Assembly: GCA_030427985.1 (NCBI GenBank)
Contig: JAUIBH010000007.1
Location: forward strand, 1 to 64,000
Reading direction: 5' to 3'
DNA length: 64,000 nt
From: Bacteroidia bacterium
GTDB taxonomy: Bacteria > Bacteroidota > Bacteroidia > Flavobacteriales > Flavobacteriaceae
Part shown: positions 1-64,000 of the stretch, in pieces
Position numbering within the stretch: the first letter of the stretch is position 1
How the letters are laid out: every line of letters starts with the position of its first letter
Position numbers and translations under genes: made by a program
The notes under the pieces: generated by a model
Database searches by the model: none
Told to the model about the DNA's origin: nothing
The model's input: the letters and a program-made list of their open reading frames with translations, nothing else

Positions 1-233
1 AGCACAGCACAAACTATGGTTGGGTTTGTACTACAGGAGGTTTGGTCCTTACCCGTTATGGAAATGGAAAAATCGACATGATCAAACTAAATCCGGGTGA
101 CACGGAATATTTTGAAAACAGAGGCAAAAACTATGTGAACGATTTAGAGAACATAGGGGAAGAAGCCGTTGTCATCAATATTTTGGAATACAAAGAAACC
201 AAGATGGACAAGCGATTGCAGTTTTGTGATTAA
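1..233 (+). CDS. Cupin-like protein, 3' end only
   Basis: The reading frame is open from the first complete codon at position 3 to the TAA at 231-233, so this is the C-terminal end (about 76 residues) of a gene that starts before the window. The visible part is a short beta-rich stretch with PGD, followed by hydrophobic strands ending in VVINILEYKE. This resembles the last strands of small single-domain cupins. No metal-binding histidines are visible in the remaining part, so the substrate cannot be guessed. A TTG at 42 is in frame, but the frame continues upstream and TTG is not needed as a start. It converges on the next gene with a few bases of overlap. The family call rests on fold-like resemblance only. 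Confidence 0.45.
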   Translation, partial: HSTNYGWVCTTGGLVLTRYGNGKIDMIKLNPGDTEYFENRGKNYVNDLENIGEEAVVINILEYKETKMDKRLQFCD

Positions 234-673
234 ATGGCTTTTATATTGGCCTTTAGTCCAGAGATGATACCCAAAATGTTCTGCACCGTATCTTCCAAGT
301 AATATTTTACCGCCAAGTGGGGTATTCGTACCGTGGTAAATCCATTTTTAAAGGAATGCATGGCATCTTCCAAATCACTTATGGCTTGCTCATGGGTGAT
401 CATGTTGTAGTCCTTGTCAATTTCAATATTGAGTTTAACTCTAGAAATGGCAATATCAACAGATTTCTTACCATCCCACCATTCTAGCATAGGATAAGCA
501 CCTGCTTCTTTTAATGCGTAAAATAAATGAATGGCCTCTAATGGAGTATTGTTATCTAGAATGACTTTTTTGATAAGTCGTGTATGTCTTTCACAAAGCG
601 GAACGCCCAAAGAATCCATAGATTCTTTATGTTGTTGAGGTCCAATGCTTTTCTCGCAATCCTTACATGTCAT
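230..673 (-). CDS. Small protein with Zn-ribbon-like N-terminus and DUF559/VSR-like nuclease core
   Basis: A 147-residue protein of unknown function. The N-terminus has Cys3-x2-Cys6 and Cys27-x2-His30, a plausible single zinc site. Residues 64-86 read as Glu64, Asp73 and Glu84-Ile-Asp86 on alternating hydrophobic strands, which is how DUF559 and Vsr-type PD-(D/E)xK nucleases look (acidic residue, then an E-x-D/K pair). The C-terminal half is helical with a conserved-looking RIPH motif, also typical of DUF559 proteins. The ATG at 673 is the first start, directly before the CKDC motif. It is alone on the minus strand between a cupin fragment and the pxp operon. Nuclease activity is inferred from motif spacing, not shown. 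Confidence 0.5.
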   Translation of the reverse strand: MTCKDCEKSIGPQQHKESMDSLGVPLCERHTRLIKKVILDNNTPLEAIHLFYALKEAGAYPMLEWWDGKKSVDIAISRVKLNIEIDKDYNMITHEQAISDLEDAMHSFKNGFTTVRIPHLAVKYYLEDTVQNILGIISGLKANIKAI

Positions 674-855
674 AAGTGTTTGTCAAGTTTAAGGTCTAAG
701 TATGATTTGGGACTATTATAACTTCTGCTTTTTCAAATTCGTATAAAAAATCGATGTACAGCATCCCACTTTTAGACGAAATGCATTTTTTTGGATGAAA
801 TACATTATTTATCCTAATATCCTCTTAAATTCAATCCCTAAAACCAACCGAAATT

Positions 856-2052
856 ATGCTCAAAAAAATAGGTCCGGGCGTATTGGTGGCTGCTGCTTTT
901 GTGGGTCCAGGGACCCTTACCATGTGTACATTGGCTGGAGCGCAGTTTGGTTATGCCTTGATTTGGGCGCTGTCGGTATCAGTCTTAGCCACCATAGTGC
1001 TTCAAGGTATGGCGGGCAGAATAGGGGTGGTTGCCCAAACAGGCCTTGTGGATGTCGTTCGCACTGAACTCAAAACACCATGGATTAAAAAGTTAGTGGT
1101 TATTGTCGTTCTTTCTGCCATTCTTATTGGAAATGCGGCCTATGAGGCCGGGAACATTGGCGGGGCTACTTTGGGATTGGAACAACTATTTCCAGGAACA
1201 AAAGTGACTTCATTTTATCCCGCGATCATTGGAATATTCATTTTCTTCTTGTTGTGGTTCAGTAGTTATAAAATTCTGGAACGGGTCTTTGTGGGTCTTG
1301 TGGGTATCATGGGGGTGAGCTTCCTTATTTGTGCCATACTAACAAAACCTTCCATTGTTGACATTTTAAAAGGAGCTTTTGTGCCCACAATGCCCCAAGG
1401 TGGACTTTTTACAGTCATTGCTTTGGTGGGAACCACTGTGGTTCCCTATAATTTATTTCTACATGCATCCTTGGTGAGACAGAAATGGAAGTCAAGTAAG
1501 GAACTCAAAACCGTAAAGTGGGATACCATAATTTCCATTACTTTGGGCGGATTGGTGTCCATGGCCATTTTAGTCACCGCAGCCTCAGCTCCCATTGACA
1601 ATATTAACAATGCTTTGGACATGGCCAAAGGACTGGAACCCCTCTTCGGAAAAATGGCAGTGTACTTTATGGCCATCGGGTTGTTGGCTGCGGGAATCAC
1701 TTCGGCGATAACAGCTCCGCTAGCAGCTGCATTTGTGGCCAGTAGTTGTTTTGATTGGGGTGGTAATATGGAAGACAAAAGATTTAAGCTGGTCTGGGCT
1801 ATGGTACTTTTTTGTGGGGTGTTCTTTTTGTCTTTTGACATCAAGCCCATCGAAGTCATACAATTTGCCCAGGTGGCCAATGGGTTGCTTTTGCCAATTA
1901 TGGCTATTTTATTATTATGGATAGTGAACAAGAAAAACGTGATGGGCGAACATAGGAATACTTTGGTTCAGAATATTTTGGGATTGACCATTGTGGGATT
2001 TGCCATCTTTCTGGGCGTTAAAAGCATTCTCAAAGTAATAGGAGTATATTAA
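856..2052 (+). CDS. NRAMP-family (SLC11-like) membrane transporter, 5-oxoproline-operon type
   Basis: A 398-residue inner-membrane protein of about eleven hydrophobic segments with the overall NRAMP pattern: a GPG-containing TM1 (residues 6-30) and a TM6 segment around residues 188-206. The two motifs that bind metal in true NRAMPs are altered. DPGN of TM1 reads G17-P-G-T20, and MPH of TM6 reads V196-P-Y198. The Asp, Asn and Met ligands are therefore absent. The ATG at 856 precedes a typical start; the gene ends 2 bases before pxpA, so it is the first gene of that operon. Bacillus ycsG, also next to pxp-type genes, has the same arrangement. Transport of 5-oxoproline or another organic acid is an inference from context; Mn/Fe transport looks unlikely. 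Confidence 0.8.
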   Translation: MLKKIGPGVLVAAAFVGPGTLTMCTLAGAQFGYALIWALSVSVLATIVLQGMAGRIGVVAQTGLVDVVRTELKTPWIKKLVVIVVLSAILIGNAAYEAGNIGGATLGLEQLFPGTKVTSFYPAIIGIFIFFLLWFSSYKILERVFVGLVGIMGVSFLICAILTKPSIVDILKGAFVPTMPQGGLFTVIALVGTTVVPYNLFLHASLVRQKWKSSKELKTVKWDTIISITLGGLVSMAILVTAASAPIDNINNALDMAKGLEPLFGKMAVYFMAIGLLAAGITSAITAPLAAAFVASSCFDWGGNMEDKRFKLVWAMVLFCGVFFLSFDIKPIEVIQFAQVANGLLLPIMAILLLWIVNKKNVMGEHRNTLVQNILGLTIVGFAIFLGVKSILKVIGVY

Positions 2053-2054
2053 TT

Positions 2055-2795
2055 ATGAATTGGACAATAGACATCAACTGTGATGTGGGCGAAGGCGTAG
2101 GCAACGAGACTGAAATATTCCCTTTTATCAGTTCCTGTAATATTGCCTGTGGCGGACATGCGGGTGATATGGACACCATGACCCAAATCGTGAAATTGGC
2201 CAAGCATCATAACGTGAAAATTGGTGCACATCCTTCCTACCCAGACAAGGAGAATTTTGGACGACGGGTTATGGATATTTCAAAACAGGATTTACAAGAG
2301 AGCATCGTAAAACAATTACAGCGCTTCGATTCCATTCTTGATCAAGAACAAGCAGAATTACATCACATCAAAGCACATGGTGCCTTGTACAATGAGACTG
2401 CGAAAGACAAGGATTTGGCTCAAACCTATCTGGAGGCCATTCAGGAATACAAAACTAGAACCTTGTTATATGTTCCCTTTGGTTCGGTGATTGCTGAGCT
2501 AGCCCATCAACAAGGATTTGAAGTTTGGTATGAAGCGTTCGGAGATAGAAATTACAACAGTGAATTAAGTTTGGTGAGTCGAAAACTTGACAATGCCCTT
2601 ATCCATAATCCCAAAAAAGTATTGGACCATATTCTTCCCATCATCAAAGAAGGTCATGTAAGAGCGGTTTCCGGTGAGTTCATCAAAATCGAGGCAAAAA
2701 CCTTTTGTATCCATGGCGATACCCCTTCCGCATTGAAAATATTAATGTATCTTTCCCAAGAATTATCCAAACACCAGGTGCAATTACTACAGTGA
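2055..2795 (+). CDS. pxpA: 5-oxoprolinase subunit A (LamB/YcsF family)
   Basis: PxpA of the ATP-dependent prokaryotic 5-oxoprolinase PxpABC, which opens 5-oxoproline (pyroglutamate) to glutamate. The 246-residue length and the N-terminal DINCDVGEG, the CNIACGGHAGD segment around residue 30-40, and GAHPSYPD / FGRR motifs are hallmarks of the LamB/YcsF family. Cytoplasmic. The ATG lies 2 bases after the transporter stop, and the stop codon overlaps the GTG start of pxpB, so translation is probably coupled. The three subunits are all present and intact in the order A-B-C, supporting a functional enzyme that removes spontaneously formed pyroglutamate. Confidence 0.93.
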   Translation: MNWTIDINCDVGEGVGNETEIFPFISSCNIACGGHAGDMDTMTQIVKLAKHHNVKIGAHPSYPDKENFGRRVMDISKQDLQESIVKQLQRFDSILDQEQAELHHIKAHGALYNETAKDKDLAQTYLEAIQEYKTRTLLYVPFGSVIAELAHQQGFEVWYEAFGDRNYNSELSLVSRKLDNALIHNPKKVLDHILPIIKEGHVRAVSGEFIKIEAKTFCIHGDTPSALKILMYLSQELSKHQVQLLQ

Positions 2796-3526
2796 AAAGT
2801 TACCCCATAAGCATCAAACCCTTTGGTGAGCGGGCCGTTTTAGTGGAATGGCCGAGCAAGGTAGAGGTGTCTATTTTGGCCGATATTCTTGATTTTATGG
2901 ATGCGTTCAAGGAGTTGAAGCTCCCTGGATGGGAAATGTCTGTTGCCTATAATTCCCTCACGATGGTTTGCAACGATGAACATCTGGATTATGACAATAT
3001 TAGAAGGGTCATCCTTGATTGTCATGCCAAACAAGCCGCTTCCAAAACCAAGCGAATGCAGCATTTATGGCGGATTCCGGTCTGTTACGATGCCGAATTC
3101 GGTATGGACCTAGAGGAAGTTTGCAAAACCTTAAAACTTTCTGTTGATGAGCTTATCCAACAGCATACATCCCACCAATATATTGTATATGGAATAGGAT
3201 TTTTGCCCGGATTCATGTATTTGGGAGGGTTGCCACAATCATTGGAAATCCCAAGAAGGGCAGAACCGCGCCTTCAAGTAGCCAAGGGCTCTGTGGGATT
3301 GGCGGGAAAACAAACTGGCGTATACCCGCAAGATTCACCCGGTGGATGGAACATCATCGGAAATTGCCCCATACCCTTGTTCAACCCCAAGTTGGAAGAC
3401 CCCTGTTTTGTTAAAGTGGGGGACAAGATACAGTTTCAACAAATATCCAAGGCAGAGTATGATCTGCATAAGATTGAAGGTGAAGTAGGAATTTATAAAC
3501 CAGAAAAAGTATTGCTGAATGCTTAA
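2792..3526 (+). CDS. pxpB: 5-oxoprolinase subunit B (KipI family)
   Basis: A 244-residue KipI/PxpB protein. The GTG at 2792 is chosen as start: it overlaps the TGA of pxpA (GTGA), the following residues (KSYPISIKPFGERAVLVEW) match the usual N-terminus, and the frame open further upstream lies inside pxpA and would add an unrelated tail. The central HQYIVYGIGFLPGFMYLGGL and the RVAKGSVGLAG-like GKQTGVYPQDSPGGW segments are characteristic of the KipI / allophanate-hydrolase subunit 1 fold. It forms the 5-oxoprolinase with PxpA and PxpC. Its stop overlaps the pxpC start by 8 bases. Confidence 0.92.
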   Translation: MKSYPISIKPFGERAVLVEWPSKVEVSILADILDFMDAFKELKLPGWEMSVAYNSLTMVCNDEHLDYDNIRRVILDCHAKQAASKTKRMQHLWRIPVCYDAEFGMDLEEVCKTLKLSVDELIQQHTSHQYIVYGIGFLPGFMYLGGLPQSLEIPRRAEPRLQVAKGSVGLAGKQTGVYPQDSPGGWNIIGNCPIPLFNPKLEDPCFVKVGDKIQFQQISKAEYDLHKIEGEVGIYKPEKVLLNA

Positions 3527-4358
3527 GGTGCTAAAAGCAGGTTTTTTTGCCACTATTCAAGATTTGGGCCGTTTTGGGCACCGAGACATTGGTGTTCCCA
3601 TTTCGGGAGCCATGGATGTGGAATCGGTAAAAAAAGCAAACCTGCTATTGGAAAACGACCCCTACGATGCCGTTTTGGAGATTACCATGATGGGCCCAAA
3701 ATTACAGTTTGAGGAGCCTACGGCCATCAGTCTTGCCGGGGCACATCTTGAGCCTAAGTTGAACGACGTTGCTATTGAAAACCATCAAGTCGTTCAGGTT
3801 TCCAAAGGCGATATTCTATCTTTTGGGAAGCTTAAAAACGGATTTAGGTCATATTTGGCCATAAAAGGAGGATTCTTGACCGAAAAGGTACTCGGGAGTC
3901 GCTCCCAATTCTTCCCGGTAACCAAGAAAAAACGAATCAAGGATGGTGATGAAATTCCATATGAAGAAACGGTGTCGTACAAGCCATTGATTTCTGAAGT
4001 AAAGATTGAAGACCATTTCCTCACCGATGAGTTGGAAGTGTTCAAGGGACCGGAGTTCTCACTTTTAACGGACAAACAATTGGCAGAGATTTTCTCTAAA
4101 CCGTTTACCATTTCCAAGGCAAATGACCGCATGGCCTATCAACTCAACGAGCTTATTGAAGAACATTCCCATTCCATGCTCACTTCAGGAACATTGCCGG
4201 GTACTGTTCAACTTACCCCTGCAGGCCGTTTGATTATCTTGATGAAGGATGGGCAAACCACTGGAGGTTATCCTAGAATCTTGCAACTTTCTGAAGCTGC
4301 CATCTGTGTTTTGGCGCAGAAAAAGGCCGGAGATTCCCTTTCCCTTAAATTGATTTAA
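3519..4358 (+). CDS. pxpC: 5-oxoprolinase subunit C (KipA family)
   Basis: A 279-residue biotin-dependent-carboxyltransferase-like (KipA / AHS2) protein. Visible family marks are the N-terminal TIQDLGRFGHRDIGVPISGAMD, the GPxxxLL-type segment, NDRMAYQL, and the near C-terminal TTGGYPRI motif. It completes the PxpABC complex. The ATG at 3519 lies 8 bases before the end of pxpB, so the three pxp genes are translationally coupled. After its stop there are only 42 bases to the ilv leader peptide; no terminator is visible between them, so read-through into the ilv attenuator region is possible. Confidence 0.93.
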   Translation: MLKVLKAGFFATIQDLGRFGHRDIGVPISGAMDVESVKKANLLLENDPYDAVLEITMMGPKLQFEEPTAISLAGAHLEPKLNDVAIENHQVVQVSKGDILSFGKLKNGFRSYLAIKGGFLTEKVLGSRSQFFPVTKKKRIKDGDEIPYEETVSYKPLISEVKIEDHFLTDELEVFKGPEFSLLTDKQLAEIFSKPFTISKANDRMAYQLNELIEEHSHSMLTSGTLPGTVQLTPAGRLIILMKDGQTTGGYPRILQLSEAAICVLAQKKAGDSLSLKLI

Positions 4359-4400
4359 TTTTTCCCTCTTTTTAAAATTTATTTTTCGTAACATTGACGT

Positions 4401-4457
4401 ATGAAAAGAAATATCCTAGTCAACGGTGTGGTCATTATTGTTCCCAATTGGGAATGA
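4401..4457 (+). CDS. Branched-chain amino acid leader peptide of the ilv operon
   Basis: An 18-codon frame, ATG at 4401 to TGA at 4455-4457, encoding MKRNILVNGVVIIVPNWE. Eight of 18 residues are Ile, Leu or Val, with the run Val-Val-Ile-Ile-Val at codons 10-14. It lies just upstream of a perfect intrinsic terminator and of ilvD-ilvB-ilvN-ilvC-ilvA. This is the classical layout of a translation-coupled attenuator: ribosomes stalling on Val/Ile codons report shortage of charged tRNAs. The stop codon overlaps the 5' arm of the proposed antiterminator. It has not been matched to a described peptide; the call rests on composition, position and the RNA folds. Confidence 0.82.
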   Translation: MKRNILVNGVVIIVPNWE

Positions 4458-4517
4458 TACAGTCGCACTATTTCTGGGAAAGGGCCTGTATCAAAACGAT
4501 ACAGGCCCTTTTTCTTT
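4441..4517 (+). promoter_or_regulatory. Attenuator with competing RNA folds before ilvD
   Basis: Three mutually exclusive pairings are visible. (1) TTCCC (4441-4445) pairs with GGGAA (4450-4454), inside the leader-peptide codons. (2) An antiterminator: TGATACAG (4455-4462) pairs with CTGTATCA (4486-4493). (3) The terminator: AGGGCCTGTATC (4481-4492) pairs with GATACAGGCCCT (4498-4509). GATACAG occurs twice, so pairing 2 removes the 5' arm of the terminator. A ribosome stalled at codons 10-14 would leave 4455 onward free and allow pairing 2. A ribosome reaching the stop codon covers it and allows termination. The mechanism is inferred from the sequence. Confidence 0.75.
4479..4517 (+). terminator. 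Intrinsic terminator of the ilv attenuator
   Basis: A perfect 12-bp GC-rich stem (4481-4492 with 4498-4509, extended by two A-T pairs) around the loop AAAAC, followed by TTTTTCTTT. It lies between the leader peptide and ilvD and is best read as the conditional terminator of the ilv operon. It would also end any transcript coming from pxpABC. Confidence 0.9.
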
Positions 4518-4649
4518 AGGAATAAAAATAAGTGGATATTGGATTTTGAATTAACCTAAATAGCTGAATTACAGTAATTTATCCTGATTATTTTTTAAAT
4601 GGATTTAAACAGCCCGAAACTGTTAAAAACATGGGCCTTTTTAAACATT

Positions 4650-4657
4650 TATCTTTG
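4650..4657 (+). promoter_or_regulatory. Possible internal ilvD promoter (-7 box)
   Basis: TATCTTTG matches the Bacteroidota -7 consensus TAnnTTTG exactly and lies 51 bases before the ilvD ATG, downstream of the attenuator terminator. No clear TTG -33 element is visible at the usual distance. If used, it gives a basal ilv transcript that escapes attenuation. The rest of 4518-4707 is AT-rich with nothing else recognisable. Confidence 0.4.
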
Positions 4658-4707
4658 AATAACAGATTAAATTCAACGGAATTCTGTATTTGAATGAAAA
4701 TTTTATA

Positions 4708-6384
4708 ATGGAATTGAACAAGTTTAGCAAAACTGTGACCCAAGACTCTACGCTGCCTGCTGCACAAGCCATGTTGCACGCGTTAGGACTAACTGATGAA
4801 GATTTACAAAAACCCTTTATAGGAATTGCCAGCACTGGTTACGAGGGCAACCCCTGTAACATGCATTTGAACAAGTTGGCGCTCGATGTCAAAAAAGGAG
4901 CGGAGGCTTCCAACTTGGTCGGGCTTATTTTTAATACCATTGGCGTGAGTGATGGTATTTCCAACGGTACTCCCGGAATGCGATACTCGCTTCCCTCAAG
5001 GGATATTATTGCAGATTCCATGGAAACAGTGGTGCAGGCCATGAGCTATGATGGTCTTGTGACCGTTGTGGGATGCGATAAGAACATGCCCGGTGCCTTG
5101 ATGGCGCAATTGCGATTGAATCGCCCCTCCATTTTGGTCTATGGCGGAACCATTGCTCCCGGTTGCCACAAGGATAAAAAATTGGATATTATTTCCGCTT
5201 TTGAAGCCTACGGGCAACGTGTGGCCGGTACCATAGATGAAACGGAATTTAAGGAAGTGATTCACAAGGCATGTCCTGGAGCTGGGGCTTGTGGCGGAAT
5301 GTATACGGCCAATACCATGGCCTCTGCCATTGAAGCTATGGGGATGTCCTTGCCGTTTAACTCGTCCATCCCTGCTGTGAATGCCAAAAAAGGTGCGGAT
5401 TGCGAAGCTGCTGGTGAGGCCATGCTACACTTGTTGCGTGAAGATATTAAACCTCGGGATATTGTCACCAAGAAGTCCTTGGAGAATGCCTTCCGATTGG
5501 TGACGGTTCTTGGCGGTTCTACCAATGCGGTATTGCACTTTATGGCCATTGCCCATGCTGGTGATGTCGATTTCACTTTGGAGGACATCACTCGAATCAG
5601 TGAAACAACACCGTTGTTGGCTGATTTAAAACCCAGCGGAAAATATCTGATGGAAGACCTTCATAAAGTGGGCGGTGTTCCAGCGGTATTAAAATATATG
5701 TTGAAGGAAGGCATGTTGCACGGTGACTGCATGACCGTGACCGGAAAAACCTTGGCCGAAAACTTATTGGATGCCCCAGATTTGGCAGAAGGTCAAGATA
5801 TCATCCGAAAGAAAGACCAACCCATCAAAGAAACGGGTCACATCAGGATTCTGTATGGAAACTTGGCTACGGAAGGTGCCGTGGCAAAAATCACAGGAAA
5901 AGAAGGACTGGAGTTCACCGGAACTGCCCGAGTTTTTGATAGTGAAACAGCCGTCAACGAAGGTATTCATACGGGCAAAGTGCAAAAAGGAGATGTGGTG
6001 GTCATTCGCTACGAAGGACCAAAAGGTGCTCCAGGCATGCCCGAAATGCTGAAGCCTACATCTGCGATTATGGGTGCTGGTTTGGGTAAAGATGTCGCTC
6101 TGATTACCGACGGAAGATTTTCTGGCGGTTCCCACGGTTTTGTGGTAGGCCACGTTTCACCCGAAGCCCAAGTGGGTGGTGGTATTGCCTTGGTGAAAGA
6201 TGGTGATGAAATTACCATTGATGCGGTGAACAATACCATCAACATCAATATTTCAGACGAAGAGCTGGAACAACGAAGAAAAGAGTGGAAACAACCTGAG
6301 TTGAAGATAAAATCAGGAAGTCTATACAAATACGCAAAAATGGTATCATCAGCATCCAAAGGCTGTGTTACCGATATGATTTAA
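4708..6384 (+). CDS. ilvD: Dihydroxy-acid dehydratase
   Basis: IlvD dehydrates 2,3-dihydroxy-isovalerate and 2,3-dihydroxy-3-methylvalerate to the oxoacid precursors of valine and isoleucine. The Fe-S cluster cysteines are visible in [15 protein letters not shown] and [13 protein letters not shown]-type segments, and the C-terminal GRFSGGSHG motif is intact. The ATG at 4708 (MELNKFSK) gives the usual 558 residues. A TTG 18 bases upstream is in frame but less likely. It is the first structural gene of a tightly spaced operon (ilvD 52 bases from ilvB) behind an attenuator. Cytoplasmic. Confidence 0.95.
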
Positions 6385-6436
6385 CAGTAAGTTCCTGATG
6401 AGGAATAAGGGGGTGTTTCCCTAAAAATATACACGT

Positions 6437-8170
6437 ATGGAGACATTGAAAGCAAAAAAGAAAGACAAGAAAAAAAGCACCGCGATTCGCATCACTGGTG
6501 CTGAAGCCATTATACATTGTTTGTTGGCAGAAGGGGTCGATTTGATTTATGGATACCCCGGAGGCGCCATCATGCCAGTGTATGATGAATTATACAAATT
6601 TCAGGATAAGTTGACGCACATCCTTACCCGCCATGAACAAGGGGCGACCCACGCCGCTCAAGGGTACGCACGCGTCAGTGGAAAAGTAGGTGTAGCTATG
6701 GCCACCTCGGGACCTGGTGCCACTAATTTGGTGACAGGTATCGCCGATGCCCAGATAGATTCGACCCCCATGGTATGCATTACGGGTCAGGTAGCACGCC
6801 ATTTATTAGGTTCTGATGCTTTCCAAGAAACGGACATCGTGGGAATTTCAACCCCAGTGACCAAATGGAACTATCAGATTACCCGTGCTGAGGAGATTCC
6901 TGAAATTATGGCAAAGGCGTTTTATATTGCAAAATCAGGTAGACCGGGCCCGGTATTGGTGGACATCACCAAAAATGCCCAGTTTGATGAGTTGGATTTT
7001 GTGTATGAAAAATGTACTGGAGTACGAAGCTATAAACCCGCTCCAGAACCGGATTTGAGTGCCATTGAAAAGGCAGCTGAATTGATCAACACCGCCAAAA
7101 AACCCTATATCGTTTTTGGACAAGGGGTTATTTTGGGCGAAGCAGAAGAACAACTTAAAGCCTTGGTTGAAAAAGCGGGAATCCCTGCTGCTTGGACTAT
7201 TTTGGGACTTTCCGCCATGGATACGGACCACCCCTTGAATGTGGGCATGGTGGGTATGCATGGAAATTATGGCCCCAATGTGCTGACCAATGAGTGCGAT
7301 GTGCTCATCGCCATCGGTATGCGTTTTGATGATAGGGTAACCGGAAACTTGGAAACCTACGCCAAACAGGCCAAGGTCATTCATTTTGAGATAGATCCAG
7401 CTGAAGTCAATAAAAATGTGAAAGTAGATGTTGCTGTTTTGGGCAATGCCAAACAAACTTTGGATTTACTGCTTCCATTGGTAAACGAAAACGAGCACAA
7501 GGAGTGGTTGGCCGAGTTTGAAAAAAAGCACAAAATCGAGTTTGATACATTAATTGAAAAAGATATTTACCCGACCAAGCCAGGACTTACCATGGGCGAG
7601 GTTATTGAACAAATCAATGTGGCTTCAGGGCATAAGGCTGTCGTTGTCACCGATGTAGGACAACATCAGATGATTGCCTGCAGGTACGCCAAGTTCAAAC
7701 AGACCAAAAGTAATATTACCTCTGGCGGTTTGGGTACCATGGGATTTGCACTTCCAGCGGCCATTGGGGCTAAAATGGGCGCTATGGACCGTGAAGTTGT
7801 CGCCATCATCGGAGATGGTGGGTACCAAATGACCATTCAAGAACTTGGAGTGATTTTCCAGCATAACCTTCCCGTGAAAATTGTGGTATTAAACAACGAC
7901 CACTTGGGAATGGTGCGTCAATGGCAGGAACTTTTCTTCGATAGGCGTTATGCCTCAACCGTGATGACCAACCCTGATTTTGTAAAAATCGCTGAGGGCT
8001 ATCACATCAAGTCCAGAAGGGTAGTGGAGCGTTCCGAATTGAAGGATGCCGTGGAAGAAATGATGGCTTCCAAAGACCCTTATTTCTTGGAAGTTCGCGT
8101 GGAGAAGGAGGATAATGTATTCCCCATGGTACCAACTGGAGCTTCTATTTCCGACATTAGATTAAAATAA
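6437..8170 (+). CDS. ilvB: Acetolactate synthase, large (catalytic) subunit
   Basis: The ThDP- and FAD-dependent catalytic subunit of acetohydroxyacid synthase, which condenses two pyruvates, or pyruvate and 2-oxobutyrate, in the first common step of Val/Leu/Ile synthesis. 577 residues. The N-terminal ThDP domain shows GYPGGAIMP and the catalytic-Glu segment HEQGATHAAQGYAR. The C-terminal domain has the GDGGYQMTIQEL...NN ThDP/Mg motif. The first 20 residues are very Lys-rich and look like a flexible extension. It lies 7 bases before ilvN, as expected for subunits made in fixed ratio. Confidence 0.95.
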   Translation: METLKAKKKDKKKSTAIRITGAEAIIHCLLAEGVDLIYGYPGGAIMPVYDELYKFQDKLTHILTRHEQGATHAAQGYARVSGKVGVAMATSGPGATNLVTGIADAQIDSTPMVCITGQVARHLLGSDAFQETDIVGISTPVTKWNYQITRAEEIPEIMAKAFYIAKSGRPGPVLVDITKNAQFDELDFVYEKCTGVRSYKPAPEPDLSAIEKAAELINTAKKPYIVFGQGVILGEAEEQLKALVEKAGIPAAWTILGLSAMDTDHPLNVGMVGMHGNYGPNVLTNECDVLIAIGMRFDDRVTGNLETYAKQAKVIHFEIDPAEVNKNVKVDVAVLGNAKQTLDLLLPLVNENEHKEWLAEFEKKHKIEFDTLIEKDIYPTKPGLTMGEVIEQINVASGHKAVVVTDVGQHQMIACRYAKFKQTKSNITSGGLGTMGFALPAAIGAKMGAMDREVVAIIGDGGYQMTIQELGVIFQHNLPVKIVVLNNDHLGMVRQWQELFFDRRYASTVMTNPDFVKIAEGYHIKSRRVVERSELKDAVEEMMASKDPYFLEVRVEKEDNVFPMVPTGASISDIRLK

Positions 8171-8177
8171 AAAAAGC

Positions 8178-8705
8178 ATGGAAAAACAATGGTTTACCAT
8201 TTCGGCATATTCCGAAAATCATATTGGATTGCTGAACAGAATATCAGGAATATTCTTAAAGCGTCACATTAATATAGAAAGTCTAAATGTTTCTAAATCA
8301 GAGATTGATGGAGTTTCAAAATTCACAATTGTAATTTTCTCTACGGAGGATTGGGCCATCAAAATCGTAAATCAGATTGAGAAACAAGTGGAGGTCATCA
8401 AGGCCTATTACCATACGGATGATGAGACGATTTATCAAGAGTCTGCTTTGTTTAAAGTGGCGTCACATTTATTGTTTGATGAGCGCCAAATCCAAAATAT
8501 CATCAAAGAGCACCATTCTCAGATTGTAACCGTAAGTCGGGAGTTCTTTGTGTTGGCAAAAACGGGTCGTCGTCATGAAATTGATGAAATGCACGAGGCT
8601 TTGGAGCCGTATGGCATTATGCAGTTTGTACGTACAGGTAGAATTGCAGTCAGTAAAGATGCTATGCCCATCACCAATATTTTAGCAGAATTTCAAAATA
8701 AATAA
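8178..8705 (+). CDS. ilvN: Acetolactate synthase, small (regulatory) subunit
   Basis: A 175-residue regulatory subunit. The N-terminal ACT domain (residues about 4-80, ISAYSENHIGLLNRISGIFLKRHINIESLNV) is the valine-binding module. The C-terminal domain activates the large subunit and includes the EFFVLAKTGRR segment. It begins 7 bases after ilvB. Feedback by valine is the family norm; which residues do it here cannot be read with certainty. Confidence 0.93.
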   Translation: MEKQWFTISAYSENHIGLLNRISGIFLKRHINIESLNVSKSEIDGVSKFTIVIFSTEDWAIKIVNQIEKQVEVIKAYYHTDDETIYQESALFKVASHLLFDERQIQNIIKEHHSQIVTVSREFFVLAKTGRRHEIDEMHEALEPYGIMQFVRTGRIAVSKDAMPITNILAEFQNK

Positions 8706-8727
8706 ATAGCAAAATCAGATACTAAAA

Positions 8728-10203
8728 ATGACAAATTACTTCAACACACTGTCGCTTCGTGAGCAATTGACCCAACTAGGGAAATGTAGGTTTATGGATC
8801 CCAGCGAATTTGCCGATGGTGTTACCGCCCTAAAAGGCAAGAAAATTGTAATTGTGGGCTGTGGTGCCCAAGGTTTAAACCAAGGTTTGAATATGAGGGA
8901 TTCCGGTTTGGATATTTCCTATGCACTACGTCCTGCCGCCATAAAAGAAGAAAGACAATCGTTCAAAAACGCCAAGGAAAACAATTTCACCGTAGGAACA
9001 TATGAGGAGTTGATTCCGACTGCGGATTTGGTCATCAACCTTACCCCGGATAAACAACACACTAATGTGGTGGGTACGGTAATGCCCTTGATGAAGAAAG
9101 GCGCAACATTGTCCTATTCTCATGGATTCAACATTGTGGAAGAAGGTATGCAGGTTCGCGAGGACCTTACCGTAATCATGGTGGCGCCAAAAAGTCCAGG
9201 TTCTGAAGTACGTGAAGAGTACAAAAGAGGATTTGGTGTACCTACCTTGATTGCCGTGCACCCTGAGAACGACCCAGAAGGTAAAGGTTTGGAACAGGCC
9301 AAAGCCTACGCAGCTGGAACTGGTGGTGATAAAGCCGGTGTATTGGAATCTTCGTTTGTGGCTGAAGTAAAATCCGATTTGATGGGAGAACAGACCATTC
9401 TTTGCGGTTTGTTGCAAACGGGATCTATCCTTTCCTTCAATAAAATGATTGAAAAAGGTGTTGATGCCGGATATGCTTCCAAATTGATTCAATACGGATG
9501 GGAAACCATTACGGAAGGTTTGAAACAAGGAGGTATCACCAATATGATGGACCGTTTGTCCAACCCCGCCAAGATCAAAGCCTTTGATTTGGCCGAGGAG
9601 TTGAAGGAAATCATGCGTCCGTTGTTCCAAAAGCACATGGATGATATCATGAGTGGTCATTTTTCCAAAACCATGATGGAAGATTGGGCCAATGGCGATA
9701 AAAACCTATTGGATTGGCGTGCGGCTACAGGAGAAACTGATTTTGAGAAGACTCCTGCTGGCGATGTATCCATTTCTGAGCAAGAATATTACGATAACGG
9801 GGTGTTGATGGTCGCTTTTGTGAAATCTGGGGTGGAATTGGCCTATGAAACCATGACTGAATCCGGAATCATTGGAGACTCTGCGTACTATGAGTCACTT
9901 CATGAAACGCCTTTGATTGCCAATACTATTGCTAGAAAGAAATTGTTCGAGATGAACCGGGTAATTTCAGATACCGCTGAGTATGGTTGCTACTTGTTTG
10001 ACCATGCTTGTAAGCCTTTGTTGACCGATTTTATGAAGAAAATCGATACCGATGTCATTGGTAAGCACTTCGGCGAAGGGAAAGATACCGGTGTGGACAA
10101 CATTAAGCTGATTGCCGTTAACAAGGCCATCCGCACCCATGATGTGGAAGTGGTTGGAGCTCGTTTGCGTGCGTCCATGACCGCAATGAAACCTATCGGA
10201 TAA
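8728..10203 (+). CDS. ilvC: Ketol-acid reductoisomerase, class II (long form)
   Basis: IlvC converts acetolactate and acetohydroxybutyrate to the dihydroxy acids with NADPH. At 491 residues it is the long form known from enterobacteria, with a duplicated knotted C-terminal domain, unlike the roughly 330-residue class I enzyme. The Rossmann motif [12 protein letters not shown] is near residue 45, followed by an Arg-containing cofactor loop ([12 protein letters not shown]). The two metal-binding C-terminal repeats ([11 protein letters not shown] near residue 217, and a second [10 protein letters not shown] segment) are present. It is 22 bases after ilvN and 18 before ilvA. Confidence 0.94.
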
Positions 10204-10221
10204 AACTAATCTATTGGCCCC

Positions 10222-11484
10222 ATGAAAACAGTGGATACCTATTTTCCACAAATAGCGGATATTTATAAGGCAGCAAAGACGATTCGGCAGGTTGCTGACG
10301 AGACGCCATTGCAGCAAAGTATCCGCTATTCCAAAAAATATGGGGCCAATATCCTTTTAAAACGAGAGGACTTGCACCGCGTCCGCAGTTACAAAATTCG
10401 CGGTGCCTATAACAAAATTAGTTCCCTCACCCAAGAGGAACTGAAAAGGGGAGTGGTCTGTGCCAGTGCAGGCAATCACGCCCAAGGTGTAGCTTTTGCT
10501 TGTAGTCATTTACAGGTAGAAGGAACCATTTACATGCCCGTCGTCACCCCAAAACAAAAAATTGACCAGACCAAGATGTTTGGCGGAGAGTGGGTGAAAG
10601 TGGTGTTGGAAGGGGATACGTTCGATGATTCCAATAAAGCGGCGCAGTTGTTCTGTGAACAAGCAGACAAGACTTTTGTACACCCTTTTGATGATGAAAA
10701 AATTATTGAAGGTCAGGCTACGGTGGGATTGGAAATCTTGCAACAATCCAACGAACCTATCGATTACGTTTTTGCTGCCGTAGGTGGCGGCGGATTGGCT
10801 TCGGGTTTGTGCGGAACGTTTCAGGCATTATCTCCACAAACTAAAATCATTGGTGTGGAGCCAGAAGGTGCGCCTTCACTAAAAAAATCAATTGAAAAAG
10901 GAGAGTTGGTAGAATTGCAGCATATTGATAAGTTCATCGATGGTGCTGCTGTGCAAAAAGTGGGGCAGTTAACGTTTCCGATTTGTCGAGACCATCTCTA
11001 TCAGGTATCCACTGTTCCCGAAGGGAAAGTGTGTCAAACCATACTGGACCTCTATAATCGAGATGCCATTGTGGTGGAACCTGCTGGGGCATTAACCATT
11101 GCCGCTTTGGATGATTACGCGGAGGAGATCAAGGGAAAAAATGTGGTCTGTATCATCAGTGGGAGCAATAATGACATTACTAGAACCGCCGAAATAAAGG
11201 AGCGAGCTTTGCTCTATGCCAATTTAAAGCACTATTTTATTGTTCGGTTTCCGCAGCGACCAGGTGCCTTAAAGGAGTTTGTGGCCGATATTTTGGGGCC
11301 TGATGATGACATCACTCATTTTGAATACTCTAAAAAATCCAGTCGGGAAAATGCCCCTGCTGTGGTAGGGATAGAATTAAAGTCATCGGCCGATTTGGAA
11401 CCCCTCATTCAACGTATGAAGGCCAATAATTTTTTTGGTGATTATCTAAACGACAAACCGGACTTGTTCCAATACCTCGTGTGA
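10222..11484 (+). CDS. ilvA: Biosynthetic threonine dehydratase (threonine ammonia-lyase)
   Basis: A PLP enzyme making 2-oxobutyrate from threonine for isoleucine synthesis. The PLP lysine is Lys58 in RSYKIRGAYNK. The SAGNHAQG and VGGGGLASG phosphate-binding loops follow, and SGSNND-type residues lie near 310. At 420 residues it has one short C-terminal ACT-like domain (RFPQRPGALKEF, about residue 335 on) rather than the two of the enterobacterial protein. Last gene of the ilv operon; 135 bases and a separate promoter-like box separate it from gapN. Its presence in the operon argues that threonine is at least one source of 2-oxobutyrate, despite the citramalate-synthase-like protein at 15765-17282. 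Confidence 0.93.
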   Translation: MKTVDTYFPQIADIYKAAKTIRQVADETPLQQSIRYSKKYGANILLKREDLHRVRSYKIRGAYNKISSLTQEELKRGVVCASAGNHAQGVAFACSHLQVEGTIYMPVVTPKQKIDQTKMFGGEWVKVVLEGDTFDDSNKAAQLFCEQADKTFVHPFDDEKIIEGQATVGLEILQQSNEPIDYVFAAVGGGGLASGLCGTFQALSPQTKIIGVEPEGAPSLKKSIEKGELVELQHIDKFIDGAAVQKVGQLTFPICRDHLYQVSTVPEGKVCQTILDLYNRDAIVVEPAGALTIAALDDYAEEIKGKNVVCIISGSNNDITRTAEIKERALLYANLKHYFIVRFPQRPGALKEFVADILGPDDDITHFEYSKKSSRENAPAVVGIELKSSADLEPLIQRMKANNFFGDYLNDKPDLFQYLV

Positions 11485-11558
11485 TTGATATAACAAATTT
11501 TCAATCGTTTGCGATTTTAAGACGGTGTAAGCGAGGTCGTTTTCAACTGATTTTATGT

Positions 11559-11566
11559 TAGCTTTG
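11559..11566 (+). promoter_or_regulatory. Probable gapN promoter (-7 box)
   Basis: TAGCTTTG fits the TAnnTTTG consensus exactly and lies 53 bases before the gapN ATG, in the 135-base gap after ilvA. No good TTG element is visible 17-23 bases upstream, so the call is moderate. It suggests gapN is transcribed separately from ilv. Confidence 0.45.
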
Positions 11567-11619
11567 TACTGAATGAGCGATGATTCATTTGGATAAACTT
11601 TTACAAAAAACTACAACAC

Positions 11620-13212
11620 ATGCCAGCTACAACAACAGTAATCCCTGAAGCACTTCAAATAACCCAAGAAATCCATCAAAAAACGTATTTGGTAAATGGT
11701 GAATTACGCAAATGGGAGGGAAGTACCTCTCCAGTGGTTTCCACTATTTCCTCCACAGAAGAATATGCCCCAACTACTTTGGGAAGTATTCCGGACATGG
11801 GTGAACCCGAAGCATTGGAAGCTTTGGATGCCGCTTTGGGAGCGTTTGACAAAGGCCAAGGGGTTTGGCCTACCATGAAGGTGAAGGATCGCATTGAATG
11901 CATGGAGACCTTTGTAAAAAAAATGGAGCAAAAGCGGGAAGAAGTGGTGAAATTGCTCATGTGGGAGATTGGCAAATCCGAACCAGACTCATACAAAGAG
12001 TTTGATCGTACCGTTGAGTATATTTATGATACGATTGAGGATTACAAGCAGTTGGATAGGGACTCAGCAAAGTTTCAAAAGCATGATGGGGTTTATGCCC
12101 ACATCAGAAGGGGGCCTTTGGGGGTTGTACTGTGTTTGGGTCCATACAATTATCCGCTCAATGAAACTTTTGCTTTGTTGATTCCAGCCATCATCATGGG
12201 GAATACGACCGTATTCAAACCTGCCAAGCATGGGGTGTTGTTGATTACGCCACTTCTGGAGGCATTTAAAAGTAGTTTCCCAAAAGGTGTAGTGAATATT
12301 CTATTTGGAAGGGGCAGGGCTGTAGCCGCTCCTATTATGAAAACTGGAAAGGTTGATGTTTTGGCATTGATTGGAAACAGTAAATCGGCCAATGCGTTGC
12401 AGGAACAGCATCCCAAGAGCAACCGACTTCGCTTGGTTTTGGGATTGGAGGCGAAAAACCCCGCTATTATTTTACCTGATGCGGATTTAGACCTCACTGT
12501 TAATGAATGTATTTCTGGAACGCTTTCTTTTAACGGACAACGGTGTACTGCCCTTAAGGTGATATATGTGCATGAGGACATTAAAGACGAGTTTCTAAAA
12601 CGCTTCTCTGAAAAAGTGGACTCGCTTAAGTTTGGTAATCCTTGGGATAAAGGAGTGAATCTGACCCCACTTCCTGAACCGGGAAAACCAGCTTATATCC
12701 AAGAATTGTTGGATGATGCCCAAACCAAGGGTGCCAAGATAAAAAACAAGAAAGGCGGCAAACATTTTGACAATTACATCTGGCCTGCAGTGTTGTATCC
12801 AGTGACCAAGGATATGCGGGTGTATGAAGAAGAGCAATTTGGCCCAGTGATTCCTGTGCTGTCATTTAAAGATATTGAAGAGCCTTTGAATGATATGGCC
12901 GAATCCAACTACGGGCAGCAGGTGAGCCTTTTTGGAAAAGACGTATATACCTTATCTCCGTTAATTGACACCTTGGCCAATTTGGTGTGTCGTGTGAATC
13001 TGAACAGTTCGTGCCAACGTGGCCCGGATGTGTATCCATTTACTGGCCGAAAAGACTCAGCACAATCCACTTTGAGTGTGCATGATGCTTTGCGTTCGTT
13101 CTCTATCCGAACTTTTGTGGCGTTCAAAGACAACGAATTGAACACCAATACTATTGAACAATTGATGGAAGCCAAAGTGAGCAACTTTTTGAGTACCGAT
13201 TATATTTTATAG
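11620..13212 (+). CDS. gapN: NADP-dependent non-phosphorylating glyceraldehyde-3-phosphate dehydrogenase
   Basis: An aldehyde-dehydrogenase superfamily protein of 530 residues. The catalytic Cys309 lies in [10 protein letters not shown] and the general base Glu277 in LGLEAKNPA. The GPYNYPLNE and VFKPAKHG cofactor-domain segments are present. The GQRCTALK form of the Cys loop, in place of the usual GQxC-S/T of fatty-aldehyde enzymes, and the long C-terminus with [13 protein letters not shown] match GapN-type enzymes, which make 3-phosphoglycerate and NADPH directly. Substrate assignment within the superfamily is by these segments and not certain. It stands alone between the ilv and leu operons and is followed by a terminator. 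Confidence 0.8.
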
Positions 13213-13217
13213 ATATG

Positions 13218-13255
13218 AAAAGGCCATGAGAAATTTTCTGATGGCCTTCGTTTTT
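13218..13255 (+). terminator. Terminator after gapN
   Basis: AAGGCCAT (13220-13227) pairs with ATGGCCTT (13241-13248), with a small inner AGAA/TTCT stem in the loop, followed by CGTTTTT. It lies 7 bases after the gapN stop. Confidence 0.85.
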
Positions 13256-13273
13256 GGTTAGGTTGGGGATTTT

Positions 13274-14413
13274 TTATTCTGATTGGTATACTTGTGCACG
13301 GTCACCACTCTGTTCTTTTACCAAAATAGCATCTTGAAGTCCTTTTAGATAGTAATTGGAGCTTCCGGTGACCATCATTTCACTTTCTAAACGCTCAGTG
13401 TTTGGTATATTGCTAAAATGAAGCTTGGTGGCTATCATGTCATTCAATAGGAGAGAGGTTAACGCGATATTCGCGTTGAGTGCATCCTGTACATCCGGAT
13501 GATTGCTCTTTGGGAGTTCTTGCTGCCAAAACATTATGGCGGATTCAAGGGCTGGACGAATCTCATCCAAAGTTTTTCGTTTCTTCTTGCTGAATGCAGA
13601 TAAGGCGTTTATGGCTTCCCCAACAGTTTCTGCATGCTCATTAAATTGGTCGAATTCTTTATCCTTAAAGATGAACATAGCACCATAAGCAGTTTTATTT
13701 TGGTAGAGAAAATTGTCTTTTAGCAAACCTCCTGCTTTTTGCATGAATGTTTCCAAGATATCGGCTTCAAAGCGTTTTATGCGATTGGTCAATAGTCGTC
13801 TACGCTTTTCTGGTTTTTTGGTAAGCTTCAACTTTAGTTTGAATGCCGGATTCAAAACAAAATGACGAAGTCGTAGCGTGGAGGTTGGTCCTTCCGGGTC
13901 ATCAATATAAAATGGGATTTTTTCCTCAAGTATAGTTTCACCTTGTGAAGTCCGAACTGTGAGTGTAGCAGATACATTGATTTCCCCCAAAACAGCATCT
14001 TGGTTGGAATAATCCAATACTTCTGGTATACTATCCATAGTAAAAGTGTCGGTGACAAGGGTAATGGTTAAGTCAGGTGAAGAGTTTGTCTGATTGAACT
14101 TAGCATCAGTTAGCTCTAAGTAGTTTTCAGTCCATTTATTTAATGTGTCTTGTATAGCCTGCTGGTAGAGTAACTGCCGTTTTTCGGAATTTTTTTCTGA
14201 TACCTGCATATTCCAATTGAGTTCATCCCAAAAATCCATCGGGTCCAAATCCGTTTCAACCGCTATGGAATAGGTTTTTATTTCATCGGGTAAATTGATA
14301 AGCGGAGTTATGGTGTAGGACCATCCCACAGGAGCTGTTTTCGTCTTTATCTTTTTTTGGGCCATACTCAATAGTGGTGTGACCAATAGCATGGTGAGTA
14401 GGATTTTTTTCAT
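13274..14413 (-). CDS. Secreted or periplasmic protein of unknown function
   Basis: A 379-residue protein not recognised. It starts with a clear signal peptide (MKKILLTMLLVTPLLSMAQ, cleavage expected after SMAQ). This ATG at 14413 is preferred over one 30 bases upstream because it gives a standard leader. The mature part alternates beta-type segments in the first 160 residues with a basic helical stretch (about residues 185-215, rich in Lys/Arg) and then a mostly helical C-terminal half. No catalytic motif is visible. It lies between the convergent gapN gene and leuB and is separated from leuB by a terminator, so it is not part of the leucine operon. Confidence 0.75.
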   Translation of the reverse strand: MKKILLTMLLVTPLLSMAQKKIKTKTAPVGWSYTITPLINLPDEIKTYSIAVETDLDPMDFWDELNWNMQVSEKNSEKRQLLYQQAIQDTLNKWTENYLELTDAKFNQTNSSPDLTITLVTDTFTMDSIPEVLDYSNQDAVLGEINVSATLTVRTSQGETILEEKIPFYIDDPEGPTSTLRLRHFVLNPAFKLKLKLTKKPEKRRRLLTNRIKRFEADILETFMQKAGGLLKDNFLYQNKTAYGAMFIFKDKEFDQFNEHAETVGEAINALSAFSKKKRKTLDEIRPALESAIMFWQQELPKSNHPDVQDALNANIALTSLLLNDMIATKLHFSNIPNTERLESEMMVTGSSNYYLKGLQDAILVKEQSGDRAQVYQSE

Positions 14414-14521
14414 AACAGGTTGTTTTTGAGTATCCAGCATCAAAAGTAACTGATGGATTATGGGTTAATACCTGCTATTTGAGGGATAGCTTATATGAGT
14501 TGATGAATGACACTATACGCA

Positions 14522-14547
14522 TAAAAAAAGCCCCAAAATGGGGCTCA
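14522..14547 (-). terminator. Terminator of the leu operon
   Basis: On the minus strand AGCCCC-ATTTT-GGGGCT is followed by seven T residues, 26 bases after the leuB stop. Confidence 0.88.
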
Positions 14548-14572
14548 AGTATTAAAAGTTGGTTATTTACAA

Positions 14573-15631
14573 TTAGATGTTGGAAGCCAACCAATCCCCG
14601 ACCTCACTGGTTTTGTAAGCTTTTCCGCCATCGGCAAGGTCTTCAGTGACTACGCCATCGGCCAAGGATTTGTTCACCACAGCACGAATCGCATCGGCTT
14701 CATTTTGTAGTCCGAAAGCAGTTTCAAACATCATGGCTGCAGACAAAACGGTAGCTAAAGGATTGGCAATATCCTTTCCGGCAGCTTGTGGATAGGAACC
14801 GTGGATAGGTTCAAACAAAGATGTTTTATCTCCCAAAGAGGCAGATGGCATCAATCCCATAGAACCTGAGATTACTGAAGCTTCATCAGTTAAAATATCA
14901 CCAAAAAGGTTTTCGGTGATCAGTACATCATAGGAATTGGGCCATTGAATCAAACGCATGGCTACAGCGTCCACAAACTCATAGGAAACTTCCACATCAG
15001 GGTATTCCTTTTCCAATTTCTGGACGGTTTCACGCCACAAACGAGAGGTTTCCAAAACATTGGCCTTATCCACGCAGCAAAGCTTCTTGGAACGCTGTTG
15101 GGCCATTTCAAAACCTTTGCGAGCCAATCGCTCTACTTCAGCGCGTGTATAGGTGCAGGTATCATATGCGGTGTTACCGCCATCTTCACGACCGCGCTTG
15201 CCAAAATAAATACCTCCGGTAAGTTCTCGTAGGACCACAAGGTCGGTTCCTTCAATACGTTCTTTCCGCAAGGGCGATTTTTCAATTAGGGAAGGAAAGG
15301 TAAATGTTGGACGCACATTGGCGTAAAGTCCCAATTTTTGGCGCATTTTCAATAAACCTTGCTCGGGACGTACCTTGGCAGATGGGTCATTGTCAAAACG
15401 TGGGTGACCAATGGCTCCGAATAGCACGGCATCGGCAGCAACGCAGATGTCATGGGTTTCATCTGGATACGGTTCTCCCACAGCATCGATAGCAGCTGCA
15501 CCCGTCAAAGCAGGTGTCCACGATATTTCATGTCCGAATTTTGCAGCAACGGCATCGGATACTTTTACAGCTTGGTCTATAACTTCCGGGCCGATTCCAT
15601 CCCCGGCCAAAAGGGCTATGTTCAATTTCAT
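14573..15631 (-). CDS. leuB: 3-isopropylmalate dehydrogenase
   Basis: A 352-residue decarboxylating dehydrogenase of leucine synthesis, also used on citramalate-derived methylmalate in the pyruvate route to isoleucine. The N-terminal LLAGDGIGPEV, the RELTGGIYFG loop, the DKANVLETSRLWRE segment and the GSMGLMPSASLG / EPIHGSYPQAAGKDIANP motif for NAD and metal are all intact. Last gene of leuC-leuD-leuA-leuB; 133 bases of repetitive low-complexity DNA separate it from leuA. Confidence 0.95.
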   Translation of the reverse strand: MKLNIALLAGDGIGPEVIDQAVKVSDAVAAKFGHEISWTPALTGAAAIDAVGEPYPDETHDICVAADAVLFGAIGHPRFDNDPSAKVRPEQGLLKMRQKLGLYANVRPTFTFPSLIEKSPLRKERIEGTDLVVLRELTGGIYFGKRGREDGGNTAYDTCTYTRAEVERLARKGFEMAQQRSKKLCCVDKANVLETSRLWRETVQKLEKEYPDVEVSYEFVDAVAMRLIQWPNSYDVLITENLFGDILTDEASVISGSMGLMPSASLGDKTSLFEPIHGSYPQAAGKDIANPLATVLSAAMMFETAFGLQNEADAIRAVVNKSLADGVVTEDLADGGKAYKTSEVGDWLASNI

Positions 15632-15735
15632 TTATCTGTGGTTATTGTGTTATTTGTTACTGGGTTATTTAGTTATTGCAATCCGTCTTTTGTCTTTGCT
15701 CTTTTTTCTTTTTCGCTTTTCTTTTTGCTCCTGTG

Positions 15736-15760
15736 CTTGAACTTGTGCCTTGAACTTGTG
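15736..15760. repeat. Tandem 12-base repeat in the leuA-leuB spacer
   Basis: CTTGAACTTGTG occurs at 15736-15747 and again at 15749-15760. The rest of the 15632-15764 spacer is a pyrimidine-rich tract on the plus strand with repeated TTATT/GTTATT words. No gene is visible in it. Confidence 0.7.
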
Positions 15761-15764
15761 TTCG

Positions 15765-17282
15765 TTACACTAGGTTCAGCATTTTTTCGGTGGCCTTTAT
15801 GGCAGAAACCGTTTGGTCTGAATCCAGCCCACGGGTCGTGAAATCCTTTTCCTTGGTCTGCCAAGTGATGACGGTCTCACAAAGGGCGTCCGAGTTACTT
15901 CCCGGAGGGATTCGAACCGCATAATCTACCAATTTGGGTAATTCCCGATTCTCTTTTTTATACACTTTTTTCAACGCGTTGATAAAGGCATCAAATTGTC
16001 CATCGCCTTGGGCATTTTCCTCATAGGTCTTTCCATCGATTTCAATGGAAAGGGTAGTGGAGGGCTTTAACCCTTTGGAATGGGTCAGTACATACGATTT
16101 TACAAAAACTTTTTGCTGATGTAAATCACTGTCAAGAACATCTGAAATGATATAAGGTAGATCGTCTTTTGTGACCCGCTCTTTTTTATCGCCTAGTTCG
16201 ATGATGCGCTCGGTAACCTTTTTAAGTTCATCATCGTTCAAGGTCAATCCCAACTCTTGAAGGTTCTTTTGGATATTCGCTTTCCCCGATGTCTTGCCTA
16301 GGGCATATTTCCTTTTCCTACCAAATCTTTCTGGTAATAAATCATTAAAGTAAAGATTCTTTTTACTATCTCCATCAGCATGTATACCAGCGGTTTGCGT
16401 AAAAACATTATCACCAACAATAGGTTTATTGTCAGGGATGGTGAAACCAGTAAATGCTGACACCAATTTACTCACTTTGTACAATGAGGATTCCTTCACA
16501 CCAATGGTGACTTCAGGCAGAAAATCGTTGATGACAGCTACCACACTGGCCAAAGGAGCGTTTCCAGCACGTTCACCCATACCATTTACGGTGAGATGCA
16601 AACCATGACATCCTGCCTTAACCGCTTCCATGACATTGGCCACGCTAAGATCATAATCATTATGACCATGAAAATCAAAATGAGTGTCTGGATAGCGTTC
16701 AATGATTTTCTTTAGAAATTCCCCCGTTTCGGTATGTGTCAGCACACCTAAGGTGTCAGGTAATAAAATGCGTTTAATGGGCTGGGAGGTCAAAAAATCC
16801 AAAAATTGGAAAACATACTCCGGTGAATTTCGCATTCCATTGCTCCAATCTTCCAGATATACATTGGTTTCAATGCCCAATTCCTGACCTTTGAGCACCA
16901 CATTTTCAATATCCTTGAAATGTTGCTCTGGTGTTTTCTTCAACTGATGTGTCAAATGGTTCAAAGACCCCTTGGTCAACAGGTTTTGGACCTTTGCACC
17001 TGCTTCCTGCATCCATTTTAGGGAAACACCATTGTCCACAAAAGTAAGCACTTCCACTTTTAAAAGGTATCCTTCAGAAGCCGCCCATTCCGTTATATTC
17101 TGAACAGCTTTCAGTTCGCCTTCCGAAACCCGTGCCGATGCCACTTCAATACGGTCTACCTTTAGCTCTTCCAATAACAGTTTTGCCAAGGTGAGTTTTT
17201 CGGAAGCGGAGAAGGAAATCCCAGAGGTTTGTTCACCATCCCGTAGGGTGGTGTCCATGATTTCAATGGTGCGTGCTTTCAT
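15765..17282 (-). CDS. Citramalate-synthase-like 2-isopropylmalate synthase family protein
   Basis: A 505-residue DRE-TIM enzyme with a C-terminal LeuA dimer/allosteric domain (about residues 370-500). The catalytic segment is DTTLRDGEQTSG (Arg14-Asp15), with FHGHNDYDLS and NGMGERAGN binding the metal and substrate. From memory it is closer over its whole length to Leptospira CimA than to classical LeuA. The VLTFVD, NLLTKG and NVYLEDWSN segments, which line the pyruvate pocket in CimA, look conserved, including the Leu, Leu and Tyr positions. So (R)-citramalate synthesis is possible, while the leu-operon position suggests isopropylmalate synthesis. The two cannot be told apart here. Confidence 0.75.
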   Translation of the reverse strand: MKARTIEIMDTTLRDGEQTSGISFSASEKLTLAKLLLEELKVDRIEVASARVSEGELKAVQNITEWAASEGYLLKVEVLTFVDNGVSLKWMQEAGAKVQNLLTKGSLNHLTHQLKKTPEQHFKDIENVVLKGQELGIETNVYLEDWSNGMRNSPEYVFQFLDFLTSQPIKRILLPDTLGVLTHTETGEFLKKIIERYPDTHFDFHGHNDYDLSVANVMEAVKAGCHGLHLTVNGMGERAGNAPLASVVAVINDFLPEVTIGVKESSLYKVSKLVSAFTGFTIPDNKPIVGDNVFTQTAGIHADGDSKKNLYFNDLLPERFGRKRKYALGKTSGKANIQKNLQELGLTLNDDELKKVTERIIELGDKKERVTKDDLPYIISDVLDSDLHQQKVFVKSYVLTHSKGLKPSTTLSIEIDGKTYEENAQGDGQFDAFINALKKVYKKENRELPKLVDYAVRIPPGSNSDALCETVITWQTKEKDFTTRGLDSDQTVSAIKATEKMLNLV

Positions 17283-17310
17283 TGTTGATGCAGTGTTCTA
17301 CCTGCTTTGT

Positions 17311-17907
17311 TTAAAGTGGTGTGTTTCCGGCAAACTCCTCAATATTGTTTTTGATGTTCAATAGGTAGTCAATATCATCAAAACCATTGAGCATGTTCTG
17401 TTTTTTATATTCGTTGATTTCGAAACTTTCACTTTCTCCGGTTGCCAAAATGGTGATTTTCTGTTCAGGCAGATTGACTTCCAATTCGGTATTGGGGTCA
17501 GCTTCAATAGCTGTGAAAATCTTGTCCAAAAATGCTGGGCTCACCTGTACTGGAAGAACCCCGATATTTAGGCAATTTCCTCGGAAAATATCAGCAAAGA
17601 AACTGGAAACTACACATCTAAAACCATAGTCATACACAGCCCATGCGGCGTGTTCGCGTGAGGAACCTGAACCAAAGTTTTTACCGCCCACTAGAATTTT
17701 TCCACTGTAAATGGGATTGTTCAGTACAAAGTTTTCTTTTGGTGTTCCGTCGGAATTGTAGCGCCAATCACGGAAAAGATTATCTCCGAAACCCTTACGC
17801 TCCGTTGCTTTTAAGAATCGGGCAGGGATGATTTGGTCGGTATCCACATTCTCAATCGGCATGGGTACCGCAGTACTTTTTAATATATTGAATTTATCGT
17901 AAGCCAT
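17311..17907 (-). CDS. leuD: 3-isopropylmalate dehydratase, small subunit
   Basis: A 198-residue LeuD. The ATG at 17907 (MAYDKFNIL) is preferred to one eight codons upstream because it gives the family length and normal N-terminus. Visible marks are [13 protein letters not shown] and the swivelling-domain [13 protein letters not shown] loop. With LeuC it isomerises 2- to 3-isopropylmalate. It lies second in the leu operon, 81 bases after leuC and 28 before leuA. Confidence 0.94.
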
Positions 17908-17988
17908 CTTTGTTCGATTTTCAGTTATCAATTTTCAATTAACAAAGGTTGATTCTATTGCTAATTGTTCATTGTAAATTGTTTATTG

Positions 17989-19401
17989 TTACACCAAAGC
18001 TTCTTCTTGCATGAGTTCCCTTGGGTCGGTCACTTTTCCGGTCACAGCTGCAGCCGCTGCCACGAGTGGACTTGCCAAAAGGGTACGGGCTCCAGGACCT
18101 TGTCTTCCTTCAAAGTTTCGGTTGGAGGTGCTCACTGCATATTTTCCAGCCGGAATTTTATCGTCGTTCATCGCCAAGCAGGCAGAGCATCCAGGTTCGC
18201 GAAGCTCAAAACCAGCTTCCTCCAAAATGTCCAGAATACCTTCTTCTTTGATGGCTTCTTCCACTTTATGGGAACCTGGCACCAACCATGCGGTGACATT
18301 ATCAGCCTTTTTTCTTCCTTTCACAATGGATGCAAAAGCTCTAAAATCTTCAATTCTACCATTGGTGCAACTTCCCAAGAACACAAAGTCTATGGGTTTG
18401 CCCACCATGGCCTCACCTTCATTGTAATCCATGTATTCCAAGGATTTTTTGAAGGTTGCCACAGCACCATCAATGCTTTCTGCCAAGGGGATGTTATTGC
18501 TGATGGCCATTCCCATTCCAGGATTCGTTCCGAAGGTAATCATCGGCTCAATTTCGTTGGCTTCAAAGGTCAGTTCTTTGTCAAATACAGCATCTTCATC
18601 AGAATAGAGTGTTTCCCAATATTCCATGGCAGTATCCCAATCGCTGCCTTTTGGCGTGTACTCGCGTCCTTTGATGTAGTCGAATGTGGTTTCATCTGGA
18701 GCGATCATCCCGCCTCGGGCACCCATTTCAATACTCAAATTACAAACCGTCATTCTACCCTCCATCGACATATTGGTGAACACATCACCCGCATATTCCA
18801 CAAAATATCCAGTGGCACCGGAAGTAGTCAATTGTGAAATGATGAATAACGCCACATCTTTAGGCGTAACGGCCTTGTTCAATTCGCCATTAACATTGAT
18901 ACGCATCCGTTTGGGCTTGGGCTGCATAATGCATTGGGTGGAAAGTACCATTTCTACTTCGCTGGTACCGATTCCGAAGGCAATAGCTCCAAAAGCGCCA
19001 TGGGTAGAGGTATGGGAATCTCCACAGACAATAGTGGCACCAGGAACGGTAATTCCGTTTTCCGGACCAATCACGTGCACGATTCCATTTTTCTTATGTC
19101 CAAGTCCCCAATAGGGTATGTTGTGGGCGTTGGCGTTTTCTTCCAAAGCCTTTAATTGATTTGCGGACAACGGGTCTTTTACAGGCAAATGCTGGTTTCG
19201 GGTAGGGGTATTGTGGTCGGCAGTTGCGAAGGTGCGTTCAGGATACAATACTTTTATACCTCTGTTCTTCAGTCCTAAAAAAGCTACGGGACTGGTCACT
19301 TCATGCACCAAATGGCGGTCTATGAACAGCACATCCGGACCATTTTCAATATGCTTTACCACATGGGAATCCCATACTTTGTCAAATAGTGTTTTACTCA
19401 T
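17989..19401 (-). CDS. leuC: 3-isopropylmalate dehydratase, large subunit
   Basis: A 470-residue aconitase-family subunit. The [4Fe-4S] cysteines are in GSCTNGR and [10 protein letters not shown], and the [13 protein letters not shown] segment is intact. The ATG at 19401 ([11 protein letters not shown]) is chosen. The frame is open 87 bases further upstream, but that tail is atypical and would run over the promoter box. It is the first gene of leuC-leuD-leuA-leuB. Unlike ilv, no leader peptide or terminator lies before it, as only about 20 bases separate the promoter box from the ATG. Confidence 0.95.
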
Positions 19402-19714
19402 CGTCTGATTCAATAATTTGTAAGCAAACAAAGTTAAAATTTGATTTAAAACCTGTTTTCTTTTTGTCCATAAAATTACGATGTTCAACCTCCAATTTTG
19501 TGAAGTTCATGGAATGCTAACAAATCTTCATCCCACATTTTTAAATATCACTTTAGTGGTTCCAACATTCCTATAGAATATAGTTTAAAGCATTGAAATT
19601 TAACAAAGCCAAGAGGTATTTAACATTATTGTAACGCCATCGAAACCACAAGCTGCATACTTTAGGTGAATACTACTGTATAACTCATTCACTAATTAAA
19701 TCAAACAACGAACA
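19402..19714. other. Intergenic region between divergent leuC and the DUF2911 gene
   Basis: A 313-base AT-rich stretch with no gene. The leuC-side -7 box is at 19429-19436. On the plus-strand side TACTTTAG (19658-19665) is one base from the TAnnTTTG consensus and may serve the DUF2911 gene. No leader peptide, riboswitch-like fold or terminator was seen. Confidence 0.5.
19429..19436 (-). promoter_or_regulatory. Probable leuC promoter (-7 box)
   Basis: TAACTTTG on the minus strand matches TAnnTTTG exactly and ends 27 bases before the leuC ATG. A TTG at the expected -33 distance is not evident. Confidence 0.5.
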
Positions 19715-20827
19715 ATGAAACAATTTTACAAGGCTTTTTCAGCTACAATGATTACGGCGTTACTTTTTATGACAAGTACGGTAACAGCCCAATTGGACTT
19801 TCTGCCCAGGGGTAGCCAAATGGCAAAGGTATCCCAACGAATCGGCACCACCGATGTTACTATCATTTATTCAAGGCCCAGTGTAAACAATCGAGAAATT
19901 TGGGGCGCGCTGGTTCCTTATGGTATGAACAATCTTGGATTTGGAACTGCCACCGAATCTCCTTGGAGGGCAGGTGCCAATGAGAACACGGTATTCAAGA
20001 CCACCCATGACCTTGCCATTGGCGGAAAGACCCTTCCCGCAGGAAAATATGGGCTCCACATGATTGTCAACGAAGACAATACGGCAACAGTGATTTTTTC
20101 GAAAAATCATGAAGCTTGGGGCAGTTATTTTTACGATCCAGCGGAAGATGCGCTTCGGGTTGATGTGACGACCAACGAAGTCCCACATACCGAACTGCTC
20201 ACCTATTCTTTTGATGAAGTAGGGGCAAATTCAGCCGTGGCATCCTTGAAATGGGAGAAAAAACAGATTCCATTTACCATTGAAACCGATGTCACTGCAA
20301 ATGTAATGGCTGAAATCCGTCAACAACTCCAAACTTCCCCAGGATTTAACCGCCAAACTTGGGAACAAGCAGCAGGGTACGCCTTGAACAATCGAGGTAA
20401 TTTGGATGAAGCCTTAGGATGGGTGAATGCTGCCATTGAAGGCCAATTCTTTAGTCAGAAGAACTTCAACAACCTGAGTCTTAAGGCCCAGATTTTAGAA
20501 CGACAAGGAAAAACTGCCGAGGCCAAAGCGGTAATGGATGAAGCCATGCCTATGGGCACCGTTCTAGAAATTCATAGTTATGGCAGGCAATTGATTGCCC
20601 AAGGCAAAAAAGACCAAGCGCTGGAGGTTTTTAAATGGAATGCCAAGGAACATAAAAACACCTGGCCTGTTGATTTTGGATTGGCCAGAGGCTATTCAGC
20701 GGTTGGTAATTATAAAACTGCGCTTAAGCACCTTAAAATTGCTGAGGGTAGGGCTCCAGACCCACTGAACAAAAATGCGATTGAAGGGTATATTACCCAA
20801 TTGGAAGCAGGAACGGACATCAATTAG
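19715..20827 (+). CDS. Secreted DUF2911 protein with TPR-like C-terminus
   Basis: 370 residues with a signal peptide (about residues 1-25, ending TVTAQ). Residues 30-190 form the DUF2911 domain, recognisable by QRIGTTDVTIIYSRPSVNNREIWG, WRAGANENT and LPAGKYGLHMI. The C-terminal third has three or four helical repeats (AAGYALNNRGNLDEALGWVNAAI, AQILERQGKTAEAKAVMDEA and others) that look like TPRs. DUF2911 proteins are common secreted or periplasmic proteins of Bacteroidota without known function. It stands alone, divergent from leuC, with its own terminator. Confidence 0.85.
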   Translation: MKQFYKAFSATMITALLFMTSTVTAQLDFLPRGSQMAKVSQRIGTTDVTIIYSRPSVNNREIWGALVPYGMNNLGFGTATESPWRAGANENTVFKTTHDLAIGGKTLPAGKYGLHMIVNEDNTATVIFSKNHEAWGSYFYDPAEDALRVDVTTNEVPHTELLTYSFDEVGANSAVASLKWEKKQIPFTIETDVTANVMAEIRQQLQTSPGFNRQTWEQAAGYALNNRGNLDEALGWVNAAIEGQFFSQKNFNNLSLKAQILERQGKTAEAKAVMDEAMPMGTVLEIHSYGRQLIAQGKKDQALEVFKWNAKEHKNTWPVDFGLARGYSAVGNYKTALKHLKIAEGRAPDPLNKNAIEGYITQLEAGTDIN

Positions 20828-20849
20828 AAATTTTGCACAGTAGAATACT

Positions 20850-20875
20850 AAGCCCGGCGGAAGCTGGGCTTTTTT
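20850..20875 (+). terminator. Terminator after the DUF2911 gene
   Basis: A nine-pair stem (AAGCCCGGC with GCTGGGCTT, one G-T pair) around the loop GGAA, followed by a T run. It lies 22 bases after the stop and touches the 3' end of the convergent recG. Confidence 0.85.
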
Positions 20876-23015
20876 AGCTGATATAATTCCAAATCGTCTT
20901 GTTTGCCATCATTTTGGCATAGGCAATGCGGACAGGCCGATTTTCTTCCTTTTCCAGTCTTGGGTCGTCCTTGAGCAATTGCAGGGCATGATAGCGGGCG
21001 GTTTTCAGGATTTGATTGTCCTTTACAATGTCCGCAATCTTTAAGGTCAACAGTCCGCTCTGTTGGGTACCCATTAAATCTCCAGGACCGCGGAGTTTTA
21101 AATCCACTTCGGCAATTTCAAACCCATCATTGGTGTGAACCATGGTCTGCAATCGGGTTTTGGCATCTTCGGATAGTTTGTGACCCGTCATCAAAATACA
21201 GAAACTCTGTTCCGCTCCTCTGCCCACACGACCCCGAAGCTGGTGCAATTGTGAAAGGCCAAAACGCTCGGCGCTTTCAATGATCATTACGGAGGCGTTG
21301 GGAACGTTCACCCCAACCTCAATCACGGTGGTGGCCACCATAATCTGGGTCTCACCCTTTACAAAACGGTCCATTTCGTAATCCTTGTCGGTTGGTTTCA
21401 TTTTGCCGTGGACAATGGAAATCTGATACTCCGGCATGGGAAATTCACGGGCAATACTTTCATAGCCGTCCATCAAATCTTTGTAATCCAAGGCTTCGGA
21501 TTCCTGTATCAAGGGGTATACGATATAAATCTGCCGCCCTTTTTTGATTTCATCTTTGATGAACTTAAATACTTTCAAGCGATTACTGTCATACCGATGA
21601 ACCGTCTTAACTGGTTTTCGCCCCGGTGGAAGTTCATCAATGACCGAAACATCCAAATCACCGTAGAGACTCATGGCGAGAGTTCTGGGAATAGGTGTGG
21701 CGGTCATGACCAAAATATGCGGCGGAATAGCCCCTCCATCCTCCCCATCTGAGCTTTGGGTCGGGCTTCCTTTATGCCAAAGTTTAGAACGTTGTGCCAC
21801 CCCAAATCGATGCTGCTCGTCCACAATGGCCAATCCTAAATTTTTGAATTGCACCTTATCTTCCAGAACGGCATGGGTGCCCACCAAAATGTTCAGATTC
21901 CCATTTTCAAGTTGATTGTGAAGTAAAGTCCGTTCGGATTTTTTGGTGGAACCCGTCAGCAAGGCAATTTTCACATCCATTTTGCCCAAGAGTTCCTTCA
22001 ATCCATTGTAATGTTGATTAGCGAGGATTTCCGTGGGGGCCATCAAACAGGCTTGAAAGCCATTGTCCATGGCCAAAAGCATACACATGAGTGCTACGAT
22101 GGTCTTTCCCGAGCCCACATCGCCTTGTAGCAGGCGGTTCATCTGTGCATTGCTGCCCAAATCCCCCCGAATTTCTTTGATGACCCGTTTTTGGGCATCA
22201 GTCAATTCAAAGGGAAGGTGATTTTCAAAGAAGGAAGTGAAATTTTCCCCAACATTTTCAAAAGGCAGTCCTTTAATTTTTTGTTTGCGAACCAATTTTT
22301 TTGAAATCAACTGCAATTGCACAAAGAACAATTCCTCAAATTTCAATCGAAATTGGGCCTTGGCCAACAATTCTTGATTCTTTGGAAAATGGATATTGAA
22401 AAGCGCCTCACTTTTGGAAATCAATCGCAATTCCTCCAAAATATTCTGGGGCAACGATTCCAAAAACTGCCCTTTGGAGTCCAAAAACAATTGCTGCATC
22501 ATCTTGCCCACCACCCGATTGGTGATTCCCTTCGCACTCAATTTTTCTGTGGAAGGATAAATGGGCTGCATGGCGACTTTCAATCCTTTTTGATGTTCGG
22601 AAAGAAGCTCCATCTCGGGGTGGGGCATGGAAAAGGTACTACCGTATTTGGAAATTCGGCCAAAGACCACATACGGTTCATTGATTTTGAGATTCTCCCG
22701 AATCCATTTGTGTCCACGGAACCAAACCAGCTCCATTTGTCCGGTTTCATCCACAAAAGTGGCCACGAGTCGCTTGCCTCGTTTTTGTTCTATCGTTTTT
22801 AGATGGATTATTTTTCCAACTACTTGCACATCGGCACCACTAGGGTGCAACTGTGCAATTTTGTAGTACTGTGTCTTGTCCAAATACCGATTGGGAAACA
22901 GGTGGAGCAGGTCCCTGTAGGTTTCAATTCCCAGCTCAGCTTTGAGGATATCCGCCCGGTTGGGGCCGACACCTTTTAAATAGGGGATAGGAGTTTGCAG
23001 AAAATTGGGATTCAT
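20874..23015 (-). CDS. recG: ATP-dependent DNA helicase RecG
   Basis: A 713-residue superfamily 2 helicase that remodels stalled forks and branched DNA. The N-terminal wedge/OB domain (about residues 1-200) is followed by the RecA-like motifs: QGDVGSGKT (Walker A), DEQHRFGVAQR, MTATPIPRTL and QLRGRVGRG. A short Gly/Ser/Asp-rich loop (SSDGEDGG) is inserted just before motif III. The length is normal. Divergent from the M1 peptidase gene with a 46-base gap, convergent with the DUF2911 gene. Confidence 0.95.
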   Translation of the reverse strand: MNPNFLQTPIPYLKGVGPNRADILKAELGIETYRDLLHLFPNRYLDKTQYYKIAQLHPSGADVQVVGKIIHLKTIEQKRGKRLVATFVDETGQMELVWFRGHKWIRENLKINEPYVVFGRISKYGSTFSMPHPEMELLSEHQKGLKVAMQPIYPSTEKLSAKGITNRVVGKMMQQLFLDSKGQFLESLPQNILEELRLISKSEALFNIHFPKNQELLAKAQFRLKFEELFFVQLQLISKKLVRKQKIKGLPFENVGENFTSFFENHLPFELTDAQKRVIKEIRGDLGSNAQMNRLLQGDVGSGKTIVALMCMLLAMDNGFQACLMAPTEILANQHYNGLKELLGKMDVKIALLTGSTKKSERTLLHNQLENGNLNILVGTHAVLEDKVQFKNLGLAIVDEQHRFGVAQRSKLWHKGSPTQSSDGEDGGAIPPHILVMTATPIPRTLAMSLYGDLDVSVIDELPPGRKPVKTVHRYDSNRLKVFKFIKDEIKKGRQIYIVYPLIQESEALDYKDLMDGYESIAREFPMPEYQISIVHGKMKPTDKDYEMDRFVKGETQIMVATTVIEVGVNVPNASVMIIESAERFGLSQLHQLRGRVGRGAEQSFCILMTGHKLSEDAKTRLQTMVHTNDGFEIAEVDLKLRGPGDLMGTQQSGLLTLKIADIVKDNQILKTARYHALQLLKDDPRLEKEENRPVRIAYAKMMANKTIWNYIS

Positions 23016-23061
23016 CGAACTAAAATATGTAATTTGGAAGGACTTTTGATAGTATGACGGT

Positions 23062-25146
23062 ATGAAGCGAAGCCCATTTCTTGTTTTTTTTCTTCTTGCA
23101 CAGTTGCTTTCCGCCCAGGTTCAGGATAAGGTGGACTTTATTCATGCTGAAGTATTTATTGAGCCAATTCCGCAGGAAAAGAAAATAAATGGGACGGTTA
23201 CCTATACGTTCGAAGTACTTAAGGATGTGGATTCCATTTTTTTGGATGCCCAGGACATAGATTTCTCTTCTGTGCTGTTGGACAAAAAAAGTGTGCCCTT
23301 TACGAGCACAGGAAGGACAGTCTCTATTTTAGAAAAATTCAAAATGGGAAAAACCCATTCCATAGAACTTCGCTACACGGCCCATCCTACGCAAACGGTT
23401 TATTTTTTGGGATGGGATGATGCTATTGAGGGTGATGGGCAAATCTGGACACAGGGCCAAGGTAAATATACCAGTCATTGGTTGCCCAGTTTTGATGATA
23501 TGAAGGAAAAGGTGGAATTTGATTTGTCAATAGTTTTTAAAGATGAATACACTGTTGTTTCCAATGGGGAGTTAATTGGTAGAGAGAAGATGAACGGCGA
23601 GACCAAATGGAACTTCAACATGCAAAAACCCATGAGCAGCTATCTCGTGGCGTTTGCCATTGGCAATTTTAAAAAGGAGACCATTCATTCTACCACTGAT
23701 GTACCTATTGAACTCTATTATGAACCCAAAGACAGCCTAAAAGCCGAACCCACGTATCGATACACTCAACACATTTTCGATTTTTTGGAAAAGGAGATAG
23801 GTGTGCCCTATCCTTGGCGGAATTACAAACAGATTCCCGTTCAGGATTTTTTGTATGCCGGAATGGAAAATACAGGGGCTACCATTTTTTCCAATACGCT
23901 TGTGGTGGATTCCACCGCATTTAAGGACAAAAATTATGTAAATGTCAATGCGCATGAGTTGGCACATCAGTGGTTTGGCAATTTGGTCACCGAGCAAAGT
24001 GGTTCACATCATTGGTTGCACGAAGGGTTCGCCACCTTCTATGCCTATTTGGCCGAAAAGGACATCTTTGGAGATGAATATTATTATTGGCATTTGTTGG
24101 AAACGGCTCAAGCCCTGACCAATTTTTCTGGAGAAGGAAATGGGGAGGCACTCACTAATTCAAGCGCTGGCAGTCTTACTTTTTATGAAAAAGGAGCATG
24201 GGCTCTGGTGATGCTAAAGGAAAGGGTGGGGGACGCCAATTTCAAGCAAGGCATCAAGAATTATTTGGACAAGTACGCTTATAAAAACGTCACTATTCCT
24301 GATTTTATGTGGGAAATGGAAAAAGCTTCGGGAATGAAGCTTTCTGATTTTGAGGAAACCTGGCTCCAAGAATCAGAATTTTCATTTGAAGAGGTCAAAA
24401 GTTTTTTAATGGCAAAAAGTCCCTCCATCAAAACTTATTTTGAGTTACAAGACCAAATTGGTAAGGATTTAGAATCCGCCGAAACCATTTTACAAGAAAA
24501 ATGGAACACCCTCCAATCGGAACAGCTAAAACATCACCTTATATTGGATTATGGCAACAAATTCTCCATATCTACTGTTTCTAAATTGCTGCGGACTGAA
24601 AACCTAAAGGTGCGTCAAGCTCTTGCATTGTCGATGGACAAGATTCCGCAAGAAATCCAAATGAATTTTGAATCGTTGCTTGAGGATGAGAGCTATGTCA
24701 CTTTGGAATCAGCATTGTACAAACTTTGGACAGATTTTCCAGAAAACCGTGGTAAATATTTGGGCAAAACGGATGGAATCATGGGGTTTTCAAATAAAAA
24801 CATCCGATTACTTTGGTTAACCTTGGCCTTGGTAACGCCTGAGTTCAACCCAGACTTGAAGCCCAACTATTTTGAAGAACTGAGCAACTATACCAGCTCA
24901 GAATTTCATTTTGAGGTACGCCTATTGGCCTTTCAATACCTCAAAACTATTGGAGGGTTCAACGATGCTTCACTGAAAAACTTAGTCGAGGCCTGTAGTC
25001 ATCATGTGTGGCATTTTAAGAAATCGTCCCGACAGATTTTAAAGGAATTTTTAAAGAGTGAGGGTAGTACAGCTAGATTAAAAGCCCTTTATCCTTTGTT
25101 AAACCAAGAAGAACAACAATATTTGGACAAAACTTTGGGTAAATGA
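23062..25146 (+). CDS. Secreted M1-family metallopeptidase (aminopeptidase)
   Basis: 694 residues with an N-terminal signal peptide (to about LLSAQ). The zinc motif HELAH is at residues 298-302, with the third ligand Glu in WLHEGFATFY 18 residues on, and a GAMEN-type loop GMENTG is about 25 residues earlier. The C-terminal 250 residues are helical, as in aminopeptidase N. The enzyme should remove N-terminal residues from peptides in the periplasm or outside the cell. The last four bases overlap the start of the patatin gene (ATGA), so the two are co-translated. Confidence 0.92.
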   Translation: MKRSPFLVFFLLAQLLSAQVQDKVDFIHAEVFIEPIPQEKKINGTVTYTFEVLKDVDSIFLDAQDIDFSSVLLDKKSVPFTSTGRTVSILEKFKMGKTHSIELRYTAHPTQTVYFLGWDDAIEGDGQIWTQGQGKYTSHWLPSFDDMKEKVEFDLSIVFKDEYTVVSNGELIGREKMNGETKWNFNMQKPMSSYLVAFAIGNFKKETIHSTTDVPIELYYEPKDSLKAEPTYRYTQHIFDFLEKEIGVPYPWRNYKQIPVQDFLYAGMENTGATIFSNTLVVDSTAFKDKNYVNVNAHELAHQWFGNLVTEQSGSHHWLHEGFATFYAYLAEKDIFGDEYYYWHLLETAQALTNFSGEGNGEALTNSSAGSLTFYEKGAWALVMLKERVGDANFKQGIKNYLDKYAYKNVTIPDFMWEMEKASGMKLSDFEETWLQESEFSFEEVKSFLMAKSPSIKTYFELQDQIGKDLESAETILQEKWNTLQSEQLKHHLILDYGNKFSISTVSKLLRTENLKVRQALALSMDKIPQEIQMNFESLLEDESYVTLESALYKLWTDFPENRGKYLGKTDGIMGFSNKNIRLLWLTLALVTPEFNPDLKPNYFEELSNYTSSEFHFEVRLLAFQYLKTIGGFNDASLKNLVEACSHHVWHFKKSSRQILKEFLKSEGSTARLKALYPLLNQEEQQYLDKTLGK

Positions 25147-26057
25147 GGGCATTGGTCATTTCTGGGGGTGGAAGCAAAGGCGCTTTTGCAGGCGGTGTTG
25201 CACAATTTTTGATTCAGGAGGCCCAGCACAAATACGATATTTTTGTGGGCACTTCCACAGGAAGTCTTTTAATTTCCCATTTGGCGCTCAACAAGCTGGA
25301 TAAAATCAAAGAGATTTATTCTTCCGTAAACCAAGATAGTATTTTCAATAATTGCCCTTTTCTGATCAAAAAAAAACATGGGGTGGAAATTATTGCCATT
25401 AACCACTGGAATGTAGTAAAGAATTTTATCCGAGGGAAAAAGACCTTTGGAGAAAGTGAAAACCTGCGTAAACTCATCCGTGAATCCATAACTATTGAGG
25501 AATTCAATGAACTGAAAAGGAGTGACATGGATGTGGTGGTCACGGTATCCAACCTGTCTTTGAACCAGGTGGAGTATAAATCCATCAACGACTGTACGTA
25601 TGATGAATTTTGTGATTGGATTTGGATTTCCTCCAATTACACCCCTTTTATGAGTTTGGTCAAGAAAAATGGATGCGAATATGCCGATGGTGGACTTGGT
25701 ACCTTGGTTCCGATTGAAGAAGCCCTTAATAGAGGTGCCACCCAAGTGGATGTGGTGGTGTTGCACACCGAGGTAAACCATTTAAACCGAATGTCCTCCA
25801 AAAACCCTTTTGATTTGATTACTACCATTTTCAGCTTTATGCTGGATAGAATTGAAAACCAAAACATTAGAATTGGAAAACTAGTGGCCAATCAAAAAGA
25901 TGGTATCATCAATTTTTATTACACACCAACGGTATTGACCACAAATTCGTTGATATTCAACAAGGAACGTATGACCTTATGGTGGAAAAGAGGATATCTC
26001 TACGCCAAAAACAAGAACGAAGAAACCAGTCCTATTGACCCAGGACATCAAGAATAG
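25143..26057 (+). CDS. Patatin-like phospholipase
   Basis: 304 residues, no signal peptide. The oxyanion loop GGGSKG is at residues 8-13, the nucleophile Ser in GTSTGS near residue 40, and the catalytic Asp in YADGGLG near residue 180. All three catalytic marks are therefore present. It is likely a lipid acyl hydrolase. It starts inside the stop of the M1 peptidase gene. The C-terminal 60 residues lack any recognised domain. Confidence 0.9.
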   Translation: MRALVISGGGSKGAFAGGVAQFLIQEAQHKYDIFVGTSTGSLLISHLALNKLDKIKEIYSSVNQDSIFNNCPFLIKKKHGVEIIAINHWNVVKNFIRGKKTFGESENLRKLIRESITIEEFNELKRSDMDVVVTVSNLSLNQVEYKSINDCTYDEFCDWIWISSNYTPFMSLVKKNGCEYADGGLGTLVPIEEALNRGATQVDVVVLHTEVNHLNRMSSKNPFDLITTIFSFMLDRIENQNIRIGKLVANQKDGIINFYYTPTVLTTNSLIFNKERMTLWWKRGYLYAKNKNEETSPIDPGHQE

Positions 26058-26058
26058 A

Positions 26059-26580
26059 CTAGTCCCAAAGTTCGCTTACTTCTTTTTTTACAAAAGCTAA
26101 AGCGGTACTGGAAGGTGATTGTTTTTCCATGGTTTGGTTAAGGATGTCTTCCCGTAATTTATCCGGTGAATCCGTTTCGCTCATTCCAGCAGAACGAATA
26201 ATCTGAATGGTAGCATTTTTGGCAGCTTTGATGATGTTCCAGCACTCTTCGGACATATAGATTTGTTGGGAGAGATTATGTTCAAACTCTGTTTCAACCT
26301 GATTGATCAACAAGTTTTCATAATCTCTTTTGCCCTTTCCTTGGGGAGCCACTCGTACCACAAGACTGTTTATGGTGATACGCTCCAAGAATAGCGCCAT
26401 TCGCTCATAGGCTTGGAGCCGAACAGGAAGTGTTTCTTTCTGGGAATCTTTGTGTAAAAGGAACCGTCTCCGGCCGTCTTCGTTTCGGGTGTGCAGTCTA
26501 AAAAAATAAAAGGCAACAGCCCCAGTTACAACCGCGGGCATTAAATAAGCAAAAAGTTGAAGGATGTCATCTCCACTCAT
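26059..26580 (-). CDS. Conserved membrane-anchored protein of unknown function
   Basis: A 173-residue protein. The ATG at 26580 (MSGDDILQLFAYLMPAVVTGAVAFYFF) puts one transmembrane helix at residues 7-27; an upstream TTG-type extension is less likely. The remainder is cytoplasmic-looking, helical and charged (RNEDGRRRFLLHKDSQKETLPVRLQAYERM). Proteins of this shape are common in Bacteroidota, but I cannot assign a role. Convergent with the patatin gene with one base between the stops. Confidence 0.75.
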   Translation of the reverse strand: MSGDDILQLFAYLMPAVVTGAVAFYFFRLHTRNEDGRRRFLLHKDSQKETLPVRLQAYERMALFLERITINSLVVRVAPQGKGKRDYENLLINQVETEFEHNLSQQIYMSEECWNIIKAAKNATIQIIRSAGMSETDSPDKLREDILNQTMEKQSPSSTALAFVKKEVSELWD

Positions 26581-26656
26581 AGGATAGTTTGGTTTTTTAT
26601 TGATTTTACACAACAAGAACGAACCAAACTTCTAAAAAGTATTTTTACTTGCAATC

Positions 26657-27430
26657 TTATTGGGCAACCTTGGCACTTTCCTTGGCCTTGGCATAAAACC
26701 CTTTATAATCGGGCTGCAATTTTACATTGACCCCTTCCTTGAAGTTTCCATCTTTGGCCGTAATGACAATACTTTCACTGGGAACTCCAAGCGTGCCCAC
26801 CAATTCTTTGGAAACTGAGGATACTTGATCAAACGTTGGCCCAAATTCCCCTGTAATGTTCAACCCTTCCACTTCCGTTTTAAAATTGGGATTGGCCAAA
26901 ATGACTTTGGAAACATTGGCCAGCCATTCTTTTCCAGTTTCGGTCAGCTCAGAAGAAGTATCCGAACCAAATAGGTTATTGAGGCTGCTGGAGATAACAA
27001 TAGTGCCCTCGGCAACGCTCACATTGGCATTTTCACCCAAAGTTTGCTTAATACGGGTCAAAGAAACAATGGCGGTTGAGTCGTTGGCTGATATCATATC
27101 ATTGATGCCGCTCAATTGCCTTTCCTTTCGTGCTAAAGCTTCCATGGCTCTGTTCACATTATCGGAATTCTGTTTGGATAGTTCGGAGAAATTGCTCAGA
27201 TTCCCCAACAAAGTGGCATTGGCATCGCGCAGCCCTGCATTTTCAGCCTCTAAAGTTTCTGCTTTGGCATTGCTGGAAGAAATCTCGCGTTTTGCTTTGG
27301 CGAGTTCTTGTTCAACTTCAGAAATCTTGGATTTCAAATCATCGATTTCTGCAATGAGGTCGCTTTTTCGTTGTGCAAATGTCGAAGTAGCAACGGCTAG
27401 AAAAACAATTAGGGGTAGTATTTTTTTCAT
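26657..27430 (-). CDS. Secreted coiled-coil protein with degenerate OmpA-like domain
   Basis: 257 residues, signal peptide ending TSTFAQ, then a long heptad-rich coiled coil (about residues 22-115) and a C-terminal OmpA-like domain. It is visibly a paralogue of the OmpA lipoprotein at 37323-38195: the linker VNRAMEALARKERQL...SLTRIKQTLGENANVSVAEGTIVIS aligns with the corresponding part there. The peptidoglycan-binding motif has decayed. GHTDN is replaced by GLNITG, and the Arg-containing helix after it reads FDQVSSVSKEL. It also lacks the lipobox Cys. Binding to diaminopimelate is therefore doubtful. The function is unknown. Confidence 0.75.
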   Translation of the reverse strand: MKKILPLIVFLAVATSTFAQRKSDLIAEIDDLKSKISEVEQELAKAKREISSSNAKAETLEAENAGLRDANATLLGNLSNFSELSKQNSDNVNRAMEALARKERQLSGINDMISANDSTAIVSLTRIKQTLGENANVSVAEGTIVISSSLNNLFGSDTSSELTETGKEWLANVSKVILANPNFKTEVEGLNITGEFGPTFDQVSSVSKELVGTLGVPSESIVITAKDGNFKEGVNVKLQPDYKGFYAKAKESAKVAQ

Positions 27431-27466
27431 AAGTAGTTTTATTTGGTGATTTAATTTTGGGCTAAA

Positions 27467-29041
27467 TTATAATGTTTTTTCTAATTTGGACTTGCCTCCC
27501 AAGTGCGAACACTCATAAAGCTCCTGCATGGATGAAAAAGCTACCTCATCTTTTTGGTATCCGTACACTGCTTCCAAATCGCTGCTAAGATAATCATCAT
27601 CTACATTTACTTGAATGTCATTCATCTTAAATTGACAAGGATGTTCATAACCTGCGGCATGGGTAATTTCCAAAAATTCTTTCCGAAAGGTTTTGAAATA
27701 TTGGGCCAATCTGTCGGACTTTAAAGGTACATTGATGCCTTGTTGCAACCATTTGTTTTGGGTGGCGATACCAGAAGGGCATCGGTTGGTGTGGCATACC
27801 TGTGCCTGGATGCACCCAATGCTCATCATGGCCTCCCGGGCCACGTTGATGCAATCTGCCCCCATGGAAAAAGCCATGGCAGCTTTGGCTGGAAAGCCCA
27901 ATTTTCCGCTTCCAATAAAAACAATGCGTTCGGTGAGTCCCATATCCTTAAAGATTTTATAGACGGATGAAAAGCCATACGTCCAGGGTAGTGAAACATG
28001 ATCGGCAAAACTGGGCGGAGCTGCTCCCGTTCCACCTTCACCACCATCAATGGTGATGAAATCGGGACCTTTTCCTGATTTTTTCATCAAATTGGCCAAC
28101 TCTTCCCATTGTTCCAATTTTCCAATAGCGCCTTTAATGCCAACTGGAAGCCCAGTTTCTTCCGCAATGTCCTCTATCAGTTGCAATAGCTCGGGGATGT
28201 TGCTAAAAGCTTTGTGGGTAGGAGGGGAAATTACGTCTTTTCCAACTTCAACCCCTCTAATTTCTGCAAGCTCGTGGGTGATTTTGGCTCCAGGTAGCAC
28301 ACCGCCTTTTCCAGGTTTAGCTCCTTGTGAAAGTTTGATTTCCACTGCTTTGATACAGGGGTTTTCATCCACAAGAATTTTCATTTTCTCCATGGAGAAG
28401 TTTCCATCCCGAGTACGTACCCCAAAATATCCAGTGCCAAAGTGAAAAATAACGTCCCCTCCTTGTTTATGATAGGGAGAAAGTCCACCTTCACCTGTGT
28501 TGTGATAGGCTCCACATTTTTGCACCCCACTGTTCAAGGATTCTACAGCAGCTGCCGACAAGGAGCCGAAGCTCATAGCGGACACATTGATGATAGAAGC
28601 AGGGCGATAGGGCTTTTTTCGCTTGTTATAGGCTCCAATGACTTTGGCGCAAGGAATAAAATAAGGGTCTTTTCTATTAGGATGTCCTTCGGGCATTTGA
28701 TAGGCAATCATGGCATTTTTTACAAAAATGTGCTGATGCTTGTAAATATCCCGTTCGGTTCCAAAACCTTCATAGTTGTTCTCTTTCTTTGCCGAAGCGT
28801 AAATCCAACCACGCTCTATCCGGTTGAAGGGGAGTTCTTCACGATTATTGGCCACAAAATACTGGCGCATTTCGGGCCCAATGCTTTCCAGCCAGTACCG
28901 CAAATGCCCCACAATTGGAAAATTATGACTTATAGTATGCGCCTTTTGGAGAAAAATATCCCGGATGGCCACCACCAAGAGAAAAACCAGTATCCATGCC
29001 CACCATGGAATGTCACTCAAAAAATCCAAAATGGAATCCAT
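27467..29041 (-). CDS. Membrane-anchored FMN-binding glutamate-synthase-like protein
   Basis: 524 residues. Residues 10-26 are a transmembrane helix. The rest matches the FMN-binding TIM barrel of glutamate synthase: MSFGSLS near residue 155, TGEGGLSPYH, GAKPGKGGVLPG, the substrate/FMN segment TIDGGEGGTGAAP, and the [3Fe-4S] cysteines in CIQAQVCHTNRCP near residue 410. There is no glutaminase domain and no small-subunit gene nearby, so the electron donor and nitrogen source are unknown. Such stand-alone proteins are widespread and mostly uncharacterised. It ends 36 bases before the gene at 26657 and begins 1 base after the M20 gene stop. Confidence 0.85.
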   Translation of the reverse strand: MDSILDFLSDIPWWAWILVFLLVVAIRDIFLQKAHTISHNFPIVGHLRYWLESIGPEMRQYFVANNREELPFNRIERGWIYASAKKENNYEGFGTERDIYKHQHIFVKNAMIAYQMPEGHPNRKDPYFIPCAKVIGAYNKRKKPYRPASIINVSAMSFGSLSAAAVESLNSGVQKCGAYHNTGEGGLSPYHKQGGDVIFHFGTGYFGVRTRDGNFSMEKMKILVDENPCIKAVEIKLSQGAKPGKGGVLPGAKITHELAEIRGVEVGKDVISPPTHKAFSNIPELLQLIEDIAEETGLPVGIKGAIGKLEQWEELANLMKKSGKGPDFITIDGGEGGTGAAPPSFADHVSLPWTYGFSSVYKIFKDMGLTERIVFIGSGKLGFPAKAAMAFSMGADCINVAREAMMSIGCIQAQVCHTNRCPSGIATQNKWLQQGINVPLKSDRLAQYFKTFRKEFLEITHAAGYEHPCQFKMNDIQVNVDDDYLSSDLEAVYGYQKDEVAFSSMQELYECSHLGGKSKLEKTL

Positions 29042-29042
29042 T

Positions 29043-30311
29043 TTACATGTTCAAATAGTCCAACGTAAGTTGTGTCATCGCTTTTACACCCAATAACAAC
29101 CCACTATCATCAATCTTAAAATCGGGTGTGTGGTGCGGAAAGGATTCCGTGCTGCCTGGGGTCATTCCTCCTAAAATAAAGAAGAGTCCGGGTACTTTTT
29201 CTTGGAAATAGCTAAAATCCTCGGCACCGGTGATCGCTTTGGTAACAGATACATTATCCTTTCCAGCGGCTTTTTCTAAACTGGGAGCCATTTTGGCCGT
29301 CAAATCCAAATCGTTGAACGTGATCGCAGTGGAAGTGGTGATTTCAATATCTGCATCACCACCATAGGCTTTGGCAATGGCAGGCACCATTTCCATCATA
29401 CGGTCGTTCAGCTTTTTCTGCATGTCGTAATCCAAGGTTCGGATAGTACCAATGAGTTCAGCACTCTCAGGAATGATGTTAAAACGAACCCCACTGGTAA
29501 TCTTTCCTACGGAAATAACGGCCGCTTCATTGGTCAACTCAGTTTCTCGGCTGATGATGGTCTGAAGCCCATCAATAATCTTGGCACTGATCAAAATCGG
29601 GTCAACGCCCGCCCATGGCTGTGACCCATGGGTTTGCTTTCCTTTTACATTAATGACAAAACGTTGGGCGGATGCCATAGCACCGCCTGGTTTGTATTTG
29701 ATGGTGTTGATGGGCGTTTGCGAATTGATGTGCAATCCGAAAATGGCATCCACATCAGGATTGGTCAGTACGCCTTCCTTTACCATTAATTTGGCGCCAC
29801 CTTCTTCTCCTGGAGGGGCTCCTTCTTCAGCAGGTTGGAAAATAAATTTTACCGTCCCCTTAATTTTATCTTTGTTTTTTGAGAGCACTTCGGCCACACC
29901 CATTAAAATAGCAGTGTGCGTATCATGCCCGCAGGCATGCATTACGCCGACCTCTTTCCCTAAAAATTCTGAGGTAACTGTTGATTTGAAAGGCAAATCA
30001 TTACGTTCGGTGACGGGAAGTGCGTCAATGTCTGCTCGCAGACCTACCACTTTTCCAGGCTGATTGCCTTGTAGAATTCCAACTACTCCGGTATGGGCCA
30101 CACCGGTCTGGACTTCAATACCCAAAGATTTTAAGTGATTGGCAATTTTTTCAGCGGTTTTGAATTCGCGATTACTCAGTTCGGGATGCTCGTGGATGTC
30201 ACGTCTCCATTCGATTACTTTGGATTCAACCGCAGCGATGTCCTTTCCTAAATCTTGAGCGTGGAGGGTTACACTTGTAATGAGAAGCGTAAGAGCTAAA
30301 ATGTTCTTCAT
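29043..30311 (-). CDS. Secreted M20-family amidohydrolase / peptidase
   Basis: 422 residues with a signal peptide (MKNILALTLLITSVTLHAQ). Metal-site motifs are visible: HEHPELS, MHACGHDTHTAILMG, FQPAEEGAPPGEEGG, and GAEDFSYF with a C-terminal HHTPDF. This is the HipO/AmiA branch that hydrolyses N-acyl amino acids or amide-linked conjugates. It is exported, so it probably acts in the periplasm. It lies between the DsrE gene (14-base gap) and the FMN glutamate-synthase-like gene, all on the minus strand, in a probable operon. Confidence 0.9.
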   Translation of the reverse strand: MKNILALTLLITSVTLHAQDLGKDIAAVESKVIEWRRDIHEHPELSNREFKTAEKIANHLKSLGIEVQTGVAHTGVVGILQGNQPGKVVGLRADIDALPVTERNDLPFKSTVTSEFLGKEVGVMHACGHDTHTAILMGVAEVLSKNKDKIKGTVKFIFQPAEEGAPPGEEGGAKLMVKEGVLTNPDVDAIFGLHINSQTPINTIKYKPGGAMASAQRFVINVKGKQTHGSQPWAGVDPILISAKIIDGLQTIISRETELTNEAAVISVGKITSGVRFNIIPESAELIGTIRTLDYDMQKKLNDRMMEMVPAIAKAYGGDADIEITTSTAITFNDLDLTAKMAPSLEKAAGKDNVSVTKAITGAEDFSYFQEKVPGLFFILGGMTPGSTESFPHHTPDFKIDDSGLLLGVKAMTQLTLDYLNM

Positions 30312-30325
30312 AATGTTGAGTTAGT

Positions 30326-30865
30326 TTATAATTTCATTAGACGGTATCCATCATTTTGTAATTGAATCAGTGCCGTCATGGCCGATAGGGCTATTTTTTC
30401 CCCTGGAATAAGGTCTTCCTTTGGCACATTTCGAGATTTGGAGGATTGGCCACAAAGGATGATTTCAACCCCATTATCCATAAGAACCTCCAATAGGTCC
30501 ACATTAGGATTGTTCACCCCAAAACGTTTTTTATGTGCCTCATTATTCATGATATTGGTGGTGGCCGTTCCATGTATGACCAAGGCGGCTTTCAGTTGGG
30601 TGGCGGGCACACCACTTTGGGCATGCATATTAAAAAAACGAGCTGCAGTCTCTATCCTCTTGTTGATTTCTTCATGGGACTCTGGACCAACGGACACATC
30701 AAATACCACTTTGAACTCCTCGTTGACACTGGTTTTGAAATCTGGGTCCTCAACCGTAAAGACTGCGCCATAATTTTCTATGATTGGACCTGCTTTTTTT
30801 TCTTGGGACAGTGCAAAAAGACTGAAAAGCGCACATATTAAAATGGGGAAACGGTTGTATTTCAT
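30326..30865 (-). CDS. Secreted DsrE-family protein
   Basis: 179 residues starting at the ATG at 30865; a TTG two codons upstream is less likely. The signal peptide ends near LFALSQ. The body is a DsrE/YchN-like fold: VVFDVSVGPESHEEINKRIETAARFFNMH, VIHGTATTNI, NVDLLEVLMDNGVEIILCGQSSKS. The single Cys in ILCGQS is in the position of the conserved Cys of DsrE-like sulfur-relay proteins. The role in a secreted context is unknown. First gene of the probable operon with the M20 and FMN proteins. Confidence 0.83.
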   Translation of the reverse strand: MKYNRFPILICALFSLFALSQEKKAGPIIENYGAVFTVEDPDFKTSVNEEFKVVFDVSVGPESHEEINKRIETAARFFNMHAQSGVPATQLKAALVIHGTATTNIMNNEAHKKRFGVNNPNVDLLEVLMDNGVEIILCGQSSKSRNVPKEDLIPGEKIALSAMTALIQLQNDGYRLMKL

Positions 30866-31001
30866 CAACAAAAAGGGTTATGGCCTTAAATATATTCAAT
30901 TCAAATCAAAACACCTCCGTGTTTATAAATATTGAAAGCTAGATTTTAGCATAAGGCCATTATTGGCTAATTTCACACTTACTTTTTAAAAATCCGAGCC
31001 T

Positions 31002-33335
31002 TTGAGTACTTTTTTGGATGAATTGAATGATGCGCAACGGGCCCCTGTATTGCACAAGGACGGGCCTTTGATGGTGATAGCAGGTGCCGGTTCTGGGAAG
31101 ACCCGGGTTTTAACGTATCGGATTGCCCACTTGATGAACCAAGGGGTGGATTCGTTCAATATTTTAGCCTTGACCTTTACCAACAAAGCCGCCCGTGAAA
31201 TGAAAAAGCGGATTGCCTCCATTGTTGGGGATTCCGAAGCCAAGAATCTTTGGATGGGGACATTTCATTCTGTATTTGCCAAGTTGTTGCGCTATGATGG
31301 TGACAAATTGGGATTCCCCAGCAACTTTACCATTTATGACGCCCAGGATTCCCAGCGTTTGATTGCTTCCATCATCAAGGAGATGGGATTGGATAAGGAT
31401 ATATATAAATACAAACAGATTCAAAACCGAATTTCATCCTATAAAAACAGTTTGATCACGGTGAAGGCTTATTTCCAAAATCCTGAGTTAGTAGAAGCCG
31501 ATGCCATGGCCAAACGACCCAGAATGGGAGAGATTTACAAGAATTATGTAGATCGTTGCTTTAAGGCAGGCGCCATGGATTTTGACGACCTTCTGCTGCG
31601 CACCAATGAGCTATTGACCCGTTTTCCAGAAGTTTTGATGAAATACCAGGATAGGTTCCGATATATCTTGGTGGATGAGTACCAAGATACCAACCATTCC
31701 CAGTATTTAATTGTAAAGGCACTTTCAGACCGATACCAGAATATTTGTGTGGTGGGGGATGATGCGCAAAGTATTTATTCCTTCCGAGGGGCGAACATCA
31801 GTAACATTCTCAATTTTCAACGGGATTATGATGATGTGGCCGTATACCGATTGGAACAGAATTATCGGTCCACCCAAAATATCGTCAAAGCGGCCAATTC
31901 CATCATCGCAAAGAACCGTGACCAGTTGGAAAAAGTGGTCTGGACCTCCAATGATGAAGGCCATAAAATAAAAATCCACCGAAGCCCCACAGATGCTGAG
32001 GAAGGCAGGTACGTGGCCAGCTCCATTTTTGAAAAGAAAATGCAGGAGCAGCTACAAAATGGGGATTTTGCTGTTTTGTATCGTACCAATTCCCAATCAC
32101 GATCTATCGAGGATGCATTAAGAAAACGAGACATTCCGTATCGCATTTATGGGGGACTTTCATTTTATCAGCGCAAGGAAATCAAGGATGTTTTGGCCTA
32201 TTTGCGGCTGATTGTCAACCCAAAAGATGAAGAGGCCTTAAAACGGGTCATTAATTTTCCAACTAGGGGTATTGGCCAAACCACAATAGACCGACTTGTG
32301 GTTGCTGCGAATCATTATGGACGGTCCATTTTTGAGGTGATGGAGCATTTGGACAAGCTCAATTTGAACATCAATGCCGGGACCAAGCGAAAGTTGGGTG
32401 ATTTTGTGACCATGATCAAGAGTTTCCAAATCATGAACGAAGGGACTGATGCATTCACGCTTGCAGAGCACGTGGCCAAAAAAACGGGATTGTTGCTGGA
32501 GTTCAAAAAAGATGGAACCCCAGAAGGCATTGCCCGAATGGAGAATATTGAGGAGCTCTTAAACGGAATCAAGGATTTTGTTGAAGGTCAAAAAGAATTG
32601 GCTGATGCTACAGGCAGCCTTACCGAGTTTTTGGAAGATGTTGCCCTGGCCACGGATATGGACAAGGAAGTAGGGGACGATGATAGGGTGGCCCTGATGA
32701 CCATCCATTTGGCCAAAGGATTGGAGTTTCCGTATGTATTTGTGGTGGGGATGGAGGAGGACCTGTTTCCATCGGCTATGAGCATGAACACCCGTAGTGA
32801 GCTCGAAGAAGAGCGCCGATTGTTTTATGTAGCTTTAACTCGGGCCGAGAAACAAGCCACGCTCACCTATACCCAAAACCGCTATCGCTGGGGGAAGCTC
32901 ATCGATGCAGAACCCAGTCGATTTTTGGAGGAAATGGATGAGCAATATGTGGAAAATCTTACCCCAGTAAATGATGGGTATCGCTATAAATCCCTATTGA
33001 ATGCTGATATTTTTGGCGAAGTGGACAAGAGTAAACTCAGGCAGGTAAAACCCAAAAGTGGGACACCGCCCAGTACCCATAGACCCAACGAGCAACAATT
33101 ACGGAAGTTGAGAAAACTAAAGCCAGAACTTTCCACATCAACTACAAATAACAATGCAGTTGATTCAAACCTCGCTGAGGGCGTTTTGGTGAACCATACT
33201 CGCTTTGGTAGAGGCAAGGTCCTCAAGATTGAAGGTTTGGGAAACGACAAAAAGGCCGAAATTCAATTTGAGCAAGGTGGGATGAAAAAACTATTGCTCC
33301 GTTTTGCCAAATTGGAGGTCATTGATAATGCATAA
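31002..33335 (+). CDS. UvrD/PcrA-type ATP-dependent DNA helicase
   Basis: 777 residues, superfamily 1A 3'-5' helicase for nucleotide-excision repair and fork maintenance. Visible motifs are the Q-motif LNDAQRAPV, AGAGSGKT (Walker A), DEYQDTN, GDDAQSIYSFRGA, QNYRSTQNI, MTIHLAKGLEF and VALTRAE. The C-terminal 55 residues (VNHTRFGRGKVLKIEG) are the Tudor-like domain that binds RNA polymerase in PcrA. The TTG at 31002 is taken as the start: the following residues (STFLDELNDAQRA) are the standard N-terminus and no ATG lies in a usable place upstream. Confidence 0.93.
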   Translation: MSTFLDELNDAQRAPVLHKDGPLMVIAGAGSGKTRVLTYRIAHLMNQGVDSFNILALTFTNKAAREMKKRIASIVGDSEAKNLWMGTFHSVFAKLLRYDGDKLGFPSNFTIYDAQDSQRLIASIIKEMGLDKDIYKYKQIQNRISSYKNSLITVKAYFQNPELVEADAMAKRPRMGEIYKNYVDRCFKAGAMDFDDLLLRTNELLTRFPEVLMKYQDRFRYILVDEYQDTNHSQYLIVKALSDRYQNICVVGDDAQSIYSFRGANISNILNFQRDYDDVAVYRLEQNYRSTQNIVKAANSIIAKNRDQLEKVVWTSNDEGHKIKIHRSPTDAEEGRYVASSIFEKKMQEQLQNGDFAVLYRTNSQSRSIEDALRKRDIPYRIYGGLSFYQRKEIKDVLAYLRLIVNPKDEEALKRVINFPTRGIGQTTIDRLVVAANHYGRSIFEVMEHLDKLNLNINAGTKRKLGDFVTMIKSFQIMNEGTDAFTLAEHVAKKTGLLLEFKKDGTPEGIARMENIEELLNGIKDFVEGQKELADATGSLTEFLEDVALATDMDKEVGDDDRVALMTIHLAKGLEFPYVFVVGMEEDLFPSAMSMNTRSELEEERRLFYVALTRAEKQATLTYTQNRYRWGKLIDAEPSRFLEEMDEQYVENLTPVNDGYRYKSLLNADIFGEVDKSKLRQVKPKSGTPPSTHRPNEQQLRKLRKLKPELSTSTTNNNAVDSNLAEGVLVNHTRFGRGKVLKIEGLGNDKKAEIQFEQGGMKKLLLRFAKLEVIDNA

Positions 33336-33484
33336 ACCAAATTTCGTTGGATTTAAAATGTATTCCCTCAAACAAACTTGCTTCGGATTAGGGATGACAT
33401 AAAATAATTTGCCAATAGGATAGGTGGCTGAAAAAATGTTTAAATTCAAAACCGTTTCCATTTTGAATACCATACCAACTCCCT

Positions 33485-35722
33485 ATGAAAAAATTATTCT
33501 CCGATCCCATTTTTCTGGCCACCACTTTACTCATTGCAATGCTTTTTGGAATTGCAGGGTTTCATTTTGAACTGGGATTTCCTCCCATGATCGGAATGGT
33601 GTTGGGCATTATCATCGGAATAGTACTGTTAGTCAGCTTAAAACTCCTTATTTCATTGGTCAAGCCCTTGTTCAAAAGAATTTCAATTGGATTTATCACC
33701 ACTTTTTTAAGTGGTTTGATGGCCTTGGTCTTTTTAAAAAACTTTGCGTTCCGTTGGCCTACCTTGTTGTTTTATCTATTGGCGGTTTGGGTTTTTGTCT
33801 GTTGTTTGCTACTGACTTTTGGGTTGAAGAAAATTATCCAGAAAAAGAACAACAAGGGTTGGGTATTGGTTATTGTATCATTGATAACTGTAGTATTGGG
33901 CCTTTATGGATTCAACTCCTTGGACGGCGACCCATACCTGGAGGCGAAAACAAACCTGGATACTAACACAAATATTAGCCTACTTTCTGAAAAAGGAGTG
34001 GTGGACCCCTCCCAAAAAGGTTCTTATGAGGTCGAAGTTTTCACCTACGGAAGTGGAACGGATGAAAAAAGGACGGAGTACGCTGAGGAGGTTAAGATAA
34101 AAACCCCAACCGTTGATGCATTCCGAATATTGCCGGATTGGAAGGGCAAAAAGAAAAAATGGCGCGAGAAATTTTGGGGTTTTGGGGTAGAAAACTTTCC
34201 GTTGAATGGCAGGGTGTACATGCCCAAAGGTGATGGCCCTTTTCCATTGGTGCTTATGGTGCACGGAAACCATAGTATGATAGATTATTCGGACGCGGGC
34301 TATGCCTATCTCGGGGAATTGTTGGCCAGTAGAGGTTCCATTGCGGTGTCGGTGGATGAAAATTTCATCAATGCCCATTGGTCTGGGGATTTTAGGGGTA
34401 AAGAAATGCCTGCAAGAGGTTGGTTGTTGCTCAAGCATTTGGAGCAATGGAAAAAATGGAATGATGGGAGCAATGCTGATTTGGCCAAAAAAGTGGATAT
34501 GAACAATATTGTTTTGGTTGGACATTCAAGAGGTGGAGAGGCCGTCTCCATTGCAGCTGCTTTTAATGAATTGGAACGATTTCCGGATGATGCTGAAGAA
34601 GCTTTCAATTTTGGTTTTGGGATTAAGGGCATCATTTCCATTGCGCCTACCGATTATCGGTATGAAAGGGAAATCACGCTAAACAATATTAATTATTTAT
34701 CGCTCCAAGGCGCCTATGATTCGGATGAGGTTAGCTTTTGGGGGATGCGTCCCTATCATCGATTAAAATTTACGGATGATTTTAATGGATTCAAGGCGGG
34801 AGTATATATGAACCACGCCAACCATGGGCAGTTTAATTCCACCTGGGGTCGTTCTGATTTTGGCGCGCCCATGAAATGGTTGTTGAACCTAAAACCTCTG
34901 GTTTCTGGTGAAGACCAGCGTCAGATGGCCAAGGTGTGTGTCAGTGCCTTTGTGGAAGCGGTATTGAAGGAAAACAAAGAATATCGAAACGTTTTTAAAA
35001 GTGTGGATGGTATAACGGATTGGTTGCCTAAGGAAACCTATTTGAGCCAATATGCAGATACTTCCAAAAAGATATTGATGGATTTTGAGGATGACATCGA
35101 TGTAACTACGGGTAAGGATAGTATTCAAATAACTGCTGAAAATTTCAAAATATGGCGTGAAGAAGGGTTGAAGTCGCGTGATAATGGCAAACAACAAAAC
35201 AATGCGCTGGTCTTGGGATGGAAATATGGAAGTAATGCGGAGAAAGATTCAATCCCGCAATATCATGTGCACATACCAAATGCTTTGAAGGATTTTGGTG
35301 CCTTGGATACCTTGGCTTTGTCCGTGGGTGTGGGGGATATATCGGAACTGGACCTAAAAGAAGATGAGGGTGATTTTAAAAATGCTGGATTTAATTTCAG
35401 CATAGTTCTTAAAGATAGTTTGGGGAATGAGGCTTCGGCAGATTTGGCCAGTACCACTATTTTACCCGTGCCCATCCGAAGTAAGTTCACCAAATTCAAG
35501 TTTTTGGATAGCGAAATGATTGGAAAGGATTGGGAAGTGCAATTGAAAAGCTGCTATGTACCAATTTCAGCATTTTTAAACAAAACCGATAGTTTGGACC
35601 TGAGCAAGTTACGTACCATAAGTTTGGTGTTTGACAAAGACTCGCTGGGAGTTGTGGTGATAGATGACATAGGGGTTTACGGTCAGAATGAAATGGAGGA
35701 GAAATCAAGTCAATTGGAGTAA
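33485..35722 (+). CDS. Polytopic membrane protein with alpha/beta-hydrolase domain
   Basis: 745 residues. The first 145 contain five hydrophobic segments. An alpha/beta-hydrolase domain follows: oxyanion HG in LMVHGNHS, nucleophile Ser348 in GHSRGG, and a probable catalytic His in NHANHGQF near residue 445. The last 200 residues are a beta-rich domain (FNFSIVLKDSLGNEA, VQLKSCYVPISAFL, VVVIDDIGVYG) resembling a carbohydrate-binding-like jelly roll, but this is a shape judgement only. Substrate unknown; ester or polymer hydrolysis at the cell surface is plausible. It stands alone, convergent with a lipoprotein gene. Confidence 0.75.
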   Translation: MKKLFSDPIFLATTLLIAMLFGIAGFHFELGFPPMIGMVLGIIIGIVLLVSLKLLISLVKPLFKRISIGFITTFLSGLMALVFLKNFAFRWPTLLFYLLAVWVFVCCLLLTFGLKKIIQKKNNKGWVLVIVSLITVVLGLYGFNSLDGDPYLEAKTNLDTNTNISLLSEKGVVDPSQKGSYEVEVFTYGSGTDEKRTEYAEEVKIKTPTVDAFRILPDWKGKKKKWREKFWGFGVENFPLNGRVYMPKGDGPFPLVLMVHGNHSMIDYSDAGYAYLGELLASRGSIAVSVDENFINAHWSGDFRGKEMPARGWLLLKHLEQWKKWNDGSNADLAKKVDMNNIVLVGHSRGGEAVSIAAAFNELERFPDDAEEAFNFGFGIKGIISIAPTDYRYEREITLNNINYLSLQGAYDSDEVSFWGMRPYHRLKFTDDFNGFKAGVYMNHANHGQFNSTWGRSDFGAPMKWLLNLKPLVSGEDQRQMAKVCVSAFVEAVLKENKEYRNVFKSVDGITDWLPKETYLSQYADTSKKILMDFEDDIDVTTGKDSIQITAENFKIWREEGLKSRDNGKQQNNALVLGWKYGSNAEKDSIPQYHVHIPNALKDFGALDTLALSVGVGDISELDLKEDEGDFKNAGFNFSIVLKDSLGNEASADLASTTILPVPIRSKFTKFKFLDSEMIGKDWEVQLKSCYVPISAFLNKTDSLDLSKLRTISLVFDKDSLGVVVIDDIGVYGQNEMEEKSSQLE

Positions 35723-35732
35723 AAATCAAAAT

Positions 35733-36428
35733 TTACTGAGCAATGGCTGCATACAGGGCTTTGTTTTCAATGGCTAAACAGGCTTCAGGGTTATTTTCGG
35801 GGCAGTGTACTGTGATTGAGCTTTCGCCATTAGGAAAAATATAGGATTCCTCAATCCCATCTTTTCGAATAATATAGGCACTTAAATGGTACTGGTGTGC
35901 AGTGGCTGTGGTGTCCTTCAACCCACCAAGGATATAAGTGGACATGCCCGAAGAACTGTCATGAATCATATCTATTTGGTCATATACCATTGGATTGCCA
36001 TAGAGGGATGAGGGGGCAAACCCGTCTCCACTTTCATAAAATGCTATGTTTTTGATGGGAAACTCCTTTTTTCGTGTGGACCAAGAGAAGACTCCAAATT
36101 TTTCATCCTCCGAAAAAAGAAATGAAAAATCATGCTTTTTGCGTGGGAAGTAGGCTTGGACTTCCTTCAAAAATTGTGGGTTGTTCACATTGTGTTCAAT
36201 GGATTGTCTAATGTTTTCATTGATATTCACAACCGCCTCTTGAAAATCATTGTCCGTATTTTTTTTGCTTTGCAATGATTCAAACAATCCATCCAAATGG
36301 TCAACAAGGGCTTTGGCATTGGTAAGGCCGTCATTTTGATTGTTCTTTTTGTTGTTATGGAGTGTACAACTTAAAAAAACTTGAAGCAAGAACAAAATGG
36401 CAATATATTTTTGATGGAACTGTCTCAT
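35733..36428 (-). CDS. Lipoprotein of unknown function
   Basis: 231 residues with a lipoprotein signal peptide (lipobox VFLSC, Cys near residue 21). The mature part begins with an Asn/Lys-rich linker, then a helical segment and a beta-rich C-terminal domain. No family recognised. Convergent with the membrane hydrolase gene, 10 bases between stops. The 220 bases upstream (36429-36649) hold no gene that I can support. Confidence 0.7.
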   Translation of the reverse strand: MRQFHQKYIAILFLLQVFLSCTLHNNKKNNQNDGLTNAKALVDHLDGLFESLQSKKNTDNDFQEAVVNINENIRQSIEHNVNNPQFLKEVQAYFPRKKHDFSFLFSEDEKFGVFSWSTRKKEFPIKNIAFYESGDGFAPSSLYGNPMVYDQIDMIHDSSSGMSTYILGGLKDTTATAHQYHLSAYIIRKDGIEESYIFPNGESSITVHCPENNPEACLAIENKALYAAIAQ

Positions 36429-36649
36429 TTACTATAGAATGATTGTTGCACAAAACTGTGGATTAAAGTCCATTGGGAGTACCACAAATGCACGAATGAC
36501 CGCTCTCAATTGATGTATTCCCTTTTTTGCTGGAGATGTGATTATTGAAAAAAGTTGGCTCCACTGTATATTTTTAACATTTTCAGTTGACGTATATCAT
36601 GCAATGTGGCCCTAAACTTCTTTAATTTGTACAGTAGCGGAAAAACGGT

Positions 36650-37270
36650 ATGGCAGAGTTCATAAAACTTTACGAGGAAAACCCGAATCCAAGGCAAATT
36701 GAAAAGATTGGCAATGTGCTTCGGAAAGGAGGGCTTGTAATCTATCCTACGGATACGGTCTATGGTCTTGGATGCGATATTACCAATTCCAAGGCTTTGC
36801 AACGCATTGCGAGAATAAAAGGAGTAAAGTTGGATAAGGCCAACTGGTCTTTTGTTTGTGCCGATTTGAGCAATTTGTCGGACTATGTGCGGCAGATAGA
36901 CTCAGCTACCTTTAAAATTTTAAAACGAGCATTACCGGGGCCGTACACGTTTATCTTGCCTGGGAACAACAATCTACCCAAAGATTTTAAAAAGAAAAAA
37001 ACCGTTGGGATTCGGGTTCCGGATAATAGTATTGCAAAAGCCTTGGTCATGGAATTGGGCAATCCCATTGTGTCCACGTCCATTCATGATGAGGATGATA
37101 TTTTGGAATACACCACAGACCCTGAACTCATTTTTGAGAAATGGCAAAACCTGGTGGATGTTGTAATTGATGGAGGATATGGCGACAATGTAGCGTCTAC
37201 TGTAATTGACCTTTCAGAAGGTATTCCAGAGGTGGTTAGGGACGGAAAGGGAAGCTTGGATATATTTTAG
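36650..37270 (+). CDS. YciO/YrdC/Sua5-family protein
   Basis: 206 residues with the YrdC fold: GGLVIYPTDTVYGLGCD, a KGVKLDKANWSFVCADL segment, LPGPYTFILPG and GIRVPDN. Bona fide threonylcarbamoyl-AMP synthases (TsaC/Sua5) carry KxR...SxN residues that are less clear here, and the middle segment looks more like YciO. Whether it makes threonylcarbamoyl-AMP for tRNA t6A or is a YciO-type paralogue cannot be settled. Followed by a strong terminator. Confidence 0.82.
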   Translation: MAEFIKLYEENPNPRQIEKIGNVLRKGGLVIYPTDTVYGLGCDITNSKALQRIARIKGVKLDKANWSFVCADLSNLSDYVRQIDSATFKILKRALPGPYTFILPGNNNLPKDFKKKKTVGIRVPDNSIAKALVMELGNPIVSTSIHDEDDILEYTTDPELIFEKWQNLVDVVIDGGYGDNVASTVIDLSEGIPEVVRDGKGSLDIF

Positions 37271-37306
37271 CATAAAAAAAGCGGCCTTTTGGGCCGCTTT
37301 TACTTT
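37271..37306. terminator. Bidirectional terminator
   Basis: GCGGCC (37281-37286) pairs with GGCCGC (37292-37297), with A runs before and T runs after. It can end both the YrdC-family gene (plus) and the OmpA lipoprotein gene (minus). Confidence 0.88.
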
Positions 37307-37322
37307 TTTTGTTCAGGATATA

Positions 37323-38195
37323 TTACATACCTGTTCCACCAATAGCTGGATCTTTCATGCCTTCCTCGATCATATTGTAGAACTGATCGATTTTTGGAAG
37401 TACCACGATACGGGTTCTTCTGTTTTTGGCTCTATCCGCAGAAGTGTCATTGCTAACAAGTGGTACGTAGTAGCTACGTCCTGCAGCAGTCATTCTAGCT
37501 GGGTCTACACCAAAATCGTTTTGAAGGATTCTAACAACGGATGTTGCTCTTTTGGCACTCAAATCCCAGTTGTCCAATAGAACTCCGCTACGGTAAGGTA
37601 CGTTGTCGGTGTGACCTTCAACCAAAAACTCAAAATCAGGTTTGTTGTTTACCACTTTGGCTACTTTGCCCAATACCTCTTTGGCAGCATTGGTTACGTT
37701 GTAGCTTCCGCTTCTAAACAACAACTTATCAGAGATAGAAACGAATACAACGCCTTTTTCAACGCTAATTTCAATGTCTTCATCATCCAAATTGCCCAAC
37801 ACACCTTTTAAGCTTTGAACCAATGAAAGGTTTACGGAATCTCTTCGGGTTACAGCGTCTTGCAATTTTCTGATGGTAAGATCTTTTTCCTTGAGACTTT
37901 CCAATGATTTTTCAAGGTTTTCGGCACCTTTAGTGGTAAGCGTGGTCAAGTTACCCATGTTATTGATGAGCTCTTGGTTGTTCGCTTTCAAAAATGCGTT
38001 TTGATCTTCGAGTGTTTTTAATCTTGAATCTGCAGTAGCTTTCTCTTCCAAGCAGTCATTAAGCTTAACAGTAGCAGAATTCAATAAATCTTGGGTTTCT
38101 TTATGTTTTGCTTCAAGATCAGCGTATTTTTTTTGGGATACGCATGATGATAATAAAACGGCCATGGCCAATGTTCCTAGAAAAACTTTTTTCAT
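37323..38195 (-). CDS. OmpA-family peptidoglycan-binding lipoprotein
   Basis: 290 residues with lipobox LLSSC (Cys near residue 18), a long coiled coil (about residues 20-130) and an intact C-terminal OmpA domain. Peptidoglycan-binding residues are visible: Asp in VEGHTDNVPY and Arg in DLSAKRATSVVRIL, followed by the RSYYVPLVSNDTSADRAKNRRTRI tail. It probably links the outer membrane to the cell wall. It is paralogous to the degenerate protein at 26657-27430. A TAATTTTG box lies 55 bases upstream. Confidence 0.9.
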   Translation of the reverse strand: MKKVFLGTLAMAVLLSSCVSQKKYADLEAKHKETQDLLNSATVKLNDCLEEKATADSRLKTLEDQNAFLKANNQELINNMGNLTTLTTKGAENLEKSLESLKEKDLTIRKLQDAVTRRDSVNLSLVQSLKGVLGNLDDEDIEISVEKGVVFVSISDKLLFRSGSYNVTNAAKEVLGKVAKVVNNKPDFEFLVEGHTDNVPYRSGVLLDNWDLSAKRATSVVRILQNDFGVDPARMTAAGRSYYVPLVSNDTSADRAKNRRTRIVVLPKIDQFYNMIEEGMKDPAIGGTGM

Positions 38196-38250
38196 AGTTC
38201 AGAGTATAATTTAAGGATTGTTAGATATATCAATGTTAAAATTTGTCAAC

Positions 38251-38258
38251 CAAAATTA
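38251..38258 (-). promoter_or_regulatory. Possible promoter of the OmpA lipoprotein gene
   Basis: TAATTTTG on the minus strand matches TAnnTTTG exactly. The spacing to the ATG (55 bases) is normal, but no -33 element is clear. Confidence 0.4.
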
Positions 38259-38292
38259 GATAAAAAGCAAAGTCTCTATATTTTCGGTATAG

Positions 38293-39294
38293 TTAATCTT
38301 TTACTAAAATGTTAAAATTCTTCACTTGATTTACGAAATGGGACCAGACTATGGATGTCGTGGTATAGTACTTTAATATAAAATTAGCTTTTTCCCGCTT
38401 CTTGTAAAGTTTCCTAAAGTTACCATAAAAACTCATATGTGCACGCAGAATGGCCCAACAATGTTCAAACTTTAATTGAAAAACAAAACGTAAAGCCGCA
38501 ATGCCATCCAATAACAATCGAAAGAAGATAATGGGAAATGCTTTTCTTTTTGGTAGATTTTTGGTGATGGAATACAGTGAGTTCCTGAAATTGAGAAAAG
38601 TCTTTTTGGGATTCATGTTGCTCAAGGTTGAGCCTCCCAAGTGATACACATAACTTTTCCCCACGTAAAGGACCTTGTGTCCAGCATTTTTGGCCCTCCA
38701 ACATAGATCAATTTCCTCTTGGTGCGCAAAATAATCCTCGTCAAACCCTCCAAGGGAATTAAAAACCTCACTCTTAATGAACATACACGCGCCAGTAGCC
38801 CAGAAAATTTCAGTGGTGTCATCGTATTGACCTTCATCTTTCTCCAAAGCTTGAAATATTCTACCCCTACAAAACGGATAGCCCAACATGTCAATAAAAC
38901 CACCTGCAGCACCAGCATATTCAAAATACTCCTTGTTCTTTAGGTCGAGTATTTTAGGTTGAATGATGGCTGTTTCAGGAAAGCTGCTAAAAGCATTTCG
39001 AATGGGTTCCAACCAGTTGGGGGGGACTTCCACATCGGAGTTCAGCAAGCAAAAAATATCTGCTTCAATATGTTTTAACCCGTCATTGTAGCCTTTGGCG
39101 AAACCACCATTTTCTGAATTTTGGACAATTCCAATTGAAGGATATTCTTTTTTTAAAAATGAGACGGAACCATCTGAACTGGCATTGTCCACTACATAAA
39201 TATCCGCTCCTGCGGAGTGGGTCATGACCGAGGGAAGGAATTTTTTGAGCAAGGCTTCCCCGTTCCAGTTGAGTATGACTACGGCGATTTTCAA
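38293..39294 (-). CDS. Family 2 glycosyltransferase
   Basis: 333 residues. The N-terminal GT-A domain has VVILNWNG, VVDNASSDGS, the donor-binding ENGGFAKGYNDGL and the DXD-like LLNSDVEVP. A predicted membrane-associated hydrophobic stretch near residue 275 (PIIFFRLLLDGIAALRFVF) fits rhamnosyl- or other surface-polysaccharide transferases. The acceptor is unknown. Downstream of the HsdR_N gene with 12 bases between, so probably co-transcribed. No other polysaccharide genes are nearby. Confidence 0.9.
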   Translation of the reverse strand: MKIAVVILNWNGEALLKKFLPSVMTHSAGADIYVVDNASSDGSVSFLKKEYPSIGIVQNSENGGFAKGYNDGLKHIEADIFCLLNSDVEVPPNWLEPIRNAFSSFPETAIIQPKILDLKNKEYFEYAGAAGGFIDMLGYPFCRGRIFQALEKDEGQYDDTTEIFWATGACMFIKSEVFNSLGGFDEDYFAHQEEIDLCWRAKNAGHKVLYVGKSYVYHLGGSTLSNMNPKKTFLNFRNSLYSITKNLPKRKAFPIIFFRLLLDGIAALRFVFQLKFEHCWAILRAHMSFYGNFRKLYKKREKANFILKYYTTTSIVWSHFVNQVKNFNILVKD

Positions 39295-39306
39295 AACGAG
39301 GGCAAA

Positions 39307-39753
39307 TTAACGGCTAAAATCAGGAATATCCTTCAAAAACGTGTATTTTTCATTCACATGGTCCATTTGGCAATAATAATGTTCCATGCCATTGGTCACC
39401 ATTAAATAGTTGGATTGCAACTCATAATTGTAGCGGGCAATCTGATCAAACGTGGTTTGGTTTATCTTCACTTCAGGGGCTTTACATTCAACCAAAAGAA
39501 AAATGGTGCCATCAGGATTGAAAACCACAATGTCATATCGTTTTTTCATGTTGTTCACCAATAATTGCTTTTCCACGTTGATGAGACTCTTTGGGTAATC
39601 CCTTGTAAACATTAGAAAATGCAGCACATGTTGTCGAACCCATTCCTCGGGCTGTAGCAAAACAAATTTTTTGCGGATACTGTCGAAAATATAGTGCCTA
39701 TTTTGGCTATTTTTGATTCGGAACGAATACGGGGGAAAGTTCAAGGGTTGCAT
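39307..39753 (-). CDS. Stand-alone HsdR N-terminal-domain (PD-(D/E)xK) protein
   Basis: 148 residues. The start at 39753 (MQPLNFPPYSF) is chosen; a start further upstream would run into the divergent holA gene. The domain has the restriction-nuclease core: Asp in KRYDIVVFNPDG and Glu-x-Lys in LLVECKAPE, with Gln in QIARYN. This is the type I restriction enzyme R N-terminal family, but no HsdM, HsdS or motor domain is present. In Bacteroidota this small protein is often found next to holA, so it is more likely a household nuclease-fold protein than a restriction system. Role unknown. Confidence 0.85.
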   Translation of the reverse strand: MQPLNFPPYSFRIKNSQNRHYIFDSIRKKFVLLQPEEWVRQHVLHFLMFTRDYPKSLINVEKQLLVNNMKKRYDIVVFNPDGTIFLLVECKAPEVKINQTTFDQIARYNYELQSNYLMVTNGMEHYYCQMDHVNEKYTFLKDIPDFSR

Positions 39754-39781
39754 TGGACAAAATTGACGAATTTTTTTTGGA

Positions 39782-40783
39782 ATGGACAAGGTAAAGGAAA
39801 TAGTTGCGGAAATTGATGCGGGAAAACCAAAGCCCATTTACTTTTTAATGGGGGAGGAGCCGTATTATATTGATAAGATTTCACAATATATCTCGGACCA
39901 TGTGCTATCTGAGGATGAAAAAGGCTTCAACCAAATGGTGCTTTATGGTCGTGACACTTCTGTAGATGAAGTCATTGCAAATGCCAAGCGGTTCCCAATG
40001 ATGGCCGAACATCAGGTGGTGATTGTCAAGGAAGCACAGGATCTATCCCGAACCATTGAAAATCTAACGGCTTATGTGGAGCATCCACAACCCACAACGG
40101 TTTTGGTGATGTGTTATAAATACAAGAAACTCGATAAGCGTAAAAAACTATACAAGGCCGTTCAGAAGAACGGAAAGCTTTTTGAGAGCAAAAAGCTGTA
40201 TGAAAACCAGGTGGCAGATTGGATTCGGAGAACACTGGCCGGTAAAAACTATAAAATTTCCCCCAAGGCCTGTATGCTATTGGTTGAGTTTTTGGGAACT
40301 GATTTGGGAAAAATAAACAATGAACTCACCAAATTGACCTTGGTGGTGCCTTCGTCTACAGAGATTACACCAGAATTGATAGAGCAGCATATTGGCATCA
40401 GCAAGGATTTCAACAATTTTGAGTTGAAAAAAGCCATTGGAGAACGGAATGTGGGGAAGGCTTCCCGCATTATTGATTATTTTGCCCAAAACCCAAAGGA
40501 TAATCCATTTGTGGTGACGGTTACCCTACTAAATACCTTTTTCACACAGTTGCTGCAATACCATGGGTTAAAAGATCATTCTCCCGGAAATGTGGCCAAA
40601 GTGCTAGGGGTTAACCCTTATTTTGTAAAAGAATACACCGTGGCGGCCAGAAACTATCCTATGAAACGGGTTAGTGGCATCATTTCGAGTTTAAGGGAGC
40701 TGGATTTGAAGAGTAAAGGGGTTGGAGCCAATAATATGGCCCAGTCCGAATTGCTGAAAGAGCTACTAACCGAAATAATCTAA
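39782..40783 (+). CDS. holA: DNA polymerase III, delta subunit
   Basis: 333 residues with the HolA fold: the N-terminal YFLMGEEPYYIDKISQYI, an AAA-like domain without a working Walker A, and the C-terminal helical collar domain that binds the clamp loader. It opens the beta clamp. The ATG at 39782 is 28 bases from the divergent HsdR_N start. It ends 2 bases before the stop of the DoxX gene on the other strand. Confidence 0.9.
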   Translation: MDKVKEIVAEIDAGKPKPIYFLMGEEPYYIDKISQYISDHVLSEDEKGFNQMVLYGRDTSVDEVIANAKRFPMMAEHQVVIVKEAQDLSRTIENLTAYVEHPQPTTVLVMCYKYKKLDKRKKLYKAVQKNGKLFESKKLYENQVADWIRRTLAGKNYKISPKACMLLVEFLGTDLGKINNELTKLTLVVPSSTEITPELIEQHIGISKDFNNFELKKAIGERNVGKASRIIDYFAQNPKDNPFVVTVTLLNTFFTQLLQYHGLKDHSPGNVAKVLGVNPYFVKEYTVAARNYPMKRVSGIISSLRELDLKSKGVGANNMAQSELLKELLTEII

Positions 40784-40785
40784 GC

Positions 40786-41163
40786 TTACCTTTTGTCCAC
40801 ACTGTACTTGCCTGGACCCAATAAGAAAACAACCAAGAATACCACGAAAAACAGTAATGCTTTTTCCTTGGTGCCAAATGGGTCTGCACCATGAATTACA
40901 AAAGCAGCAATGAACATAGTGAAAGCGGTTGGTATTGCCGCCCATCTTGTCTTAAATCCAATAATCATTAAAACAGGGCATAGAAATTCCGCAATAACGG
41001 TTAAAAATAGCGTGGGGGCCTGACCGATGCCAAAAGGGTTGGCAAACTCGGTATTGCCATTGATTAGGTTGAGAAGTTTTGGGTATCCATGGGTGATCAT
41101 AAATACAGAAGGCACTATCCGAAGTATGGCCAAACCCAAATGAACTAAAGCATTGTTTTTCAT
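40786..41163 (-). CDS. DoxX-family membrane protein
   Basis: 125 residues, four transmembrane helices (about 8-25, 48-66, 72-91 and 100-118). Typical family segments are LRIVPSVFMITHGYPKL, FLTVIAEFLCPVLMIIGF and FTMFIAAFVIHGADPFG. Function unknown; some members are linked to redox or quinone enzymes. Alone on the minus strand, convergent with holA. Confidence 0.85.
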   Translation of the reverse strand: MKNNALVHLGLAILRIVPSVFMITHGYPKLLNLINGNTEFANPFGIGQAPTLFLTVIAEFLCPVLMIIGFKTRWAAIPTAFTMFIAAFVIHGADPFGTKEKALLFFVVFLVVFLLGPGKYSVDKR

Positions 41164-41267
41164 GTAGGGGAATTTTTAATTCACGTGAAAGTATGAATTA
41201 TGTAGAAATCATCGTAATAATAATTGACCAAATGTAAGTCTCAATTGATATTTTCGTTGAAAATCAA

Positions 41268-43679
41268 TTATCTGAGTCTGGGATAGGAGTTGGGGTCTGC
41301 CTCATGCATGATCTCATACACTTTTTCAAAAATATCTTCGGCATTGGGCTTGGAAAAATAATCCCCATCCGAAGCGTAAGCCGGTCTGTGTGCTTTTGCA
41401 GTAAGGGTTTGTGGAGCACTGTCCAGGTAACGGTATCCTTTTTGGTTTTCAAGGATTTCCTGTAGCAAATAGGCGGAGCATCCTCCGGGAACATCCTCGT
41501 CCACAATCAAGAGCCGGTTGGTCTTTTTTAGACTTTTTACTACGTCATGGTCCAAATCAAAAGGCAAAAGGGACTGCGCATCAATCACTTCTGCATCAAT
41601 ACCTACTTCCAAAAGGTCTTGGGCTACCTTTTCTACAATTCGTAGTGTGGAACCATAGGAAAGCATGGTGATGTCCGAGCCCTCTTTTAATGTTTCCACC
41701 TTTCCAATAGGTGTGTAAAACGCTCCAAGATTGGCAGGTTTTTTCTCTTTAAGTCGATACCCGTTGAGGCTTTCTATGATTATGGCCGGTTCATCGCTTT
41801 TCATTAAAGTATTGTAGAAACCAGCCGCTTGAGTCATATTTCTGGGGGTCAAGATATACATGCCTCTCAATAGACTGATCAATCCAGCCATGGGCGACCC
41901 AGAATGCCAAATCCCCTCCAACCGATGGCCACGTGTACGAACAATAAGGGGCGCTTTTTGCTTCCCGACGGTTCGGTACATGAGGGAAGCCAAATCGTCA
42001 CTTAAGGTTTGAATGGTATAGAGGATATAATCCAAATATTGAATCTCAGCGATAGGGCGTAAACCTCTTAACGCAAGTCCAATGCCTTGTCCGATAATCG
42101 TGGTTTCGCGGATGCCAGTATCAGCCACACGCAGTTCGCCGTATTTTTTCTGAAGCCCTTCCAGGCCTTGGTTTACATCACCAATATTTCCTGTATCCTC
42201 GCCAAAGACCAAAGCTTCTGGATATTTGGAGAAAAGTGCATCAAAATTATCCCGAAGGATGATTCGTCCATCCACTTCTTCCAAATCCTCTGAATAGGTT
42301 GGTGAAACCGTCGCTACCTTTGTAGCTTTGTTGGGTAATTCACTATATAAATGAGAGCTATATTTTGGTTGTGTTGTGTTTAAAAAATTGTTGACCCACT
42401 GCTGAAGCTGTTGCTTTTCTGGGCTGGATTCTCCCAAGAGATAGCGCAATGCACTTCGGGATTTGGAGGCCAAATCCTTTTTTAGAGGTTCTTCAATGGC
42501 AATGAGGTCGTTCTTTATTTTTGTGATGAATGAGCGATTAGGACTTTTGCTGGCAACGTTGTCCAACAATTGCACAAGCTGCTTTTTAGCTTTAAGATGG
42601 GGCTTTAAGAACTCTGTCCAAGCCTCTTTTTTTGCTGAACGCACTTTGTGTTTGATTTCACGTTCCAATTTTTTAAGCTCTTCTTCTGTGCTGATGCCGT
42701 TTTCAAGAATCCATTCCCTGAACCGTTTGTTGCAGTCGTTTTCCCGTTCCCATTCCAACCGCTCCGGTGATTTATATCGTTCGTGGGAACCAGAAGTTGA
42801 ATGACCTTGTGGTTGAGTGAGCTCAGTAACGTGAATGAGTACGGGCACGTGGTTTTCCCGGGCAATATCGGAAGCATTTTCAAAAGCATGGATGAGTCCG
42901 GTATAATCCCAGCCATTGATTTTTAATAGCTCAAAGCCTTCTTTATCATCATCGCGCTGAAAACCTTTCAGAACTTCCGAAATGTCTCCTTTGGTGGTAT
43001 GGTATTTGGAAGGTACCGAAATCCCATAATCATCATCCCAAATGCAAATGACCATGGGAACTTGCATTACGCCGGCAGCGTTCAGGGCTTCAAAAAAATG
43101 TCCCTCGCTGGTGCTGGCATTTCCAATGGTGCCCCAAGCCACTTCATTTCCGTTGTTGGAAAAGTTGGTTTGATCTATACCTTTAACGTTTCTATATATT
43201 TTTGAGGCCTGTGCCAACCCAACCAATCGTGGCATTTGACCGGCAGTACAAGAAATATCGGCACTGCTGTTCTTTTGTTTGGTAAGGTCCTTCCATGAAC
43301 CGTCTTCATTCAAGCTATGGGTTACAAAATGCCCTCCCATTTGCCTTCCGGCACTCATGGGCTCCTTTTCAATATCAGTAGTAGCGTAGAGACCGTGAAA
43401 AAATTCTTTGGGATTTAGGTAGCCGAGGGCCATCATAAAGGTTTGGTCGCGATAGTAACCACTTCTAAAATCACCATCCTGAAAAGCTCTGGCCATGGCC
43501 AACTGTGGAAGCTCTTTTCCATCACCAAAAATCCCAAATTTTGCTTTCCCTGAAAGCACTTCGCGTCTGCCCATCAAACTACATTCCCGGCTAGTGACCG
43601 CAATCTCATAATCTTGAAGAATCTGTGATTGAAAATCTGAAAAGGAAATGTCGTGACTGGTACTTGGGTCAGGTTTCAT
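41268..43679 (-). CDS. Fused branched-chain 2-oxoacid dehydrogenase E1 (alpha+beta)
   Basis: 803 residues joining an E1-alpha-like half (about 1-400) and an E1-beta-like half (about 460-790, VFGEDTGNIGDVNQGLEGLQKKYG and QSLLPFDLDHDVVKSLKKTNRLLIVDED). This should decarboxylate branched-chain oxoacids in the BCKDH complex with E2 and E3 made elsewhere. The ThDP/Mg motif differs from textbook form. GDG reads G186-N187-A188 and the later NN pair reads D215-D216, so the usual acidic and amide ligands are exchanged; Tyr218 is kept. The helix-rich middle (residues 330-430) is longer than a simple linker. Monocistronic by position. Confidence 0.87.
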   Translation of the reverse strand: MKPDPSTSHDISFSDFQSQILQDYEIAVTSRECSLMGRREVLSGKAKFGIFGDGKELPQLAMARAFQDGDFRSGYYRDQTFMMALGYLNPKEFFHGLYATTDIEKEPMSAGRQMGGHFVTHSLNEDGSWKDLTKQKNSSADISCTAGQMPRLVGLAQASKIYRNVKGIDQTNFSNNGNEVAWGTIGNASTSEGHFFEALNAAGVMQVPMVICIWDDDYGISVPSKYHTTKGDISEVLKGFQRDDDKEGFELLKINGWDYTGLIHAFENASDIARENHVPVLIHVTELTQPQGHSTSGSHERYKSPERLEWERENDCNKRFREWILENGISTEEELKKLEREIKHKVRSAKKEAWTEFLKPHLKAKKQLVQLLDNVASKSPNRSFITKIKNDLIAIEEPLKKDLASKSRSALRYLLGESSPEKQQLQQWVNNFLNTTQPKYSSHLYSELPNKATKVATVSPTYSEDLEEVDGRIILRDNFDALFSKYPEALVFGEDTGNIGDVNQGLEGLQKKYGELRVADTGIRETTIIGQGIGLALRGLRPIAEIQYLDYILYTIQTLSDDLASLMYRTVGKQKAPLIVRTRGHRLEGIWHSGSPMAGLISLLRGMYILTPRNMTQAAGFYNTLMKSDEPAIIIESLNGYRLKEKKPANLGAFYTPIGKVETLKEGSDITMLSYGSTLRIVEKVAQDLLEVGIDAEVIDAQSLLPFDLDHDVVKSLKKTNRLLIVDEDVPGGCSAYLLQEILENQKGYRYLDSAPQTLTAKAHRPAYASDGDYFSKPNAEDIFEKVYEIMHEADPNSYPRLR

Positions 43680-43841
43680 GTAGGCAATTCTGGATTTCTG
43701 CGAAATTACTAAAATACATTCAAAAAAGCAATATGAATCCTTGTTAATAAATTATCAATATGATAAAAAAACAAGTGATAAAAACACATTTATTTAAATA
43801 AGTACTGATTTAAGGCTTGTTTATTGAGGATATGACAATGC

Positions 43842-46670
43842 TTAAAACCATTTACGAGTAAATAACCCTACCAGAGTTTTGGGGCTTAAGGTAACCACAA
43901 AGCGGATGCGTTGCCCGTAGTCGTCTTGGGCAATTTCCCACCCATTATTGGAATAAACCGGGAAATAAAGCTCAAAATAGTCGGTCACCAAATTAAAGCG
44001 GATACCAGAATCATATACGAAGCGTGCATTGGTTCCTCTGTTCTTTATAAATCCGAGATCACCATAGGCTTCCACCCATCTCCAAATATTGGTGCTGGCA
44101 TTAGTGGTCACAATCCAGTCATTGGCATATGGATTTTCCAATTTGGATTTAAAACCTCCTTCAGCAATGATAATTTGCTGGCTGTAAATCCCTGAACTCT
44201 CGGACCGTCCCAAGTAGGCTAAATCGAACATGTAATCGGTAGGTCTGTCCAATGCAAAGCTGAAGAAGTCGGAATCGGTCTCATTCCGCAGGAATTTCCC
44301 AGCGAAGAACCTAAAATTTAATTGCCGGTTGCTTTGATACAGCTTTCTGTATTCCAGCTCAAAAACAAGCTTGGTGAAATCACTGGAGTGCTGTGCGTCC
44401 AAAAACCAGGAGCTATAGTTTAAAATGTTGTTGTCCACATCGGTAAAACGCACATTCATCACTCCATAATCAGGATCAGTGTCTATTTCATCTACAATGG
44501 TCTCATCTATGCTTCTAAATACATTTCTATAGCGAAAGAGGAGTGTTTGTCTTCGATTGGATAGCAGGTCATTGGGTCTCCAACCAAAACTAACGGCTGG
44601 GGTAAGGGTTGAAAAACGGGAATTCACCTGAAAATGCGAGGTAGATCCTGAAATGGAATAATTGGACACATAAAGCCCCGTTTTATGGTGATACTTTCTG
44701 TATCTGAAACTAGCCCCTCCTACCAGTGTACGTTCCAAAAAGGAGTAGGTAGGTGAAATATCATACTGGAACGGTCTTTCCAAAAAGGTCTTATTATAGA
44801 TTCGAATGCCCGGAGTAAGCCCATCATAAATGTTGAAATTGACAATGGGCACATAGAAAACCTGATTGTAATAAGGGTCTTCCGTGTCCTTAAAAAATTG
44901 AAACTTTAGTTTTTTATTGCTCGAAAAGAAACCATTAAGGGTCTTCCAGTTGTTACGTTGATTAAATTCAGGAATTTTTTGGTCATAATTGAGTACCATG
45001 CGGTCCTCACCATTTCTGGGAATGGTCACAGTTCTGGAAGTATCAATATCGGTAAACCAATAGTGTGAAACCACAGAATCATTCTGAATGCCAAACAGTG
45101 AAATGGGAACATTGGTGCCCCGCTTGTTCTTAATGTTCAGGGTGATGGAATCTTCGGTTTTTTCAATTTTCCCGATTTTAAAGTCAATTTTTTTGTCCGT
45201 GGCCACATATTCTTCAAAAAACCAATCAACCTCCTTATTTGAAAACTGCTCTATGGTTTTTCTGAAATCTAAAGCAGAAACCTTTGGCTTTAGATGAAAA
45301 TTCTTGTAAAAATCAATAATACTGCTATCTATCTTTTTCTCACCAAGATATTCCGATAGGTACGACATGCCAAGTCCTGCTTTATAGCCATTGGCGATTT
45401 TTTCGTTGAATTTTATCAAGGAGTCGTTACGGGTGGTTAGAGCCTGGTCTATGTTCTTACGGGTAGACAACATACTCAACATGGCGTATTGTTCATTAAA
45501 ATCCATTTGCGCCAAATGAAATCCCCTAATGCCCCAAGTTTTTGAAAGTTTTCCGGCCAATTTCTGGTCGGGATAATGATCTTCCACATATTTGATCATA
45601 AGATAATAGATGATGGCATCGTTCACCCAACGCTCTGTTCTTGGATTCAGGAACAGGGTTTCCTGCAAATGGCTACGAATGGCAGTTTTTAAGAATTTCA
45701 TCTCAAATTGGAACTGCTCTTCATAAGGACGAATAAAAGAAGGCAACTGGTTTACACCATATAGTGGAGACCGACTATAGTCAAATTCACTGACCAATAA
45801 ATTGGCATGGGGATACTCACCCAGATTTTCCTCTAAATAATGCACAATTTTGCTGATGGAAATACCTTGATATATCTCTCCATATTTATTGGAGTCCAGA
45901 TCCGTGGTAATCGTTACGTTGCCAATGCGGTGCTTGCTGAATCTATCAAAGGTGGATAGAATGATCTCACAACTTTTTCTGTTTTTTCCGCTTAGTTGAA
46001 TATGCTGTCCGCCGGGAAATTTGCTGGCACTGGATTCATTAAAATTGGTTGACAGGTGTAACCTTTCTGGATAGGAAAGGTTTATTGTGGTTTCTGTAAT
46101 GCCCGTGTACAGGTCATCCAAGTTTATATTGTCGTAGAGTTTCCATTCCCCATTGTATACGGCAGGGGTGAGGTACCAGTTTTTAAGGTTGTACCCCAAT
46201 TCTGGCGAATAACCATAAGAGGTAAATTTTGTATCGGGAAGTTGCACGTCATAAGTGAGGAACAGTTGAACAGAGTCGTTGGGCTGAAGCACCTCGTTCA
46301 AGGTCACCATAATAATATCCCTATTGTCCAAACGTTTCCAGTCCAACCCAGCGTAATCTTGGACTACTATACTTTTGATGTTGGTGAACCCTCTTTCACG
46401 ATCCTTGGCCAAATGTAGGCTGCGGTTGAATTCTTCCGCAAAGCGTTTGGCCAATGCCGTGTTCTTGTTGGAATAAGCATGATTCCAGTCGTTAAAGTAC
46501 AATACAGAAAGTCCTTCACTGGATTGATTTACATAGGTGAGCTTTTGCGTAATCTTAACCTCCCTGCCATTCAATTCTGCCGTAAGTTCATTTTTATGCT
46601 GACCCCACAATGAGGTGCAAAGCACGAACAACAACAATGATATTCTAAATGGGGCGCAACGAATGTTCAA
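43842..46670 (-). CDS. M1-peptidase-like protein without HExxH, fused to a beta-barrel-like C-terminus
   Basis: 942 residues with a signal peptide (ending LWGQ). Residues about 25-500 follow the M1 aminopeptidase layout, including a beta-sandwich N-domain, a long helix, and WVNDAIIYYL where the catalytic WxxEG-xxxY segment normally sits. The zinc motif is gone: the helix reads AIRSHLQET (His334) instead of HExxH. After residue 600 the protein becomes a series of amphipathic strands with aromatic ends (VGGASFRYRKYHHKTGLY, FELEYRKLYQSNRQLNFRFFAGKF), ending in KTLVGLFTRKWF with the terminal Phe typical of outer-membrane barrels. It is last in an operon with uvrA and the LOG gene. Confidence 0.72.
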   Translation of the reverse strand: MNIRCAPFRISLLLFVLCTSLWGQHKNELTAELNGREVKITQKLTYVNQSSEGLSVLYFNDWNHAYSNKNTALAKRFAEEFNRSLHLAKDRERGFTNIKSIVVQDYAGLDWKRLDNRDIIMVTLNEVLQPNDSVQLFLTYDVQLPDTKFTSYGYSPELGYNLKNWYLTPAVYNGEWKLYDNINLDDLYTGITETTINLSYPERLHLSTNFNESSASKFPGGQHIQLSGKNRKSCEIILSTFDRFSKHRIGNVTITTDLDSNKYGEIYQGISISKIVHYLEENLGEYPHANLLVSEFDYSRSPLYGVNQLPSFIRPYEEQFQFEMKFLKTAIRSHLQETLFLNPRTERWVNDAIIYYLMIKYVEDHYPDQKLAGKLSKTWGIRGFHLAQMDFNEQYAMLSMLSTRKNIDQALTTRNDSLIKFNEKIANGYKAGLGMSYLSEYLGEKKIDSSIIDFYKNFHLKPKVSALDFRKTIEQFSNKEVDWFFEEYVATDKKIDFKIGKIEKTEDSITLNIKNKRGTNVPISLFGIQNDSVVSHYWFTDIDTSRTVTIPRNGEDRMVLNYDQKIPEFNQRNNWKTLNGFFSSNKKLKFQFFKDTEDPYYNQVFYVPIVNFNIYDGLTPGIRIYNKTFLERPFQYDISPTYSFLERTLVGGASFRYRKYHHKTGLYVSNYSISGSTSHFQVNSRFSTLTPAVSFGWRPNDLLSNRRQTLLFRYRNVFRSIDETIVDEIDTDPDYGVMNVRFTDVDNNILNYSSWFLDAQHSSDFTKLVFELEYRKLYQSNRQLNFRFFAGKFLRNETDSDFFSFALDRPTDYMFDLAYLGRSESSGIYSQQIIIAEGGFKSKLENPYANDWIVTTNASTNIWRWVEAYGDLGFIKNRGTNARFVYDSGIRFNLVTDYFELYFPVYSNNGWEIAQDDYGQRIRFVVTLSPKTLVGLFTRKWF

Positions 46671-46681
46671 AGAGGGTATAT

Positions 46682-47374
46682 TTAGAAATTGGGACTAAGG
46701 TCGCGTTCTTTGTAGAATGAATCCAAGATTTCCACAACCTCATCTTCTGTGTCCACCAATTTGATCAGATCTAAATCCCTGGGGCTGATATTGCCTGCTT
46801 CCAAGAGTGTATTCTTGATCCAATCGATTAGGCCTTTCCAAAACTTAGAGCCTACCAAAATAATGGGGAATGTATGTATTTTATGGGTTTGGATAAGGGT
46901 AAGGGCTTCAAAAAACTCATCCAATGTGCCAAATCCACCGGGCATGACCACAAATCCTTGGGAATATTTCACAAACATTACTTTTCGAACAAAGAAATAG
47001 TCAAAATCCAAGCTTTTATCTTCATCAATAAAAGGATTATCGTGCTGTTCAAACGGAAGGTCAATGTTGAGTCCCACGGAAGTTCCTCCCGCCAAATGAG
47101 CACCCTTGTTTCCCGCTTCCATAATTCCGGGGCCACCTCCAGTGATGATTCCATAGCCCGCTTCGGCCACTTTTTGGGCCACTTTTACGGATAGGTCATA
47201 GTAATGTTCCCCTTCCTTTACCCGAGCGGAACCAAATATGGAAACACAGGGGCCAATGGCACTCATTTTTTCAAATCCGTAGACAAATTCGCCCATAATC
47301 TTGAATATGGCCCATGAATCGTTTGTCTTTATCTCATTCCACCCTTTGGTGTGCTGTTCTTTTCGCATTTGCAT
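46682..47374 (-). CDS. LOG-family (TIGR00730) Rossmann protein
   Basis: 230 residues from the ATG at 47374; a longer start overlaps uvrA. Motifs are CVSIFGSARV, ITGGGPGIMEAGNKGA and the phosphoribohydrolase motif VMPGGFGTLDEFFEAL. The family releases free bases from nucleoside 5'-monophosphates (the cytokinin-activating LOG reaction or nucleotide salvage). It lies 10 bases after uvrA and 11 before the M1-like gene, so all three are one transcript; a link to DNA repair is not known. Confidence 0.88.
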   Translation of the reverse strand: MQMRKEQHTKGWNEIKTNDSWAIFKIMGEFVYGFEKMSAIGPCVSIFGSARVKEGEHYYDLSVKVAQKVAEAGYGIITGGGPGIMEAGNKGAHLAGGTSVGLNIDLPFEQHDNPFIDEDKSLDFDYFFVRKVMFVKYSQGFVVMPGGFGTLDEFFEALTLIQTHKIHTFPIILVGSKFWKGLIDWIKNTLLEAGNISPRDLDLIKLVDTEDEVVEILDSFYKERDLSPNF

Positions 47375-47384
47375 ATTTAATGAT

Positions 47385-50246
47385 TTAAACGGCCTTAGCA
47401 ATGTTTTGCTTGGAATTCTCCAGTTCTTTCCTCAAAAACTTGGCCGTATAGCTTTTTTTATCTTTTGAAACGTCTTCAGGCGTACCGGTGGCAACAACCA
47501 TTCCGCCTCCACGGCCACCTTCGTAGCCAATATCGATGATATGATCCATCATTTTGATCACATCCATATTGTGCTCTATCACCAAAATGGTGTTTCCTTT
47601 GTCCACCAGTTGATTTAACACCTCCATAAGCACCCGAATGTCTTCAAAATGCAATCCGGTTGTAGGTTCGTCTAGGATGTAAAATGTGTTTCCAGTGTCG
47701 CGCTTGGAAAGTTCTGTGGCCAACTTTACCCGTTGCGCTTCACCACCGGATAGGGTAGTGGACTGTTGCCCCAAAGATATATAACCCAATCCCACATCTT
47801 TTATTGTCTTTAACTTGCGATGTATTTTGGTAATGTTCTCAAAAAAATCTACCGCTTCGTTGATGGTCATTTCCAATACATCGGCAATTGATTTTCCTTT
47901 ATATCGAATCTCCAAGGTCTCGCGATTGAAGCGTTTCCCGTTACAGGTCTCGCATTCCACATACACATCGGGCAAAAAGTTCATTTCAATGACTTTTAAT
48001 CCACCACCCTGACAGGTTTCACATCTTCCTCCGGCCACATTAAAACTGAACCGTCCCGGTTTGTACCCTCGGATTGCTGCTTCAGTGGTTTTAGCGAATA
48101 AAGCCCTGATTTCACTAAAAACTCCTGTGTATGTAGCTGGATTGGAGCGTGGGGTGCGCCCAATGGGCGATTGGTTAATGTCGATGACCTTGTCGATGTG
48201 CTGCAGCCCGGTAATTTTCTTATAGGGCATTGGTTTTTTAACGCCGTTAAAGTAATGGGCGTTCATGATGGGGTAGAGGGTCTCATTGACCAAGGTTGAT
48301 TTTCCACTTCCAGAGACTCCAGTTACTCCAATTAATTTTCCCAGAGGGAATTCAGCGGTCACATTTTTAAGGTTGTTTCCCGTGCAGCCCGAAAGCACAA
48401 TTTTCTTGCCCGTTCCTTTTCGTCGTTCTGCTGGAACTGGAATTTCCAATTCGCCGGTGATGTATTGGGCGGTTAGGGTGTGGTGGTCCTTTAATTCTTG
48501 CGGTGTCCCTTCGGAAATGATTTCCCCGCCATGTTTACCTGCTTTTGGGCCAATATCGATGACATGGTCGGCACTTTCGATCATATCGCGGTCATGTTCC
48601 ACCACAATAACAGAATTTCCAATATCCCGAAGCGATTCCAACGAATGGATCAGTCGTTCGTTGTCCCGTTGATGCAGACCGATGCTAGGCTCGTCCAAAA
48701 TGTAGAGTACGCCCACCAACTGCGATCCAATTTGCGTAGCCAAACGGATACGCTGGGCCTCGCCACCGGAGAGCGATTTGGAACCTCGGTTCAAGGATAG
48801 GTAGTCTAACCCCACATCCAACAAAAATTGAATTCGGGTTTTGAGTTCCTTGATGATTTCTTCGGCTATCTTTTTTTGATTTCCTTCGAGGGAATTGTCC
48901 AGCTCTTTAAAAAACTGGGCCAGTTCGGCAATGTCCATCTGGGCCAATTCTGCAATGTTCTTTTCGCCAATTTTAAAATAGAGCGATTCCTTTCGCAAGC
49001 GAGCTCCATTACATTCCGGACATTTTACTTTGTCCATATAGTCCTTGGCCCACCGCTTTATGGAAGTGGAATTGGCTTCTTCAAACTGGGTCTTTATGAA
49101 ATTGGAAATACCCTCGTAATCAATTTTGTATTGCCGTTTCACCCCCAAAGTTTTGGAATCGACCTCAAAACTTTCCTTTCCGCCATTCAGAATAACTTCC
49201 ATGGCCTCTGCTGGAATTTTTTCAATAGCATCCGACAAATCAAACCCATACCGTTGGGCAATGGTTTCCAATTGCTTGAACGCCCATGACTTTTTGTATT
49301 CACCTAAAGGGGCCAATCCGCCAGCTTTGATGGACAATTTTTTGTTCGGTATAATCTTACGCTCATTCACTTCATGAACATGACCCAATCCACTACATTC
49401 CGGGCACATGCCTTTGGGCGAGTTGAAGGAAAAAGTATTAGGCTCGGGAGTGGGGTAGGAGATGCCTGATGAGGGACACATCAGGTCCCGACTGAAGTAG
49501 CGTGGCACACTTTCACCTTCTTCCAAGACCATCAACACATTTTCGCCACTGTACATGGCGGTGTTGATGGTTTCGCTAAGGCGTTTGTGAAAATCTTCAG
49601 TGTCACCAACTTTCAAACGATCAATCACAATCTCAATATCGTGGGTTTTGTAGCGGTCCACCTTCATGCCTTTAGTGATGTCCAAAATTTCACCGTCAAC
49701 GCGTACCTTTACAAAACCTTGCTTGCCAATCTGCTCGAACAACTCACGGTAATGCCCTTTTCTGGACTTGACCACCGGAGCCAACACATTGATTTTTTTG
49801 TCTAAATAAGATTCAATAATCAGATTTTTGATTTGCTCATCGCTGTAGCTGACCATTTTTTCACCGGTGTTGTAGCTATGGGCATCTCCGGCCCGGGCGA
49901 AGAGTAAACGGAGAAAATCGTACACCTCGGTGATGGTCCCAACAGTAGAACGAGGCGATTTTGAGGTGGTTTTTTGTTCTATGGCGATGACAGGGGATAG
50001 CCCATCGATTTTATCCACATCCGGGCGTTCCAATCCACCCAAGAATTGTCGGGCGTAGGCCGAAAAGGTTTCAATGTATCTACGCTGTCCTTCAGCATAA
50101 ATGGTGTCAAAGGCCAAAGAGGATTTACCACTGCCTGAAAGTCCTGTAATTACAACAAGCTTTTCACGAGGAATGGTGACATCTATATTCTTAAGGTTAT
50201 GGACCCTAGCGCCCCTAACCTCAATATGTTCTTCGTAATTGATCAT
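47385..50246 (-). CDS. uvrA: Excinuclease ABC subunit A
   Basis: 953 residues, the damage-recognition ATPase of nucleotide-excision repair. Two ABC modules: [14 protein letters not shown] near residue 35 and [15 protein letters not shown] near 640, with signatures [12 protein letters not shown] and [12 protein letters not shown]. The C-terminal zinc finger is intact (CETCQGGG...CETCNGKRF). In the first zinc finger one Cys of the usual CPxCG is replaced (MCPSSGISY), leaving C-P-S-S with the later CPEC pair. Upstream on the minus strand is a TATTTTTG box 17 bases from the ATG. Confidence 0.95.
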
Positions 50247-50262
50247 AAATCATAGCAAACCT

Positions 50263-50270
50263 CAAAAATA
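50263..50270 (-). promoter_or_regulatory. Possible uvrA promoter (-7 box)
   Basis: TATTTTTG on the minus strand matches TAnnTTTG exactly, 16 bases before the uvrA ATG. No -33 element is obvious. Confidence 0.45.
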
Positions 50271-50349
50271 GCGATTTGGCATGTAAAAAAGAAAGAGGTT
50301 TGGTTTTCGTTATTGTTAATTGATGGTTTATTTTTACGGAATTGTTTGT

Positions 50350-50373
50350 CACCTCGAGCGCAGTCGAGAGGTG
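50350..50373. repeat. REP-like hairpin, copy 1
   Basis: Arms CACCTC and GAGGTG flank the core GAGCGCAGTCGA (50356-50367). The core is the one shared with copies at 50396-50419 and 52676-52697, while the arms differ and remain complementary. No T run follows, so it is not a normal terminator. It lies between the divergent uvrA and the gene at 50437. Confidence 0.8.
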
Positions 50374-50395
50374 CTTTGTTAATTTATATCATGAA

Positions 50396-50419
50396 CAGGT
50401 CTCGACTGCGCTCGACCTG
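50396..50419. repeat. REP-like hairpin, copy 2 (inverted)
   Basis: Arms CAGGTC and GACCTG flank TCGACTGCGCTC, the reverse complement of the core of copy 1. Together copies 1 and 2 form a 16-base perfect inverted repeat (50354-50369 with 50400-50415) around 30 bases, like a REPIN-type doublet. 17 bases lie between it and the next start codon. Confidence 0.8.
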
Positions 50420-50436
50420 ACAAGTTTAAAATATAT

Positions 50437-50961
50437 ATGAAACTACTAGGCATAGGCTCCCGGATAGATCATCCCGAATATGGAAAAGGGGTGGTGACTA
50501 ATGTATCATCCAAACATTATTGGGTAACTTTTTTGGAAAATGGACTAGAAACTATTGACCTCGATGCTGAATTTGAAGTCATTGAAGGGGTAGAGGACGA
50601 GGTGGACTCAGTAAGCTTTTTCGATGTGGAACGTTCCTTGGTCAAAATTTTGGAAAAGTGGAGCGACACCCATGAAAAAGTGGCCATCGCCGATAAATGG
50701 AAGGGCGGAAAACTGATTTTAGACCCTGGTGATGCCACGCAAAACAAGGAAATGCCGATTGACACCTTTTTTCATAAGATCGTGATGGTTCGTGACCGTA
50801 TCCGGGTGATGGAGCAAAAAATAAATAGCAGCAATAATCTGGACGACCAAGAAAAGATAGATCTGCAGCAGTACATTACGCGCATTTATGGCAGCTTGAC
50901 CAGTTTTAATGTGCTGTTTAAAAATAAGAGCGATTATTTTGTAGGGGAGCGGGGTAAGTAG
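50437..50961 (+). CDS. Conserved protein with SH3/Tudor-like N-terminus
   Basis: 174 residues, cytoplasmic, not assigned to a named family. The N-terminus GSRIDHPEYGKGVVTNVSSKHYWVTFLENGLETIDL has the same shape as the C-terminal Tudor-like domain of PcrA/UvrD (compare the 31002-33335 helicase). The rest is helical (FFDVERSLVKILEKWSDTHEKVAI and a C-terminal coiled-coil-like segment). Divergent from uvrA and adjacent to the DUF5131 gene, whose stop abuts its own. A nucleic-acid or RNA-polymerase contact is a guess. Confidence 0.72.
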   Translation: MKLLGIGSRIDHPEYGKGVVTNVSSKHYWVTFLENGLETIDLDAEFEVIEGVEDEVDSVSFFDVERSLVKILEKWSDTHEKVAIADKWKGGKLILDPGDATQNKEMPIDTFFHKIVMVRDRIRVMEQKINSSNNLDDQEKIDLQQYITRIYGSLTSFNVLFKNKSDYFVGERGK

Positions 50962-51681
50962 CTAAGCTATTAATCTATAATTGGGCATTTGGTCATATGT
51001 GCGACCATTGAGCAAGCGCCCATTCTTTTTCTTATTAGTACCACCCCATTGCTTAAAGAAGAAGGCAACACCTGCTTCTTTACATTGACTTTGTATGTCA
51101 TTTACCCACTCGGCTTTTATGGGGCGTGGTTTCCTACCACTTTCTCCTCCAACGATAACCCATTTTATTTCATCCAGATTCAAGTCAGGTAAGGGACCTA
51201 TCAAAGGTTCTAGAGATAAAAACTTAATTCGGGCATTGGTTTTTCTTAAATAATTTATTCTATGCTGAACTTGTTGGTTTTCCACAGAAACACCCATCCA
51301 AATGTTTGGTGTCCAATTGAGCTTTTCATGGAGTTCTAGTAGTCTCTCATGTCTTTTGGTTAACACTTGAAAAATATGTTGTTGGTTATCGTTCATGACT
51401 TCAAAGACCCTTTGGATAAACGAGAGTGGAACCTCTGGGTGAAACAAATCACTCATAGAATTTACAAAGACCATTTTTGGTTTTTTCCAAGAATACGGAG
51501 TACTCAATTCTGACTCATGCACCCTAACTTCAAAATTATCCTTATATTTTTCTATTCCCATGGCCTGTAAACGTTTGGACATTACCTCGGCATAGCAGAA
51601 TTTACAACCTTGACTAATTTTGGTACAGCCAGTTGTTGGGTTCCATGTCATTTCTGTCCATTCGATGCTTGATTGCGCCAT
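50962..51681 (-). CDS. DUF5131 / phage Gp37-Gp68-like three-Cys-motif protein
   Basis: 239 residues. The N-terminal cysteines GCTKISQGCKFCYAE (C-x6-C-x2-C near residue 19) resemble a radical-SAM cluster motif and define the three-Cys motif of this family. TWNPTTGC, the MSDLFH segment and IVGGESGRKPRP are other family marks. Its partner TcmP precedes it by 3 bases on the same strand, which is the usual pairing. Homologues occur in phages and accessory regions; the reaction is unknown. Start ATG at 51681. Confidence 0.88.
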   Translation of the reverse strand: MAQSSIEWTEMTWNPTTGCTKISQGCKFCYAEVMSKRLQAMGIEKYKDNFEVRVHESELSTPYSWKKPKMVFVNSMSDLFHPEVPLSFIQRVFEVMNDNQQHIFQVLTKRHERLLELHEKLNWTPNIWMGVSVENQQVQHRINYLRKTNARIKFLSLEPLIGPLPDLNLDEIKWVIVGGESGRKPRPIKAEWVNDIQSQCKEAGVAFFFKQWGGTNKKKNGRLLNGRTYDQMPNYRLIA

Positions 51682-51684
51682 GAC

Positions 51685-52533
51685 CTATTTGTTGTTATAC
51701 TTGTTTGTTATTTCATTAGCGATTTTCACCGCATTTTTATTGTTTGAAACCATAAAGAAATGAAACATTATGGAATTAGAGCTATTCTTTAATACATATG
51801 GTTCTGTTACATATTTAAACAGCTCACTTAATCTATTCATATAGAGTTCCGCTGATTTTTCAACAGCCCTTTCTGTTTTCGTAGTAACTTTTTCTTCTCC
51901 AAATAGCGTAAACACATCCGTTTGATTGTAAAAATTGTTCAAAATATCTAAACGACTCATGCCAAGAAAAGTTTCTAATTTTTTAATCCACGACTCAGAA
52001 ATTTTACCATCTTTTTTTAATAATCGATTAACGCCCATTCCTGTCGGCACCAAAATCCACGCATCCACATTAGACTCTTTTAAAGAGGTCAGAGAGTTCC
52101 AGTTTAATTGCATGCCACACGGATCTATGTAAGCCAAAATCTTCCAATTCTTTCCTTTTGGTGATTTTAAAAATCGCCCCATAGAAGAAATTTTGGCATT
52201 ACAATCTTCATTTACAACATATACTTTTTTATTTATGGATGAGATTGAACCTTTTAACTCTTGAGCATTGTGGGTGTCTTTTTCAACAAAATAATATTCA
52301 TCGAAAGAACGGGGTTCATCTATGGCCAAAATACGCTTAGCTGCTCCAAGAATTACTTTCTTATTTTCATTACTCCCCTTCGTAATATAACCACTACCAG
52401 CAAAGCCATCAAAATAGAGAAGATTCCAACCAAATCTATTTGCATATTTATTCATAATAATCAAGTATGCACTAGCATACTCGACTAAAATTTCAATTTT
52501 TGCATCTGTCCATTTGCCCCCAAATTCATTCAT
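51685..52533 (-). CDS. tcmP: Three-Cys-motif partner protein
   Basis: 282 residues of the TcmP family: an N-terminal WTDAKIEILVEYASAYLIIM segment, YFDGFAGSGY (a methyltransferase-like glycine loop), IDPCGMQLNW and a helical C-terminus. The Rossmann-like motif suggests SAM binding, but the family has no known reaction. It is translated just ahead of the DUF5131 gene. The DNA here is visibly AT-richer than the flanks (for example 16 G/C in 51721-51780), as expected of a horizontally acquired pair. Confidence 0.88.
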   Translation of the reverse strand: MNEFGGKWTDAKIEILVEYASAYLIIMNKYANRFGWNLLYFDGFAGSGYITKGSNENKKVILGAAKRILAIDEPRSFDEYYFVEKDTHNAQELKGSISSINKKVYVVNEDCNAKISSMGRFLKSPKGKNWKILAYIDPCGMQLNWNSLTSLKESNVDAWILVPTGMGVNRLLKKDGKISESWIKKLETFLGMSRLDILNNFYNQTDVFTLFGEEKVTTKTERAVEKSAELYMNRLSELFKYVTEPYVLKNSSNSIMFHFFMVSNNKNAVKIANEITNKYNNK

Positions 52534-52675
52534 AATTAAATATTTACAATTGTATTAATCGGGGGAATGCTGTCTGCAATAATACTTAAAAATGCTTTTT
52601 TCTTACAAAATGATTTATGATTACTTAAATTATTGAACAATAGTGATGCTTTAAACCGCCTCCTTTTTCTCACTC

Positions 52676-52697
52676 ACCCTTCGACTTCGCTCAGGGT
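52676..52697. repeat. REP-like hairpin, copy 3
   Basis: Arms ACCCT and AGGGT flank TCGACTTCGCTC, the reverse complement of a core differing by one base from copies 1 and 2. It lies in the 214-base gap between tcmP and the DUF4130 gene. The rest of this gap (52534-52747) is AT-rich with no gene. Confidence 0.78.
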
Positions 52698-52747
52698 ATA
52701 ATTTTGTTTATTTGGTCAATAACTTTCCCTAATTTAAAGTATAGTAC

Positions 52748-53500
52748 CTAACTCACCTTTTTTTCTGAAAGATACTTCCAATGCCGCTTGGGCACATGTT
52801 GCGTATGCAATTTGGGATTGATACGGGATTTAATGTTGGTGCTTTTAACGTAATCGTATTCCTCGGGTTTAAAAACATCGTTTTTAACAGTTTTGTTGTG
52901 GTGGATGTCATTTAAGTTTAGAGATACCATTTCAACATGGTCCAGATTGTAAAAGATGCCATATTTCCGTTTAACATCATAAATCAACCATTGTTGGTCG
53001 GCGTAGCGGTCCCGAAAATGTTTGGAAATTAAAGGCAATACATCAAAATCAGGTTCGATATTGGCAAAATAAATGTCATCCTTGGTCAATTGAAACCGAA
53101 CAAAAGCTTCCATTCGGTGTTTTTCACGCCCAACCTTTTTGGCCAATTGGCTAATGTGTAGCACAATCCCATCTGAATAATCCAATTGCTTTCCACTTTT
53201 AGTGGCCATCAACTTTTGAATGTAGGTGTATAGCATCAATTCCACCCCTTCAGTTTCGCTCAAAAAGGCAAAATAGACATTGGCAATGGCATTATGACTC
53301 TTGTTACGGATACCGTTCCAGACGCGCTTGGCTTTTTCAACGTGGGTGAAGATGGTTTCGGTTTCAGAAAACAGACCGTTTTGGCATTCGCTGTTCTTTT
53401 GGATATCGGCCACATTGATTTTTTCATCAAAAGCGACAAAGATGGCGGTTAGGAAACCATTAAAACTACCGTCATAAATTAAGGTTGTTGAAGGATTCAT
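52748..53500 (-). CDS. DUF4130 / TIGR03915-family DNA-metabolism protein
   Basis: 250 residues. The ATG at 53500 (MNPSTTLIYDGSFNGFLTAIF) is chosen over an upstream TTG at 53551, which lies next to operator 1. The YDGSFxGFLTA start, the SHNAIANVYFAFLSETEG middle and RFRDRYADQQWLIYD-like KHFRDRYADQQWLIYD identify the family, which is usually paired with a radical-SAM protein (TIGR03916) or fused to a uracil-DNA-glycosylase-like domain. No such partner is adjacent here. Four operators lie in its promoter region, shared with the XRE-S24 gene. A damage-inducible repair role is inferred. Confidence 0.85.
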   Translation of the reverse strand: MNPSTTLIYDGSFNGFLTAIFVAFDEKINVADIQKNSECQNGLFSETETIFTHVEKAKRVWNGIRNKSHNAIANVYFAFLSETEGVELMLYTYIQKLMATKSGKQLDYSDGIVLHISQLAKKVGREKHRMEAFVRFQLTKDDIYFANIEPDFDVLPLISKHFRDRYADQQWLIYDVKRKYGIFYNLDHVEMVSLNLNDIHHNKTVKNDVFKPEEYDYVKSTNIKSRINPKLHTQHVPKRHWKYLSEKKVS

Positions 53501-53532
53501 AGTACTTTGTTTTATAATGGAACATGCTAAAG

Positions 53533-53611
53533 TTGGAAATATTCCAATCAAAGATATGGAAATATTCCTAATAATGGAAATAATCCAAAATTATTATTGG
53601 AAATAATCCAA
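53533..53611. promoter_or_regulatory. Four palindromic operators between DUF4130 and XRE-S24 genes
   Basis: 15-base sites: TTGGAAATATTCCAA (53533-53547), ATGGAAATATTCCTA (53556-53570), ATGGAAATAATCCAA (53574-53588), TTGGAAATAATCCAA (53597-53611). Start-to-start spacing is 23, 18 and 23 bases. Site 1 is a perfect TTGGAA-N3-TTCCAA palindrome. Site 4 overlaps the -33 TTG of the XRE-S24 promoter. The obvious candidate to bind is the XRE-S24 protein itself. Confidence 0.85.
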
Positions 53612-53625
53612 ATTGTATATATTTG
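53597..53625 (+). promoter_or_regulatory. Promoter of the XRE-S24 gene
   Basis: TTG at 53597-53599, 18 bases of spacer, then TATATTTG at 53618-53625: both elements and their spacing fit the Bacteroidota consensus. The expected transcription start falls at about 53630, on or next to the GTG start codon, so the mRNA would be leaderless or nearly so. Operator 4 covers the -33 element. Confidence 0.75.
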
Positions 53626-53629
53626 AAAT

Positions 53630-54388
53630 GTGGAAAATGAAATTACTTTAAAGCGTTTTATAGAGATTCGAAGGGAATTGGGCTATACCCAAACCGAGTT
53701 TGCCCAATTATTGGGGGTGAAGAACACCACTGCCGATATTGAACGCGGTCGGACCAAATTATCGGGAAAAGTGGTGGAAGAATTGTTGAAACAGTTCAAA
53801 ATAAATCCGCTTTGGCTTTTTGGCGATAGTGACCAGAAACATTTGGATACTTCAAAAACCAGTGTTATTCCAAAAGTGGTGACTGTGGATAGCACCAATC
53901 AAGACAATATGGTCTTAGTGAATGCAAAAGCGGCCGCAGGGTATCCACAGAACATTGCTGATACAAGCTGGTACCAACAACTCCCCGCTTTTGATATGCC
54001 TATTCCAGAGTTGCGAAACGCTACTTATCGTGGTTTTCAGGTGGAAGGGGATAGTATGTTGCCCAATTTAAAGCCCAACGATTGGGTGTTGGCCCGCGCC
54101 ATTGAGCACATTGATCATGTGAGCCCCAACAAAATGTATGTGGTGGTGCTTCAAGACTCCGTTATGGTGAAAAAAATTGAGCGAAGGCCTAATTCCAACA
54201 ACATTACCTTGGTTTCCTTGAACGAAACCTATCCTCCTTATGACATTAAACCCTTTCAGATTCAAGAAATTTGGGAGGTAAGCAGCAAACTTACCTTTAA
54301 TGTAGATGCCACCACCGAAACTGGTTTGTTAAAACAATTGCAGCAATCCATGGAAGAGTTAAAAAAGCAAATGGGTCAAATGAAATAG
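53630..54388 (+). CDS. LexA-like XRE-family regulator with S24 peptidase domain
   Basis: 252 residues starting at GTG 53630; no in-frame ATG lies nearby. An N-terminal HTH (about residues 8-62, RRELGYTQTEFAQLLGVKNTTADIERG) is joined to a C-terminal LexA/UmuD-type S24 domain. Ser142 in VEGDSMLP and Lys181 in VMVKKIERR form the catalytic pair, and KAAAGYP (Ala103-Gly104) looks like a self-cleavage site. It ends in a helical Gln-rich tail. It probably represses itself and the DUF4130 gene through the four operators and is inactivated by self-cleavage after DNA damage; this is inference from the domains and sites. Confidence 0.87.
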   Translation: MENEITLKRFIEIRRELGYTQTEFAQLLGVKNTTADIERGRTKLSGKVVEELLKQFKINPLWLFGDSDQKHLDTSKTSVIPKVVTVDSTNQDNMVLVNAKAAAGYPQNIADTSWYQQLPAFDMPIPELRNATYRGFQVEGDSMLPNLKPNDWVLARAIEHIDHVSPNKMYVVVLQDSVMVKKIERRPNSNNITLVSLNETYPPYDIKPFQIQEIWEVSSKLTFNVDATTETGLLKQLQQSMEELKKQMGQMK

Positions 54389-55381
54389 TTAGAACCCGTC
54401 ACCGACTGTTTTCGTCTTAATTCGCATCAAGAAATTGTTGGCGGTCATATAAAGTACCGAACCATCATCGCCCCAAGCACAATTGGCAGTGGGTTGTCCA
54501 GTTGCTATGGTTCCTAAGTGCTTTCCTTCCGGTGTAATGACCAAAACTCCTCCAGGACCTGTGGAGAAAATCGTTCCGTCTTTAGCTACTTTTATGCCAT
54601 CGTGTAACCCCATTAAACCAGGTTTCATTATGGTTTTTGCATCAAAAAACACGGTCCCTTCATCCAAGGTGCCATCGTCTTTAATATTGTAGGCCATAAT
54701 GTATGGAGCCTTGAAGTCAGACTGCGTAACGTAAAGTGTTTTTTCATCGGGAGACAGTGCCACGCCATTGGGTCGATTAAGATTACTCACTACCATATCT
54801 ACACTACCATCAGTTCCTATTTTGTACACCCCAAACGCATCAATTTCCCGGGATTCTGAATCTTGTTGTTTGGGTAATCCGTAAGGTGGGTCGGTAAAAT
54901 AATAAGTACCATTAGACGCTTGCACCACATCATTGGGACTATTAAAACGTTTACCTTCCCATGTGTCGGCCAATGTAAATTTTCCACCACCAACCAAAGG
55001 CATTTTGGTAATTCTACGGTCGCCATGTTCACAGGCTACCAGTTCCCCATCATTATTTATAATGAGTCCGTTACTGCCCGGTTCTCGACTGTACGGCAAA
55101 ATTCCGGTATAGCCTGAGGGCTTTAAGAATTCGGTAAGGCCTTCGCCATCTTTCCATTTAAAAATGGTGTTTTGCGGCACATCGGAAAAAAGGAGAAATC
55201 CCCCTTCTTTTACCCAAACCGGTCCTTCGGACCAGGTGAATCCTTCGGCCAAGACCTCTATCTCAGCGTCTTTAGCTACATAATCATAAAATTTTTCGTC
55301 CTCAACCACGAGTTTTCCTGTTTTTTCTTGGGCCGTGCATCCCAAAGTGATTCCCATTATAAGGAGTGCTATTTTTTTCAT
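54389..55381 (-). CDS. SMP-30/gluconolactonase-family lipoprotein
   Basis: 330 residues, lipoprotein signal peptide (lipobox ITLGC, Cys near 15). The beta-propeller marks are FTWSEGPVWV, FNSPNDVVQA, RPNGVALSPDEKTLYV and MGLHDGIKV. A lactonase or related sugar-acid hydrolase on the periplasmic face is likely; the substrate is unknown. It follows the alpha/beta-hydrolase gene by 78 bases on the same strand and abuts the stop of the XRE-S24 gene. Confidence 0.88.
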   Translation of the reverse strand: MKKIALLIMGITLGCTAQEKTGKLVVEDEKFYDYVAKDAEIEVLAEGFTWSEGPVWVKEGGFLLFSDVPQNTIFKWKDGEGLTEFLKPSGYTGILPYSREPGSNGLIINNDGELVACEHGDRRITKMPLVGGGKFTLADTWEGKRFNSPNDVVQASNGTYYFTDPPYGLPKQQDSESREIDAFGVYKIGTDGSVDMVVSNLNRPNGVALSPDEKTLYVTQSDFKAPYIMAYNIKDDGTLDEGTVFFDAKTIMKPGLMGLHDGIKVAKDGTIFSTGPGGVLVITPEGKHLGTIATGQPTANCAWGDDGSVLYMTANNFLMRIKTKTVGDGF

Positions 55382-55459
55382 TTTCTTGTTTGATTGTGCT
55401 CTAAAAGTAGTAAAAATGCTTTAGCCAGAGGGATAATTAAAGTTAGGTATTTATGGTTT

Positions 55460-56344
55460 TCATTTTTTTGTGTTAAGAAACTTTTCAATGAGTGGGACAA
55501 TAAGTTCAGTTTCTTTGAAGTGGGGCGTTAGGGTGGTGACTTCCCCAATATATTCCCCATGTACCCCAGGAATTATGGCCAGTTGCGAGTTGGGAATCTT
55601 TTTGTGCAATTCAAATGTATGCTCAGGAAGGATAACATCCTTATCCCCAGATATAATCAATGTAGGTGCAGTGATGGATGTTAGTAGACTATCTGGAATG
55701 TCTTTAAAATTGACCATTCTTTCCGCATCCTTATCGTGCATAATTTGTAGGCCGTTAGGGTCAGTGGCTACTTTTAGATAGGCTTTCTTTAATTGGTTCG
55801 GCATGTTTTCAAGTTGTGCTTGCCCCATAAATTCCCAAAATTCTTCAGAAACTCCATTTCGTTTGGCAAGTGCAGAACCCAAGACCAACTTGTTGACTAT
55901 TTCCGGGTGACGGATAGCAATTTGTAGGGTAGTTGTGCCGCCATTGCTAAAACCAAAAAAATCTACTTTTCCAATTTTTAGATTTTTTAGGAGAGTGGCT
56001 ACATCATCAGCATCTTGTTCAAACGAAAGAGGGGTATTCCTATCGTTGGTACGCCCATGTGCTTGCAGTTCAAGGGCAATAATCTTTCTGGTTTTGACAA
56101 AAAGTGGAATGACTTTTTCAAAAGTGGATTGGATTGTTGAACCACCACCGTGAATCAACACCAGAGGCTTACCCTCTCCATAAATTTCATAATACATTTT
56201 TAACCCATTTACAGGAGAATAACCATTGCTGAATTGTATGCTGCTCATTTTCTTGGTTTCCGATATATTGTTTTCGGATTCCATGCGCTTACTTTTATTG
56301 CACGAAATCAAGATTAAGGTTAAAATAAAGATAGTTTGTTTCAT
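55460..56344 (-). CDS. Alpha/beta-hydrolase lipoprotein
   Basis: 294 residues, lipobox LILISC (Cys near residue 15). The catalytic set is visible: oxyanion IHGGGS, nucleophile Ser in FGFSNGGTT, Asp in SGDKDVILPEH and His in IPGVHGEY. It resembles small esterases and arylesterase-type hydrolases; the substrate is not known. It follows the ATP-grasp gene by 46 bases. Confidence 0.87.
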   Translation of the reverse strand: MKQTIFILTLILISCNKSKRMESENNISETKKMSSIQFSNGYSPVNGLKMYYEIYGEGKPLVLIHGGGSTIQSTFEKVIPLFVKTRKIIALELQAHGRTNDRNTPLSFEQDADDVATLLKNLKIGKVDFFGFSNGGTTTLQIAIRHPEIVNKLVLGSALAKRNGVSEEFWEFMGQAQLENMPNQLKKAYLKVATDPNGLQIMHDKDAERMVNFKDIPDSLLTSITAPTLIISGDKDVILPEHTFELHKKIPNSQLAIIPGVHGEYIGEVTTLTPHFKETELIVPLIEKFLNTKK

Positions 56345-56390
56345 GGTTAGGTTTGTTCTAAAATAAGCCAGTCATTTAACAAAAACATTT

Positions 56391-57311
56391 CTATCTATAA
56401 AATAAGTTGGTTGCAATGGAATTGGCCAAAGTATCTGCAGCTTGAGGATTCAACCGAAACCAAAGTTCGGGCTCAAAAATTTCTAGTTCGGCCAAAGCCC
56501 AATTTCCATCATTGTCCTTAAAAATATCCACTCTAGCATAAATGGGAAGTTCAGGAGCAGCGTGTACCACCTCAGTGGCAAAATCAATTTGCTCTTGGCT
56601 GGGTTCAATCTGGTGAACGGTGCCGCCAAAATCATCCTGCACGCGAAAATCACCCGGTTTAGCGATTTTTAATACGGCATGGGTAAACTGTCCATTGAAG
56701 ACCATCATGGAAATTTCTCCTTCTTTTACAATATTTTCCTGAAATTCTTGGAGTATCATGGCTTCTTCTGCAATGAGTTGCTGAAATACCGCTTCATAAT
56801 CTTTGATCGATTCCTTTTGAATTTTATAAGTATGCCTTGCCGCTCCTGATACGCAGGGTTTCAAGATAAATTCTGATGGCCGAAATCCTAGCTCACCAAT
56901 GGCGGTTTGAAAAGCTTCTTTCAAGGTGATTTTTGTTCCGTGTTCCACAAAATAGGTCTTTGGAATGGTCACTCCGGCGATGGAAAGGTCTTGTAAGTAA
57001 TGCTTGTCAATATTCCAATAAATAAGTTTTTTGGAATTGATAAACTGTGTTTTTTGAGATGTCGCTTCCAACCATTTTGAAAACTCAGGGAAACGGTCAA
57101 AATAGTCCCAAGTGGTACGGAAAAGTGCGTACTTTGTGGTTGACCAATCAAATTCAGGGTCGTCCCACGATTTCCGGATGGCATTCAATCCCTGTTTTTG
57201 AAGGGCCTTCAGGACCAATCGGTCTTCCAGAAGGACATTATCAACATAAACACTTTGCTTTTTGGGATTAATGTACCTTGGGTCGGTGAGTACTACAACA
57301 TCATAGTTCAT
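56391..57311 (-). CDS. ATP-grasp-domain protein of unknown substrate
   Basis: 306 residues with the ATP-grasp order: an N-domain (YDVVVLTDPRYINP), a central ATP-binding part with the Lys in FILKPCVSGAARHTYKI, a loop EAMILQEFQENIVKEGEISMMVFNGQF, and the metal-site ARVDIFKDNDGNWALAELEIFEPELWFRL. It resembles DcsG/RimK-like ligases that join an amino acid or small acid to an amine. No substrate can be given. It lies 11 bases after gamma-glutamyltransferase, so a role in peptide or gamma-glutamyl metabolism is possible. Confidence 0.83.
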   Translation of the reverse strand: MNYDVVVLTDPRYINPKKQSVYVDNVLLEDRLVLKALQKQGLNAIRKSWDDPEFDWSTTKYALFRTTWDYFDRFPEFSKWLEATSQKTQFINSKKLIYWNIDKHYLQDLSIAGVTIPKTYFVEHGTKITLKEAFQTAIGELGFRPSEFILKPCVSGAARHTYKIQKESIKDYEAVFQQLIAEEAMILQEFQENIVKEGEISMMVFNGQFTHAVLKIAKPGDFRVQDDFGGTVHQIEPSQEQIDFATEVVHAAPELPIYARVDIFKDNDGNWALAELEIFEPELWFRLNPQAADTLANSIATNLFYR

Positions 57312-57322
57312 ACCATTGCCAT

Positions 57323-59005
57323 TTAAAAACCAACCGCGGTATCATCGCCCCGCTTGTCGGCACCACCTTCCAATTTGCCATCAGGGAGTACGCGAATGGC
57401 ATCCACTTTTCCAATAATGGGGGTTCTTTCTTCATTGATGATGTATCCTTTACTTTTTAGTTCCGATTTGAGTTCTTCCGGAAAACCTTCCGGTTCAAAA
57501 ATCACCATATCGGGCAACCATTGGTGATGGAACCGAGGAGCGTTCACGGCTTCCTGCATGCTCAGGTTGAACTCATACACATTAAGAATGGTCTGCGCTA
57601 CTGCAGTGATAATGGTTGAACCGCCGGGCGTACCCACAACCATGTACAACTTCCCGTCCTTTTCCACAATGGTGGGCGTCATGCTGCTGAGCATCCGTTT
57701 TTCCGGTGCAATGCTGTTGGCTTCGGCACCCACAAGTCCGAACATATTGGGAACTCCGGGCTTGGCACTGAAATCATCCATTTCATTGTTTAAAAAGAAA
57801 CCGAGTTCCTCACAATATAATTTGGAACCATAGCCTCCATTAAGTGTGGATGTAGCTGAAATGGCATTCCCCTCACTGTCCACAATAGAGTAGTGGGTGG
57901 TTTGGGAGCTTTCCACAACTTCTACCTCACCATGGCTTACTTCGGAAGAAAGTGTAGCTTGATCAAAGGAAAAACTCGACATTCTTTCTTGTAGGTATTC
58001 ATCGTTCAAGAGAACATCATATGGAATATCCACAAAATCGGGGTCGCCTAGATAGTAATTTCTATCGGCGTAAGCACGGCGGGAGGCTTCGGTAAACAAT
58101 TGAATGGTCTTGGTGGAATTATGGCCAAATTTGGAAACTTTATAAGGCTCCATCATCTTAAAAATTTGGTTGATGGTCACCCCACCACTGCTGGGCGGAC
58201 TCATGGAAATAATCTTGATGTCCTTATAATTAAAAACAATGGGATCTCTCCAAACAGCTTCGTATTTGGCCAAGTCCTCTTCGGTGATGTAACCACCATT
58301 TTCCTGAACAAATGCAGCCAATTTTTGGGCAACTTCACCTTTGTAGAACCCATCCCGACCTTCATCCCTAATTTTTTGGAGAGTGTTGGCATACTCAGGA
58401 TTTTTTAGGGTATCACCTGCTTTAAATTTCATTGCGTACTTAGAACTGCCCCCATTGGCTTCAATAAATTGTTCTCGGTAGCTTTCCAAGCGTTCAGCTT
58501 GTTTTTGGGTGACAACCACTCCTTTTTTTGCCAATGCAATAATGGGCTCAATAATCTCTTTTAAAGGAAGTTTCCCAAATTTTTCATGCACTTTTAAAAC
58601 CCCTGCCACGGTTCCGGGAACCCCGGATGCAGTTCCACCAGAAGTACTTAAACCGGGAATTACATTGCCCAAGGAGTCCAAATACATGTCCTTATGTGCT
58701 GCCAAAGGGGCTTTTTCCCTGTAGTCAATGCCTCCGACTTCACCGTTATTTTTTCGATACACCATAAAACCACCACCACCAACACTGCCTGCAAAAGGGT
58801 AGGAGATGACCAAGGAAAGCTCTGTGGCCACCATGGCATCAAATGCATTGCCTCCTTTTTGCATGATTTCAATACCTATTTGGGAGGATTCCTCACGAGC
58901 TGAGACCACCATGGCCTTTTCCGTGACCAGTCCGGTTGGCGTTGCAGGTTGTTGTTTACAGTGTACAAATAAGATGAGGGGGAGGAGGAGTATCAGCCTT
59001 CGCAT
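57323..59005 (-). CDS. ggt: Gamma-glutamyltransferase lipoprotein
   Basis: 560 residues with lipobox LILFVHC. The proenzyme is expected to cleave itself before the catalytic Thr in SSQTTHYSIVD (near residue 370). The N-terminal heavy subunit carries GGNAFDAMVA and GGGGFMVYR, the small subunit FLNNEMDDFSAKPG and SSMTPTI. It hydrolyses or transfers gamma-glutamyl groups, for example from glutathione, in the periplasm. The reading frame overlaps acpH by 13 bases. Confidence 0.92.
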   Translation of the reverse strand: MRRLILLLPLILFVHCKQQPATPTGLVTEKAMVVSAREESSQIGIEIMQKGGNAFDAMVATELSLVISYPFAGSVGGGGFMVYRKNNGEVGGIDYREKAPLAAHKDMYLDSLGNVIPGLSTSGGTASGVPGTVAGVLKVHEKFGKLPLKEIIEPIIALAKKGVVVTQKQAERLESYREQFIEANGGSSKYAMKFKAGDTLKNPEYANTLQKIRDEGRDGFYKGEVAQKLAAFVQENGGYITEEDLAKYEAVWRDPIVFNYKDIKIISMSPPSSGGVTINQIFKMMEPYKVSKFGHNSTKTIQLFTEASRRAYADRNYYLGDPDFVDIPYDVLLNDEYLQERMSSFSFDQATLSSEVSHGEVEVVESSQTTHYSIVDSEGNAISATSTLNGGYGSKLYCEELGFFLNNEMDDFSAKPGVPNMFGLVGAEANSIAPEKRMLSSMTPTIVEKDGKLYMVVGTPGGSTIITAVAQTILNVYEFNLSMQEAVNAPRFHHQWLPDMVIFEPEGFPEELKSELKSKGYIINEERTPIIGKVDAIRVLPDGKLEGGADKRGDDTAVGF

Positions 59006-59586
59006 AAGGAAATAAATTTTTGCCGTGAAAAGGTAATCAATTCTTCAAAAAAAGCGGTGAACTCATTTTCAAAATCAGTATAGTGTTCTTCCAGGTCCAT
59101 GATGGCGAAATTCATTCTGGATTTGTTCTTCGTCCTTCTGTTCATTCCGTTTAGAACCCGATCTATGCCAGCGAGATTGGCATAATTGAGCAGCCAATTA
59201 TCTGTAATCATATAGGGCATTAAACGTTTGGTGCCCAACGGAAGGATTTCATAATTGTCTTCCAGCAAATCATAAAAATTCTCCACATATTCTTCAAGAG
59301 GCACGGGAGAGTAATCGCTCCAATTCTTTGCTAAAAAATGGTCGTAGAAAATATCCACAATCACCCTGCTGTAATGGCTGTAATTTTTATGAAGTCGCTT
59401 GCTACTTTGCTTGGCAATGGGATGTGAGTCTGTGAATGTGTCAATTTCCCGATGTAGTAGAATCCCTTTTTGAATTCTTTCCGGGTAATGTTTGTACTTG
59501 TTGCCTCGGATATGATCGGCAAAAAAATTTCCCAAAGTGATTTCCTTGTCGTCAAAGGACAAATAGATATGTGCCAAGAAGTTCAT
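58993..59586 (-). CDS. Acyl-carrier-protein phosphodiesterase-like protein
   Basis: 197 residues of the AcpH family: MNFLAHIYLS, TLGNFFADHIRGNKY, GILLHREIDTFTDSHP, DIFYDHFLAKNW. These His/Asp motifs form the HD-like metal site that removes 4'-phosphopantetheine from ACP in AcpH. Substrate by family only. First gene of a minus-strand run acpH-ggt-ATP-grasp-hydrolase-SMP30. Confidence 0.88.
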   Translation of the reverse strand: MNFLAHIYLSFDDKEITLGNFFADHIRGNKYKHYPERIQKGILLHREIDTFTDSHPIAKQSSKRLHKNYSHYSRVIVDIFYDHFLAKNWSDYSPVPLEEYVENFYDLLEDNYEILPLGTKRLMPYMITDNWLLNYANLAGIDRVLNGMNRRTKNKSRMNFAIMDLEEHYTDFENEFTAFFEELITFSRQKFISLCEG

Positions 59587-59648
59587 CGGGGCTTTTCCTT
59601 TTCTGTCGAAATTTACAAATTCAAAACATGGATTAGGGAATGCCCTGC

Positions 59649-59656
59649 TATATTTG
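59649..59656 (+). promoter_or_regulatory. Probable glmM promoter (-7 box)
   Basis: TATATTTG matches TAnnTTTG exactly and lies 21 bases before the glmM ATG. No -33 TTG is apparent. Confidence 0.5.
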
Positions 59657-59677
59657 CAAAAACTTTTTTAACAATTT

Positions 59678-61069
59678 ATGACACTCATCAAATCAATTTC
59701 GGGAATACGAGGCACCATAGGGGGCAAAACAAATGACAATCTTACCCCATTGGATGCAGTCAAGTTTGCGGCATCTTACGGGACTTGGCTGAAATCGTAT
59801 GCCAAGAAAGAAAAACTCACGGTGGTTATTGGAAGGGATGCCCGACTTTCGGGTGAGATGATTCAAAATTTAGTGGTTTCCACTTTGGTGGGACTTGGAA
59901 TTGATGTGATTGATTTGGGATTATCCACCACACCTACGGTTGAAATTGCAGTGCCTTTGGAAAAGGCTGATGGCGGGATTATTTTGACAGCAAGCCATAA
60001 CCCAAAGCAGTGGAATGCCCTTAAATTGCTGAATGAAAAAGGAGAATTTTTGGATGCAGAGCAAGGCTCCAAAATTCTGGACTTGGCCGAAAAAGAGGAT
60101 TTTGATTTTGCTGAAGTGGACGATTTGGGAGAAATCGTCAACAACGACTCCTATATGGACATTCACGTGGATGAAGTCTTGGAACTGTCCTTGGTGGATG
60201 CAGAGGTTATAAAAAAAGCTGGTTTTAAAGTGGTAGTGGATGGAGTGAATTCTTCTGGGGGGATTGCCATTCCAAAATTACTGGAAGAGTTGGGTGTTGA
60301 AGTCGTTAAATTGTACTGTGACCCTACGGGTCATTTTCCGCATAACCCAGAACCGTTAAAAGAGCATTTGGGGGATATCTGCAAGAAAGTTGTTGAGGAA
60401 AAGGCTGACTTTGGAATTGTGGTGGACCCCGATGTGGACCGATTGGCTTTTGTCAGCAATGATGGGGAAATGTTTGGCGAAGAATATACGCTAGTAGCTT
60501 GTGTCGATTACGTGTTAGGTAAGACCAAAGGGAATACGGTCTCCAATTTGTCATCCTCTCGTGCATTGCGAGATATCACCGAAAAACATGGAGGAACTTA
60601 TGAAGCTGCTGCTGTTGGCGAAGTAAATGTAGTTGCCAAAATGAAAGCCAATAATGCCATTATTGGCGGTGAGGGGAATGGCGGCATCATTTATCCGGAA
60701 AGCCATTATGGTCGAGATGCTTTAGTGGGAACGGCCTTATTTCTTATGTTGATGGCGGAGCGGGGTGGAACTGTAGCGGAGCTTCGGGCCAGTTACCCCA
60801 GTTATTTTATGAGCAAGAAGAAAATTGAACTCACTCCAGAGCTGGATGTTGATGCCTTGTTGGAGGCCATGCACACAAAATATAAGCACGAACAGGTTTC
60901 AACCATTGATGGGGTTAAGATTGATTTCCCTGAAAACTGGGTGCATCTGCGCAAGTCTAATACCGAGCCCATCATCCGGATTTATACCGAAGCCAAATCA
61001 CAGGAAGCAGCAGACAATCTTGCAGACCGAATTATTGGTGAAATCAAGGGAGTGGCTGGACTTAGTTAA
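59678..61069 (+). CDS. glmM: Phosphoglucosamine mutase
   Basis: 463 residues. The active-site phosphoserine lies in ILTASHNPKQWNALKLL (near residue 105), the metal loop in DPDVDRLAF, and the sugar-binding GGEGNGGIIYPE and C-terminal RKSNTEPIIRIYTEA follow. It makes glucosamine-1-phosphate for peptidoglycan and LPS. The isomerase specificity (GlmM rather than PGM/PMM) is judged from the sequence as a whole and is not certain. The last 4 bases overlap the stop of the convergent NTF2-like gene. Confidence 0.85.
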   Translation: MTLIKSISGIRGTIGGKTNDNLTPLDAVKFAASYGTWLKSYAKKEKLTVVIGRDARLSGEMIQNLVVSTLVGLGIDVIDLGLSTTPTVEIAVPLEKADGGIILTASHNPKQWNALKLLNEKGEFLDAEQGSKILDLAEKEDFDFAEVDDLGEIVNNDSYMDIHVDEVLELSLVDAEVIKKAGFKVVVDGVNSSGGIAIPKLLEELGVEVVKLYCDPTGHFPHNPEPLKEHLGDICKKVVEEKADFGIVVDPDVDRLAFVSNDGEMFGEEYTLVACVDYVLGKTKGNTVSNLSSSRALRDITEKHGGTYEAAAVGEVNVVAKMKANNAIIGGEGNGGIIYPESHYGRDALVGTALFLMLMAERGGTVAELRASYPSYFMSKKKIELTPELDVDALLEAMHTKYKHEQVSTIDGVKIDFPENWVHLRKSNTEPIIRIYTEAKSQEAADNLADRIIGEIKGVAGLS

Positions 61070-61605
61070 GATTGCTCCAGTTCATACACAATTTCTTGGC
61101 CATTGAATTCTTCATGGGGAAGGTCGATATGTTTGTCTGAATCGAGCCATATTTTCCATGAACCGTTCTCTTTTTTGAGCCCAACGCTGAATTTGCCATA
61201 ACCTCGCACTACAAAGTCTTCGTCCGTTTCGCGTTTGGAGCTAAATCGATAATACCCGGTCTGGTAGGCCACTTCACCGCTATCATCCACAGCGGTGGAC
61301 AAAATGGCAAAAGCTATTGCGAGTTGACTGCCTTGCGCTTTTACGGATTCCACAAACTGACCAAAGTTGGTTAAGTAGCTCTCCCCGGTCTCAATTAGGT
61401 TTTGGTCTTGGGTCACCCGTACAATGTCTTTGGAGTGAATGGACTTTAATTTTTGGGAATCGGATTGATCATAGGATTCTATAAAGGGAATCCAAACATC
61501 CTTTTTAATGGCTTCTAAGGTTTCGGTTGAAATTTGTTTTGCAGGACGTTGTCCATAGGATAAAGCAAAACAGCACAGGAGAAATAGGGTAGATAACTGT
61601 TTCAT
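61066..61605 (-). CDS. Secreted NTF2-like (SnoaL/DUF4440-type) protein
   Basis: 179 residues with a signal peptide (ending ALSYGQ). The mature part has the NTF2-like pattern: an N-terminal helix with WIPFIESYDQSDSQKLKSIHSKDIVRV, a middle helix, and long strands ending GYGKFSVGLKKENGSWKIWLDSDKH. Function unknown. The following 114 bases up to the acyltransferase gene hold nothing recognisable. Confidence 0.82.
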   Translation of the reverse strand: MKQLSTLFLLCCFALSYGQRPAKQISTETLEAIKKDVWIPFIESYDQSDSQKLKSIHSKDIVRVTQDQNLIETGESYLTNFGQFVESVKAQGSQLAIAFAILSTAVDDSGEVAYQTGYYRFSSKRETDEDFVVRGYGKFSVGLKKENGSWKIWLDSDKHIDLPHEEFNGQEIVYELEQS

Positions 61606-61719
61606 TTTTTGATTGATTGAATGGTAATGAAAGTATGAAACAATTTCGAGCCTTCGGTGCTTTTTAAGAAAAGTATAGGATTTTTCTGGTTTTTCGAAAA
61701 CGTAAATTGAGCCCTTGAA

Positions 61720-62631
61720 TCAGACTTTTGATACGGTTTCTTGTTGGAAGGCTTCAGGGACTTTATTTCGGTGCTTCCATCTTTTGTGGGTCCAAAAATA
61801 GTATTCTGGAGCTTCAAGAATAGACTTTTCAGTTTCCCTTAAAAAAGCATCTGTAATCTTATAATCTTCGACCTGCATAGGGTTTTCTGTGATTATTTTA
61901 AAAGTCCCCTCATAATATCCCCTTTTCTTTTTACGGACTTTTAAATAAACAGGCACAAAGTCGTTTGCTTTACAGATTTCTTCGCCTCCCACATGAACAG
62001 GGACCACAATTCCCATGAATTCTGTCCAGTACTTTGCCCTGACAATCATGGGTGATTGGTCGCTAATAATGCCCACCATTAGAAGTTCATTGCTCTCCTT
62101 TGCAGCTTTCAGGATTTTTCTGGACTCCTTGGTAGAAATCAAAGTGGTATTGAACTTACTTCTGATTTGCCGAACCAATCTATCGAAATATTTGTTTTGT
62201 ATTTTCTGATAGATACCATACCCTTTGGATTTTATTTGAAGGTTCAGTGATAAGACCCATTCCCAGCTTGCGTAATGGGGGAGCATGAGCATGGTATTGA
62301 TTCCTTTCTCCTCAAGACCGTTCAACATTGCCATGTTTGTGACCGTAAACCGTTTTTGTATTTCTTTTTTGCTGATGCCCATGGTTTTGATCATTTCCAT
62401 GAACATATCACACATGTGGTGAAAGAATTTTTTTTCGATTTGAAGCCGTTCCTTTTCCGATTTTTCAGGGAAGACCAAGGCCAGATTTTCGCGCACCACT
62501 TTTTTGCGATAGCCTATAACATAGTATAATAGCCCATAAATTCCATCGGAAAGTAGGTAGATAAGTCTAAAGGGAAGTCTGGAAATCAACCAGAGCAATG
62601 GATAAGCAAGGATAAATACGGCCAGCTGCAT
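61720..62631 (-). CDS. Lysophospholipid / lipid A acyltransferase (LpxL family)
   Basis: 303 residues from the ATG at 62631; a TTG at 62649 overlaps the promoter box. An N-terminal membrane helix (LAVFILAYPLLWLISRLPF) is followed by the LpxL motif LMLPHYASWEW, with His and Glu in the HxxxxE catalytic spacing, and later IISDQSP and PVYLKVRKKKRGYYEGTF. It probably adds a fatty acid to lipid A or another lipid. Bacteroidota often have a single such gene. It is transcribed divergently from the rhomboid gene from overlapping promoters. Confidence 0.88.
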   Translation of the reverse strand: MQLAVFILAYPLLWLISRLPFRLIYLLSDGIYGLLYYVIGYRKKVVRENLALVFPEKSEKERLQIEKKFFHHMCDMFMEMIKTMGISKKEIQKRFTVTNMAMLNGLEEKGINTMLMLPHYASWEWVLSLNLQIKSKGYGIYQKIQNKYFDRLVRQIRSKFNTTLISTKESRKILKAAKESNELLMVGIISDQSPMIVRAKYWTEFMGIVVPVHVGGEEICKANDFVPVYLKVRKKKRGYYEGTFKIITENPMQVEDYKITDAFLRETEKSILEAPEYYFWTHKRWKHRNKVPEAFQQETVSKV

Positions 62632-62646
62632 AACAATTCTTGTGTG

Positions 62647-62664
62647 CAAATATAGCTATATTTG
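62647..62664. promoter_or_regulatory. Divergent promoters fused in one 18-base palindrome
   Basis: The perfect palindrome CAAATATAGCTATATTTG contains a TATATTTG -7 box on each strand, separated by only GC. The minus box serves the LpxL-family gene (ATG 16 bases away) and the plus box the rhomboid gene (ATG 19 bases away). A TTG on each strand lies 14 bases upstream of its box, shorter than the usual 17-23. Confidence 0.72.
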
Positions 62665-62682
62665 AAACCAAACCAGTCAGCC

Positions 62683-63333
62683 ATGTTCAATTTGCATATA
62701 GCAACCATTGGTATTATAGCCGCCAACGTAATTGTGTCTTTACGGGGCTTTAGTGATGCCACTTTTTTTGACCGATATAAATTCAGCATCGGAGGAATAC
62801 AGGCCGGACAGCGGGAGCGAACCGTTACTTCCGGTTTTTTACACGTGGATATTTCCCATTTGTTCTTCAATATGTTCACCCTGTATTTTTTTGCCAATGT
62901 GGTCATCAATTGGTTTGGCCCAGGAAAGTTTTTAATTATTTATTTTATTAGCCTTATTGCTGGAAGCTTGTTGGCCATGTTTTTCCATAAAGATGAACCC
63001 TATTATAGTGCCGTTGGTGCCAGTGGGGCGGTCACTGGGATTTTATATGCAGCAATTTTACTAAATCCCGATATGCAATTGGGGATTATGTTCATCCCTA
63101 TACCCTTGCCGGCCTACGTTCTTGGGATTGCTTATTTGCTGTATTCCATTTACGGAATGAAAAGCAGATTGGGTAACATAGGTCATACGGCCCATTTTGG
63201 TGGTGCCATTGGCGGTTATGCTACTACTTTGTTGTTTAAACCGGAATTGTTTGTGACCGATACTTTTATTGTGGTTTTGTTGGCCATCCCTATTGTGATT
63301 TTGTTTGTTTTGGAGAAGATGGGCAAAATATGA
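62683..63333 (+). CDS. Rhomboid-family intramembrane serine protease
   Basis: 216 residues from the ATG at 62683; an in-frame TTG at 62662 lies inside the -7 box. Six membrane segments. The catalytic Ser is in VGASGAVTG (about residue 117) and the His in HTAHFGGAIGG (about residue 170), with the HVDISHLFFNM loop before. It should cleave single-pass membrane proteins within the bilayer. Stand-alone transcript ending in a terminator. Confidence 0.92.
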   Translation: MFNLHIATIGIIAANVIVSLRGFSDATFFDRYKFSIGGIQAGQRERTVTSGFLHVDISHLFFNMFTLYFFANVVINWFGPGKFLIIYFISLIAGSLLAMFFHKDEPYYSAVGASGAVTGILYAAILLNPDMQLGIMFIPIPLPAYVLGIAYLLYSIYGMKSRLGNIGHTAHFGGAIGGYATTLLFKPELFVTDTFIVVLLAIPIVILFVLEKMGKI

Positions 63334-63340
63334 CATAAAA

Positions 63341-63368
63341 AAAGGTTCAAGAAAGCTTGAACCTTTAT
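63341..63368. terminator. Bidirectional terminator
   Basis: AAAGGTTCAAG (63341-63351) pairs with CTTGAACCTTT (63356-63366) around AAAG, with flanking A and T runs. It serves the rhomboid gene and the convergent TlpA-like gene. Confidence 0.88.
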
Positions 63369-63389
63369 CTATTTTGAATTTATTTATTT

Positions 63390-64000
63390 TTAATTGAGGA
63401 GTTCTGCCACTTTTTCTTCCAAAGCGGGTCCGCGCAAGTCCCTTGCAACAATTACTCCGTTTTCATCCAATAGAAAAGCTGCGGGAATGGCATTAATGTT
63501 ATATAATTCTGCTATGGGATCTTGAAAACGCTTTAAGTTGGAGATATGGTTCCAAGCCAATCCATCCGCTTCAATGGCCCCTTTCCAATCCTCTGCTCGT
63601 GTGTCCAAGGAAACCCCGATAACGTTGAATCCCTTGTCTTTATACTTATTGTACACAGAAACAATGTTTGGATTTTCCATGCGGCATGGTCTGCACCAGG
63701 CAGCCCAAAAATCAACCAAAGTAAGTTTGCCTTTGGTGGTGACATCGCTTAAAGCCAGCGTTTCACCGCTGGGAGTGGGTGCAGAAAAGTCAGGAGCCAC
63801 GGCACCAATTTCTGTGGATTTCATATTATCCAGTTGTTCCTTTATTTTTTTGGCCGGTTCTATGGCCTTCATTTCAGGAGAGAGCCCTTCAAACAATGCC
63901 TTTATTTCGTCTTCAGGAATGGCCTTGCTCGACATAAGGTTTCCGATGATCAATACAGAGATTATGGCATCAGGATGGTTTTTGGCAAAATCAACATTAA
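63390..64000 (-). CDS. TlpA-like thiol-disulfide oxidoreductase, 5' end cut by window
   Basis: At least 203 residues of a protein whose N-terminus lies beyond the window; the frame is open to position 64000 with no start needed. The C-terminal thioredoxin domain has the redox motif WAAWCRPCRMENPN and the cis-Pro loop NAIPAAFLLDENG. The remaining N-terminal part (NHPDAIISV...SKAIPEDEIKALFEGLSPEM) fits the helical segment between DUF4369 and thioredoxin domains that is common in Bacteroidota. It is probably exported and reduces or oxidises periplasmic disulfides. Terminator lies at its 3' end. Confidence 0.88.
   Translation of the reverse strand, partial: NVDFAKNHPDAIISVLIIGNLMSSKAIPEDEIKALFEGLSPEMKAIEPAKKIKEQLDNMKSTEIGAVAPDFSAPTPSGETLALSDVTTKGKLTLVDFWAAWCRPCRMENPNIVSVYNKYKDKGFNVIGVSLDTRAEDWKGAIEADGLAWNHISNLKRFQDPIAELYNINAIPAAFLLDENGVIVARDLRGPALEEKVAELLN

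What the first reader, a model, noticed from the sequence alone, without database searches (positions are those of the whole stretch)
53533..53638. Four phased operators for a self-regulating LexA-like XRE-S24 switch
Four near-identical 15-base palindromes (TTGGAA-N3-TTCCAA type), spaced 23, 18 and 23 bases, fill the gap between the DUF4130 gene and the XRE-S24 gene. One overlaps the promoter -33 element. The regulator has an Ala-Gly site and the Ser/Lys pair for self-cleavage. This looks like a compact DNA-damage switch distinct from classical LexA boxes.
Basis: partly seen in the sequence, partly recalled or inferred. Interest (0 to 1): 0.75.

Follow-up and report, generated by a model that had tools for sequence, protein, structure and literature searches.

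The report
Flavobacterial LexA-type operator array
Four repressor-binding sites sit between a DNA-repair gene and the gene of a self-cleaving repressor that matches the already published DNA-damage (SOS) master switch of marine Flavobacteria; the finding is real and known in kind, and what looks new is how precisely the four sites are arranged and conserved.

Summary
Confirmed: four 15-base boxes (53533, 53556, 53574, 53597; spacing 23-18-23) lie between TIGR03915/DUF4130 and an HTH_3 + S24 regulator; 0 of 100 shuffles gave four matches. Their core, GGA-N5-TCC, is the experimentally tested box of the 'non-canonical LexA' that runs the SOS response in Flavobacteriaceae (PMC8565304). The regulator has Ala103-Gly104 and Ser142/Lys181. 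Paired boxes also precede dinB-dnaE/SRAP and a PA0069-type radical SAM gene elsewhere in this genome. So this looks like the SOS master repressor and its own operator, not a new compact switch. Not seen in the parts of that paper I read: the array is a stereotyped bidirectional operator. Of 81 loci, 43 have four boxes and 36 have boxes 2-4 at near-fixed spacing. TAnnTTTG (-7) follows box 4 by 21 bases in 65 of 66 exact arrays, and a divergent -7 lies between boxes 1 and 2 in 65 of 66. The divergent gene is usually the radical SAM TIGR03916, missing here. Binding and damage response are inferred for this organism.

The parts
53533..53547 (+). Box 1, TTGGAAATATTCCAA; lies over the predicted start region of the divergent TIGR03915 transcript
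   Evidence: 23-base spacing to box 2 in each of the 43 four-box arrays among 81 loci
53556..53570 (+). Box 2, ATGGAAATATTCCTA; its first base is shared with the divergent -7 element
53574..53588 (+). Box 3, ATGGAAATAATCCAA
53597..53611 (+). Box 4, TTGGAAATAATCCAA; its TTG (53597-53599) is the candidate -33 element of the lexA-like gene
   Evidence: TAnnTTTG starts 21 bases after the first base of box 4 in 65 of 66 exact arrays
53618..53625 (+). Predicted -7 element TATATTTG (TAnnTTTG) of the regulator gene
   Evidence: Bacteroidetes -7 consensus as quoted in a passage of PMC7366714
53549..53556 (-). Predicted divergent -7 element TATCTTTG for TIGR03915 (no TTG found at -33)
   Evidence: TAnnTTTG at this place in 65 of 66 exact arrays, with the nn positions varying
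53630..54388 (+). Non-canonical LexA-type repressor, HTH_3 + peptidase S24, 252 aa, GTG start 4 nt after the -7 element (predicted leaderless or nearly so)
53936..53941 (+). Codons of the predicted scissile bond Ala103-Gly104
   Evidence: invariant in 29 aligned proteins
54053..54055 (+). Codon of predicted catalytic Ser142
   Evidence: invariant in 29 aligned proteins
54170..54172 (+). Codon of predicted catalytic Lys181
   Evidence: invariant in 29 aligned proteins
52748..53500 (-). TIGR03915 putative DNA repair protein (DUF4130), divergent gene; here without its usual radical SAM neighbour TIGR03916

Best explanation
This is the gene of the Flavobacteriaceae-type non-canonical LexA (GGA-N5-TCC group) together with its autoregulatory operator, which is shared with a divergent DNA-repair gene. 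Dimers of the CI-like repressor bind the four boxes. Box 4 blocks the -33 region of the repressor's own promoter; boxes 1 and 2 flank and cover the -7/start region of the divergent promoter, so both genes are held down together. After DNA damage, RecA filaments trigger self-cleavage at Ala103-Gly104 by Ser142/Lys181, dimers are lost, and both genes (and the dinB-dnaE/SRAP and radical SAM genes elsewhere that carry the same boxes) are expressed; resynthesised repressor closes the circuit. Shown here: boxes, spacing, conservation, both -7 elements, active-site residues, other boxed SOS-type genes. Shown by others for a GGA-group protein (PMC8565304): box binding by EMSA and mitomycin C induction. 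Inferred: binding, cleavage and induction in this organism, and the role of each box.
For: Domains HTH_3 and S24; A-G, S, K invariant in 29 aligned proteins; a low-confidence model whose best PDB matches by E-value are full-length lambda repressor and LexA; GGA-N5-TCC is the published box. Of 61 homologs at 40% identity or more, 59 have at least 2 boxes within 300 nt upstream and 54 at least 3 (letter-shuffled mean 0.03 boxes); of 19 more distant S24 homologs none has a box. Arrays in 81 loci: 43 four-box, 36 three-box, 1 with boxes 1, 2 and 4, 1 with none. In the 40 exact four-box arrays the inner bases are 92% conserved, spacers 84%, left flank 71%, downstream 63%; the dyads are 100% by construction. 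Both -7 elements in place in 65 of 66 arrays. Own genome: paired boxes at dinB-dnaE/SRAP and a PA0069 radical SAM gene. The Pfam S24 search of the own genome found 2 proteins, this one and a UmuD.
Against: No experiment in this organism. The published reference protein WP_075324850.1 was not fetched, so direct clustering with it was not tested. The genome is 88.9% complete in 188 contigs, so the regulon is partial. The divergent promoter has no TTG at -33. Some box or pair sites have no obvious SOS target: own-genome C70 next to a recombinase, C174 inside what reads as a valyl-tRNA synthetase gene, one-mismatch sites L024-L034; C23 and C86 not examined; in relatives 3 of the 16 pair regions I fetched (L310, L315, L316) showed no gene I recognised as SOS. 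uvrA in the same window has no exact box near it. recA and other classical SOS promoters were not checked.
Confidence: 0.88

Rival explanations
1. The operators control only the regulator gene; the divergent TIGR03915 gene is a bystander with its own unregulated promoter.
For: No TTG at -33 on the divergent side (sequence). Loci with only boxes 2-4 keep a divergent repair gene, so box 1 is not tied to it.
Against: A divergent TAnnTTTG sits between boxes 1 and 2 in 65 of 66 exact arrays. In G143, where TIGR03916 lies about 96 kb from the lexA-like gene, it still carries paired boxes (the next ORF there resembles TIGR03915 but was not searched). The 2021 paper predicts a COG1573-COG4277 pair as regulon member; that this is the TIGR03915/TIGR03916 pair is recalled, not tested.
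Confidence: 0.08
2. A prophage or element CI-type repressor with a lambda-like multi-operator switch that governs a nearby lysis or transfer module.
For: CI-like N-terminal domain; 23-bp operator spacing resembles lambda OR (recalled); the TcmP-DUF5131 pair behind TIGR03915 comes and goes between relatives.
Against: The neighbours searched are UvrA, TIGR03915, TcmP and DUF5131, and the further ORFs of 80 aa or more at 47-60 kb read as metabolic genes (the last by eye). A match to the regulator is in 33 of 35 other genus genomes, in the same setting, often with UvrA in the fetched flank. Same boxes at SOS genes.
Confidence: 0.02
3. An autoregulated S24 repressor of this family that senses something other than DNA damage in this lineage.
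For: No induction data for this species; recA was not examined here, and recA of S. agarivorans was not induced by mitomycin C.
Against: Boxed partners are a DinB-type polymerase with DnaE, and SRAP; active-site residues intact; the published GGA-group regulator gene is mitomycin C inducible.
Confidence: 0.02

Closest known systems
Non-canonical LexA of Bacteroidetes, GGA-N5-TCC group (Sanchez-Osuna et al. 2021, PMC8565304; S. agarivorans WP_075324850.1)
   Same: HTH_3 + S24 domains, Ala-Gly and Ser/Lys, GGA-N5-TCC boxes in its own promoter, boxed translesion polymerase, SRAP and radical SAM genes, Flavobacteriaceae
   Different: Four-box 23-18-23 array shared with a divergent repair gene; the sections read say only that two or more motif instances occur in several promoters, and the terms array and cooperat do not occur in the main text. 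Supplementary tables were not read. The radical SAM neighbour gene is missing here.
Canonical LexA (E. coli; motif and details recalled)
   Same: S24 self-cleaving SOS repressor logic and autoregulation
   Different: No LexA DNA-binding domain (PF01726) among the Pfam hits; different box
Lambda CI and OR/OL (operator details recalled)
   Same: CI-like N-terminal domain (3bdn is the best PDB match by E-value), several operators at about 23 bp, divergent promoters
   Different: Chromosomal regulator beside repair genes, near-identical boxes; whether a small Cro-like gene exists was not tested (one search lists only ORFs of 80 aa or more)
Francisella FddR, and UmuDAb and HdiR as S24 SOS regulators (passages of PMC13148647; PMC8565304)
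   Same: S24 regulators other than LexA taking over SOS control
   Different: FddR is reported to fall with lambdoid repressors, apart from the Bacteroidetes regulators

Membership tests
Non-canonical LexA of Bacteroidetes, GGA-N5-TCC group | N-terminal HTH_3 (PF01381) plus C-terminal peptidase S24 (PF00717) | tested here: met
   PF01381 1e-08, PF00717 7.7e-14, both above gathering score
Non-canonical LexA of Bacteroidetes, GGA-N5-TCC group | Scissile Ala-Gly and Ser-Lys dyad | tested here: met
   A103, G104, S142, K181 invariant in 29 sequences
Non-canonical LexA of Bacteroidetes, GGA-N5-TCC group | GGA-N5-TCC boxes in its own promoter | tested here: met
   59 of 61 closer homologs with at least 2 boxes in 300 nt, 0 of 19 distant ones with any
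Non-canonical LexA of Bacteroidetes, GGA-N5-TCC group | Boxes at translesion polymerase and other SOS genes | tested here: met
   dinB-dnaE/SRAP and PA0069 radical SAM in the own genome; umuC (L301) and TIGR03916 (L314) in relatives, further dinB- and PA0069-like ORFs by eye
Non-canonical LexA of Bacteroidetes, GGA-N5-TCC group | CI-like helical N-terminal domain and extra C-terminal helix | tested here: inconclusive
   five N-terminal helices and helix 230-251 modelled, but mean pLDDT 65, about 60 in the C-terminal helix; best PDB match lambda repressor (E 8e-06) with TM-score only 0.29 over the query
Non-canonical LexA of Bacteroidetes, GGA-N5-TCC group | Clusters with WP_075324850.1 rather than the CTAA-N5-TTAG group | not tested
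   Reference sequences not fetched; a tree of 62 close (window included) and 19 distant homologs separates the two sets (support 0.868), but none of the distant set showed the exact CTAA-N5-TTAG motif
Non-canonical LexA of Bacteroidetes, GGA-N5-TCC group | Specific binding and mitomycin C induction | not testable with these tools
   bench work; shown for a GGA-group protein by others
Canonical LexA | LexA DNA-binding domain PF01726 | tested here: not met
   one search reports only Peptidase_S24, HTH_3 and HTH_19 (the last below its cut-off); the NCBIfam lexA model is not among the hits
Prophage CI repressor module | Embedded in a phage or element genome | tested here: not met
   searched neighbours are UvrA, TIGR03915, TcmP, DUF5131; same setting in relatives

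The most novel reading that the evidence does not exclude
The array is a higher-order operator evolved for this CI-derived LexA: two 23-bp pairs of dimers placed symmetrically (23-18-23) across back-to-back promoters, giving cooperative, all-or-none control of the repressor and of a divergent DNA-repair gene, while other regulon genes use 19-bp pairs. Within it, the radical SAM partner TIGR03916 has been lost repeatedly, leaving DUF4130 alone under the same operator, which would mean DUF4130 can act on its own. Neither cooperativity nor the number of losses was tested.
Probability: 0.3. Interest if true: 0.5.

Novelty: new member of a known kind. Interest (0 to 1): 0.33.

Why it matters
The SOS regulator of Bacteroidetes was reported only in 2021 (PMC8565304). 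A fixed, multi-box, bidirectional operator kept across many species gives a ready test system for how a phage-type repressor dimer, without the LexA wing, reads closely spaced boxes and sets SOS timing. Loci that keep TIGR03915 without the TIGR03916 neighbour are natural knock-outs for asking what DUF4130 does.

Tried and rejected
A two-mismatch 13-base pattern over the genome was too loose to define a regulon (975 forward matches against 560 for the reversed pattern), as was the 15-base one (107 and 114 against 40 and 45); the paired-box pattern was far cleaner (own genome 8 forward and 7 reverse, reversed pattern 0 and 0). I expected loss of box 1 to go with loss of the divergent repair gene; it does not: three-box loci keep that gene and carry a GTA-N5-TCC relic 19 bp from box 2 (consensus). 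I expected CTAA-N5-TTAG boxes upstream of the distant homologs; none of the 20 loci scanned (19 distant, 1 close) had the exact motif and 4 had a one-off version. The solved-structure sequence search gave one hit, a designed DNA-binding protein. The one-mismatch sites L024-L034 showed no gene that I recognised as SOS in the listing. Left undone: recA, ssb and uvr promoters in the own genome; supplementary tables of PMC8565304; sites C23:10017 and C86:14469; a count of TIGR03916 losses on a tree.

Full report
What is there. The 129-base gap between TIGR03915/DUF4130 (52748-53500, minus) and an HTH_3 + S24 gene (53630-54388, plus, GTG start) holds four 15-base boxes at 53533, 53556, 53574 and 53597, spaced 23, 18 and 23. 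With up to one mismatch the box pattern occurs four times in the 64-kb window, all here; the expectation is 0.23 and none of 100 dinucleotide shuffles reaches four. The bare dyad GGA-N5-TCC is common (25 against 16.9 expected), so it is the full box and the clustering that carry the signal.

What it is. PMC8565304 (abstract, sections 12, 13, 14, 15 and 18, and passages) describes 'non-canonical LexA' proteins of Bacteroidetes: CI-like HTH plus S24 domain, in two groups with GGA-N5-TCC or CTAA-N5-TTAG boxes, the first found primarily in Flavobacteriaceae. A GGA-group protein bound its box in EMSA, needing both dyads and the spacer length, and genes predicted as targets were induced by mitomycin C, recA excepted in S. 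agarivorans. The window's boxes are GGA-N5-TCC, its regulator has both domains, and Ala103-Gly104, Ser142 and Lys181 are invariant in 29 aligned proteins. The AlphaFold2 model is of low confidence (mean pLDDT 65); its best PDB match by E-value is full-length lambda repressor (8e-06, TM-score 0.29 over the query), followed by LexA structures. The nearest named relatives are labelled Muricauda, Flagellimonas and Allomuricauda (98% for the two closest).

Specificity control. Of the two exceptions, L128 has two boxes further up (-368 and -345) and L143 has one. Of 19 more distant S24 homologs none has a box. In the family sample 186 of 249 genomes have some match to the protein, close or distant. 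Of the 35 other genus genomes, 33 have a match.

Regulon. In the own genome a pattern of two boxes 5-13 bases apart gives 8 forward and 7 reverse matches, the reversed pattern none. These are seven places: the array itself; C170:39709 between dinB (followed by a DnaE-type polymerase gene) and SRAP; C161:15876 directly upstream of a PA0069 family radical SAM gene; C170:15938 before an ORF with only the first part of an IMS domain, which looks like a broken dinB; C174:6231 inside what reads as a valyl-tRNA synthetase gene (by eye); C23:10017 and C86:14469, not examined. From relatives I fetched 16 pair regions, chosen from the list for A+T-rich boxes (L301-L316). By profile search one is umuC followed by a umuD-like ORF (L301) and one TIGR03916 (L314); by eye eleven more are dinB-type or PA0069-type genes; three (L310, L315, L316) showed nothing that I recognised as SOS. 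The three SOS-type pairs of the own genome outside the array are 19 bp apart, unlike the 23/18 of the lexA array. The Pfam S24 search found two proteins in the own genome, this one and UmuD. The uvrA gene in the window has no exact box near it.

The array as a bidirectional operator. Over the window and the 80 named loci, 40 of 81 have exactly 23-18-23, two have 23-18-22 and one 23-17-23; 27 have 18-23 and nine 18-22 (boxes 2-4); one (L195) keeps boxes 1, 2 and 4, and one (L217) has none. The distance from box 4 to the start codon varies from 30 to 174 bases in the same set, so the array is held while its surroundings move. In the 40 exact four-box arrays the dyad bases are 100% conserved by construction, the inner bases 92%, spacers 84%, left flank 71%, downstream 63%. 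In 66 non-identical exact arrays (40 four-box, 26 three-box) TAnnTTTG follows box 4 in all 66 and at exactly 21 bases in 65; on the other strand TAnnTTTG sits at the edge of box 2 in 65 of 66, with only the nn positions varying. These loci are related to one another, so the counts are not independent events. [quoted passage not shown] So box 4 covers the -33 of the regulator gene and the divergent -7 is wedged between boxes 1 and 2.

Leader. In 34 of the 80 loci tabulated the start codon lies 3 or 4 bases after the -7 element, as in the window (4), so the message would start within a base or two of the start codon if the element is centred at -7 (inference). In 25 of the 80 the leader is 61-147 bases, and several of these hold TGTCA..CTCGA-type repeat pieces.

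Divergent gene. In 64 of 80 named loci TIGR03916 is found in the fetched flank, in 62 starting within 400 bases of the regulator on the divergent side; of the 16 without it, 15 have TIGR03915 itself next to the array and one has neither. L167 has TIGR03916 and L168 does not, though both repressors are 98% identical to the window's. In the genus sample 32 of 40 genomes have TIGR03916 (31 above cut-off); the eight without are the window's genome (88.9% complete), G029 (71%) and G001, G005, G026, G031, G032 and G034 (about 99% each). Several losses are the simplest reading, but some lone TIGR03915 copies are only 43-49% identical to the window's and could be replacements.

Mechanism. Best reading: repressor dimers on four boxes silence both promoters; RecA-triggered self-cleavage frees both and the wider regulon. 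The CI-like domain and the 23-bp pairs suggest cooperative binding, but nothing here tests cooperativity. Literature: the multi-box geometry was not seen in the sections of PMC8565304 that I read, which say only that two or more instances occur in several promoters, and 'array' and 'cooperat' do not occur in its main text; its supplementary Table S5 was not read. Searches listed no other paper whose title or abstract start is about this group.

Verdict. Real, well conserved, and a new member of a known kind; the array geometry and the missing radical SAM partner are modest additions.

Noticed in passing
G000:C70:5027-5041 and 5605-5619 (L001); also G017, G018, G229: Two exact TTGGAAATATTCCAA boxes 578-579 bp apart: one directly after tRNA-Asp (the tRNA is not found by ARAGORN in G018's locus), one inside a tyrosine recombinase gene with 10-base perfect arms GATCTTGGAA/TTCCAAGATC. 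The tRNA-side box is in 8 of 40 genus genomes, the in-gene palindrome in 6 of 40. Could be recombinase sites or borrowed LexA boxes.
   Followed up: partly
window 52748-53500: TIGR03915/DUF4130 stands alone here: its radical SAM neighbour TIGR03916 was not found in this genome assembly or in six relatives about 99% complete.
   Followed up: partly
window 50962-52533: A DUF5131 + three-Cys-motif partner (TcmP) pair lies behind TIGR03915; within the fetched 4-kb flanks TcmP is in 3 and DUF5131 in 4 of 80 named loci.
   Followed up: no
named loci L168-L224 between the -7 element and the start codon; window about 52677-52696: Several relatives carry TGTCA..CTCGA-type repeat pieces in the repressor's 5' leader; the window has a similar-looking piece, CCCTTCGACTTCGCTCAGGG, between TIGR03915 and TcmP.
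   Followed up: no
G000:C170:15938-15968 (L298): A box pair in front of an ORF that matches only the first half of the IMS domain, apparently a broken second dinB.
   Followed up: no
window 42023-42033: A lone GGATATAATCC outside the array.
   Followed up: no
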